Positions 1-29,870 of a stretch of DNA of 29,870 bases are shown here, piece after piece; positions within the stretch are counted from its first letter, which is position 1; the number at the start of each line of letters is the position of its first letter. Location: positions 1 through 29,870 of the IMG/VR virus record IMGVR_UViG_3300021197_001730. One strand, written 5' to 3'. The DNA comes from a virus. The notes beneath the pieces were generated by a model that was not told where the DNA came from, made no database searches, and saw nothing but the letters and a program-made list of their open reading frames with translations. A program made the translations under genes and the position numbers.

Positions 1-13
1 ATTTAAGACATCG

Positions 14-51
14 CTATTTTAAGACGCAAATTTTGAGTCTTAATGAACAAA
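14..51 (+). promoter_or_regulatory. Upstream element of left-block unit 1 (copy C)
   Basis: A degenerate copy of the 38-bp element found at 868-905 and 1403-1440. It shares GACGCAAATTT, and 23 bases further on ends in TTAATGAACAA. A second partial copy of the 3' half (CGGACAACAAATTTTGGAG) follows at about 67-85 and leads into the ribosome binding site of the 42-residue gene. The position at the head of a gene block suggests a promoter. Whether host or phage RNA polymerase uses it is not known. Confidence 0.5.
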
Positions 52-92
52 TATATGTTCGACAATCGGACAACAAATTTTGGAGATTTATT

Positions 93-221
93 ATGCGATT
101 TATTAAAGAATATTTCAAAAATTCTTCTACGTACGACATCGTACTTGAGGCACTATCGGCATTCGCTTTTGTTTATTTGTGTGTATTCGCTGTTGCGATG
201 GCACACATAATCGGAGGTTGA
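93..221 (+). CDS. Small single-span membrane protein (42 aa)
   Basis: Function not recognised. The frame is open from 33, but GGAG at 82-85 with a 7-base gap picks the ATG at 93. The bases before it belong to the upstream regulatory element. The protein has a basic N-terminus (MRFIKEYFK) followed by one hydrophobic segment (about residues 18-39, ALSAFAFVYLCVFAVAMAHI), so a single-span inner-membrane protein is expected. It is first of three genes in unit 1, ending one base before the next start. Small membrane proteins in phage early regions often act on the host envelope or on superinfection, but nothing here shows which. Confidence 0.6.
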   Translation: MRFIKEYFKNSSTYDIVLEALSAFAFVYLCVFAVAMAHIIGG

Positions 222-222
222 T

Positions 223-546
223 ATGATTAGAATTGATATTCCGAAAATCCAAACTCAATATAATAAAGGACTTCGTGACGTTATCGATGCATTTCAACAA
301 GATTTCGAAGGTCAAGTGCTTCATCCACTCGCTGACAAAATTCTTGCAATCGATAATGCAGAATATTTTGACGAAAAAATGGAAGTCGTTGAAGACTATT
401 ATGACGAATGGGCAGACGAACATATGGGCGTGGTTCGTGATCTTGGCAGAACTATATTCAACAATTGTCCTTATGACATACTTTCTCACGAAAGGTATGA
501 AGGAGCTCATTCCTTTCAAAACGGAGTAAACGAAAATGGTGATTAA
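223..546 (+). CDS. Hypothetical acidic protein (107 aa)
   Basis: Family not recognised. GGAGG at 214-218 precedes the ATG at 223 at good spacing. The protein is rich in Asp, Glu and aromatic residues in the middle (EDYYDEWADEH) and is predicted mostly helical, with no membrane span or signal. It is second in unit 1 and overlaps the next start by 11 bases, so translation is probably coupled. Its place in the leftmost, rapidly varying gene block suggests a host-takeover or host-defence role, which is inference only. Confidence 0.7.
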   Translation: MIRIDIPKIQTQYNKGLRDVIDAFQQDFEGQVLHPLADKILAIDNAEYFDEKMEVVEDYYDEWADEHMGVVRDLGRTIFNNCPYDILSHERYEGAHSFQNGVNENGD

Positions 547-847
547 CGAAGAATTTCAGGATTTCGAAAGAGTTGATACCAAACATTATTTCAACGATGG
601 GAGTGGTAGCAAAATTGACACGCATTATGTTTTTCAACCTGACGACGATTATATAATTTACGTTGTTAGTGAATGTAGTGCGTGTGGCAGAGGCGATTAT
701 CATGTATCAAAAGCTATATGGACAGGTAAGTACACAAGCGAAGATGGTTTTGAACACGACATAGAAACCATAGCAACTTTTGATTATTTGTACGAAGCTA
801 AAGATTTTGTAGTTGATACATATAACGAAGAAGAAGAGAGCGAATAG
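536..847 (+). CDS. Hypothetical acidic protein with CxxC (103 aa)
   Basis: Not recognised. The start at 536 follows CGGAG (522-526) inside the previous gene. The middle of the protein has a CSACGRGD segment, a CxxC that could bind metal or be redox active, although a second Cys pair is missing. The C-terminus is strongly acidic (YNEEEESE). The stop codon lies in the loop and 3' arm of the intrinsic terminator at 836-862, so this is the last gene of unit 1. Acidic early phage proteins sometimes mimic DNA to block restriction. There is no direct support for that here. Confidence 0.7.
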   Translation: MVINEEFQDFERVDTKHYFNDGSGSKIDTHYVFQPDDDYIIYVVSECSACGRGDYHVSKAIWTGKYTSEDGFEHDIETIATFDYLYEAKDFVVDTYNEEEESE

Positions 848-862
848 CTCTCTTTTTTTTTC
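836..862 (+). terminator. Intrinsic terminator of left-block unit 1
   Basis: GAGAGC, loop GAATA, GCTCTC, then a run of T. The perfect 6-bp stem overlaps the stop codon of the 103-residue gene. The promoter-like element of unit 2 follows within 10 bases, so this is a terminator-promoter junction. Confidence 0.85.
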
Positions 863-867
863 GTCCG

Positions 868-905
868 TTTAATTCAGACGCATTTTTAATTGCTTAATGG
901 ACAAC
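868..905 (+). promoter_or_regulatory. Upstream element of left-block unit 2 (copy A)
   Basis: A 38-bp element that starts TTTAATTCAGACGCA and ends in TTAATGGACAAC. It matches the element at 1403-1440 at the same length and with few differences, and both end 16-17 bases before a start codon with GGAG between. A position directly after a terminator and before a single gene argues for a promoter. It does not fit a normal sigma-70 pattern well. Confidence 0.65.
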
Positions 906-921
906 CTATAGGAGCACGTTC

Positions 922-1368
922 ATGTCATTTATTAAAAATATGAATAATCGTTCATCATTTGATTATCGTTTTAGTGTAACAACAAAAACCGATGATGATT
1001 TAATTTCGCTTAAAGAAATGATTTCAGAGTTTAATGAAAGATATCGTAAAGGTAGTAGAATGAGAGGGAAATGTCTTACCGGATCATTACTACGAGTCAC
1101 TATAATGGCTCGTGGACCTCGCGCTGTTCATGCACGAAAAGATTATAATTATCCTGGTGCAGCAAGAGCGTATGATTCGTCTTTACCACACGAATATGCA
1201 GAATATTTCGATGTATACGTGCATGAAGATAACGATGCTATGCACTACTTTCGAACAGAATTAGAAACAGGTTTAACAAGAGCAAACCAGCGTAAAATCT
1301 CCGACTTAGAATACGACATAATGAAGATCAAGTGGGAAGCGAAAGATAAACTTAAGCTTGCTGCTTAA
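922..1368 (+). CDS. Hypothetical protein (148 aa)
   Basis: Not recognised. AGGAG at 910-914 gives normal spacing to the ATG at 922. The protein is soluble, with a basic middle (RYRKGSRMRGK and RGPRAVHARKDY), aromatic patches, and a Lys-rich helical C-terminus (MKIKWEAKDKLKLAA). It stands alone in unit 2, with its own upstream element and terminator, which implies independent dosage. The basic, Tyr-rich segment could bind nucleic acid, but no known fold was identified. Confidence 0.7.
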   Translation: MSFIKNMNNRSSFDYRFSVTTKTDDDLISLKEMISEFNERYRKGSRMRGKCLTGSLLRVTIMARGPRAVHARKDYNYPGAARAYDSSLPHEYAEYFDVYVHEDNDAMHYFRTELETGLTRANQRKISDLEYDIMKIKWEAKDKLKLAA

Positions 1369-1372
1369 AACG

Positions 1373-1399
1373 AGAGGGACTTTGGTCCCTCTTTTTTTA
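1373..1399 (+). terminator. Intrinsic terminator of left-block unit 2
   Basis: AGAGGGAC, loop TTTG, GTCCCTCT, then T7. The 8-bp perfect stem sits directly after the 148-residue gene and four bases before the next copy of the 38-bp element. Confidence 0.9.
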
Positions 1400-1402
1400 T
1401 CG

Positions 1403-1440
1403 TTTAATTCAGACGCAAATTTATGTGCCTTATGGACAAC
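1403..1440 (+). promoter_or_regulatory. Upstream element of left-block unit 3 (copy B)
   Basis: The best-preserved partner of the 868-905 element. The first 15 bases (TTTAATTCAGACGCA) are identical and so is the ending ATGGACAAC. Its internal TTCAGACGCAAATTT also occurs exactly on the minus strand at 5031-5045. It includes an ATG at 1423 that is in frame with the next gene. That ATG is probably not the real start, because it lies inside the element and has no ribosome binding site. Confidence 0.65.
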
Positions 1441-1455
1441 AAAAAGGAGATTTCC

Positions 1456-1857
1456 ATGTCGAAATTTATAGACCAACTCGTAAAACTTGCAACAAGTGAA
1501 GAGTCAGGCACGACTATCGCTGATGTGTTTAGCAATCAAGATGCTCACTACCAACACCAAGCTATAATCGATTTATTACATGTTATGCGTGACAACGTTT
1601 CAGGTAATTTTGCTGAAGCTATCGAAGCTGTTGAGAATATACCATTCGAACGAAGTTACGTTGTGTATGTGACAGTGAATGGTCGCTATGAAGTGCAAGT
1701 TAAAGCACATAGCGAGGAAGACGCCAATTACATAGTCGAACAAATGAGTCTCGAGGATATTGTAAATGGTGCCGATCCAGCTATCGAAGATATTACGGAT
1801 AGTGGTGACGTAACAATTGAAATAGATGACTCATTAACGAGTGTCGTTGATTGGTAG
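1456..1857 (+). CDS. Hypothetical strongly acidic protein (133 aa)
   Basis: Not recognised. AAGGAG at 1444-1449 selects the ATG at 1456 (MSKFIDQ) rather than the in-frame ATG at 1423. The protein has a helical N-terminal half and a beta-type segment (SYVVYVTVNGRYEVQVKAHS) followed by a helix and a very acidic tail (PAIEDITDSGDVTIEIDD). Acidic residues far outnumber Lys and Arg. It is the first gene of unit 3. An Ocr-like DNA mimic is conceivable from charge alone, but the sequence resemblance is to no family known to me. Confidence 0.7.
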   Translation: MSKFIDQLVKLATSEESGTTIADVFSNQDAHYQHQAIIDLLHVMRDNVSGNFAEAIEAVENIPFERSYVVYVTVNGRYEVQVKAHSEEDANYIVEQMSLEDIVNGADPAIEDITDSGDVTIEIDDSLTSVVDW

Positions 1858-1880
1858 TTAAATTCATAAAATTTATAGGC

Positions 1881-1955
1881 ATGATAATCGGCTTAGCGCT
1901 GATTGTCATTTGCCTCGTTTTATTACTTATTTTTAAACCAGCAAGGAACGAGTGA
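1881..1955 (+). CDS. Very small membrane protein (24-34 aa)
   Basis: A short frame in the gap between two genes. From the ATG at 1881 it reads MIIGLALIVICLVLLLIFK plus five residues: one almost perfect membrane span with a basic C-terminal flank. The frame is open upstream to a TTG at 1851, which would add VVKFIKFIG in front and overlap the previous stop codon, and coupled translation could use it. No strong ribosome binding site precedes either start. The composition is too regular to be likely noise, and the neighbouring unit 1 also has a small one-span protein. Function unknown. Confidence 0.5.
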   Translation: MIIGLALIVICLVLLLIFKPARNE

Positions 1956-1959
1956 AACT

Positions 1960-2145
1960 ATGAAAATTGATCTTACCTATGAAGAACTCAACGAGATTGT
2001 AATATTGCTCGATCATGCCTTAGACGACATTGATAATGATGGCGGATGGCGATGGGAATGGGAGCACCATCATAGGTTAGCGTACAAATTGTTAACTTAT
2101 GAAAAATGTAGAACAGCGTTGGAGAATTTCAAAAATGACACGTAA
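1960..2145 (+). CDS. Hypothetical small protein (61 aa)
   Basis: Not recognised. The longer frame from 1903 runs over the small membrane-protein frame. The ATG at 1960 (MKIDLTYEELNEIVILLDHA) is preferred because AAGGA lies at 1943-1947 and the protein then starts with a typical short strand and helix. The helix-rich protein contains WRWEWEHHHR in the middle and looks like the small helical proteins common in phage early regions. The next gene starts inside its last codons. Confidence 0.6.
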   Translation: MKIDLTYEELNEIVILLDHALDDIDNDGGWRWEWEHHHRLAYKLLTYEKCRTALENFKNDT

Positions 2146-2338
2146 ACATTATACTATGCTCGCACAGTGGTGCGGGCAAAGCAACGTGAGTACTTATCGC
2201 GTTGAAAATTTGTTGGAATTGCTCGAAGAAGATAATCCAAACTTCGATAAAAACAAGTTTCTTAAACTTTTTAAAGAAATTCGTCACGATTATGAGCAAT
2301 ATAATAACGCTTTTAAATATCGGTATAAAATATCATGA
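2135..2338 (+). CDS. Hypothetical small protein (67 aa)
   Basis: Starts inside the previous gene. GGAG at 2121-2124 points to the ATG at 2135 (MTRKHYTMLAQW) rather than 2099. The pattern of a short basic start, an amphipathic helix, then FDKNKFLKLFKEIRHDY is common among small uncharacterised phage and plasmid proteins that begin MTRKHF. I recall no defined function for them. It overlaps the next start by ATGA, so translation is coupled. Confidence 0.65.
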   Translation: MTRKHYTMLAQWCGQSNVSTYRVENLLELLEEDNPNFDKNKFLKLFKEIRHDYEQYNNAFKYRYKIS

Positions 2339-2580
2339 TTATTGAAATTGATTTATGGGCTGACCGATATCCGCATTTTTCTGTAAATTTAAAAGGTATG
2401 ACTGTTACGCATATAATATCTTCACACAACGATGATGAATTATGGGTAACAATCAAAGAACCGATTGAAGGCGCAGAAGAATACGACAACGCAGTAATGT
2501 TCGATAAATACGATCATGCTGGCGATATCTTGTATCTTAAAACCAAATGGCAAGAATTTTGGGATACGCAAAAGTCATAG
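2335..2580 (+). CDS. Hypothetical acidic protein (81 aa)
   Basis: Not recognised. It begins at an ATGA overlap with the previous gene and lacks a clear ribosome binding site of its own, so it probably depends on re-initiation. The beta-rich N-terminus (MIIEIDLWADRYPHFSVNLK) is followed by an acidic middle (EPIEGAEEYDNAVMFDKYD). Last gene of unit 3: its stop codon lies in the stem of the terminator at 2574-2601. Confidence 0.65.
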   Translation: MIIEIDLWADRYPHFSVNLKGMTVTHIISSHNDDELWVTIKEPIEGAEEYDNAVMFDKYDHAGDILYLKTKWQEFWDTQKS

Positions 2581-2601
2581 CGAAAGCTATGGCTTTTTTT
2601 T
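2574..2601 (+). terminator. Terminator at the convergence of the two gene blocks
   Basis: GTCATAGC, loop GAAA, GCTATGGC, then T8. The 8-bp stem has one G-T pair and a GNRA loop. On the other strand the same hairpin is followed by TTTT, so it may also end minus-strand transcripts. The stop codons of the last plus-strand and the last minus-strand gene both lie within it. Confidence 0.85.
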
Positions 2602-2694
2602 CGTATTAAAACGATGTTTAAAAAAAACGATTACGTTTATCAGCGTATTAATTGTAATGGCTAATACTAACCACATTTCCCATATTTCTGGCAT
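2587..2694 (-). CDS. Very small membrane protein (35 aa)
   Basis: Minus-strand frame MPEIWEMWLVLAITINTLIN followed by VIVFFKHRFNTKKKP. It has one hydrophobic span (about residues 8-26) and a basic C-terminal tail, the layout of a small single-pass protein with the tail in the cytoplasm. It begins 8 bases after the stop of the Lys-rich gene. The ribosome binding site is weak, so coupling is likely. Its stop codon is inside the shared terminator stem. Likely the last gene of the long minus-strand block. Function unknown. Confidence 0.5.
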   Translation of the reverse strand: MPEIWEMWLVLAITINTLINVIVFFKHRFNTKKKP

Positions 2695-2702
2695 CAATCC
2701 AT

Positions 2703-2855
2703 TTATTTTTTCTTTGTCTGCGAATCTCGTAAGTCCTTTTTCGACGGTGCGCCTTTAGAACCTGGTTTTCTCATTTTCTCGCCGCTGCCGGCTTTAATTC
2801 TTTTTCTTTTGGCGTGGATATTGTCCCACAAGCCTTTTTTCTTCTTTTTAGCCAT
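2703..2855 (-). CDS. Small Lys/Arg-rich phage protein (50 aa)
   Basis: The preferred start is the ATG at 2855 (MAKKKKKGLWDNIHAKRKRI), which has AAGG about 7 bases upstream. An in-frame ATG at 2894 would add 13 residues but lacks a binding site. The LWxNIHAKRKRIKAGSGExM followed by RKPGSKGAP pattern is one I recognise from many phage and prophage genomes, always as a short basic protein of unknown function. The charge suggests nucleic-acid or virion association. It follows the ribonucleotide reductase gene and the large hairpin at 2911-2974. Confidence 0.8.
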   Translation of the reverse strand: MAKKKKKGLWDNIHAKRKRIKAGSGEKMRKPGSKGAPSKKDLRDSQTKKK

Positions 2856-2910
2856 CTTTTTACCTTGAAACGCACTTTTTGAAAGCAAATCCATTTATTT
2901 TTGAAAAACG

Positions 2911-2974
2911 ATGCTCTAGGGAGACCAAGGAGCATACCCAAATAACATTTGGATGTCCTAGGTACCTAGAGCAT
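2911..2974 (-). repeat. Long imperfect hairpin after the ribonucleotide reductase gene
   Basis: A 64-base inverted structure. ATGCTCTAGG (2911-2920) pairs perfectly with CCTAGAGCAT (2965-2974). Inside it ACCAAGGA pairs with TCCTAGGT (one mismatch), then CAT with ATG across a one-base bulge, then CCAAAT with ATTTGG around a 3-base loop. There is no T run, so it is not a normal terminator. It lies between the reductase stop codon (2997) and the Lys-rich gene. Irregular stems of this size between genes in T7 are RNase III processing sites, and that role is inferred here. Confidence 0.7.
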
Positions 2975-2996
2975 ATAAAGTCTGTCAGTGATGATC

Positions 2997-4871
2997 CTAT
3001 GCAATCTCACAGGCGCCTGCACTACAGGACAGCTCCTGAGAGGCAGTTGTTTCATCATCTTCTTCTATCATCTGATCCCAATCAATTTCTGTTGGCATTT
3101 TAGTTAGAAATTCTTCATATTCTTCTTTGCTGCACTCATTATACGGTGCTTGGCGATACGAACCGCCATCATAGGGCAAGAAGGATATGCCTGAGATGTC
3201 ATCAAAATTGTTCCATACATAAGCACCAACTTGAGGCCACTCAGTTTCTTTTACAGACACAGTAATACTTGGCTTGTGCTCACACCAGTACTCTTGATAT
3301 ATCTGCCAAAGCTTAAGATGGTCTATGGCTGTCATATCATCTCTTGTCACACAATTATCTGGTGATTTAACTGGAAATGAAAATACTGTTGTAGTGTCAC
3401 CTTTCATAACGCAAGGTTCGTTAGGCACACCTTTGTCTATCATAAACTGAGTTAGTGGGTCTTTGTTGTCTCCACGAACAGTGCGAATATAATATTTACT
3501 ATGTCTAGCGTGAATACCACTAGCTGAGTTAACTAGTTGTGATACTGTTCCGCTAGGCTTTACACATGTTATTGCAGCACTTGGTTCTATATCTAGCTTT
3601 GCAGCCATATACTGGTTTGCTTCTACTGCACGAACCCTGAGATCACTTAATAATTCTGGAAGTGTCTCAGTGTCTCTCATTAATACATTGTCCAATATGC
3701 CTGTAAGCGAGACACCCAGTAATCGTTCTTGTTCTGTATTAGTTTGCCAGATACGTCGTAAGTATGGAAAGTGTGTAAAGGTCGATTGTATAGTGCCGAT
3801 GATACTAGCGACCGCAACTTTTTCCATAAGGGTATCTTTAGTATCTTTTTCACGGACGATGACCTCGGTAAGGTTGCAGAACTGGTACGGACGTAAGATG
3901 ATCTCACTGCATGGATTAGTGCCAAACTGAAACTCATTATTTCTCTTTCCGTATTTTGCTGCCATCTTTTGTGATGCTTGCCGATTAAAAATTCCTCTTT
4001 CACCACTATGACTTTCGTATAGTGCTGACCATTCTCTCATAAAAGCGCCTACGTCAGGCTTTTCTGTGTAGCAGACACTATTGTTAGCCAAAGCTCGTTG
4101 TGGGTTTTCTCTCCACCACTCACCTGACTTTGCGTGTCTCATCCTGTCATCAGTTAAGTTTGACAGGCTGATCATTGCAGACCGTCTTACTCCACCGACA
4201 ACAACAATCTCACCTATTTTGCACATGAGGTCATGACACTCTATAGATGATAGCTTGCGCCCTTCGGCTGCTTTAAAAGTATTTATTGTAAATCTGAATA
4301 AGTCGTCTAATGGTGCTGGACCAGAAGCACGACCACCAAATTTACGTAGTCTTGCGCCTGCAGGTCTTACTTTGCTCATGTCCCACTCAGGGATTTCGCC
4401 TGCATATAACAGTGCTATTAGCATTCTAAAGGCTTTAGACCAGCCTTCTTTACTGTCGCTGACTACTATTGTTGTATTAGATTTGTATAGCTTCTCAGGT
4501 ATCTCAGGAAGCTTGTTTATATATTGTCTTTCTACACTGAAGCCGACACCTGTACCACACATCAGTATGAACATAGCTTCGTCAAATGACTTAGGATCAT
4601 CTGCAACTATATAGCTGCAGTTATAGCCACATGTGTTGTCTCTTGCTAGGGCAACACCAGCAGTCATTAAAGCACGCATTGATGGCATGACTTCTTTTTT
4701 GATGATAGCTTCTCTTATTATATTGAGGTTTTCTTCACCAATGTTAGGTCGTTGTTCAGCAATAAAATCGACAAATCGTTGCACTGTTTCTTCCCAGTGC
4801 TCTCGTCTATTTATATTGTCTTTGTATCTCGCATAACGAGATTTATGTATAAATTCTTCATATAGGTTCAT
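2997..4871 (-). CDS. nrdJ: Class II (adenosylcobalamin-dependent) ribonucleotide reductase
   Basis: Reduces ribonucleotides to deoxyribonucleotides using a radical made from coenzyme B12, supplying precursors for phage DNA synthesis without oxygen or a second subunit. The 624 residues resemble the monomeric Lactobacillus-type enzyme. NPCSEI (Cys321, Glu323) and FCNL (Cys332) match the thiyl-radical and redox cysteines. Cys81 or Cys85 (TCGYNCSYI) is the likely N-terminal redox partner, and the last nine residues contain the CxxxxC shuttle pair (Cys616, Cys621). CVKPSGT (436-442) is the usual substrate-loop signature. Transcription probably starts from the T7-like site at 4945-4962. The host must make or import B12. 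Confidence 0.93.
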   Translation of the reverse strand: MNLYEEFIHKSRYARYKDNINRREHWEETVQRFVDFIAEQRPNIGEENLNIIREAIIKKEVMPSMRALMTAGVALARDNTCGYNCSYIVADDPKSFDEAMFILMCGTGVGFSVERQYINKLPEIPEKLYKSNTTIVVSDSKEGWSKAFRMLIALLYAGEIPEWDMSKVRPAGARLRKFGGRASGPAPLDDLFRFTINTFKAAEGRKLSSIECHDLMCKIGEIVVVGGVRRSAMISLSNLTDDRMRHAKSGEWWRENPQRALANNSVCYTEKPDVGAFMREWSALYESHSGERGIFNRQASQKMAAKYGKRNNEFQFGTNPCSEIILRPYQFCNLTEVIVREKDTKDTLMEKVAVASIIGTIQSTFTHFPYLRRIWQTNTEQERLLGVSLTGILDNVLMRDTETLPELLSDLRVRAVEANQYMAAKLDIEPSAAITCVKPSGTVSQLVNSASGIHARHSKYYIRTVRGDNKDPLTQFMIDKGVPNEPCVMKGDTTTVFSFPVKSPDNCVTRDDMTAIDHLKLWQIYQEYWCEHKPSITVSVKETEWPQVGAYVWNNFDDISGISFLPYDGGSYRQAPYNECSKEEYEEFLTKMPTEIDWDQMIEEDDETTASQELSCSAGACEIA

Positions 4872-4914
4872 ATAGGTCTCTTAGGGTTATATTAGGTTAT
4901 TCTTCTTCTATTAC

Positions 4915-4950
4915 CTTTAGAGATCTTAAGATCTAATACGATCTCTAAAG
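4915..4950 (-). repeat. Perfect 11-bp inverted repeat in the reductase leader
   Basis: CTTTAGAGATC (4915-4925) is repeated inverted at 4940-4950 with 14 bases between. The spacer holds a further palindrome, AGATCTTAAGATCT (4921-4934). A transcript starting at the predicted +1 (4945) would open with GAGAUC and could fold at once into a 5' stem-loop. It may protect or regulate the mRNA, or be an operator overlapping the promoter. Confidence 0.7.
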
Positions 4951-4962
4951 TGCGGCGTCTTT
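4945..4962 (-). promoter_or_regulatory. Predicted phage RNA polymerase promoter (reductase)
   Basis: The minus strand reads AAAGACGCCGCACTTTA then G (+1 at 4945). Against the T7 promoter TAATACGACTCACTATA it matches at 12 of 17 positions, and the CACT core and TSS spacing also agree with SP6. The same core, GCCGCACTWWAG, precedes the phage RNA polymerase gene at 15604-15621. It lies directly after a terminator and before a single large gene. Confidence 0.75.
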
Positions 4963-4994
4963 AAAAAAAATCCCCCAGCCTTGCGACTGAGGGA
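4963..4994 (-). terminator. Intrinsic terminator after the DUF3310 gene
   Basis: On the minus strand TCCCTCAG, loop TCGCAAGG, CTGGGGGA, then T8: an 8-bp stem with one G-T pair. It ends the replication-gene transcript, and its T run abuts the phage promoter of the reductase gene. Confidence 0.9.
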
Positions 4995-5026
4995 CTTGGA
5001 CAAACTGGAGATTTACTCCAAGGGGG

Positions 5027-5344
5027 TTAGAAATTTGCGTCTGAACTTTTGGATTGCAATAAGTCAATAAGCATTTTGCAATATTGCTTAGCTTTTTCCA
5101 CGTCCTCTACACCTGATTTCTTTTTGTATCTTGACACATATTTAATAATACAGCCTGCATAGAAGTCTTCAGCTATACCTAATGACTCTAAAAATTCAGC
5201 TGGCTCAATACCTTCTGTAGTGTAGTGTTCTGGCTGAGTAATAGGATTAAATTTGTCTTCTTGGTCATAAAATGCTTGTTGAAATTGTTTCTCGCTGACT
5301 GAGGCTTGCCTCATATATTCTTCATGACTTACTTGGTTTGCCAT
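5027..5344 (-). CDS. DUF3310 protein (105 aa)
   Basis: A member of DUF3310, small phage proteins sometimes called nucleotide-kinase-like without proof. The diagnostic stretch is ITQPEHYTTEGIEPAEFLES, then an F.GC.IKYVSRYKKKSG segment and an ED.EKA..Y...L helix. AAGGA upstream picks the ATG at 5344 over 5374. It overlaps the end of the exonuclease gene by 16 bases. Oddly, its last codons (SDANF) are the repeated motif TTCAGACGCAAATTT, so a regulatory element is embedded in the end of the gene. Function unproven. Neighbours suggest nucleotide or DNA metabolism. Confidence 0.85.
   Translation of the reverse strand: MANQVSHEEYMRQASVSEKQFQQAFYDQEDKFNPITQPEHYTTEGIEPAEFLESLGIAEDFYAGCIIKYVSRYKKKSGVEDVEKAKQYCKMLIDLLQSKSSDANF
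5031..5045 (-). promoter_or_regulatory. Minus-strand copy of the TTCAGACGCAAATTT motif (copy E)
   Basis: The rightward element at 1403-1440 contains the same 15 bases. An exact 15-mer on the opposite strand 3.6 kb away is not expected by chance. It is followed after about 12 bases by a small GGAG-TAAAT-CTCC stem, then the terminator and the reductase promoter. Its role is not clear. Confidence 0.55.
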
Positions 5345-6054
5345 AAAATTACTTCCTTCTTTGTTGAGTCCCAATCTTCAGCTCGTAGTATTTTTGCAAC
5401 TCGAGCTTGCTGCAAAGCATCTTCTTCTGTGAGACCTGCTCCTTGGTATGCTGCGACTACACTATCCCACCTACAATCTTGTAAAATGGCTGCAGCACGC
5501 TTTTCGCCTATGCCTGGACAGCCTTTATAGCCGTCAGCTACATCACCAGTTAATGTTTGCATTAAGTGTTTTTTATCTGCTTCTTCTAGCGAGATAGTAT
5601 GCAATTCATTTAATCTGTATGTTCGACCAGGTATTGATAATAAGTCTTTGTCGTCACTTACTATGATTGGGTTTTTGTATGATTCATTTGTTGCAAGAAT
5701 GCCTAATACATCGTCTGCTTCTAACTGATCATACTCATAAGTTTCAAAGTTATTTTCGATGTACTTTTTGAACCTTTTATAAGCTAAAGGTTTTCTGCTG
5801 TTTTTCCTGTTGTACTTATAAGTAGGCAAAACTTCTTTGCGAAAGTTTGTAGGTGATGAAAATGCAAACACCATGTCATAAGCATCTAAATCGTGCATTA
5901 GTCCATGTATGTATTGAACAAAACTATCTGTGCAATCACTAAATCTGCTATGCAAAGTATGAACTTCATCATCCCACTGCACTTCATGCTCATGGCCTAT
6001 GGCTATTGAGAACACCACCATGTCACCATCAATTAATAAAGTGTTATTCTTCAT
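5329..6054 (-). CDS. T7 gp6-like 5'-3' exonuclease
   Basis: A metal-dependent 5' nuclease of the FEN/T7 gp6 family (241 aa). It would remove primers and degrade host DNA during phage replication. Visible motifs are the N-terminal metal site LLIDGDMVVFS, the arch segment FRKEVLPTYKYNRK, the metal ligands EADDVLG and VSDDKDLLSIPG, and the helix-3-turn-helix DNA grip DGYKGCPGIGEKRAA. GAGGTG six bases upstream selects the ATG at 6054 (MKNNTLLIDGD) rather than 6066. It overlaps the previous gene by 11 bases. A position after the DNA polymerase matches T7-like replication modules. Confidence 0.92.
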   Translation of the reverse strand: MKNNTLLIDGDMVVFSIAIGHEHEVQWDDEVHTLHSRFSDCTDSFVQYIHGLMHDLDAYDMVFAFSSPTNFRKEVLPTYKYNRKNSRKPLAYKRFKKYIENNFETYEYDQLEADDVLGILATNESYKNPIIVSDDKDLLSIPGRTYRLNELHTISLEEADKKHLMQTLTGDVADGYKGCPGIGEKRAAAILQDCRWDSVVAAYQGAGLTEEDALQQARVAKILRAEDWDSTKKEVILWQTK

Positions 6055-6382
6055 TGAACACCTCATCTAATGCACCTTGCATAAAGGCAAGACCATCAGC
6101 AGTTATTTTCCAATAATTAGACCAAGTGCTTCCATGCACCTGAGTTGAAATCAGCTGACACGAAGCCAGCATTGCAACAACATCTGCATGCTTTCTTGCG
6201 AAATTACTTTTGGTAGTAAAACCTTTGAAGTGTGACTCAGCTAAAACAGTTATTGCTTCTGCGTCCATCTCAGTGGGTTGTTGCCCAATCACTTCCGACA
6301 CAGTACTCTGCGTCAATTCTGCACTTGAAGCCAAAGCTTGCTCCCGCTTCTTCTGCGCTTCTTCGAATGATATTACCGACAT
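6044..6382 (-). CDS. Hypothetical protein with winged-helix-like end (112 aa)
   Basis: Not firmly recognised. The C-terminal 75 residues (FTTKSNFARKHADVVAMLAS, then TWSNYWKITADGLAFM) look like a small winged-helix domain, so DNA binding is plausible. From the ATG at 6382, which has a good GAGGAAAT site, the gene overlaps the end of the DNA polymerase gene by 113 bases in another frame. A second ATG at 6268 lies two bases after the polymerase stop and would give a 74-residue protein containing the whole domain, but it has no binding site. Both forms may be made. Confidence 0.65.
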   Translation of the reverse strand: MSVISFEEAQKKREQALASSAELTQSTVSEVIGQQPTEMDAEAITVLAESHFKGFTTKSNFARKHADVVAMLASCQLISTQVHGSTWSNYWKITADGLAFMQGALDEVFNEE

Positions 6383-7982
6383 TATCGGCTATTTCCTCTC
6401 TACAAGCTACCTGTACTTCGTCATGTACCCACGCACAAAAGACATAGTCGTTATCCCAACCATGCTCGTACTCTGCTTGCTTTAAATTTTCTCTTGAAAT
6501 GACAAGCCATCGCTTTGCTATTAAAGCACCAGCGCTTTGTAACAGTAAGTTTAAAGCACTGTGACTGCTTCTTGCGTATAACCTTCGTTTGTCTAAGCCG
6601 TGCAAGTATTTTCTTGTTTCGACAGTCGTTTCTACTGCTTGTCTTAATTGTTTGATAGCTGGTATTGCAGCAAAGAATTTTTCTCTTATTTGCTTGCCAG
6701 CTTTTTGACCTTTACCAATAACTTCACCAAGCTTTGTGTCACCAGCACCATAAATTAAGCTATAAATAAATCTTTTAGCGTGGTCGCGGTTATTTAGCCC
6801 TGCAGCTTTTTGGTTAGTTGTGTGTATGTCACCATTTAGCACCTCGGCAGAGTATGCTCCATCGTCCCAAGTGTGCATAAAATGTGCAAGGCATCTGAGC
6901 TCGAGACCTGACAAGTCACAACCGACGAGCTTCCAATTAGTGGGCACGGTAAAGAGTGAACGTATTTCAGCGCCGTAAGGCAACCGCATGCTGGGCACTT
7001 GTGCAATGTTTGGTGCAAAGTGGGTTGATCGTCCTGATACTGCTCCATTAGGAATATACCTTCCTCGCACTAAGCTATTTTTATCTACTAATTTGAGATA
7101 ACCTTGATTTCCTTCTGCTATCATTGCTATTCGCTTTTCTAACATGAAGTACTCAGCAAGAAGTTTAGCCTCTGGGTAGTCAAGTAAGCTTAGTATTGTC
7201 TCGTCTATTTTTGGTTGGCCAGAAGGGGTAAAATCATTTGGTTTCCAGCCATATTTATTTTGTAACCTGTCTGCAATTTGTTGTCTTGACCCTGGGTTAA
7301 AGGGTATGTGCTTTGTCTTCGTCTTAAGTTCAACAATGGTTGGCTCAAAGACTTGTTCCATCCGGCTTTTAATACCATCTCTTTTTTCTGCCAATTCTGC
7401 ATAAAGCGCTGCAGCTTCATCTTTTTTAAAGACAAAGCCTGTTTGTTCCATGTCAGCACACACTTGTGCTATCTCGTGCTCTAATTTGATTGATTCTTCT
7501 GACGGCTGTCTTGACATACAGTGTGAGTGCAGCTTTGTTGTTACACGCACATCTTGAACCATGTAGTCCATCATTTCTTTGCTGTATTCTTCAAAGCCAA
7601 GTTCGTACTCGCCTTTGTGTTCACCAAGCCTATGACCCCATGCTTTTAAACTATGGCTGCCAAACAGCTTCATGTTCATGCCTTCGTGTCTATCAACGTA
7701 GTCTTTTTCTTTAATATTCGGGAATATCAACCTTGATAAAACTAAGGTATCAATTACTTTCTTCGGCTTGAAAAACGGATAAATCTTCTGAATAGCAGGA
7801 ATATCAAACCCTATTATATTATGACCACATATAGTGTCAGTGGATAACGCTGAAATTCCTGCACCTATTTCGTCAGGTCCATATTGTTTCATTATATTTT
7901 TGTCTGTGTCGAAATAAGCTAAACAATGGATTTTTGTCATTTCGTCTAACAAGCCATTTGTTTCAATATCGAATATCTTCAT
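6270..7982 (-). CDS. T7-type family A DNA polymerase
   Basis: The replicative phage polymerase (570 aa), with a 3'-5' exonuclease domain (FDIETNG with Asp5 and Glu7; GHNIIGFD at 53-60; YMVQDVRVT) and a polymerase domain. Motif A is CDLSGLELRCLAH (Asp356), motif B RDHAKRFIYSLIYGA (399-413, with Tyr407 at the T7 Tyr526 position), and motif C WVHDEVQV (519-526). It is about 130 residues shorter than T7 gp5. The thumb insert that binds thioredoxin in T7 is reduced to roughly 15 residues (around 211-226). It starts by an ATGA overlap with the upstream gene, without a good ribosome binding site. Confidence 0.96.
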   Translation of the reverse strand: MKIFDIETNGLLDEMTKIHCLAYFDTDKNIMKQYGPDEIGAGISALSTDTICGHNIIGFDIPAIQKIYPFFKPKKVIDTLVLSRLIFPNIKEKDYVDRHEGMNMKLFGSHSLKAWGHRLGEHKGEYELGFEEYSKEMMDYMVQDVRVTTKLHSHCMSRQPSEESIKLEHEIAQVCADMEQTGFVFKKDEAAALYAELAEKRDGIKSRMEQVFEPTIVELKTKTKHIPFNPGSRQQIADRLQNKYGWKPNDFTPSGQPKIDETILSLLDYPEAKLLAEYFMLEKRIAMIAEGNQGYLKLVDKNSLVRGRYIPNGAVSGRSTHFAPNIAQVPSMRLPYGAEIRSLFTVPTNWKLVGCDLSGLELRCLAHFMHTWDDGAYSAEVLNGDIHTTNQKAAGLNNRDHAKRFIYSLIYGAGDTKLGEVIGKGQKAGKQIREKFFAAIPAIKQLRQAVETTVETRKYLHGLDKRRLYARSSHSALNLLLQSAGALIAKRWLVISRENLKQAEYEHGWDNDYVFCAWVHDEVQVACREEIADNVGNIIRRSAEEAGASFGFKCRIDAEYCVGSDWATTH

Positions 7983-8179
7983 ATTGATTGTGCTAGTTTA
8001 CAATTGGGTAATGTCCATACTACTTGTATACCCTGACCAGCGTAATGATCTGCTATATCCATGTGTATCGCTGCTGCACGCTGATAGCATGCTTTTTGTG
8101 ATGTATATGGACCTTCTGTATCTTCAGCCATCATGCAACCGCCGACTGAAAAGCAAACAAGTAAAAATGCTTCAAACAT
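7979..8179 (-). CDS. Small exported or lipoprotein-like protein (66 aa)
   Basis: AAGGAG precedes the ATG at 8179. The N-terminus MFEAFLLVCFSVGGC is hydrophobic and ends in VGGC, which weakly resembles a lipoprotein signal. The remaining 50 residues have two Cys (KACYQRA and LPNCKLA) spaced as for a disulfide and the phrase GPYTSQKACYQRA that recurs in small exported phage proteins. An envelope location is therefore likely. It sits between primase-helicase and DNA polymerase and overlaps the latter by four bases. Function unknown; superinfection exclusion is one possibility. Confidence 0.65.
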   Translation of the reverse strand: MFEAFLLVCFSVGGCMMAEDTEGPYTSQKACYQRAAAIHMDIADHYAGQGIQVVWTLPNCKLAQSI

Positions 8180-8188
8180 ATTTTCTCC

Positions 8189-9802
8189 TTAAAACGGAAT
8201 TTCATCAAAGACTTCTTCCGATAATCTGCCAGTGTCATTGTTCCATTTGAGTGTGCTGCAAGCACCTGTCTCACCTGTGAACCTGTTTTTGACTACTCTG
8301 ACAGTGGTTTTGTTTTTATCTTCACTTTGCTGATCTCGCTCTAAGCCAATTACCATGTCACTTAACTGACCAATGCTATGGCTGCCGCGAAGTGAATTTA
8401 GTGATACTTGCAGACCGTCTTCAAAGCCTTTATTGCCTTCTGGTCTGCGCAAGTGTGATACTAATAGAAGACCAATACCTGTTTCTTCCACTAGTGTTCT
8501 TAATCTTGTCATGCAGACATCCAGCGCTTTACGCTCATCCGCAATGTCCAAGCCACTGATAAGAATGCTAATATGGTCAAGTATAATCCAAGAACACTCG
8601 AGTCCCCGGGCCAAGTAGCGTATTCTGTTAATGATATTGTCGACAGCAACGCTGCCAAAACTATCGTACAAATATACGCTATTATTGCCAAATAAACTGT
8701 TGAACGCAGTACGTAGCTCAGCAGTTTTAATATCTTTAGCATCAATATGAATTGCTTTGTTAAGCTCAATGCCAATAAGACCGAGCGCACTTCGTTTAAC
8801 ATTTTCTTCAAGGGCAATATAACCAACAGTTTCACCTGACTTTATTAAGTGGTGAGCGCACTCACGTACAAAAGCTGATTTACCTATTCCGGAACCTGCT
8901 GTTACTGTGACTAATTCACCCTTGCGCATACCTCTTGTTTTTGTATTGAGTCCTGCAAAAGGGTAAAGTATGGCAGACGCTGTCTCCTGCTTGCTCACCA
9001 CTTCCCATAAATCTTTGGCTGCAATAATACCGTCAGGACGATACTGTTTTGCTTGCCAGACAGCGGTAACTAATTCTTTAGTTCTGCCTTTTATCAGCAT
9101 TTCATTTGCGTCTTTTAAAGGCAGTTGTGCTATATGAGCTTTCCCAGGCTCAAGCAATTCTGCACAGCTCACTGCTGCATCTTGACCTGGTTTATCAGTG
9201 TCAAAACAAAACACAACTTCATCAAAATTTTGAAGCCACTCTAGTTCTCTTTTAACAACCTTAGGAGCACTTTGTGCACCTTGTGGCACTGATACTACTG
9301 GCCACTTGTTACCAAGCGCTTGAGATAATGAAAGTGCATCTATTTCACCTTCAACTACAAATACTCTTTTGCCTTTATTTTGCAGCCATTGGCCGAAAAA
9401 TGGCAAGCTAGAGCCATCTCCTATAATTCTAAATTGTTTATTTTTATCTCTTGATTTAAGAGCAAGCAGCTCACCATTTCTGTAATAAGGTGCTAACTGA
9501 CACGTTTCATTTACTTTATATCCAAAGTGTCTTGCCGTGTCTGCTGTAATCCCTCTTGATCTGAGTGCTTGTATTTCTGCTTGCGCGTATATAATGTCCG
9601 CTTCCGTATTACTCTTTGCCTGTACTTCGGTGAACGGACTTCCTTCGCTAGATAATTCCTCTTCATTTGCTTCTCCGTAGGTTTCGCACGAAAAGCAATA
9701 AGTATGTCCATCATCATACAAAGAATTAGCGTCACTGCTCCCACACTTCTCGCATGGTAGGTGAGCCATAAATGTCGTTGAGGAAGCCTGTGTTGTTTGC
9801 AT
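8189..9802 (-). CDS. T7 gp4-like primase-helicase
   Basis: A bifunctional replication protein (537 aa) that unwinds DNA as a hexamer and makes primers. The N-terminal zinc finger has four Cys (17, 20, 36, 39; CEKC and CFSC). The TOPRIM primase domain shows VFVVEGEIDALSL and CFDTDKPGQDAA. The RecA-like helicase domain shows Walker A GSGIGKS, Walker B SWIILDHISI, a SLNSLRGSHSIGQLSD segment, and VVKNRFTGETG with the likely arginine finger. The ATG at 9802 has GGAG 11 bases before it. The internal ATG at 9769 keeps the zinc finger but has no binding site. It overlaps the MazG-like gene by 71 bases. Confidence 0.95.
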   Translation of the reverse strand: MQTTQASSTTFMAHLPCEKCGSSDANSLYDDGHTYCFSCETYGEANEEELSSEGSPFTEVQAKSNTEADIIYAQAEIQALRSRGITADTARHFGYKVNETCQLAPYYRNGELLALKSRDKNKQFRIIGDGSSLPFFGQWLQNKGKRVFVVEGEIDALSLSQALGNKWPVVSVPQGAQSAPKVVKRELEWLQNFDEVVFCFDTDKPGQDAAVSCAELLEPGKAHIAQLPLKDANEMLIKGRTKELVTAVWQAKQYRPDGIIAAKDLWEVVSKQETASAILYPFAGLNTKTRGMRKGELVTVTAGSGIGKSAFVRECAHHLIKSGETVGYIALEENVKRSALGLIGIELNKAIHIDAKDIKTAELRTAFNSLFGNNSVYLYDSFGSVAVDNIINRIRYLARGLECSWIILDHISILISGLDIADERKALDVCMTRLRTLVEETGIGLLLVSHLRRPEGNKGFEDGLQVSLNSLRGSHSIGQLSDMVIGLERDQQSEDKNKTTVRVVKNRFTGETGACSTLKWNNDTGRLSEEVFDEIPF

Positions 9803-10148
9803 GATCTGGTGCTCTCCAATCTTTTGGTTTAATTAAATCCCATCCTTCACTTTGTTCACGACCAGGCTTAACGCCTCTCTCTTTGGCCATATTTGCAAAG
9901 TGAACTTCATCCCATGCTTCTTGAATATCGACACCAGCTATTGCTAATGTTCCAAGTGCAAACACAGTTAAATCAATCAGTGCGTCTACTATGCCTTCGG
10001 CATCGCCTTGATTAACTGCTTCCCCAAATTCAGATAATTCCTCTTCTATTTGCTCACCTCTAAATCGTAATTTTTGTATGTCTAAAGGTTCGTGATTAAA
10101 TCCGTATTTTGCTTGTAAAGTATAAATGTCGCCTACAATACTTGACAT
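9732..10148 (-). CDS. MazG-like nucleotide pyrophosphohydrolase
   Basis: An all-alpha NTP pyrophosphatase, 138 aa, which would split a (d)NTP into the monophosphate and pyrophosphate. The metal-binding pattern is complete: RGEQIEEELSEFGEA gives the ExxEE set and GIVDALIDLTVF the ExxD-type pair. The tail contains WDEVHFANMAK and KPKDWRAPDH, usual for the short phage forms. AAGGAG gives the start. Family members include dCTP-specific enzymes. Beside a dCMP-hydroxymethylase-like gene and a dNMP kinase, a dCTPase role is attractive but inferred; other phage MazG proteins prefer dGTP and dCTP or have been linked to (p)ppGpp. Confidence 0.88.
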   Translation of the reverse strand: MSSIVGDIYTLQAKYGFNHEPLDIQKLRFRGEQIEEELSEFGEAVNQGDAEGIVDALIDLTVFALGTLAIAGVDIQEAWDEVHFANMAKERGVKPGREQSEGWDLIKPKDWRAPDHANNTGFLNDIYGSPTMREVWEQ

Positions 10149-10297
10149 TTGTGCTCCTTTAATTCGAATATGTGGTAATTTGTATCTGTGCCATATGTGG
10201 CTGAGTGATAGCCACGCTTAAACAAATTGCGCCTTATAAGCTCGCGCTCTAAGCGCCAGTCTTTGCGTGCTTTGTCTCTTACAAAAAGTGCTTTCAT
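10133..10297 (-). CDS. Small basic hypothetical protein (54 aa)
   Basis: A short gene filling the space between the kinase and the MazG-like gene. It starts at an ATGA overlap with the kinase stop and ends 15 bases into the MazG gene, whose ribosome binding site it contains. The N-terminal half is strongly basic and helical (RDKARKDWRLERELIRRNLF); the C-terminal half (GYHSATYGTDTNYHIFELKE) looks beta-rich. I do not recognise the family. Coupling to the kinase and MazG genes suggests a role in the same nucleotide pathway or simply compact packing. Confidence 0.7.
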   Translation of the reverse strand: MKALFVRDKARKDWRLERELIRRNLFKRGYHSATYGTDTNYHIFELKEHKCQVL

Positions 10298-10788
10298 TTT
10301 TCCACAACCGTTTTTACAAATTCATCCACATCTGTTTTTTCGTAGTCATATGGGATGTAATTTCCATAGCCATCTTCCAGCACGAGTTCATCAAACTTGT
10401 TTAGTACTGGCTCAACATCATCAAACATCTCATTTCTTGTTTGTTTAGAAATTTCGTGCTGTTTAATTGCTGCTTTGGTAGTGGCTAAAATAAAAAGTGG
10501 ATTATAAGCTTTTGTAGCTTCTTTAATTAATGCTTTAATGTCGTATGAAGGACCATTTCGAAACACTTTGCCATAAGCTGCTTCACTTAAAGCCCATCTG
10601 TCTATAACACATGGAATATTAGCACTTTGCTCTAACTTACCTGCTGTGTGTAGCATCAGTCTATGGTAGGTTTCCATGTTCCAATCTTTTGCATAACTAC
10701 AATGAAAATATTGTCCTTTCATTGCTTCACAAAACTTTTTGGCAAGTGTTGTTTTGCCTGTGCAATCTGCACCATCTATAATAATCAT
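10294..10788 (-). CDS. P-loop deoxynucleoside monophosphate kinase
   Basis: A kinase of the thymidylate/dNMP kinase class (164 aa), which would phosphorylate a dNMP to the dNDP. Walker A is DGADCTGKTTLAKK near residues 5-18, VIDRWALSEAAYG holds the DRW/LID-adjacent motif seen in dTMP kinases, and a KQTRNEMFDD segment is the probable lid. It is shorter than bacterial Tmk (about 210 aa). The ATG directly follows the TAA of the 56-residue gene, with only a weak site (TGGTTTTAA), so translation is coupled. The neighbouring ThyA-family gene suggests that its product is the substrate, as with T4 gp1 and hydroxymethyl-dCMP; this is inference. Confidence 0.85.
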   Translation of the reverse strand: MIIIDGADCTGKTTLAKKFCEAMKGQYFHCSYAKDWNMETYHRLMLHTAGKLEQSANIPCVIDRWALSEAAYGKVFRNGPSYDIKALIKEATKAYNPLFILATTKAAIKQHEISKQTRNEMFDDVEPVLNKFDELVLEDGYGNYIPYDYEKTDVDEFVKTVVEK

Positions 10789-10959
10789 TTAAAACCAACC
10801 CAAGTTCACTCCGTTGTGAACTATAATAAAAAAGCAGGCAGTTAAATGCGCTGCAATCCATATGATTTTTCCTAATGCTAAAGCGAACACACCAATTATA
10901 TTCATTGCAGGAATATACGCTTCTCTCTTACTTCCTAAATATCCTGGAACGTGCTTCAT
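10789..10959 (-). CDS. Small membrane protein (56 aa)
   Basis: A short gene between the ThyA-family gene and the kinase, filling the gap exactly. It starts with an ATGA overlap at the ThyA stop, with GAGG 8 bases upstream, and its TAA touches the kinase ATG. After a basic N-terminus (MKHVPGYLGSKREAY) it is hydrophobic from about residue 16 to 48, enough for one or two membrane spans, ending HNGVNLGWF. Function not recognised. Why a membrane protein sits between two nucleotide enzymes is not evident. Confidence 0.7.
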   Translation of the reverse strand: MKHVPGYLGSKREAYIPAMNIIGVFALALGKIIWIAAHLTACFFIIVHNGVNLGWF

Positions 10960-11744
10960 GCTGCTGCCTCATTTTTCTTGTAATGATCAGCAAGAACCTC
11001 AAGCTTTTTAACGTAAACATCAGGATCGTCTGTGTCACACACCATTGTCACATATGAAGAATTTACCAAGCCATCTACTGCTCTATTTTCTAGCCAGTAA
11101 TCAACTTGATCGAAGTGCTTTTCATAAATATGTAATGAGTTTGCTCTTACGTGCAGAGCACCTAAATCAACTCCTACTTTTCTGTGTTTCCACAAGAACA
11201 ATTGCATGTATTTTGCAATAGCTGAGAAAGTAAACATGTCGTAAGGTGTTCCCCACACAACATCTTGGCTTCTCATGTTTACTAATAAAAATAATTTACC
11301 GTCTCTTATAAGAAACTGCATGCCAGTTGTGCATGGTATATCTTTGGAAGGATAAGGGCGTTCACGCCATATATTAATGTATGCTCTTCTACTGTCATTA
11401 TCGTAGGCTAGCTCTGTAGCTGCCCAACTGATTTGATCCATTATTTTGGGACCGTAAGCTCCATTAAGTGTGGCATAGTCATCACTAAAATTAGCGTATG
11501 ACGACATGTAATTTTCAATATATTTTAAATCATTTCTTCCTTGTAAAATCCAAGCTGCCTCTGCAAACATAAAGCTGTAATTAAGGTTTCTAGCTATATG
11601 CCCAACAACTGGGTTCGACATGTCGACATGATAATTATATGCTATGACTTCTTTTACTTTTTGGTTTCTTGGCTCTACTTCAAATCTGTTTCGCTTGTAA
11701 ACAACATCTATAAGATGTGCCCACGTGATGTCTGCTGAAATCAT
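10956..11744 (-). CDS. ThyA-family enzyme, probable dCMP hydroxymethylase
   Basis: A folate-dependent pyrimidine methylase or hydroxymethylase (262 aa). Family residues are present: Arg119-Arg120 (DSRRAYINIW), catalytic Cys138 (IPCTT), Arg158 and Asp161 (NMRSQDVVWG), His205 and Tyr207 (SLHIYEKH). Thymidylate synthase has Asn (E. coli Asn177) in the PFN motif to select dUMP. Here the motif is TPYDM, giving Asp169, as in T4 dCMP hydroxymethylase, and the NMRSxDVVxG and SLHxYxxHFxxVDxW strings also recall T4 gp42. The likely reaction is dCMP plus formaldehyde equivalent to hydroxymethyl-dCMP. Methylation of dCMP is the main alternative. AGGAG sets the start. Confidence 0.82.
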   Translation of the reverse strand: MISADITWAHLIDVVYKRNRFEVEPRNQKVKEVIAYNYHVDMSNPVVGHIARNLNYSFMFAEAAWILQGRNDLKYIENYMSSYANFSDDYATLNGAYGPKIMDQISWAATELAYDNDSRRAYINIWRERPYPSKDIPCTTGMQFLIRDGKLFLLVNMRSQDVVWGTPYDMFTFSAIAKYMQLFLWKHRKVGVDLGALHVRANSLHIYEKHFDQVDYWLENRAVDGLVNSSYVTMVCDTDDPDVYVKKLEVLADHYKKNEAAA

Positions 11745-11757
11745 TTTGTCTCCTAAT

Positions 11758-11783
11758 GAAAAGAGCGCCCGAAGGCGCCCTTA
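11758..11783 (-). terminator. UUCG-loop hairpin before the ThyA-family gene
   Basis: The minus strand reads AAGG-GCGCC-TTCG-GGCGC-TCTTTTC: a GC-rich stem with one mismatch and an ultra-stable UUCG tetraloop, then four T. It probably attenuates transcription between the HTH gene and the ThyA-family gene rather than stopping it fully. Confidence 0.7.
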
Positions 11784-11788
11784 TTAAA

Positions 11789-12007
11789 TTAGTTAGCTTG
11801 CTTGTAGTGCGGCTTGCCTAGATAGTACTCGGTATACTTTGTACCTCTTGTGTCTACCTTTTGGTTTTTCTTAATATTAAGACCTTTGCTGGTAAGCGCA
11901 CTAATAGTAGCTGTGAGGTTTTGCAAATCAAACTCATGCATAGCAACTATGCGTGTAATTTTTTTGCCTTTTTTCATATGTTCAATGAGTCGTGCTCTTT
12001 TCGTCAT
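11789..12007 (-). CDS. Small helix-turn-helix protein (72 aa)
   Basis: A short winged-helix-type protein common in phages. The MTKRARLIEHMKKGKKITRI start and the IVAMHEFDLQNLTATISALT helices, then a LNIKKNQKVDTRGTKYTEYY wing, fit a DNA-binding domain that reads a small recognition helix. No role has been assigned to it in its relatives that I can recall. AGGAG upstream fixes the ATG at 12007, which lies inside the endonuclease gene (26-base overlap). Its last codons may hold a weak phage promoter. Confidence 0.78.
   Translation of the reverse strand: MTKRARLIEHMKKGKKITRIVAMHEFDLQNLTATISALTSKGLNIKKNQKVDTRGTKYTEYYLGKPHYKQAN
11798..11818 (-). promoter_or_regulatory. Weak candidate phage promoter
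   Basis: The minus strand reads GGCAAGCCGCACTACAAGC near the end of the HTH gene. It shares GCCGCACTA with the two stronger phage promoters, and 9 of 17 T7 promoter positions match, but +1 would be A and the upstream half is poor. If real it would drive the ThyA-family, kinase and MazG genes through the UUCG hairpin. Confidence 0.3.
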
Positions 12008-12398
12008 TTAACCACTCTCCTGGGATTAATTTATCTGCATACATAAAACCGTATTTGTCACACCAATTTGCATAACTTGTTTTACTTCCTTTATTGATTT
12101 TAGAGCTGCTTCTGCTGAAGACGAACCTTATGTCTAGGTCTGGGTTTTGTTGTTTTACCAACCTCATTTTGCGTCTGTCTTCGCTAGTAAATCTGCCCTT
12201 GCATTCAACAATAATTCCGTTATCAAGCAAGAAATCTGGTATGTATTTAGCGTCAATTTGATATGGCACTTTTAATTTTTCATAAGAAAATACAATATCG
12301 GCTTCTAACAATTGTTGAGCTACCGCAGCTTCTAATCCACTGCGGTAACCATTTTCAAACTTAATATGTTTAAAAGTCGAAGCTGTTGCTCTCGGCAT
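11982..12398 (-). CDS. T7 gp3-like endonuclease I (Holliday junction resolvase)
   Basis: Resolves branched DNA and helps degrade host DNA. With the ATG at 12398 (AGGA upstream), the 138-residue protein has Glu23, Asp55, Glu65 and Lys67, essentially the catalytic positions of T7 gp3 (Glu20, Asp55, Glu65, Lys67), in YRSGLE, YIPDFLL and GIIVECKG. The C-terminal part SKTSYANWCDKYGFMYADKL followed by IPGEWL also matches T7. A longer frame from 12512 runs through the ssDNA-binding gene in another frame and is unlikely. The gene order after gp2.5 is as in T7. Confidence 0.93.
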   Translation of the reverse strand: MPRATASTFKHIKFENGYRSGLEAAVAQQLLEADIVFSYEKLKVPYQIDAKYIPDFLLDNGIIVECKGRFTSEDRRKMRLVKQQNPDLDIRFVFSRSSSKINKGSKTSYANWCDKYGFMYADKLIPGEWLNDEKSTTH

Positions 12399-12888
12399 TA
12401 GTTTCTTTTCCTGATGAGGTGTGAACGTAACCACCATCTTCTGCTTCAAAGTTGTTGCCCCCAAATTCAACGAGATCGATGATTTGTACGGCATTGAGGT
12501 ACATAGTAACACCAGTGTTACCTCCTGCGTTGTAAGTAGACATGATGCCTGATAGTTTTAAAACAGAGCCATTGCCTACATTTAAATCTTCTGGAATGAC
12601 TGTTCCTGCTCCATCGTATAATACTGGCTTTTTGCTAGACTTAGCGCGAAAGCGGACTGCACCACTTTCTTCTTCGATCTCAAAAGGCCATTTAGCCTTT
12701 TTCAAACTTTTTTCACCAAATTCCTCCACGAAAAGTTCTTTCGCTTTGGTCATTAAATCTTCAGCTTCTGCCTTTGCTACTAGCAAGTCAGTTTTAAATT
12801 TGCCTTCAGTATCAAATCGTGTATCTGGCACTGCAAGCCAAGGCCAAAGTGCTGTGCCTTTGGGTGTAACAAATCTAAATTTGCTCAT
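12370..12888 (-). CDS. T7 gp2.5-like single-stranded DNA-binding protein
   Basis: Coats single-stranded DNA and coordinates polymerase and helicase. It is shorter (172 aa) than T7 gp2.5 (232) but keeps its layout: an early GTALWPWLAVPDTRF segment, an OB-fold core with VRFRAKSSKKPVLYDGAG and VLKLSGIMSTYNAGGNTGVT, LVEFGGNNFEAEDGGYV near the end, and a terminal SNSFDF. The final Phe after acidic residues is the known contact to polymerase and helicase in T7, although the acidic tail here is short. AGGAG sets the start at 12888. Confidence 0.9.
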   Translation of the reverse strand: MSKFRFVTPKGTALWPWLAVPDTRFDTEGKFKTDLLVAKAEAEDLMTKAKELFVEEFGEKSLKKAKWPFEIEEESGAVRFRAKSSKKPVLYDGAGTVIPEDLNVGNGSVLKLSGIMSTYNAGGNTGVTMYLNAVQIIDLVEFGGNNFEAEDGGYVHTSSGKETNAESNSFDF

Positions 12889-12896
12889 TTGTTCTC

Positions 12897-13070
12897 CTAT
12901 TCTTCATAATAAGAATTTTCTAAAATTGATGCTGCTTCTTTGAATAGCCAATTGATATTGACACCTGCTTCGTCAAGCGCTTCAAGTAAATCAATTGGTA
13001 TAGCAATATCGTTGTGAATGTGGGTTACTGCAGATGCAATAAGCCCTTCACGTCTATCGTCATACGACAT
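12897..13070 (-). CDS. Small helical hypothetical protein (57 aa)
   Basis: A short gene between RNA polymerase and the ssDNA-binding protein. AGGAG lies seven bases before the ATG at 13070. The sequence MSYDDRREGLIASAVTHIHN, then IPIDLLEALDEAGVNINWLF and a short acidic end, is predicted to be two or three helices. It ends eight bases before the next gene start. The clear ribosome binding site, exact fit in the gap and ordered amphipathic pattern make it a real gene. Function unknown. Confidence 0.8.
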   Translation of the reverse strand: MSYDDRREGLIASAVTHIHNDIAIPIDLLEALDEAGVNINWLFKEAASILENSYYEE

Positions 13071-13085
13071 GATAAATCTCCTAAT

Positions 13086-15581
13086 TTAAGCGAATGCGTA
13101 GTCGCTTGAGATTATGTCTTGTAAGTTAAATTTGCCTTTTTCAGGCAGCTCTACTAGGTCAATTCTTTTTTTGTCCGACAATGTAGAGTACGTTGCATTA
13201 TATAATCTTTGTACAACATCGAATATTGTGTACATGGCAACAAATTGTTCTCGTATTAAATAACCAAACTTTTTTGTCTCACATGCGTGAGTGGCAAAGC
13301 TGTCATGAATTAACATGTAATCTGTTATGCCTTCTTCTAATCCGGCTAATACACTGAACATTAAATGACTTGCGTCTAAACTGTGTATAAAATTAGGTGC
13401 AGCAGCGTTGCGTTGCTTCATTTTGTCTAGAGTTCCTTTAGGTCTAGACCTCAAATTCAGCATGATGCAGTTATACACATCATTATTTTTTGTTATTCTG
13501 CTGTTTTTACTTGCTTCACTAGGGCTAATTGCCTTGTCGTAAAGAAATATTCTAACTCTATTTATATGAAAATCTTCATAGGCATGCACAACTGGCAAAC
13601 CTATTGGTGATGTCCATATTAAAGGTTTTGCTTCATGAGCACATAGTTGTGCACATTTTTGAATAAAACGCATGCCTTCCGCAGCTTTGGTAACAGTGTC
13701 GTTAACAGCAACCCATACTTTATTTGCTAAGTACGTTGCAGCTTTTGAACCATTATCTTCGCCTAATGGATGGCTGTCTCTTATTCCTTCTAATACTTCA
13801 TCTTCTAACGGCTTCATCAAATCTTCCATGAGCTGTTGTCTAAATCCATATTTTTCACTTGAATAAGCAAATGTCATCACATTGCGTTTTACTGTCTTTC
13901 TAGTAACACCATACTTTTTCCATAGCATTGCTAAGTCATCAGTATCGTGTTGCAGTTCTTCATTAACTTTGTCGGCAACTATTTGGTAGACATCCGCTGG
14001 CTTACTTGCTGGAACAAGATTAACAGTAGCACCACCTTTTTCGTCTCTTAAAGCAGCACTATAATGTTGTACACCTGAATTAGCACCATCCATTGCAGGT
14101 GGTATAAAACAAATGTAATCTTCGCCCTCTTCTGCATATCCAGCAAAGGCATTACAAGCTGCAAGAAATGAAAATGGTTTGTCAGCTTTATGCCAATACT
14201 TGCGAGTTAAGCCTGGTTTGCGACCAATTAAATAAAGAAGTCTTTGGTTATCATTGACCCATTTTATTCTGTCATCCAAAGATTTTTTGCTTACTTTATC
14301 AAAGTCACCAGTATTTGCGACATGAATACATAACCAATAAGCACCATCGCTTCCTAATCGTTTGCCATTTGCAAACTGAAATAGTGCACGAATATGATCA
14401 CTTCTTTGGTGGTTGAATGTGGGTATTGGATAAACTCTTCCTCTAAAATCTAAGTTGTGAGGCAAGTAAAACTTCTCATGTTTTGCAAGTTCATCTGCAA
14501 TATTTAAGTCAGTTGTCATGTTGACTAAATCAGCATCAAAAGCTCTATTACGAAGAATAATTTTTTCTTTCGTCTTTTTAATATGCTTTCTTTGATTTGT
14601 GTCTAGCTCTTCCCAATTGTCAGTATTTTTAGGCACCTTCAATTTAACTTTTTTGGGAAATTTGCTTATAACAAAATCATTTTGCCAAGCTGCTTTTACC
14701 TCTGCTAAAACTGTTGTGTTAATAGCAAACGGTGTTGCTTGTATTGCATTAAGTGCTTTGCAAATGCGCTGCATAGAGTTTGACTTAAAAGCAGAATTAA
14801 TTAATTCTTTTTGCTTCTTGTTTACTCTTCGAACTAGTGGCACCAAACTCGCTAATTGCTTGTTGTGGTAACAACCAGAATTGAAGGCAGTCCATGGCAC
14901 TGGCTTTTCCAACATTGGTTTGAAAATAGGAGACATCCAGCTTATTTCGCCTGTAAGCTCTTCTACTAGTTTGCTTCCAATTTCTGATAATCCTAAGTTT
15001 TTAACAAAGAACTTTTTTCTTGGTCTGTCGTAAACTTCAAAAAGTTCACTACCTACCATCACACAATTCAATACAGCACCGCCGACATTTACTAACTGCT
15101 CTGTTGTCCATCTTTCTACAGAATGACCTTCACGGCTAGCTACTGCTGACATTGCTTTAAGTCTGTGTTTTGGTGAGTTGTGGTTTTTTCTAGCCATTTC
15201 AAAAAGTCTTTTAAATAGCTTTGGATTAGTTTCTTCAAAATTTTGTGCCCATAATTCGACACAAATTTGTTTACCTATGTTGTTGCATATATTCGTCAAA
15301 TCAGTACATTGGCCGACGCCAATAAATGCGTAATTTAAACCAATATAAGCAATAGTGTGTTTATTGAGGTTATTTAATGCTTGATACCAGAACGGCCTAC
15401 TTGTGATTAATTTAGTCTGTTCTAGTTCTGATGTTAATGCTTCTACTACAAGTGGAAGTGCACCTTTTACAAGCTTTGTATCTACTGTTCCCAGTATGCC
15501 TGTCTTTGTTAAATTTTCTTCCTGTTGATTAAATCTTTCTACGCCCTCTTGGAGCATATTAAATTCATTCAAAGAATTCAT
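13086..15581 (-). CDS. T7-type single-subunit RNA polymerase
   Basis: The phage transcriptase (831 aa; T7 has 883), which would transcribe phage genes from its own promoters. The catalytic residues are present: Asp498 (PPAMDGANSG), Lys565 and Tyr573 (KRNVMTFAYSS), and Asp760 (MLIHDSFAT). PHNLDFRGRVYPIP and APNFIHSLDASHL are signature stretches, and the protein ends DYAFA as T7 ends DFAFA. The specificity loop should be near residues 701-725. AGGAGG just upstream picks the ATG at 15581 rather than 15599. A T7-like promoter at 15604-15621 starts a 23-base leader, so the enzyme probably transcribes its own gene. Confidence 0.97.
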   Translation of the reverse strand: MNSLNEFNMLQEGVERFNQQEENLTKTGILGTVDTKLVKGALPLVVEALTSELEQTKLITSRPFWYQALNNLNKHTIAYIGLNYAFIGVGQCTDLTNICNNIGKQICVELWAQNFEETNPKLFKRLFEMARKNHNSPKHRLKAMSAVASREGHSVERWTTEQLVNVGGAVLNCVMVGSELFEVYDRPRKKFFVKNLGLSEIGSKLVEELTGEISWMSPIFKPMLEKPVPWTAFNSGCYHNKQLASLVPLVRRVNKKQKELINSAFKSNSMQRICKALNAIQATPFAINTTVLAEVKAAWQNDFVISKFPKKVKLKVPKNTDNWEELDTNQRKHIKKTKEKIILRNRAFDADLVNMTTDLNIADELAKHEKFYLPHNLDFRGRVYPIPTFNHQRSDHIRALFQFANGKRLGSDGAYWLCIHVANTGDFDKVSKKSLDDRIKWVNDNQRLLYLIGRKPGLTRKYWHKADKPFSFLAACNAFAGYAEEGEDYICFIPPAMDGANSGVQHYSAALRDEKGGATVNLVPASKPADVYQIVADKVNEELQHDTDDLAMLWKKYGVTRKTVKRNVMTFAYSSEKYGFRQQLMEDLMKPLEDEVLEGIRDSHPLGEDNGSKAATYLANKVWVAVNDTVTKAAEGMRFIQKCAQLCAHEAKPLIWTSPIGLPVVHAYEDFHINRVRIFLYDKAISPSEASKNSRITKNNDVYNCIMLNLRSRPKGTLDKMKQRNAAAPNFIHSLDASHLMFSVLAGLEEGITDYMLIHDSFATHACETKKFGYLIREQFVAMYTIFDVVQRLYNATYSTLSDKKRIDLVELPEKGKFNLQDIISSDYAFA

Positions 15582-15603
15582 TAAGCCTCCTGTACTCAAT
15601 CTG

Positions 15604-15621
15604 CTTTAGTGCGGCATCTTG
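15604..15621 (-). promoter_or_regulatory. Predicted phage RNA polymerase promoter (own gene)
   Basis: The minus strand reads CAAGATGCCGCACTAAA then G (+1 at 15604). It matches 11 of 17 positions of the T7 promoter, including CACT and the A just before +1, and 13-14 positions of the sister site at 4945-4962. The leader to the RNA polymerase ATG is 23 bases and holds AGGAGG. The upstream neighbour is a terminator. Confidence 0.75.
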
Positions 15622-15630
15622 AATTTGAGT

Positions 15631-15656
15631 AAAAAAAAAGTGCCGATTAGGCACTA
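15631..15656 (-). terminator. Intrinsic terminator between regulator and RNA polymerase genes
   Basis: On the minus strand AGTGCC, loop TAATC, GGCACT, then T9. It should stop most transcription coming from the regulator gene just before the phage promoter, so that host-driven read-through would give only a little RNA polymerase. Confidence 0.88.
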
Positions 15657-15682
15657 TGAATCTCGAAAAATGTTGGATCAAA

Positions 15683-16180
15683 TCATATTTTATTACGAAT
15701 ATTGTCGTCAGTCTTGACAGCCAATAATGATGTTCTTACACGCATATCTGCTTGAGCAAGGTTAAAAGTTTCATTAATATTAAACCATTTTAATGCAAAA
15801 TGTCTCCATGCATTAACTACCTCAATCCCAACGATAACCTTGCGATTTTCTATAAATACCCAGCCTGCATCTTCGCAATCTCCAATTGTGTCATACACAA
15901 ACTGACGACTTAAGCTTAATCTTTTTGCTATTTGGGGTCTACTGTAAGTAGCGTCGTACGAATGTAGTAAATACAATAGACGAAATATATTCATCTTTTG
16001 ATTACTAGACATAAAAAACATTATTATGTTTACGTACGATGTCTGTTTTATATCAAAACCTTCAATCTGTTTTGCAGCTAAGGTTTGACAATATGCGTCC
16101 CATGCATCATCCAATTTTCCATCCAGTAGTGGATGTGTGATCCCGTCTATATCTAAAATGTCGTCGTTATTAAAAGCCAT
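15683..16180 (-). CDS. Winged-helix transcriptional regulator (165 aa)
   Basis: A probable DNA-binding regulator. The middle carries a helix-turn-helix of the MarR or similar type: YSRPQIAKRLSLSRQFVYDT, then IGDCEDAGWVFIENRKVIVG as second helix and wing. The N-terminal 60 residues and the basic end (FALKWFNINETFNLAQADMR) are not assigned. The ribosome binding site is weak. Its place between integrase/attP and the RNA polymerase gene, with a terminator and phage promoter after it, makes it the best candidate for the lysis-lysogeny control protein. No other repressor is seen in the window. Confidence 0.75.
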   Translation of the reverse strand: MAFNNDDILDIDGITHPLLDGKLDDAWDAYCQTLAAKQIEGFDIKQTSYVNIIMFFMSSNQKMNIFRLLYLLHSYDATYSRPQIAKRLSLSRQFVYDTIGDCEDAGWVFIENRKVIVGIEVVNAWRHFALKWFNINETFNLAQADMRVRTSLLAVKTDDNIRNKI

Positions 16181-16268
16181 AGCTTTTTATGTTGTTACAC
16201 CATGATCTTGTAAAGTACGAAATTCTGACATTTGGCAATATGTTGTTTGTGATTATTTAATGACCAAT

Positions 16269-16379
16269 AAAAAGACGCCACGCAAAGCTGTAGATTTGCA
16301 GCTGGATAGAGCACTAGACTACGAATCTAGGGGTCAGGAGTTCGAATCTTCTCGAGCGCGCCATTTATGGCGTCTTTTT
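16269..16379. repeat. 12-bp inverted repeats enclosing the attachment site
   Basis: AAAAAGACGCCA (16269-16280) and TGGCGTCTTTTT (16368-16379) are perfect inverted copies either side of the tRNA-like segment. On the plus strand the right copy also forms a CGCCA-TTTA-TGGCG hairpin before TCTTTTT, a local terminator. On the minus strand the left copy gives GGCGTCTTTTT, which may end integrase transcripts. Confidence 0.75.
16298..16363 (+). other. attP: attP: 3' part of tRNA-Arg(ACG)
   Basis: From CAGCTGGATAGAGCAC to GCGCGCCA the sequence is the 3' 66 or so bases of a bacterial tRNA-Arg. The anticodon arm is CTAGA-CTACGAA-TCTAG (anticodon ACG), the T arm AGGAG-TTCGAAT-CTTCT, then the 3' acceptor strand CGAGCGC, G and CCA. 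The 5' acceptor strand (GCGCTCG would be needed) and the 5' half of the D stem are missing, so it is not a working tRNA gene. It starts 20 bases from the integrase stop. Integration here would rebuild the host tRNA 3' end. Confidence 0.88.
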
Positions 16380-16383
16380 GTCA

Positions 16384-17208
16384 TTAAGTATTGACTGCTT
16401 CTAGCAGGTCTTGGTCATCAATATGAGCATAACGCAGCGTTGTGGTTATGTTTGAGTGACCTAATAATCTCTGCACCATAGCAATATTTTTTGTTTTTCT
16501 TAGTAAACGAGTTGCCGTCGTGTGGCGCAGCGTGTGAAGAACAAATTGTTCATCATGTGCTAATCCCATGTCATCTCTTACCTTAGCCCAAAATCTGTGA
16601 ACTTGGTGTTTTCTTATTTTAAATGGGACATATTTATTTACTAAGTCTCTAGCTCGTGGAGTAAGTGGAACAGACCTAGCTTTGCCTGTTTTAGTTTTCC
16701 ACAACCTGACCCAATCTCCATCAATATTATCTTGAGTGAGATCTAATAGCTCTCCACGCCTCATACCTGTGTCTATAAGTATGGCTGTGATAGCTAGCAT
16801 TTCTTCTCTATGTTTTCTTGCTATCAAGTATTCACACTTGTTTATAGCCTCGAATACTTTGTCCTCTTCGTCAGGAGAAAGCCAACGAACACGGTGTGGT
16901 GCTGGTCGTCGATGTGAAAAGTAAGGAAGTTTGTCAATTAAATCACGTTGCTTTGCATGCTTAAGTAGCGTGCTCAGTACACTCACATTATGATTTAATG
17001 TCTGTGCTGCAAGTGGCTTGCCGCGATGCGATTTTAATTCAGATAATCTTTCAATTAAATAATCAACCATTGCTGTGTCGATGTCTTTAATATCTGGATT
17101 ATCTAATATATTGATAATTCTACGAGCTTGAGAGTGAAATGTTTTACACCCTGCTTTATGCTCCCAAATTTTCATGCCTGCTTTGTCAAGCAGTTCACTA
17201 AGTTTCAT
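16384..17208 (-). CDS. int: Tyrosine-recombinase integrase
   Basis: Site-specific integrase (274 aa) that would insert the phage at a host tRNA-Arg gene. The catalytic set is complete: Arg150 (TGMRRGELL), Lys173 (KTKTGKARSVPL), His225 and Arg228 (HTLRHTTA), His251 (LLGHSNITTT) and nucleophile Tyr260 (LRYAHI). The N-terminal 100 residues form the core-binding SAM-like domain. The protein is short, so a separate arm-binding domain seems missing or tiny. AGGAG upstream fixes the start. The gene ends 20 bases from the attP copy, and a terminator lies directly before it, so it is probably expressed separately from the lysis genes. Confidence 0.95.
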   Translation of the reverse strand: MKLSELLDKAGMKIWEHKAGCKTFHSQARRIINILDNPDIKDIDTAMVDYLIERLSELKSHRGKPLAAQTLNHNVSVLSTLLKHAKQRDLIDKLPYFSHRRPAPHRVRWLSPDEEDKVFEAINKCEYLIARKHREEMLAITAILIDTGMRRGELLDLTQDNIDGDWVRLWKTKTGKARSVPLTPRARDLVNKYVPFKIRKHQVHRFWAKVRDDMGLAHDEQFVLHTLRHTTATRLLRKTKNIAMVQRLLGHSNITTTLRYAHIDDQDLLEAVNT

Positions 17209-17227
17209 TTATTTTCTCCTTTATTAC

Positions 17228-17257
17228 AAAAAACACCGGTCCATGATTGGACCAGTG
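17228..17257 (-). terminator. Terminator between the lysis genes and the integrase gene
   Basis: On the minus strand CACTGGTCC, loop AATCAT, GGACCGGTG, then T6. The 9-bp stem has one G-T pair. It would stop late transcription before the integrase gene. Confidence 0.9.
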
Positions 17258-17270
17258 CATTTAGTTACAA

Positions 17271-17285
17271 AAATTGCGTCTGAAA
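17271..17285 (-). promoter_or_regulatory. Minus-strand copy of the CAGACGCAA motif (copy D)
   Basis: The minus strand reads TTTCAGACGCAATTT, nearly the core of the left-block elements (TTCAGACGCAAATTT). As at 5031-5045, it lies at the 3' end of a gene and is followed by a hairpin terminator, here the one in front of integrase. It may be a promoter with an attenuator or a terminator-linked signal. Confidence 0.45.
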
Positions 17286-17286
17286 C

Positions 17287-17349
17287 TTATTTTTTCTTTT
17301 TAGGCATTTTTTTGGTTTTTTTGCTGCCTTTGTGATAATGACCTGGCAT
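17287..17349 (-). CDS. Tiny basic protein (20 aa)
   Basis: The complete product is MPGHYHKGSKKTKKMPKKKK. It has an excellent ribosome binding site (AGGAG ending about six bases before the ATG) placed on the stop codon of the lysozyme gene. Short proteins starting MPGHY and continuing as Lys-rich tails occur in several marine phage genomes as I recall them, which supports reality despite the size. The charge suggests RNA, DNA or envelope binding. Function unknown. Its stop codon is next to the copy D motif. Confidence 0.75.
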   Translation of the reverse strand: MPGHYHKGSKKTKKMPKKKK

Positions 17350-17351
17350 AA

Positions 17352-17771
17352 CTACTCCTGATATTTTCCAGTTTTAATTTGTGTGGCAAGCTCTTGTGCG
17401 CGCGAGCCAACTTGGGTGGACCAACGGCTGTCTAGCAACTCTGCTGCCGCTGTGTCGAAATCTGATTCCTTTAGCGCTGCCATTGCGTTTTCGAATTTGA
17501 GAGCTGTCCCTATTCCCACATTGAAAACAAAATTCATCAGTGCATCGTATCTTGCAGGGTTTAAGCTTTGCGACCATGGCATCAGCTTTTCCATTTGTGC
17601 GTCTACTCGCGCAAGATCGTTCATTAGAAGGTATTTTGCCTCGTCTTCCGTAATACCCACATCTTGCAAATTTCTTCCGATTCCAATTGTTAACTTGTTC
17701 GATGTGCATTTATAAGGTTTTAACTCCAGACCTTCGTGTCTAATTATTTGATCAATTAATTTGTTATTCAT
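17352..17771 (-). CDS. T4-type lysozyme (GH24 endolysin)
   Basis: Cleaves the glycan strands of peptidoglycan at lysis (139 aa). The segment IIRHEGLELKPYKCTSNKLT followed by IGIGRNL holds Glu13 and Thr28 of the Glu-Asp-Thr triad of T4 lysozyme. The Asp position is Cys22 (YKCT), a variant found in a branch of phage lysozymes and shown in T4 to retain activity when engineered. ALMNFVFNVG is the usual second signature. There is no signal peptide, so it depends on the holin encoded just before it (overlap of four bases). Confidence 0.92.
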   Translation of the reverse strand: MNNKLIDQIIRHEGLELKPYKCTSNKLTIGIGRNLQDVGITEDEAKYLLMNDLARVDAQMEKLMPWSQSLNPARYDALMNFVFNVGIGTALKFENAMAALKESDFDTAAAELLDSRWSTQVGSRAQELATQIKTGKYQE

Positions 17772-18136
17772 TTTTTACTTTTTCTTTCTAAAAATCCTTC
17801 AACAGCACCTCCACCGAAGTAAAAACCAAGTATTATTAGCATCGCGTAATTAATACTAAATTGGTCCATAACTTGAGTGACATCACTAGGATTTCCACGC
17901 TCTAAAACTGTCATTGCTAAAACAAGCACGTAACTTATCAAAAACGTCAAACCAAACATTAAAGCCAAATAGCGTTGAGCAATTTTGAAAGGAGCATAGG
18001 CAGCTAATAAATCCGTTTTAGCTTTTGCCTTTGCTTGTATTTCTTCTTCAGTTGATGTGTGCATGTCGTCAATTAGCTGCATGCCTTTTGACACTACATC
18101 GCCTGAACCTAATATTTTTCCTATTACGTTTAACAT
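17768..18136 (-). CDS. Holin (3TM-type family)
   Basis: Makes inner-membrane pores that release the lysozyme (122 aa). After a helical N-terminus (about 50 residues, including a STEEEIQAKAKAKTD coiled-coil-like part), there are two clear membrane spans (about residues 55-77, YLALMFGLTFLISYVLVLAM, and 93-112, AMLIILGFYFGGGAVEGFL) and a basic tail (ERKSKK). The pattern with AQRYLALMF and FYFGGGAV fits the 3TM-type holins of phages and gene transfer agents. It overlaps both neighbours by one to four bases, forming a lysis cassette. Confidence 0.82.
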   Translation of the reverse strand: MLNVIGKILGSGDVVSKGMQLIDDMHTSTEEEIQAKAKAKTDLLAAYAPFKIAQRYLALMFGLTFLISYVLVLAMTVLERGNPSDVTQVMDQFSINYAMLIILGFYFGGGAVEGFLERKSKK

Positions 18137-18585
18137 TACAGTCCTTGTAAAAATTTAATCCAAACATAGATAAGAACTACGCCGATAGACGACACTGCGA
18201 CAATCGTTGCAATAGCTCTAATTTTATCTCGTTTTTTTAACGCTGCTTCTAATTCTTTTTTCTTTTCTGCTCGGGCATGGGCAATTGTTTTTTGTAATCG
18301 TTCCCATTGACCTGGCGCACCATATAAAAGAAACATGCTTCGCAGCTCATCTCTCATGCGTTTTTGGTCTTCTTCTTTAAAGTGCTCTTCAATGGCATTA
18401 TCCATCAAACCGCCAAATCGTTTCTTTTTAGCTCTTGTGGCGCCTACTTGTAATTCTGCTTCTGCGTTAGCGTACTTCATTACAGCAGCTTGCGCAGAGC
18501 TTAAATCTCTGCCCATTTCTACACATTTTTTTAGTGTGGCGTGAGCTGCAGTAATAGCAGAAAAAGCAGTGATCGGATCGATCAT
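18136..18585 (-). CDS. Coiled-coil membrane protein of the lysis cassette (149 aa)
   Basis: The N-terminal part (MIDPITAFSAITAAHATLKK) and the middle (LRSMFLLYGAPGQWERLQKT) match a family I recall from marine phages near lysis or tail genes, without a settled function. A long charged helix (HARAEKKKELEAALKKRDKI) is followed by a single C-terminal membrane span (about 128-146) and a short end. The topology, coiled coil plus one span, would suit a spanin-like or lysis-timing role, but i-spanins usually have the span at the N-terminus. AGGAG sets the start. Confidence 0.75.
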   Translation of the reverse strand: MIDPITAFSAITAAHATLKKCVEMGRDLSSAQAAVMKYANAEAELQVGATRAKKKRFGGLMDNAIEEHFKEEDQKRMRDELRSMFLLYGAPGQWERLQKTIAHARAEKKKELEAALKKRDKIRAIATIVAVSSIGVVLIYVWIKFLQGL

Positions 18586-18594
18586 ACTTTACTC

Positions 18595-18771
18595 CTATAT
18601 AACTAAGGTTACTACTGCGATTGCTGCTCCTACTACTGTGATTGTTGAGACCATAATTAAACCTTCAAGTCTCCACATACGTTTTTCTAAACCGTCAAGT
18701 TTATTTTGAACGTATTCGTATCGTACGGCACATTCTCTTTCATGTGCTTCTAATTGGCCTTGTGTGTCCAT
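18595..18771 (-). CDS. XhlA-like small membrane protein (58 aa)
   Basis: A short gene filling the space before the coiled-coil membrane protein. It starts 3 bases after the stop of the 77-residue gene, with TGGGGA as the ribosome binding site. The N-terminal 36 residues form an amphipathic coil (HERECAVRYEYVQNKLDGLE) and the C-terminal 22 a membrane span (LIMVSTITVVGAAIAVVTLV). This is the layout of XhlA/haemolysin-type proteins that accompany holins. It is the first gene of the lysis cassette and probably assists lysis. Confidence 0.75.
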   Translation of the reverse strand: MDTQGQLEAHERECAVRYEYVQNKLDGLEKRMWRLEGLIMVSTITVVGAAIAVVTLVI

Positions 18772-18774
18772 TTT

Positions 18775-19008
18775 TTATCCCCAGACTTTGGTGCTACCGA
18801 CATACACTTCAGACACTGCCGTGCTGCCGACATAAATTGCTGATGGAGTTGTTGAGCCGATGCTTATGTTAGTTAAACTAGATGAAGGTGGCGTTTGATT
18901 ACCTGACCCACCGCCACCAGTTGTCACATTTGCTGTACTTGGGAAATTTGTGAAAGGTGAAACTTTGAGGCTACCAAAGTAACTAAAGGGAGATACTTTG
19001 AAAGCCAT
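18775..19008 (-). CDS. Small structural-type protein (77 aa)
   Basis: Glycine, serine and valine rich. The start carries a repeat, KVSPFSYFGS then KVSPFTNFPS, and the end another, IYVGSTAVSEVYVGSTKVWG. The end pattern (IYVGSTxVxxVYVGSTKVW) is seen at the end of small virion or fibre-associated proteins in many phages. Its start overlaps the stop of the long fibre gene (TAATG). A tail-tip or fibre accessory role is likely. No enzyme signature. Confidence 0.7.
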   Translation of the reverse strand: MAFKVSPFSYFGSLKVSPFTNFPSTANVTTGGGGSGNQTPPSSSLTNISIGSTTPSAIYVGSTAVSEVYVGSTKVWG

Positions 19009-21116
19009 TAGTAAGTCTCCGCAGTCACATATTCAACGTACACTCTGTTGTTATGACTTGCGGTAGTGCAAGAAAACTTTAAGTAGCACATGATACTGTT
19101 TATCTCTCTTACGCCAGAAGCTGAGAGAGGAATATTTAGATAGGATGTTCGTGGACTTGAGGAATCAGAATTTAGACTTACTAAGTCGAGAGCATCACCT
19201 TGAACATATGCGTAATCACCAGAAACATCGTCTTTCCTATAGAATGCATACATACGAATTGACGCACTAGTTGCACCAGTATGATGATAACATCTTATTT
19301 TTAGTCTTATGTTATTAGTGCCTGCTGTATGACTTGGAACAGGAACTTCAACAGGGTAAATGTATGAGCCTGTACCACCACCAGTTTTTAGCACAAGATA
19401 TTCCGTGCTACTAACGGTTTCGTTAAATGCGATGGCACATTTACCAGTCGAACCATCTGGGGTCATAAACGCAATAGGTTTTTGGTCGTAGTCGTTAGTC
19501 TCAAATCCAAAAATCATGGGTTGATAATTAGTTGCGACAGATGAAAAACTATAGTTTTGTAAAGAAGTAATTGTAGTGTCATTAGTCCTATAGTCACTGC
19601 CATTAAGTTGTAATTTGCCACAAGGCACAACGTGCTTAAACATCTTATTAGTATTGAGAAAAGCCAAATCTAAGCCTGTTGATGTCCACCAATCAGAGCT
19701 ATAGTAATCAGCATTCTGCGAATATATGCCTGCGGCATCAGCTGAAATAACCCCACCGCAGTTAGGTGCAACGTCTAAAGTAACATCATCGAGCCATGTG
19801 CCACTTGCATTTCCTCCTGCACGCAATCCTGTTCCATAAATATAGGTGGGTGGAGTAGTGCCTGCGTTATTAGCAGTCAACGCTCGTAAATCAGCAGGTG
19901 GTACTGTTATATAGCTGTTAGTTGAAACGCCTGAGTGATGCGCGGCTAGGTATGCAGAATTAGATAGAAACTCTACTGTTGCGTAGCCATTAGAAGATGT
20001 TCTGTGTATTAACCCTTTTTGGTTATCAGAAAGCTCTGTGTAGTTGTAGTAGACATTTCCTATTTGTACTTTGTGGGCAGCAGAACCACTTCCTTCTAAA
20101 TATAATCGTGCAACCCATAGATTATGCAGTTTTAATGTATTGGCAGTTCCATTAGTGCTTATTCTTACTTTATTAGTAATTGTACCAAATTCAGCCGTAG
20201 AAGCACCATTTTGATAAACATAACAATCAACACTAGTTCCATTGAAATTAACGTATCCAAACTTATGATGTGCGCTACTTTTATTCAAATAAATATACCA
20301 ACGCATTCTTGATGACGTAGATATCATGCCTAATCGCGCACAATCCCAAACCACGTTGTTCCCACGAAATCTTTGGTATTCATAGCTATCTGACTGAGAA
20401 ATTCTTATGTAAGAGTAGCCGTTTTGTTCAGTCTCACTTGTCCAACCTGCGCTTATCTTTATAAGGTTATTTTGGTTGAACCAATAGTTGCCATCTCCGT
20501 TTGCTAAAGTTTGTGTAATAGCGGTTTCCACGCTTACTTTCAGTGCCTTTAAATAACCATAGGTTCTCTGGGATGCATCTAAACTACTGACGGCATTATG
20601 TAATACGCTTGCCAATGGTTCATGTGAATTATTGTCAATTCTAATACCGTAACTCAGTATTGCATCCCAGTTATTTGTGTATCTATACCATTGTAGCATT
20701 GGCGCAAACCCTGTGGGTGTTGCATTTATGACATCTGCCCTCGTTCCACTAATAATACAATAGTAGCTTGCCAGATTATAATTAGCTGAATCACTTGCAA
20801 ATGTATGTTGTGTCGAACCTACTGAAGTATCTGTTGCTAATAATTTAGGGCTACTAGTGTTTCCAGTAAAATATATATCGCCAACATCTATAAACATATC
20901 AGCTATAGTTTTACCTTTGATTCTGATTTCTGTATCTGCTGCTATTGTTTGTCCATTCACAGCATTTGAAGTCGAATTAGTATTGCTTCTCCAATCTTCA
21001 AACTTGAAAGGTGATGCGTAACTACCATCTCTGGTTGTGTTACTGGTAGTGCCTGCACCCCAATCTGTAGAAGTTGATGAGCCACCAATGAAAGGGTCAA
21101 TCCATACAACTGGCAT
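19008..21116 (-). CDS. Probable tail fibre or receptor-binding protein (702 aa)
   Basis: The preferred start is the ATG at 21116 (MPVVWIDPFIGGSSTSTDWG), which overlaps the previous stop (TAATG) and has AGGAG upstream; 21146 would add ten residues. The product is long, rich in Ser, Thr, Asn and Tyr, and of beta-strand character throughout, with repeated SxTSxN turns and many aromatic pairs. There is no catalytic motif or membrane segment. Its size and place after two shorter fibre genes suggest the host-recognition protein, possibly a beta-helix that trimerises. This is inferred from composition and context. Confidence 0.7.
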   Translation of the reverse strand: MPVVWIDPFIGGSSTSTDWGAGTTSNTTRDGSYASPFKFEDWRSNTNSTSNAVNGQTIAADTEIRIKGKTIADMFIDVGDIYFTGNTSSPKLLATDTSVGSTQHTFASDSANYNLASYYCIISGTRADVINATPTGFAPMLQWYRYTNNWDAILSYGIRIDNNSHEPLASVLHNAVSSLDASQRTYGYLKALKVSVETAITQTLANGDGNYWFNQNNLIKISAGWTSETEQNGYSYIRISQSDSYEYQRFRGNNVVWDCARLGMISTSSRMRWYIYLNKSSAHHKFGYVNFNGTSVDCYVYQNGASTAEFGTITNKVRISTNGTANTLKLHNLWVARLYLEGSGSAAHKVQIGNVYYNYTELSDNQKGLIHRTSSNGYATVEFLSNSAYLAAHHSGVSTNSYITVPPADLRALTANNAGTTPPTYIYGTGLRAGGNASGTWLDDVTLDVAPNCGGVISADAAGIYSQNADYYSSDWWTSTGLDLAFLNTNKMFKHVVPCGKLQLNGSDYRTNDTTITSLQNYSFSSVATNYQPMIFGFETNDYDQKPIAFMTPDGSTGKCAIAFNETVSSTEYLVLKTGGGTGSYIYPVEVPVPSHTAGTNNIRLKIRCYHHTGATSASIRMYAFYRKDDVSGDYAYVQGDALDLVSLNSDSSSPRTSYLNIPLSASGVREINSIMCYLKFSCTTASHNNRVYVEYVTAETY

Positions 21117-21349
21117 TATGCGTCTCCTAGTTTGCGAGTTTTCCACTCCGCAAATGTTTGCATTAGTGTTTCATAAGTTACTTGGAATGGTACACCAGTA
21201 GTGTCCGTCTCAATTGTTATTTGCTCTTCAATTGGTGTTTCTGTGCCTTCAGAATCTACAGTAGTTCCTTTGAAAGACACGATGACTGACGTACGGTTTT
21301 CTGGATTATCTACAAATTCAAAGAAGGGATTAAATTTCCATGTTTTCAT
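21116..21349 (-). CDS. Small hypothetical structural protein (77 aa)
   Basis: Sequence MKTWKFNPFFEFVDNPENRT, then SVIVSFKGTTVDSEGTETPI and an acidic, strand-rich remainder, ending with helix TLMQTFAEWKTRKLGDA. Not recognised. It lies between two fibre genes, begins directly after the stop of one and ends by TAATG on the start of the next, so it is translated with them. A fibre assembly or linking role is possible. Confidence 0.68.
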   Translation of the reverse strand: MKTWKFNPFFEFVDNPENRTSVIVSFKGTTVDSEGTETPIEEQITIETDTTGVPFQVTYETLMQTFAEWKTRKLGDA

Positions 21350-21351
21350 CG

Positions 21352-22569
21352 TTAACTCGTTACGAAATAGATTGTGTTTGAATCTGGTGAGGAAGGTAGG
21401 CTTGAGACTACTGATATGTGTTTACTGTCTACTGTGTCAGCATTTGTATTAGTTATTCCAACACTGAAATAAGCAGCAGCAACTGTTGTTTTTGCACTGC
21501 TTCCAGACGTACATTTCAATGTAATCATAGAGCCTGCGCTTATGCTTACGTTAAGTTCAGAACTTTGAGCAGAAACAGCAGACGAACAAGAAACTTTGTG
21601 ACCACTTGCACTACCATCAACATACACTTCTACTTCTAAAGTTGATGCTTCTTCGGTAGCGACTGTTATGTATTTTAAAGTACAACCTATAGGTATTCTT
21701 TGTCCGTTTGTAGGTTGTGCACCATTACCAATTGCAAAGATTTGGTTTGTAGTAACTGAGCCACTTCTCTCGCCTTCTATTGAAAAGAACCCATTACCTG
21801 ATGAACTACCACCAGAAACTGTTGCAAATGATAAGTTTCCAGAACCATCTGTTTTTATAACTTGGTCTGCACTTCCATCTGATGAAGGGTAAGCAAGACC
21901 TGCTGCTGAGAATGAGCCATTAACTTCTAGGTCGTGTGTTGTGCCACTAACAACTGAATCAGATTCGCCATATCCCACTCTAATACTATCAGCGACTGTC
22001 ATCTTGCCTGTTGTTGTAAGAGACATTGCACCTTGTCCACCAGTATGAGCGGTATCTCTCCAAAGAAAACCTCTAGTATCACTATTGCTCATAGTAGTTA
22101 CTATAGCGTATTCTGAACTTGCACCGCCTAAAGAACCGAAACTATACCCACTAGTCATACCCATTGTGTAATTGTTTGTGCTATTCCAAAACTGTATTTT
22201 ATGTGCATTACTTTGACCCAGAAATTGCATACTGGTATTACCAACACTGTTTATCAACGTGCCAGTAGTGTTAGGTAATGTTAGTGTAACGTCACCACTA
22301 AAATCTGCGTGAGCAGGTGCTTTTAAAGCTGCATAGTGAGCGTTTGAACTTTCGCAGTATAGTCGAACTTCTGATTGTGAGCCTGAGTTTGTTAGATTAA
22401 GAATGCCGTCACTGGGTATGCCTGACATTTCTTTGATGGAGTTATCTGTATGTTTGGTAAACAGCTTTGCATCTGCTGTGTTAACCGCTAGTTCACCAAC
22501 CGCTAAATCTGAGGCAGTCGGTGTGTCTGAGGCTGTACTACTTCGCTTCAGTTGTATCGTGTTTGACAT
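21352..22569 (-). CDS. Tail fibre-like protein (405 aa)
   Basis: The N-terminal 50 residues (MSNTIQLKRSSTASDTPTAS, then GELAVNTADAKLFTKHTDNS) are the attachment domain of many marine phage fibres and are paralogous to the start of the gene at 22903-23925. The rest is Gly, Ser and Thr rich with beta repeats (GDVTLTLPNTTGTLINS is a typical fibre unit). The end (SLPSSPDSNTIYFVTS) also fits fibres. AGGTGA precedes the start, which lies inside the coiled-coil gene by 32 bases. No depolymerase motif seen. Confidence 0.8.
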   Translation of the reverse strand: MSNTIQLKRSSTASDTPTASDLAVGELAVNTADAKLFTKHTDNSIKEMSGIPSDGILNLTNSGSQSEVRLYCESSNAHYAALKAPAHADFSGDVTLTLPNTTGTLINSVGNTSMQFLGQSNAHKIQFWNSTNNYTMGMTSGYSFGSLGGASSEYAIVTTMSNSDTRGFLWRDTAHTGGQGAMSLTTTGKMTVADSIRVGYGESDSVVSGTTHDLEVNGSFSAAGLAYPSSDGSADQVIKTDGSGNLSFATVSGGSSSGNGFFSIEGERSGSVTTNQIFAIGNGAQPTNGQRIPIGCTLKYITVATEEASTLEVEVYVDGSASGHKVSCSSAVSAQSSELNVSISAGSMITLKCTSGSSAKTTVAAAYFSVGITNTNADTVDSKHISVVSSLPSSPDSNTIYFVTS

Positions 22570-22903
22570 CTGATTTCACCTGCTTCTTAGTTGGTTTTTT
22601 GGGTTTACCGCAGCATCCAGATAGTTGCTCTTGAGCAGCCTGACGACCTGCCCTAGCCTCTTTGAGACTAGCTTTTAGCCCTTCAACATTTGTGTAGAGG
22701 GCATCATACAACTGCTTAATTTCGTTTGCTTTTTCTTTGGTGTCTTCATAATCTTTAAGCTTCTCTAAAAGCTTTTGATTGTGCAAAACTGCCATGCTCA
22801 ACTTTGTCTCTGCTTCTGTAAGACGACCCATAAGTTCACCAATATGTTGGTCTTGAACTTGTGTCATTACTTCATGGAAGCTACTCCTTTCATCTAACTG
22901 CAT
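22538..22903 (-). CDS. Coiled-coil protein between fibre genes (121 aa)
   Basis: Mostly one long helix with heptad character (about residues 8-95, rich in Lys, Glu and Leu), then CCGKPKKPTKKQVKSDVKHD, a basic tail after a Cys pair. Its start overlaps the stop of the fibre gene upstream (TAATG) and its end overlaps the next fibre gene by 32 bases. No family recognised. In this position a fibre chaperone or a trimeric connector between fibre parts is plausible. Confidence 0.72.
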   Translation of the reverse strand: MQLDERSSFHEVMTQVQDQHIGELMGRLTEAETKLSMAVLHNQKLLEKLKDYEDTKEKANEIKQLYDALYTNVEGLKASLKEARAGRQAAQEQLSGCCGKPKKPTKKQVKSDVKHDTTEAK

Positions 22904-23925
22904 TAGAACGTGCCACCATCAATTGTTTTGTTAGTGAGCGTGTCTGTACTAGAGGCAGTGATGAAAGCTGCGCCATTTGTTAATTGGTTGGTGTTACTTG
23001 GAATGGTAGGAGTGTTAGTGAAGTTTCCGTAGTCGAGGTAGTAAGAACCTTCTTGGTCGTCCAATTTATCAGCATTAAGATTAGCAACTTTAGTAGTCGA
23101 AGCAACAACCATTGGCGAAGTGCCAGTGGCAACTGTTGAGGTCATTTGGCTGCTTACAGTAGTGCTAGTGAAGTTGCCTGTCCCACCATATATAAACGCA
23201 TATCGGAATGATGAACCACCAAGGTTCAAGCCGTTATTAGACGCAGGGAAAAGAGTAGAGGTATTTAGTTTTAACTCATCATTACCACCGACCTTAAAGT
23301 CGATTTGGTCGTCTGTACTAGCAGTAATGCTAGTGTCAGCATCTGCATCAAGTATCAACTCTTGCCCATTCATGTCTAGGCTAGAAGCTACTGTAGCTGC
23401 TGTTATCGTTGGGCTACCTGCTAAGTTACCTTCTATGTTGGCTTTAAGTGTGGCTGTAGCGTGTCCAGTACCTGATGTATTAACAGTCGTAGTCGGTTCT
23501 GCTTGGTTACCACCAAAGAGTATAAACTTACCACTGTCAGATGCGTCTCGAACCATACCTGAGTATTTAGTCGTGCCGTCATCGACATACTTTCCATAGA
23601 AACCGATATCGACTGAATCTGCTGCATTGTTATCAGCGTACCTAACTATAGGGTCATCGACAGTAAGTGTCGAGGAATTGACTGTAGTGGTCGAGCCGTT
23701 CACTGTTAAGTCGCCAGTAACTGTAAGACTGCCTGACATAGTATCTGTAGTGTCACTTCTTAGAAAAGCACCCTCTCCACCGATTACTCTAATGTTATCG
23801 CTGTTGTCTCGATAGTAAAGCTTTTGATTGCCTTCAGTAAATCCGATTTCCCCTTTAGCAATATCGGAGGTAGTAGGAGCATCATTGTTTGTGACATTCC
23901 GTTTAATCTTGATTGTATTTGCCAT
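22903..23925 (-). CDS. Tail fibre-like protein (340 aa)
   Basis: The first 50 residues (MANTIKIKRNVTNNDAPTTS, then DIAKGEIGFTEGNQKLYYRD) form the same attachment domain as in the gene at 21352. The body shows fibre repeats: SGSLTVTGDLTVNGSTTTVN and NLAGSPTITA, and the protein ends in DTLTNKTIDGGTF, a phrase that in other fibres is usually followed by further domains. It therefore may be a short stem whose distal part is supplied by neighbours. Strongly Thr/Ser/Asn/Asp rich with no membrane segment. Confidence 0.8.
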   Translation of the reverse strand: MANTIKIKRNVTNNDAPTTSDIAKGEIGFTEGNQKLYYRDNSDNIRVIGGEGAFLRSDTTDTMSGSLTVTGDLTVNGSTTTVNSSTLTVDDPIVRYADNNAADSVDIGFYGKYVDDGTTKYSGMVRDASDSGKFILFGGNQAEPTTTVNTSGTGHATATLKANIEGNLAGSPTITAATVASSLDMNGQELILDADADTSITASTDDQIDFKVGGNDELKLNTSTLFPASNNGLNLGGSSFRYAFIYGGTGNFTSTTVSSQMTSTVATGTSPMVVASTTKVANLNADKLDDQEGSYYLDYGNFTNTPTIPSNTNQLTNGAAFITASSTDTLTNKTIDGGTF

Positions 23926-23935
23926 TTATTCCTCT

Positions 23936-24151
23936 TTAGCTAAATGTTCCTGCGTCTACTGTAAAAGTTGTTAACCCTGAGTTTATTGATGTTTCAGAAG
24001 CTGCTGCTGCTGAAGCTGAACTTGCTGCTGCTGTTGCACTTGAAGCTGCACTACTTGCGCTTGATGCTGCAGCATTAGTATTAGTTAAAACTGAATTTTC
24101 TGCTGTGCTGCTTGTTCCGCTGTTTTTAAAAAAACTAGTTGTTCCTGCCAT
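23936..24151 (-). CDS. Ala/Ser-rich low-complexity protein (71 aa)
   Basis: The middle (about residues 25-55) is almost only Ala and Ser, with a short repeat of AASSA type, flanked by TSSTAENSVLTNTNAA and the end TSINSGLTTFTVDAGTFS. Such stretches form rigid stalks in phage fibre proteins. The ending VDAGTF resembles the IDGGTF that ends the following fibre gene, so the two may share an ancestor. GAGG lies upstream of the ATG at 24151. Probably a virion stalk or fibre-linker piece. Confidence 0.65.
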   Translation of the reverse strand: MAGTTSFFKNSGTSSTAENSVLTNTNAAASSASSAASSATAAASSASAAAASETSINSGLTTFTVDAGTFS

Positions 24152-24156
24152 AGTTT

Positions 24157-24765
24157 TTAATCCTCATAAGTGAAATTAGGTTGAACAGCGTTGATGCCAC
24201 CATTGAGCTCTTGATCATTTGCTTGTTCTTGAATCTCTTTTAAAAACGCTTGATATTTTGCTTCAAAATTTTGGCCTCTGTCGTCCAAATAAAAATCTGC
24301 TGCGTATGTTAAAGCAGCATATATTATCAAATCGCTGCCTATTGATGCTAACGTGTTTTCGTCACTATCCTGTGACATCGCATCAAATTCACCATAGTAG
24401 TATAATACAAGTGAGCCTGTTGCTGGTTGTGGATGAAGCAGTAATTTTTCTTGCTGGCGAGTAAAAGATGTTGGGCTACCAATGTGGTTGTTTTTGTTTA
24501 ATTGGCGAAACTTTGACATTGGCACACGATTTAATTCATGCTGGTCATAGTAAACGCTTATTATTTCAATAAAATCACTTGGCAGAGATATACTTGCAGT
24601 TGTTGTAGAAATATTATGGGTTTTAAGTTTTTCGTTTGCAGGTGTTCTCAGTTGTCTTTGAACACGAGCAATGCCTTGATCTATAAATCGTGTTGTTAAA
24701 CTTGTTGTTATATCACTACGATTTAGTAGCTCGTTAAAATGAGATTTTATGTTGCCGTAGTTCAT
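24157..24765 (-). CDS. Head-tail adaptor protein (202 aa)
   Basis: Looks like the phage adaptor (gp6-like, T7 gp11-type) family that forms the ring between portal and tail. The start MNYGNIKSHFNELLNRSDIT is followed by TTRFIDQGIARVQRQLRTPA and then beta-strand residues (SISLPSDFIEIISVYYDQHE, LNRVPMSKFRQLN). The C-terminal part (IYAALTYAADFYLDDRGQNF, EAKYQAFLKEIQEQAND) has the DxR helix pattern of these adaptors. AAGG precedes the start. A location downstream of portal and capsid supports the assignment. Confidence 0.8.
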   Translation of the reverse strand: MNYGNIKSHFNELLNRSDITTSLTTRFIDQGIARVQRQLRTPANEKLKTHNISTTTASISLPSDFIEIISVYYDQHELNRVPMSKFRQLNKNNHIGSPTSFTRQQEKLLLHPQPATGSLVLYYYGEFDAMSQDSDENTLASIGSDLIIYAALTYAADFYLDDRGQNFEAKYQAFLKEIQEQANDQELNGGINAVQPNFTYED

Positions 24766-24777
24766 AACTTTTACCTT

Positions 24778-25068
24778 TTAAATTCTCTTGTCGGTAGTTA
24801 AGAAATGTCCCATATCATTATTTTTAAGCCATTTTACAATGTCCCTAATTGGTGCTTTATATACATCTACACCTTCTTTCAGCATTTGTTCTGCTACTAC
24901 TACTGGTATAGAAGCCATCTTTAGCATCTCGCCTGTGTCTGTATATCCACCTGCATCTTTTTGGTTTTTAAGTGCACTAATATATGAGTCTGGTATTTCT
25001 TGCGATAATGTTCTGTACAAGCCATCAGCGTCTTGTTTGACACCAACTTGATTGTCTAATATTTTCAT
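24778..25068 (-). CDS. Hypothetical structural-module protein (96 aa)
   Basis: Between capsid and adaptor. Good AAGGAG site. MKILDNQVGVKQDADGLYRT, then LSQEIPDSYISALKNQKDAG and a helical middle with VVVAEQMLKEGVDVYKAP. I recall similar short proteins next to capsid genes in podoviruses without assigned function. A hairpin at 25086-25130 lies just upstream and may control its dosage relative to the capsid. Confidence 0.68.
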   Translation of the reverse strand: MKILDNQVGVKQDADGLYRTLSQEIPDSYISALKNQKDAGGYTDTGEMLKMASIPVVVAEQMLKEGVDVYKAPIRDIVKWLKNNDMGHFLTTDKRI

Positions 25069-25085
25069 ATTTTCTCCTTAAGTAA

Positions 25086-25130
25086 TGTGGATGCTCCCCG
25101 TAAGGAGAGCAAAATCGAAGAGCACCCACA
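25086..25130 (-). terminator. Hairpin after the capsid gene (attenuator or processing site)
   Basis: On the minus strand TGTGGGTGCTC pairs with GAGCATCCACA (11 bp, one G-U) around a 23-base loop. A competing stem GCTCTCC-TTAC-GGGGAGC shares the 3' arm. There is no T run. The position directly downstream of the major capsid gene is the place of terminator T-phi in T7, so partial termination or RNA processing is inferred. Confidence 0.6.
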
Positions 25131-25139
25131 AATTCAAAA

Positions 25140-26096
25140 CTATGATAAGTAGCGAATTAGTCCTGAAGCTTTATAGTTTGTGTGCTTCAAGCCATATTCA
25201 GTAACCATCATGTGCATATCTGCATCACCAGTCTTCGCAAGTAGCTCGCGAGTCATTGGGCGCAGTTCACATATTTTCCAGTTTGCTGGATCATATAGGA
25301 ATGCAACTGAAGTCTTTAGATGACGGTTCATAACGACACGCTGCTCACCATAAGGTGAAATATAAACGTCAACGACGTTCATCAGTGTGCGACCACCATT
25401 TACAAAGTGCTCTTGACGAGCGTTGCCAGAACCAACAGCACTTCGAGTAAATCCTGCAATAACTGTCGAATCTGCAGGTTTAATCATCAAGATCTGTGCT
25501 TCTGCACCCTCATCATATAGCTTGTCGCCAAGGTTAAGGATGTCTAGTTCAGTAAGTGCTGCAGCAGATGAACTAGTTCCGCCGTCTTCTATAACAGCAG
25601 CATTAATAACATTGTTTGCAGCATTAGAGCCATTAGAGTCATAGCCGTGAATATTAGCAGTCAAACGTGCTGCTGAACTTGTACCAGCGGAAGCATTGTT
25701 TCCGTTAGATGTTCTGTCACCAACAAGATTGAATTCTATATCGCGCTTAAATTCGGCAGCTTTTTTACTCAACTGGTAAGCCGTTTCTTGTGCTCGGCCA
25801 TAAGCGTCAATTGCATCAGCAGTAGCTGATATTTTAATTGTCTTTGACTGAATTTGCGTATAATTTCCGCGCATTACTGTAGGTGTCAAAGTCAGATCAG
25901 AGGCAGTAAAACCTTCAATTTCTGCATTTTCTGCAGTTGCTGCAAGGCTATCTTCTTGCCACTGATATAGTGTGTTGCTCACACTTTCTTTTCCTATTGA
26001 GGAAAGGAAAGGTGTAGAAGTTGGCGTGATATTCGAAATTATATCGGAAATATCTTCTTTGATGCCAATCTGGTTATACGTAGTATACGTAGCCAT
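25140..26096 (-). CDS. Major capsid protein (SU10/DUF5309 type)
   Basis: The main head protein, HK97-fold (318 aa). MATYTTYNQIGIKEDISDII and TPTSTPFLSSIGKESVSNTL are typical starts of the SU10-like/DUF5309 family, and TQIQSKTIKISATADAIDAY follows. Later RTLMNVVDVYISPYGEQRVV and RHLKTSVAFLYDPANWKICE, ending HMMVTEYGLKHTNYKASGLI, match the P-domain and end of this family. This is not the T7 gp10 type. AAGGA precedes the start and the scaffold gene lies immediately upstream, so expression is joint. A hairpin follows the gene. Confidence 0.9.
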   Translation of the reverse strand: MATYTTYNQIGIKEDISDIISNITPTSTPFLSSIGKESVSNTLYQWQEDSLAATAENAEIEGFTASDLTLTPTVMRGNYTQIQSKTIKISATADAIDAYGRAQETAYQLSKKAAEFKRDIEFNLVGDRTSNGNNASAGTSSAARLTANIHGYDSNGSNAANNVINAAVIEDGGTSSSAAALTELDILNLGDKLYDEGAEAQILMIKPADSTVIAGFTRSAVGSGNARQEHFVNGGRTLMNVVDVYISPYGEQRVVMNRHLKTSVAFLYDPANWKICELRPMTRELLAKTGDADMHMMVTEYGLKHTNYKASGLIRYLS

Positions 26097-26122
26097 TTGA
26101 TTTTTCCTTATAGTTGGATGTT

Positions 26123-27130
26123 TTAATTAGCAGTCCATTTTGCAAGGAAGGCGTCTTTCGCGGCATCTGTGCTTCCTGACTTAGCTAAGTTTTCCATGGC
26201 TTGCTTTGTCACACGTTGTTTGCCGTTTACAGGTTTGGTTGCCCCAGATTTTAATACTCGTCTCGGTGCTAAAGTTTTCTTTTTAACTGCTACTTTTTTT
26301 CCTTGATCAAAGCGCATTGCTTTAAGCATTATTTTAATAGCATTTGGATCTACTAACTGGTCGACATCATTTTGTGTCAAACCTTGGCTGACTCCATACT
26401 GGCGTATATCATCATAAAGTTTTTCTGACCAATCAGGTATTTCCTTAGCAAGTGTTTCAATAGCTAATGCAGCTTTTTCTTTTGTTTGCTCTTTTTGAGC
26501 TGACTGCATAAGTTTCAAGTATTCATCTGCCTCTTGATTTAAGAAAGTATAATCCTCGTAAGCAGCTTGCGCTTCTTTTCTAAGCTGAGCAAACTCGTCT
26601 GCTTCCATTTGTTTGGATGCAAGCAGCATGTCTATTTCAGCGTAAGGTTTTAACTTTTCTTCAGCTTTACCAATTAAAGTCTGCAGTATTACTGCGTTCT
26701 TTTGTTGTTCAGCCTCAAGAGCTTTGCGTTGTTCTGCAACTTGTTGTGATTTTTGAGTAAGCGCTTTTTCTTGGCCATACAATCGTTTTAAGTCTTTTAC
26801 AGATACTTCAAGTTCGTCTTCGCCAACTTTAATAGTAGTTAAAAAGTCGTCATCTACGACATCGACATATTCTACTTCTTCAGTTTCTTCGACTTGTTCT
26901 TCAAGGTCTATTTCTTCACTTTCGACAATTTCGTCTTGGCCTTCATCAGCTTCAACTACCTCTTCATATTCTTCGCTTACTTCGGTAGTTTCTGCTGCGC
27001 CTTCATCACTAGTATTTTCGGATGTCTCCTTTTTCGGAGAGTCCTCCCATCTGTTTAGAAAGGCATCAATTGCTGCGTCCACTGTTGGACTTTGTGGGTT
27101 CTCAGAGACGCTTTGAGTAGTCTCGGACAT
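26123..27130 (-). CDS. Scaffolding protein (335 aa)
   Basis: Capsid-assembly scaffold. An acidic N-terminal third (many Glu and Asp, roughly residues 30-95) is followed by a long coiled coil (about 110-225, with KSQQVAEQRKALEAEQQKN) and a basic C-terminus (KKVAVKKKTLAPRRVLKSGA), the usual scaffold layout. An 11-residue motif, DAAxDAFLxxW, occurs at residues 18-28 and again at 322-332, three residues from the end. It sits between portal and capsid. GAAGGAG before the ATG overlaps the last codons of the upstream gene. Confidence 0.85.
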   Translation of the reverse strand: MSETTQSVSENPQSPTVDAAIDAFLNRWEDSPKKETSENTSDEGAAETTEVSEEYEEVVEADEGQDEIVESEEIDLEEQVEETEEVEYVDVVDDDFLTTIKVGEDELEVSVKDLKRLYGQEKALTQKSQQVAEQRKALEAEQQKNAVILQTLIGKAEEKLKPYAEIDMLLASKQMEADEFAQLRKEAQAAYEDYTFLNQEADEYLKLMQSAQKEQTKEKAALAIETLAKEIPDWSEKLYDDIRQYGVSQGLTQNDVDQLVDPNAIKIMLKAMRFDQGKKVAVKKKTLAPRRVLKSGATKPVNGKQRVTKQAMENLAKSGSTDAAKDAFLAKWTAN

Positions 27131-27133
27131 ATA

Positions 27134-27376
27134 TTACTCCTTCGATTTTAAGATTTGTTCTTTCATCATCACTTGTTGATTTAAAGTGTTGATTACATCG
27201 TTTAACGCCCGCGCTGAGTAGTAAGAGACATTTCTCTCATCGACTTGTAGCGGTTCAGTTGAAAAGAACACACTCACATGTTGGTCTAATAAACCTCTGA
27301 CCGTTTTTGTGAATGCATCGTTCGAAAGCAGCGTCTCAGCCTGAGTTCCCTGCTCTATGATTTCTTGTTCTTCCAT
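27134..27376 (-). CDS. Small hypothetical protein between portal and scaffold (80 aa)
   Basis: Not recognised. AAGGAG upstream gives the start. Sequence MEEQEIIEQGTQAETLLSND, then AFTKTVRGLLDQHVSVFFST, and a helix ending NQQVMMKEQILKSKE. Entirely alpha-helical in appearance, soluble. Genes of this size between portal and scaffold are frequent in podoviruses with P22-like portals; they may assist portal or packaging. No direct evidence of the function. Confidence 0.7.
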   Translation of the reverse strand: MEEQEIIEQGTQAETLLSNDAFTKTVRGLLDQHVSVFFSTEPLQVDERNVSYYSARALNDVINTLNQQVMMKEQILKSKE

Positions 27377-27394
27377 TTAGCTCTCCTTAAAAGT

Positions 27395-29431
27395 TTATGA
27401 ATTTGGGCTAACAACTGCTGTGCGATCTTTAGCAGGTGTTGCTTTAGCAAGGTCAAGCTCTTTGTAAGCAATATCTGCTCTAGTTTCAGAGTCGAAGTCC
27501 TTGCGTTCTTCTTCACTATACTTAGAAGCAACATCAACCTCAGACTTAGCTTTATCTAGCTTCAATCTTTCAGCATCTATTTGTGCTCTGTATTGTGATT
27601 CTTGTTCTTGTAACGCCACTTTGCGTTCTTCAAGTTCTATTTGCTTCATTGCAATTTGTTGTTGCATTTGTTGCATTGGATCTGGTGGTGGTGGCTGTAC
27701 TTGATCTGGTGGTGTTAAGTATGTGTCCACATCTTTTATACCAAGATTTAACAATGCGTTTCTTAGCATTGCGTACTTATTTTGTGCCGTATAAAATTGT
27801 TGTATGCCTGGGTCTTGAGAAAGCATTGCGTGTAGTGTTTGATACTTTTGTGCTTCTCTCTCTTGGTCTCCATAACCTAATTTGAAAGCAACTTCTACAT
27901 CTCGTCTTTCTGCCCAATCTTTTGGATTTATTTCAACGTAGTTTCCTGCGACAGCAACAATTTTTTCAGAAGATTCGTTCTCAATTGCAAGTCTGTACAC
28001 TTCTAAAAATAAAGGTTTAAGAAAATTGTTTGCAAAATTTCTTGCTATAATTTTAGATCGTTGTTGAGACAGGCTTACTAAATTTTCAACCATTGCAGCA
28101 GAGTTTTGCTTGCTCACTGCATCTTTATTTAAACCTTGTGAAAGTTTAGATATGCCACTTGTATTTTCTGCGTCTTCTTCTAGTTGGCGCATTGATTGAA
28201 ACACAAATGGGTTCAATTGGTTCTGAAGTAGTGGAGTTACACCATCGGGTCTTGTTACATTAACAATACCGCCAAGTCTATTATCTAACAATTCTCGGGG
28301 ATTTGTAAGTGAGCCTTTTGCTACTAGATATCTTGGATTAGTAGTAACTGACGCATGATCTAAAATCGAACGCATTAATGCAGTTCTTGCATTCTGTGTG
28401 GGAACAATTTTATCTGCAAAATTTTCGCCATGAAATGCGTGTGAAACTGGAATCGGTGTAAATACTAAAAATGGTCTTTTGTCTACCTGTTCTGTATCTA
28501 AAAGAGTATTTCCAGCAGACAGCACTTTAAATAAACGTGGTATGCCATCACCATCCATGTCAGCTTCAACATACGACTCATAGACAATAACTTCTTGCAT
28601 TTGTTCTTGTCTGTGGTGTTCGTCAGGTGTTAGTTTTTGTGGTCCTGTCTGTTCGTGTCTATAGTATTTTTCATCAAAATTTTCGCCAAGCGGATCTTCA
28701 TCGCTACTAATAGCTGCTACTAACTCTTGGTCAAAACCCATAGCTATTAAGTCTGCTTTTTTCATCTTTCTTCTGTGAGCAACAAAACCGTCATCTATTG
28801 CTGCAGACATAGGGTTTATTATAAATTCTTCAGGTGGAATAATATCTAATTTTACTTGGCTACTATTTGCAGATCTTACAATCGTACCCGACAATAATCC
28901 TGTGTCGTTCTCATTTAAATTGATTACATTTTCAACATCGTTTTGTGCAACGAGCATGTCAACTTCATCAGTTGTTAGCCCTTCAAATTCTTCTTCAATA
29001 GTTTGCGTATTTTGATCCCAATATACTTTTGCAACACCATTTCTAGCCATTAAGCCATCATGAATAATATCTCTAAAAACTGAAAAACCATCATTTTGTC
29101 GATGTATTATGTAGTTTGTGTAAGTAGTGCAAACTCTAGACATTTCGACATCTTCAGGTCCTTGTGGACTAAACTCAACTACGTCTGTTCCAGCTGAAAA
29201 TGTTTCTAATAGTAGCGCTTTTAAGCCTTCAACATTGTCATAAACATCTTGGGAAATATAAGAGCTGTTGCCGTTTGATTGTCTCTCTGGTAATTCTGCG
29301 TGGTAGTACCGAAGCATTTGCTGGCGCTCTTCACTCAGATCGCCGTCGGAATAACCTATTGAACCTTTAATCTCGTCTCTAACGAGTGCCAATAGCTCAT
29401 CTTCGGTAAGTGCCTTGAATGTTTCAGCCAT
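27395..29431 (-). CDS. Portal protein (P22-type)
   Basis: Forms the dodecameric ring for DNA entry and exit (678 aa). The N-terminal half (ISQDVYDNVEGLKALLLETF, SVFRDIIHDGLMARNGVAKV) and the middle (DIIPPEEFIINPMSAAIDDG, PIPVSHAFHGENFADKIVPT) are the wing and clip segments of the P22-like portals, followed by the crown LKPLFLEVYRLAIENESSEK. The C-terminal part is a long Gln-rich coiled coil (PDPMQQMQQQIAMKQIELEE), like the P22 barrel, after a Pro-rich link. Longer than T7 gp8 (536) and of another family. Starts by TAATG overlap with the terminase gene. Confidence 0.9.
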   Translation of the reverse strand: MAETFKALTEDELLALVRDEIKGSIGYSDGDLSEERQQMLRYYHAELPERQSNGNSSYISQDVYDNVEGLKALLLETFSAGTDVVEFSPQGPEDVEMSRVCTTYTNYIIHRQNDGFSVFRDIIHDGLMARNGVAKVYWDQNTQTIEEEFEGLTTDEVDMLVAQNDVENVINLNENDTGLLSGTIVRSANSSQVKLDIIPPEEFIINPMSAAIDDGFVAHRRKMKKADLIAMGFDQELVAAISSDEDPLGENFDEKYYRHEQTGPQKLTPDEHHRQEQMQEVIVYESYVEADMDGDGIPRLFKVLSAGNTLLDTEQVDKRPFLVFTPIPVSHAFHGENFADKIVPTQNARTALMRSILDHASVTTNPRYLVAKGSLTNPRELLDNRLGGIVNVTRPDGVTPLLQNQLNPFVFQSMRQLEEDAENTSGISKLSQGLNKDAVSKQNSAAMVENLVSLSQQRSKIIARNFANNFLKPLFLEVYRLAIENESSEKIVAVAGNYVEINPKDWAERRDVEVAFKLGYGDQEREAQKYQTLHAMLSQDPGIQQFYTAQNKYAMLRNALLNLGIKDVDTYLTPPDQVQPPPPDPMQQMQQQIAMKQIELEERKVALQEQESQYRAQIDAERLKLDKAKSEVDVASKYSEEERKDFDSETRADIAYKELDLAKATPAKDRTAVVSPNS

Positions 29432-29870
29432 TATATTGCCTCACTGTAATATTCATCATTTATAGGGACTGGTTCCCAGCCTTGTTGGTGTGCGTAATTG
29501 ACAAAAGCTAAAGACATAACACAGTCGTCATGACATCCTGCTTCTGCTTCCATGCCACCTGTTTCTGTTTCAATGTAAGTAAGCATTTCGCGTAGCGTTA
29601 ACTTGTCATTAATCTCTATGCTGTCTAATCGCAAAGATGCGCGCAGTTCATTTATAGCAAGTGGCTTACTTTTTGCTGTTGTCGTAAAACCAAGCTTTAT
29701 TGTTTCTTTGTCACTTAATTTATCAACAATTATTTCTGTATAAAAATTTGAGTAATTATAATCTTTATATAATCTTGTGCATGTTAACAAACCGTGCGAA
29801 TTGTTCTCGCAAATTATATGTGCATAGTTGTAAAACTGTCCAAGTCGTAGCAGCACCTCTGCAAAATAAT
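29431..29870 (-). CDS. terL: Terminase large subunit, C-terminal part (5' end outside the window)
   Basis: DNA-packaging motor nuclease domain. The frame is open to the window edge (YFAEVLLRLGQFYNYAHIIC before ENNSHG), so only about 145 C-terminal residues are present and the GTG at 29856 is not the true start. ENNSHG is the Glu-bearing motif II of the RNase H-like nuclease and GCHDDCVMSLAFV is the Asp-Asp motif III. TTTAKSKPLAINELRASLRL fits the linker between them. The ATPase domain must lie to the right. It overlaps the portal start by TAATG. Confidence 0.92.
   Translation of the reverse strand, partial: YFAEVLLRLGQFYNYAHIICENNSHGLLTCTRLYKDYNYSNFYTEIIVDKLSDKETIKLGFTTTAKSKPLAINELRASLRLDSIEINDKLTLREMLTYIETETGGMEAEAGCHDDCVMSLAFVNYAHQQGWEPVPINDEYYSEAI

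Follow-up and report, generated by a model that had tools for sequence, protein, structure and literature searches.

A predicted cytosine-hydroxymethylation cassette in an integrase-bearing T7-like marine phage

Three adjacent genes of a T7-like phage, which encode a thymidylate synthase (TS) homologue, a nucleoside monophosphate kinase and a PRA-PH/MazG-like pyrophosphatase, probably constitute a cytosine-replacement cassette like T4 genes 42, 1 and 56 (dCMP hydroxymethylase, kinase and dCTPase), by which the cytosine of the virion DNA would be mostly or wholly 5-hydroxymethylcytosine (5hmC) and the DNA protected. Against restriction, T7-like phages are commonly taken to rely on site avoidance and enzyme blocking, not on base change, and in papers on marine phages these genes pass for thymidylate synthesis genes. 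The genotype itself is already known from the MetaGPA study (PMC8670742). New are its presence in integrase-bearing T7-like phages, including HTVC119P and HTVC200P, and the finding that an Asp177 enzyme of the ThyA lineage can take the place of the key enzyme in the same slot.

Gene order and occurrence of the cassette

The whole stretch of DNA analysed here (29,870 nucleotides; the window) is a 29.9-kb fragment from a marine virus of bacteria. It contains the following features:

2997..4871, minus strand: ribonucleotide reductase (phrog_367), B12-dependent and RTPR-like
8189..9802, minus strand: T7 gene 4-like primase-helicase, bounding the cassette downstream and overlapping the pyrophosphatase gene at the latter's 3' end
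9732..10148, minus strand: PRA-PH/MazG-like all-alpha NTP pyrophosphohydrolase, predicted dCTPase, 138 aa
10294..10788, minus strand: P-loop nucleoside monophosphate kinase, predicted 5hm-dCMP kinase, 164 aa, thymidylate-kinase/YorR fold
10956..11744, minus strand: TS homologue, predicted dCMP 5-hydroxymethylase, 262 aa, with E62, R119, D135, C138, T139, S159, D161, G165, D169, H205 and Y207
11789..12007, minus strand: small winged-helix protein (HTH_39), in the gap between endonuclease I and the cassette
11982..12512, minus strand: T7 gene 3-like endonuclease I, bounding the cassette upstream
13086..15599, minus strand: single-subunit T7-like RNA polymerase (phrog_414, 1.7e-207)
16293..16364, plus strand: tRNA-Arg(ACG) fragment (D arm through 3' end), a candidate for the attP core
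16384..17208, minus strand: tyrosine integrase (phrog_1, 2e-45)

The cassette of TS homologue, kinase and pyrophosphatase genes lies between the counterparts of T7 genes 3 and 4, and all three ORFs were reproduced on the minus strand where the sequence-only reading had placed them. This order is kept in L001-L009, L033 and L106 wherever the contig covers the cassette, and unrelated phages carry the same genes in another order. Among 69 T7-like loci selected by primase, 3 contain all three genes and 66 contain none. The clustering noticed earlier is conserved, and together with the all-or-none occurrence it supports the predicted three-gene pathway. Co-occurrence of PF01503 with the TS domain is also described in the MetaGPA report (PMC8670742). 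The ribonucleotide reductase could act as a feeder of the dNTP pool.

Active site of the TS homologue

The TS homologue matches PF00303 (2e-21) and contains the TS-fold residues C138, E62, D161 and Y207. Its AlphaFold model (pLDDT 93) matches TS-fold chains at Z 23–28, the best solved matches being MilA (Z 28; ThyA about 24), and sequence comparison likewise ranks the CMP hydroxymethylase MilA first among solved proteins (E 3.4e-23; T4 gp42, 2e-9). A close likeness to T4 gp42 had been claimed from two motifs. Both do match (NMRSQDVVWG in the window and NMRSNDVVFG in gp42; SLHIYEKHFDQVDYW and SLHVYSRHFYLVDHW, respectively), at an overall identity of only about 25–28%, but the nearest solved relative is MilA, not gp42. 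In the superfamily tree the long branches leave the deep order of T4 gp42, MilA, SPO1 gp29 and ThyA unresolved, and for this reason the lineage is argued here from residues; the groups of the window and of Stenotrophomonas phage AXL3 are joined at 99/99 in one tree and not resolved in another.

In a MAFFT alignment of the TS homologue with T4 gp42, SPO1 gp29 and E. coli ThyA, Cys138 falls on the catalytic cysteine (Cys146 in ThyA, Cys148 in T4), and Asp169 falls on ThyA Asn177, T4 gp42 Asp179 and an Asn of SPO1 gp29, as the sequence-only reading expected; a misalignment of Asp169 with the Asn177 site, named beforehand as the outcome that would speak against it, was not seen. The residue after the catalytic cysteine is Thr139, which falls on ThyA His147, T4 Thr149 and an Asn of SPO1 gp29. 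Because the Asp169/Thr139 pair is invariant in all close phage relatives covering the site, it is not a chance substitution. In the MetaGPA report, these two positions are the top residues separating modified-cytosine contigs from unmodified ones (PMC8670742). dCMP is a well supported prediction for the substrate.

The residue at −3 of Cys138 is Asp135, which is invariant in the window's family; this position is Asp in T4 gp42, MilA and SPO1 gp29, and Leu in ThyA. In the ternary complex of T4 gp42, the −3 Asp was reported as a hydroxymethylation signature acting in water activation (PMC6400193). The second residue of that signature, T4 Ser94, is not kept: its counterpart is Gly95 in the TS homologue, Gly also in MilA, and Ala in SPO1 gp29. 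Since Gly95 stands where the gp42 subfamily has Ser/Thr two residues before the active-site Tyr, we do not class the TS homologue among the gp42 orthologues. An assignment to the MilA type of CMP hydroxymethylase was rejected, because the deoxyribose pair, replaced in MilA by Lys133 and Ala176 (PMC5175136), is present in the window as Arg119 and Ser159. Taken together, Asp169, Thr139, Asp135, Arg119/Ser159 and the retained folate-site residues Asp161 and Gly165 make dCMP hydroxymethylase the best prediction, and hydroxymethylation is the preferred reading of this active site, ahead of methylation or 5-hydroxylation.

The main rival is a dCMP methylase, which would reduce the methylene intermediate to 5-methyl-dCMP and give virion DNA with 5-methylcytosine (5mC), as in phage Xp12. 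A single Asn-to-Asp change converts ThyA into such a methylase (work cited in PMC8670742). In the related phage S28C10, the same slot is occupied by a ThyA-lineage enzyme that has Asp177 but Val at the −3 position and resembles a methylase; this suggests that the type of modification can be swapped through replacement of one gene. The relaxed palindrome avoidance described below and the restriction resistance of AXL3 fit 5mC as well as 5hmC. However, the invariant Asp135 in place of the Leu of ThyA argues against a methylase in the window, as do the PR-G loop and the lack of a counterpart to ThyA Trp83, both common to the window and the hydroxymethylases MilA and SPO1 gp29, and we regard this reading as unlikely.

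Kinase, pyrophosphatase and proposed mechanism

The kinase belongs to AAA_28 and matches the thymidylate-kinase-like phrog_761 (1.7e-10), and in fold it comes closest to YorR and thymidylate kinases (Z 14–16); T4 gp1 is absent among the fold matches listed, which does not exclude homology. The T4-like kinase step proposed earlier therefore stands in part: a nucleoside monophosphate kinase adjoins the TS homologue, but its fold is that of thymidylate kinase/YorR, and nothing among these matches ties it to T4 gp1. The pyrophosphatase matches PF01503 PRA-PH (7.6e-12) and has the metal site of all-alpha NTP pyrophosphohydrolases (E36, E37, E40, D55 and D59, invariant in 14 aligned sequences), with dCTP as its predicted substrate.

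Gene order, residues, their conservation, the all-or-none pattern and the genome signature are observed; the substrates, the product, the degree of replacement and the protection we infer as follows. The TS homologue would convert dCMP to 5-hydroxymethyl-dCMP with methylene-tetrahydrofolate, in which Asp169 would select cytosine, Cys138 would attack C6, Glu62 would activate the folate, and Asp135 would activate the water added to the exocyclic methylene. The kinase would start the phosphorylation of hm-dCMP towards hm-dCTP, while the PRA-PH pyrophosphatase would hydrolyse dCTP to dCMP, by which the competitor is removed and the substrate supplied. The T7-like polymerase would make virion DNA with most or all cytosine as 5hmC, and host restriction enzymes with C in their sites would consequently be blocked. 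Neither a glycosyltransferase nor another 5hmC decoration enzyme was recognisable in the window or its closest 41-kb relative, several small ORFs being without family, so the 5hmC would be open to type IV restriction.

Palindrome avoidance and extent of the predicted replacement

GC-containing 6-bp palindromes are less avoided in cassette carriers than in phages without the trio (0.81 vs 0.58; p 3e-5) and are near neutral in the window (0.90), while AT-only palindromes are equally avoided (0.89 with the trio, 0.91 without). The effect shrinks with phylogenetic correction (PGLS, p 0.02), and some phages without the cassette reach 0.84 on GC-containing palindromes. The cultured SAR11 phages HTVC119P and HTVC200P, in which the gene for the Asp-type enzyme is labelled thymidylate synthase, have values of 0.77 and 0.68, against 0.29–0.67 in same-host phages; for HTVC119P the comparison is with 0.66 and 0.67 in two phages without the gene, which is the expected direction with small margins. 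The claimed protection of virion DNA is thus indirectly supported, by relaxed palindrome avoidance and by the restriction phenotype of AXL3, the latter with the reservation that AXL3 has additional genes for a methyltransferase and a dCMP deaminase.

Another reading, that the Asp-type enzyme uses dCMP but serves partial or regulatory substitution or nucleotide salvage, with virion DNA unprotected, could draw on HTVC119P and HTVC200P, where the palindrome effect is modest and the pyrophosphatase is missing, which makes full cytosine replacement doubtful in these two phages. For the window it seems improbable, since the pyrophosphatase is always present in its own clade and the palindromes are near neutral.

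An ordinary thymidylate synthase with divergent residues, in a cluster that boosts dTTP supply together with a thymidylate kinase, would agree with the database labels (thymidylate synthase, thymidylate kinase) and with the fold of the kinase. We consider it very unlikely, because the whole clade lacks both Asn177 and His147 (D169 and T139 stand there in the window) and the TS homologue scores only 59 bits against the NCBIfam thymidylate synthase equivalog (cut-off 327), on which grounds membership in ThyA was rejected. Moreover, ThyX is co-present in three relatives with the Asp-type enzyme, which is therefore not needed for dTMP, and this reading would explain neither why a pyrophosphatase belongs to the cluster nor why C-containing sites are less avoided.

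Least probable of all is a flavin-dependent dCMP 5-hydroxylase (5-hodCMP synthase of RB69 and HY126) producing 5-hydroxycytosine, which is homologous and agrees with the window in the Asp of the 177 site and in the Thr that follows the Cys (PMC13390438), but the RB69 enzyme, almost identical to the solved dCMP hydroxylase, and the solved enzyme 9iqc have Asn/Val at the folate Asp/Gly and Phe for Tyr207, whereas the window keeps Asp161, Gly165 and Tyr207, has no sugar-transfer genes found nearby, and is far closer to MilA (149 bits vs 66, family profile).

Phage type and integrase

The assignment to T7-like phages was confirmed by the single-subunit RNA polymerase and by the order SSB, endonuclease I, primase-helicase, DNA polymerase and exonuclease (Autographiviridae). 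As for the temperate lifestyle proposed earlier, the integrase does adjoin an attP-like tRNA-Arg(ACG) fragment, but no lysogen was seen, and none of the four genomic-contig loci searched for an integrated copy gave a T7-like match. Matches to the tRNA-Arg fragment occur in 349 of the 398 Pseudomonadota genomes sampled, at 97% in the best one, and do not single out a host. Cytosine in a prophage would presumably be unmodified.

Tentatively, we suggest that in a widespread group of marine integrase-bearing T7-like phages, cultured SAR11 phages among them, the virion cytosine may be wholly 5hmC or a derivative and the prophage unmodified, such that the base marks the lytic or lysogenic state, and that a hydroxymethylase and a ThyA-derived methylase may have replaced each other as key enzyme in the same genome slot, such that related phages modify their cytosine differently. 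If true, whole-genome cytosine modification would extend to integrase-bearing T7-like phages, including SAR11 phages, which are in culture and thus allow a direct test. Recovery by methods relying on restriction, enzymatic conversion or amplification would be affected, and how the unmodified prophage of a lysogen gives way to modified virion DNA would become a question.

Comparison with known systems

The window shares with T4 gp42/gp1/gp56 the base-selecting Asp, the −3 Asp, the Thr after the Cys and the same three predicted steps, but differs in Gly for Ser94, a kinase of the thymidylate-kinase/YorR fold, no glucosyltransferase found, and a T7-like phage with an integrase as carrier. MilA, the CMP 5-hydroxymethylase of mildiomycin biosynthesis and closest solved structure, has the same Asp, Thr, −3 Asp and Gly at the Ser94 site, but selects ribose via Lys133/Ala176 where the window has Arg119/Ser159. 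SPO1 gp29, a dUMP hydroxymethylase, is alike in the hydroxymethylase branch and the −3 Asp, and differs by Asn at the base-selecting site and Asn after the Cys. Among phages, the Pelagibacter phages HTVC200P and HTVC119P (Votkovvirus) carry, like the window, a kinase and the Asp-type enzyme between genes 3 and 4 as well as an integrase, but the kinase lies before the enzyme and there is no pyrophosphatase.

The MetaGPA contigs (eLife 2021, PMC8670742) have the same two diagnostic positions and the same pyrophosphatase family; many of them add a carbamoyltransferase or deaminase, absent in the window, and the passages of that report consulted here name no T7-like or integrase-bearing phages. 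In AXL3, a siphovirus described as virulent, gp28-gp29-gp30 comprise the same kinase and pyrophosphatase PHROGs and a TS homologue placed in the window's clade in one tree, but the cassette has another order and is accompanied by a methyltransferase, a dCMP deaminase and ThyX. Its authors took gp28 for an ordinary thymidylate synthase, and of 37 restriction enzymes, 35 fail on AXL3 DNA, cleavage occurring solely at A/T-only sites (PMC7504290).

Gene content of the gene 3-gene 4 interval

The genome segment (29,870 bases) belongs to a T7-like phage encoded on the minus strand, with the following features.

Features of the window
Minus strand: single-subunit RNA polymerase, SSB, endonuclease I, primase-helicase, DNA polymerase and exonuclease (T7-like genes)
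Portal, scaffold and capsid genes (assigned by position and by relatives)
10956-11744: thymidylate-synthase (TS) homologue, gene 3-gene 4 interval
10294-10788: P-loop kinase, same interval
9732-10148: PRA-PH/MazG-like pyrophosphatase, same interval
Small winged-helix gene between endonuclease I (T7 gene 3) and primase-helicase (gene 4), same interval
Tyrosine integrase
16293-16364: tRNA-Arg(ACG) fragment directly after the integrase, D arm to 3' end

At 223-2580 a run of small ORFs lies on the plus strand, opposite to the remaining genome. They have no Pfam match above cut-off and no PHROG match; for three of them, weak counterparts occur in G006, the closest relative.

The TS homologue, kinase and pyrophosphatase (the cassette) are found in the same order in loci with a related enzyme (L001-L009, L033 and L106) wherever the contig covers them; L010 contains enzyme and pyrophosphatase. 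Unrelated phages, among them L013, L025, AXL3 and PW916, carry all three genes in a different order. A scan selected by primase-helicase alone gave 69 loci with an intact SSB/endonuclease I-to-primase interval. The cassette is complete in 3 of them (interval 1.7-2.0 kb), 66 contain none of its genes (mostly <0.9 kb, one 2.4 kb), and one or two genes only were found in 0 of 69, in a count that ignores relatedness among loci.

Predicted activity of the cassette enzymes

The sequence-only reading had put Asp169 at the dUMP-selecting Asn site, and a MAFFT alignment with E. coli ThyA, T4 gp42 and SPO1 gp29 bears this out: Asp169 falls on ThyA Asn177, T4 Asp179 and an Asn of SPO1 gp29, and Thr139 on ThyA His147, T4 Thr149 and again Asn in SPO1 gp29. 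All clade members covering the site, from IMG/VR and named phages, have this Asp/Thr pair. In MetaGPA, precisely the positions Asn177 and His147 best separate TS homologues of modified-cytosine and unmodified contigs, and PF01503, the family of the window pyrophosphatase, co-occurs with those homologues (PMC8670742). Deoxyribose-specific enzymes have an Arg/Ser pair, which the window shares as Arg119 and Ser159; MilA has exchanged it for Lys133/Ala176 and so prefers CMP (PMC5175136). Three relatives with an Asp-type enzyme also encode ThyX, so they do not depend on the Asp-type enzyme for dTMP. The substrate is very probably dCMP.

Hydroxymethylation, rather than methylation or hydroxylation, is the probable reaction. 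The paper on the T4 gp42 ternary complex (PMC6400193) gives two residues as the signature of hydroxymethylation: Asp at position -3 from the catalytic Cys, and Ser at position -2 from the active-site Tyr. The Asp (Asp135 in the window, vs Leu in ThyA) is shared by T4 gp42, MilA, SPO1 gp29 and every window-family member. At the Ser site the window has Gly95; proven hydroxymethylases do without this Ser, since MilA has Gly and SPO1 gp29 Ala. Because Gly95 replaces it, filing the enzyme as a gp42 orthologue was rejected. The AlphaFold model (pLDDT 93) best matches MilA (Z 28, 2.2 A over about 247 residues), with thymidylate synthases at Z about 24. The sequence profile agrees in ranking MilA first (149 bits; best thymidylate synthase 89, hydroxylase 66, T4 gp42 64). 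The rival activity, 5-hydroxylation of dCMP, is a newly recognised third activity of the superfamily (RB69; 9iqc/9iqu, phage HY126) and shares the selecting Asp and Thr with the window enzyme. RB69 and the near-identical solved enzyme have the folate Asp/Gly changed to Asn/Val and the Tyr to Phe, while the window keeps Asp161, Gly165 and Tyr207.

The kinase (phrog_761; model pLDDT 93) is folded like YorR and thymidylate kinases (Z 14-16), and the acidic metal-binding residues of the pyrophosphatase (E36, E37, E40, D55 and D59) are kept in 14 aligned sequences. By analogy, both would have substrates as in T4.

Two TS-like genes lie close together in L020 (9740-12416) and L021; in the first of each pair the catalytic Glu is replaced by Asn and the active-site Tyr by His.

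Palindrome avoidance

If cytosine is modified, avoidance of C-containing restriction sites is not needed. We compared T7-like phages that carry the cassette with those that lack it, using observed/expected (O/E) counts of 6-bp palindromes in which the 4-mer core conditions the expectation. For GC-containing palindromes the pooled O/E is 0.81 with and 0.58 without (Mann-Whitney p 3e-5), in an exploratory comparison conceived after a first small table had shown the difference, spanning differing hosts and few independent origins, with some phages without the cassette reaching 0.84. AT-only palindromes do not differ (0.89 vs 0.91). The GC-containing O/E is 0.90 in the window and 0.87 in other phages with Asp-type enzymes; the closest relatives that lack the cassette, both on short contigs, have 0.20 (L035) and 0.45 (L034). 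A phylogenetic regression that used the primase tree and counted S28C10 among the carriers gave +0.27 (SE 0.11, p 0.02). Among same-host SAR11 phages, HTVC119P has 0.77 vs 0.29-0.67, and HTVC200P 0.68 vs 0.38. The signal supports modified cytosine and does not discriminate the kind of modification. Overall, substantial cytosine replacement in virion DNA of the clade is fairly likely.

Very strong avoidance of GC-containing palindromes (O/E 0.25-0.47) was observed in L039, L041, L050, L068 and pelagiphage HTVC121P (L147), all T7-like and without the cassette; their AT-only palindromes are mostly not avoided.

Integration

The phage had been read as T7-like and temperate. Its T7-like genes and integrase stand, and the tRNA-Arg(ACG) fragment, flanked by the inverted repeat AAAAAGACGCCA / TGGCGTCTTTTT and 97% conserved beside the integrases of L001, L003 and L033, looks like an attP within a tRNA gene; integration itself was not seen in a genome-contig scan, where 0 of 4 enzyme-bearing loci were T7-like. 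Prophage cytosine would be plain, since host replication proceeds without cassette products.

Relatives and comparison with known systems

The cultured Pelagibacter phages HTVC200P (L023, L144) and HTVC119P (L030, L143) have integrases and, in the same slot, a kinase annotated as hypothetical protein and an Asp/Thr enzyme annotated as thymidylate synthase; a search of both complete records found no PRA-PH gene. In their genus mate S28C10 (Votkovvirus, AP013540) the slot (L151:31557-33578) contains pyrophosphatase, kinase, TS homologue and dCMP deaminase. This homologue groups with ThyA (100/99). Its selecting residue (177) is Asp, residue 147 is Cys, and Val occupies position -3 from the catalytic Cys. 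It resembles a ThyA that has become a dCMP methylase, and the slot probably holds a dCMP methylase cassette of separate descent. Another T7-like relative, L036, encodes an SPO1-like TS homologue (8477-9541; Asn/Asn, with the Asp before the Cys) after the DNA polymerase gene, outside the cassette slot, and may be a 5-hydroxymethyluracil phage.

Stenotrophomonas phage AXL3 has kinase and pyrophosphatase PHROGs identical to those of the window, and one tree places its TS homologue in the clade of the window (99/99), while another leaves it unresolved. Only 2 of 37 restriction enzymes cut its DNA, both with A/T-only sites; its authors suspected modified G or C, yet took the gene for a thymidylate synthase (PMC7504290).

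In the open literature searched, which leaves out most subscription papers, we found no report of the cassette in these phages. The genotype is already known from MetaGPA and the parts from T4. What is new is the cassette in integrase-bearing T7-like phages, all-or-none at the gene 3-4 junction, together with the cassette-type genes in SAR11 phages that are in culture, the palindrome signature and what looks like an exchange of one enzyme type for another in S28C10.
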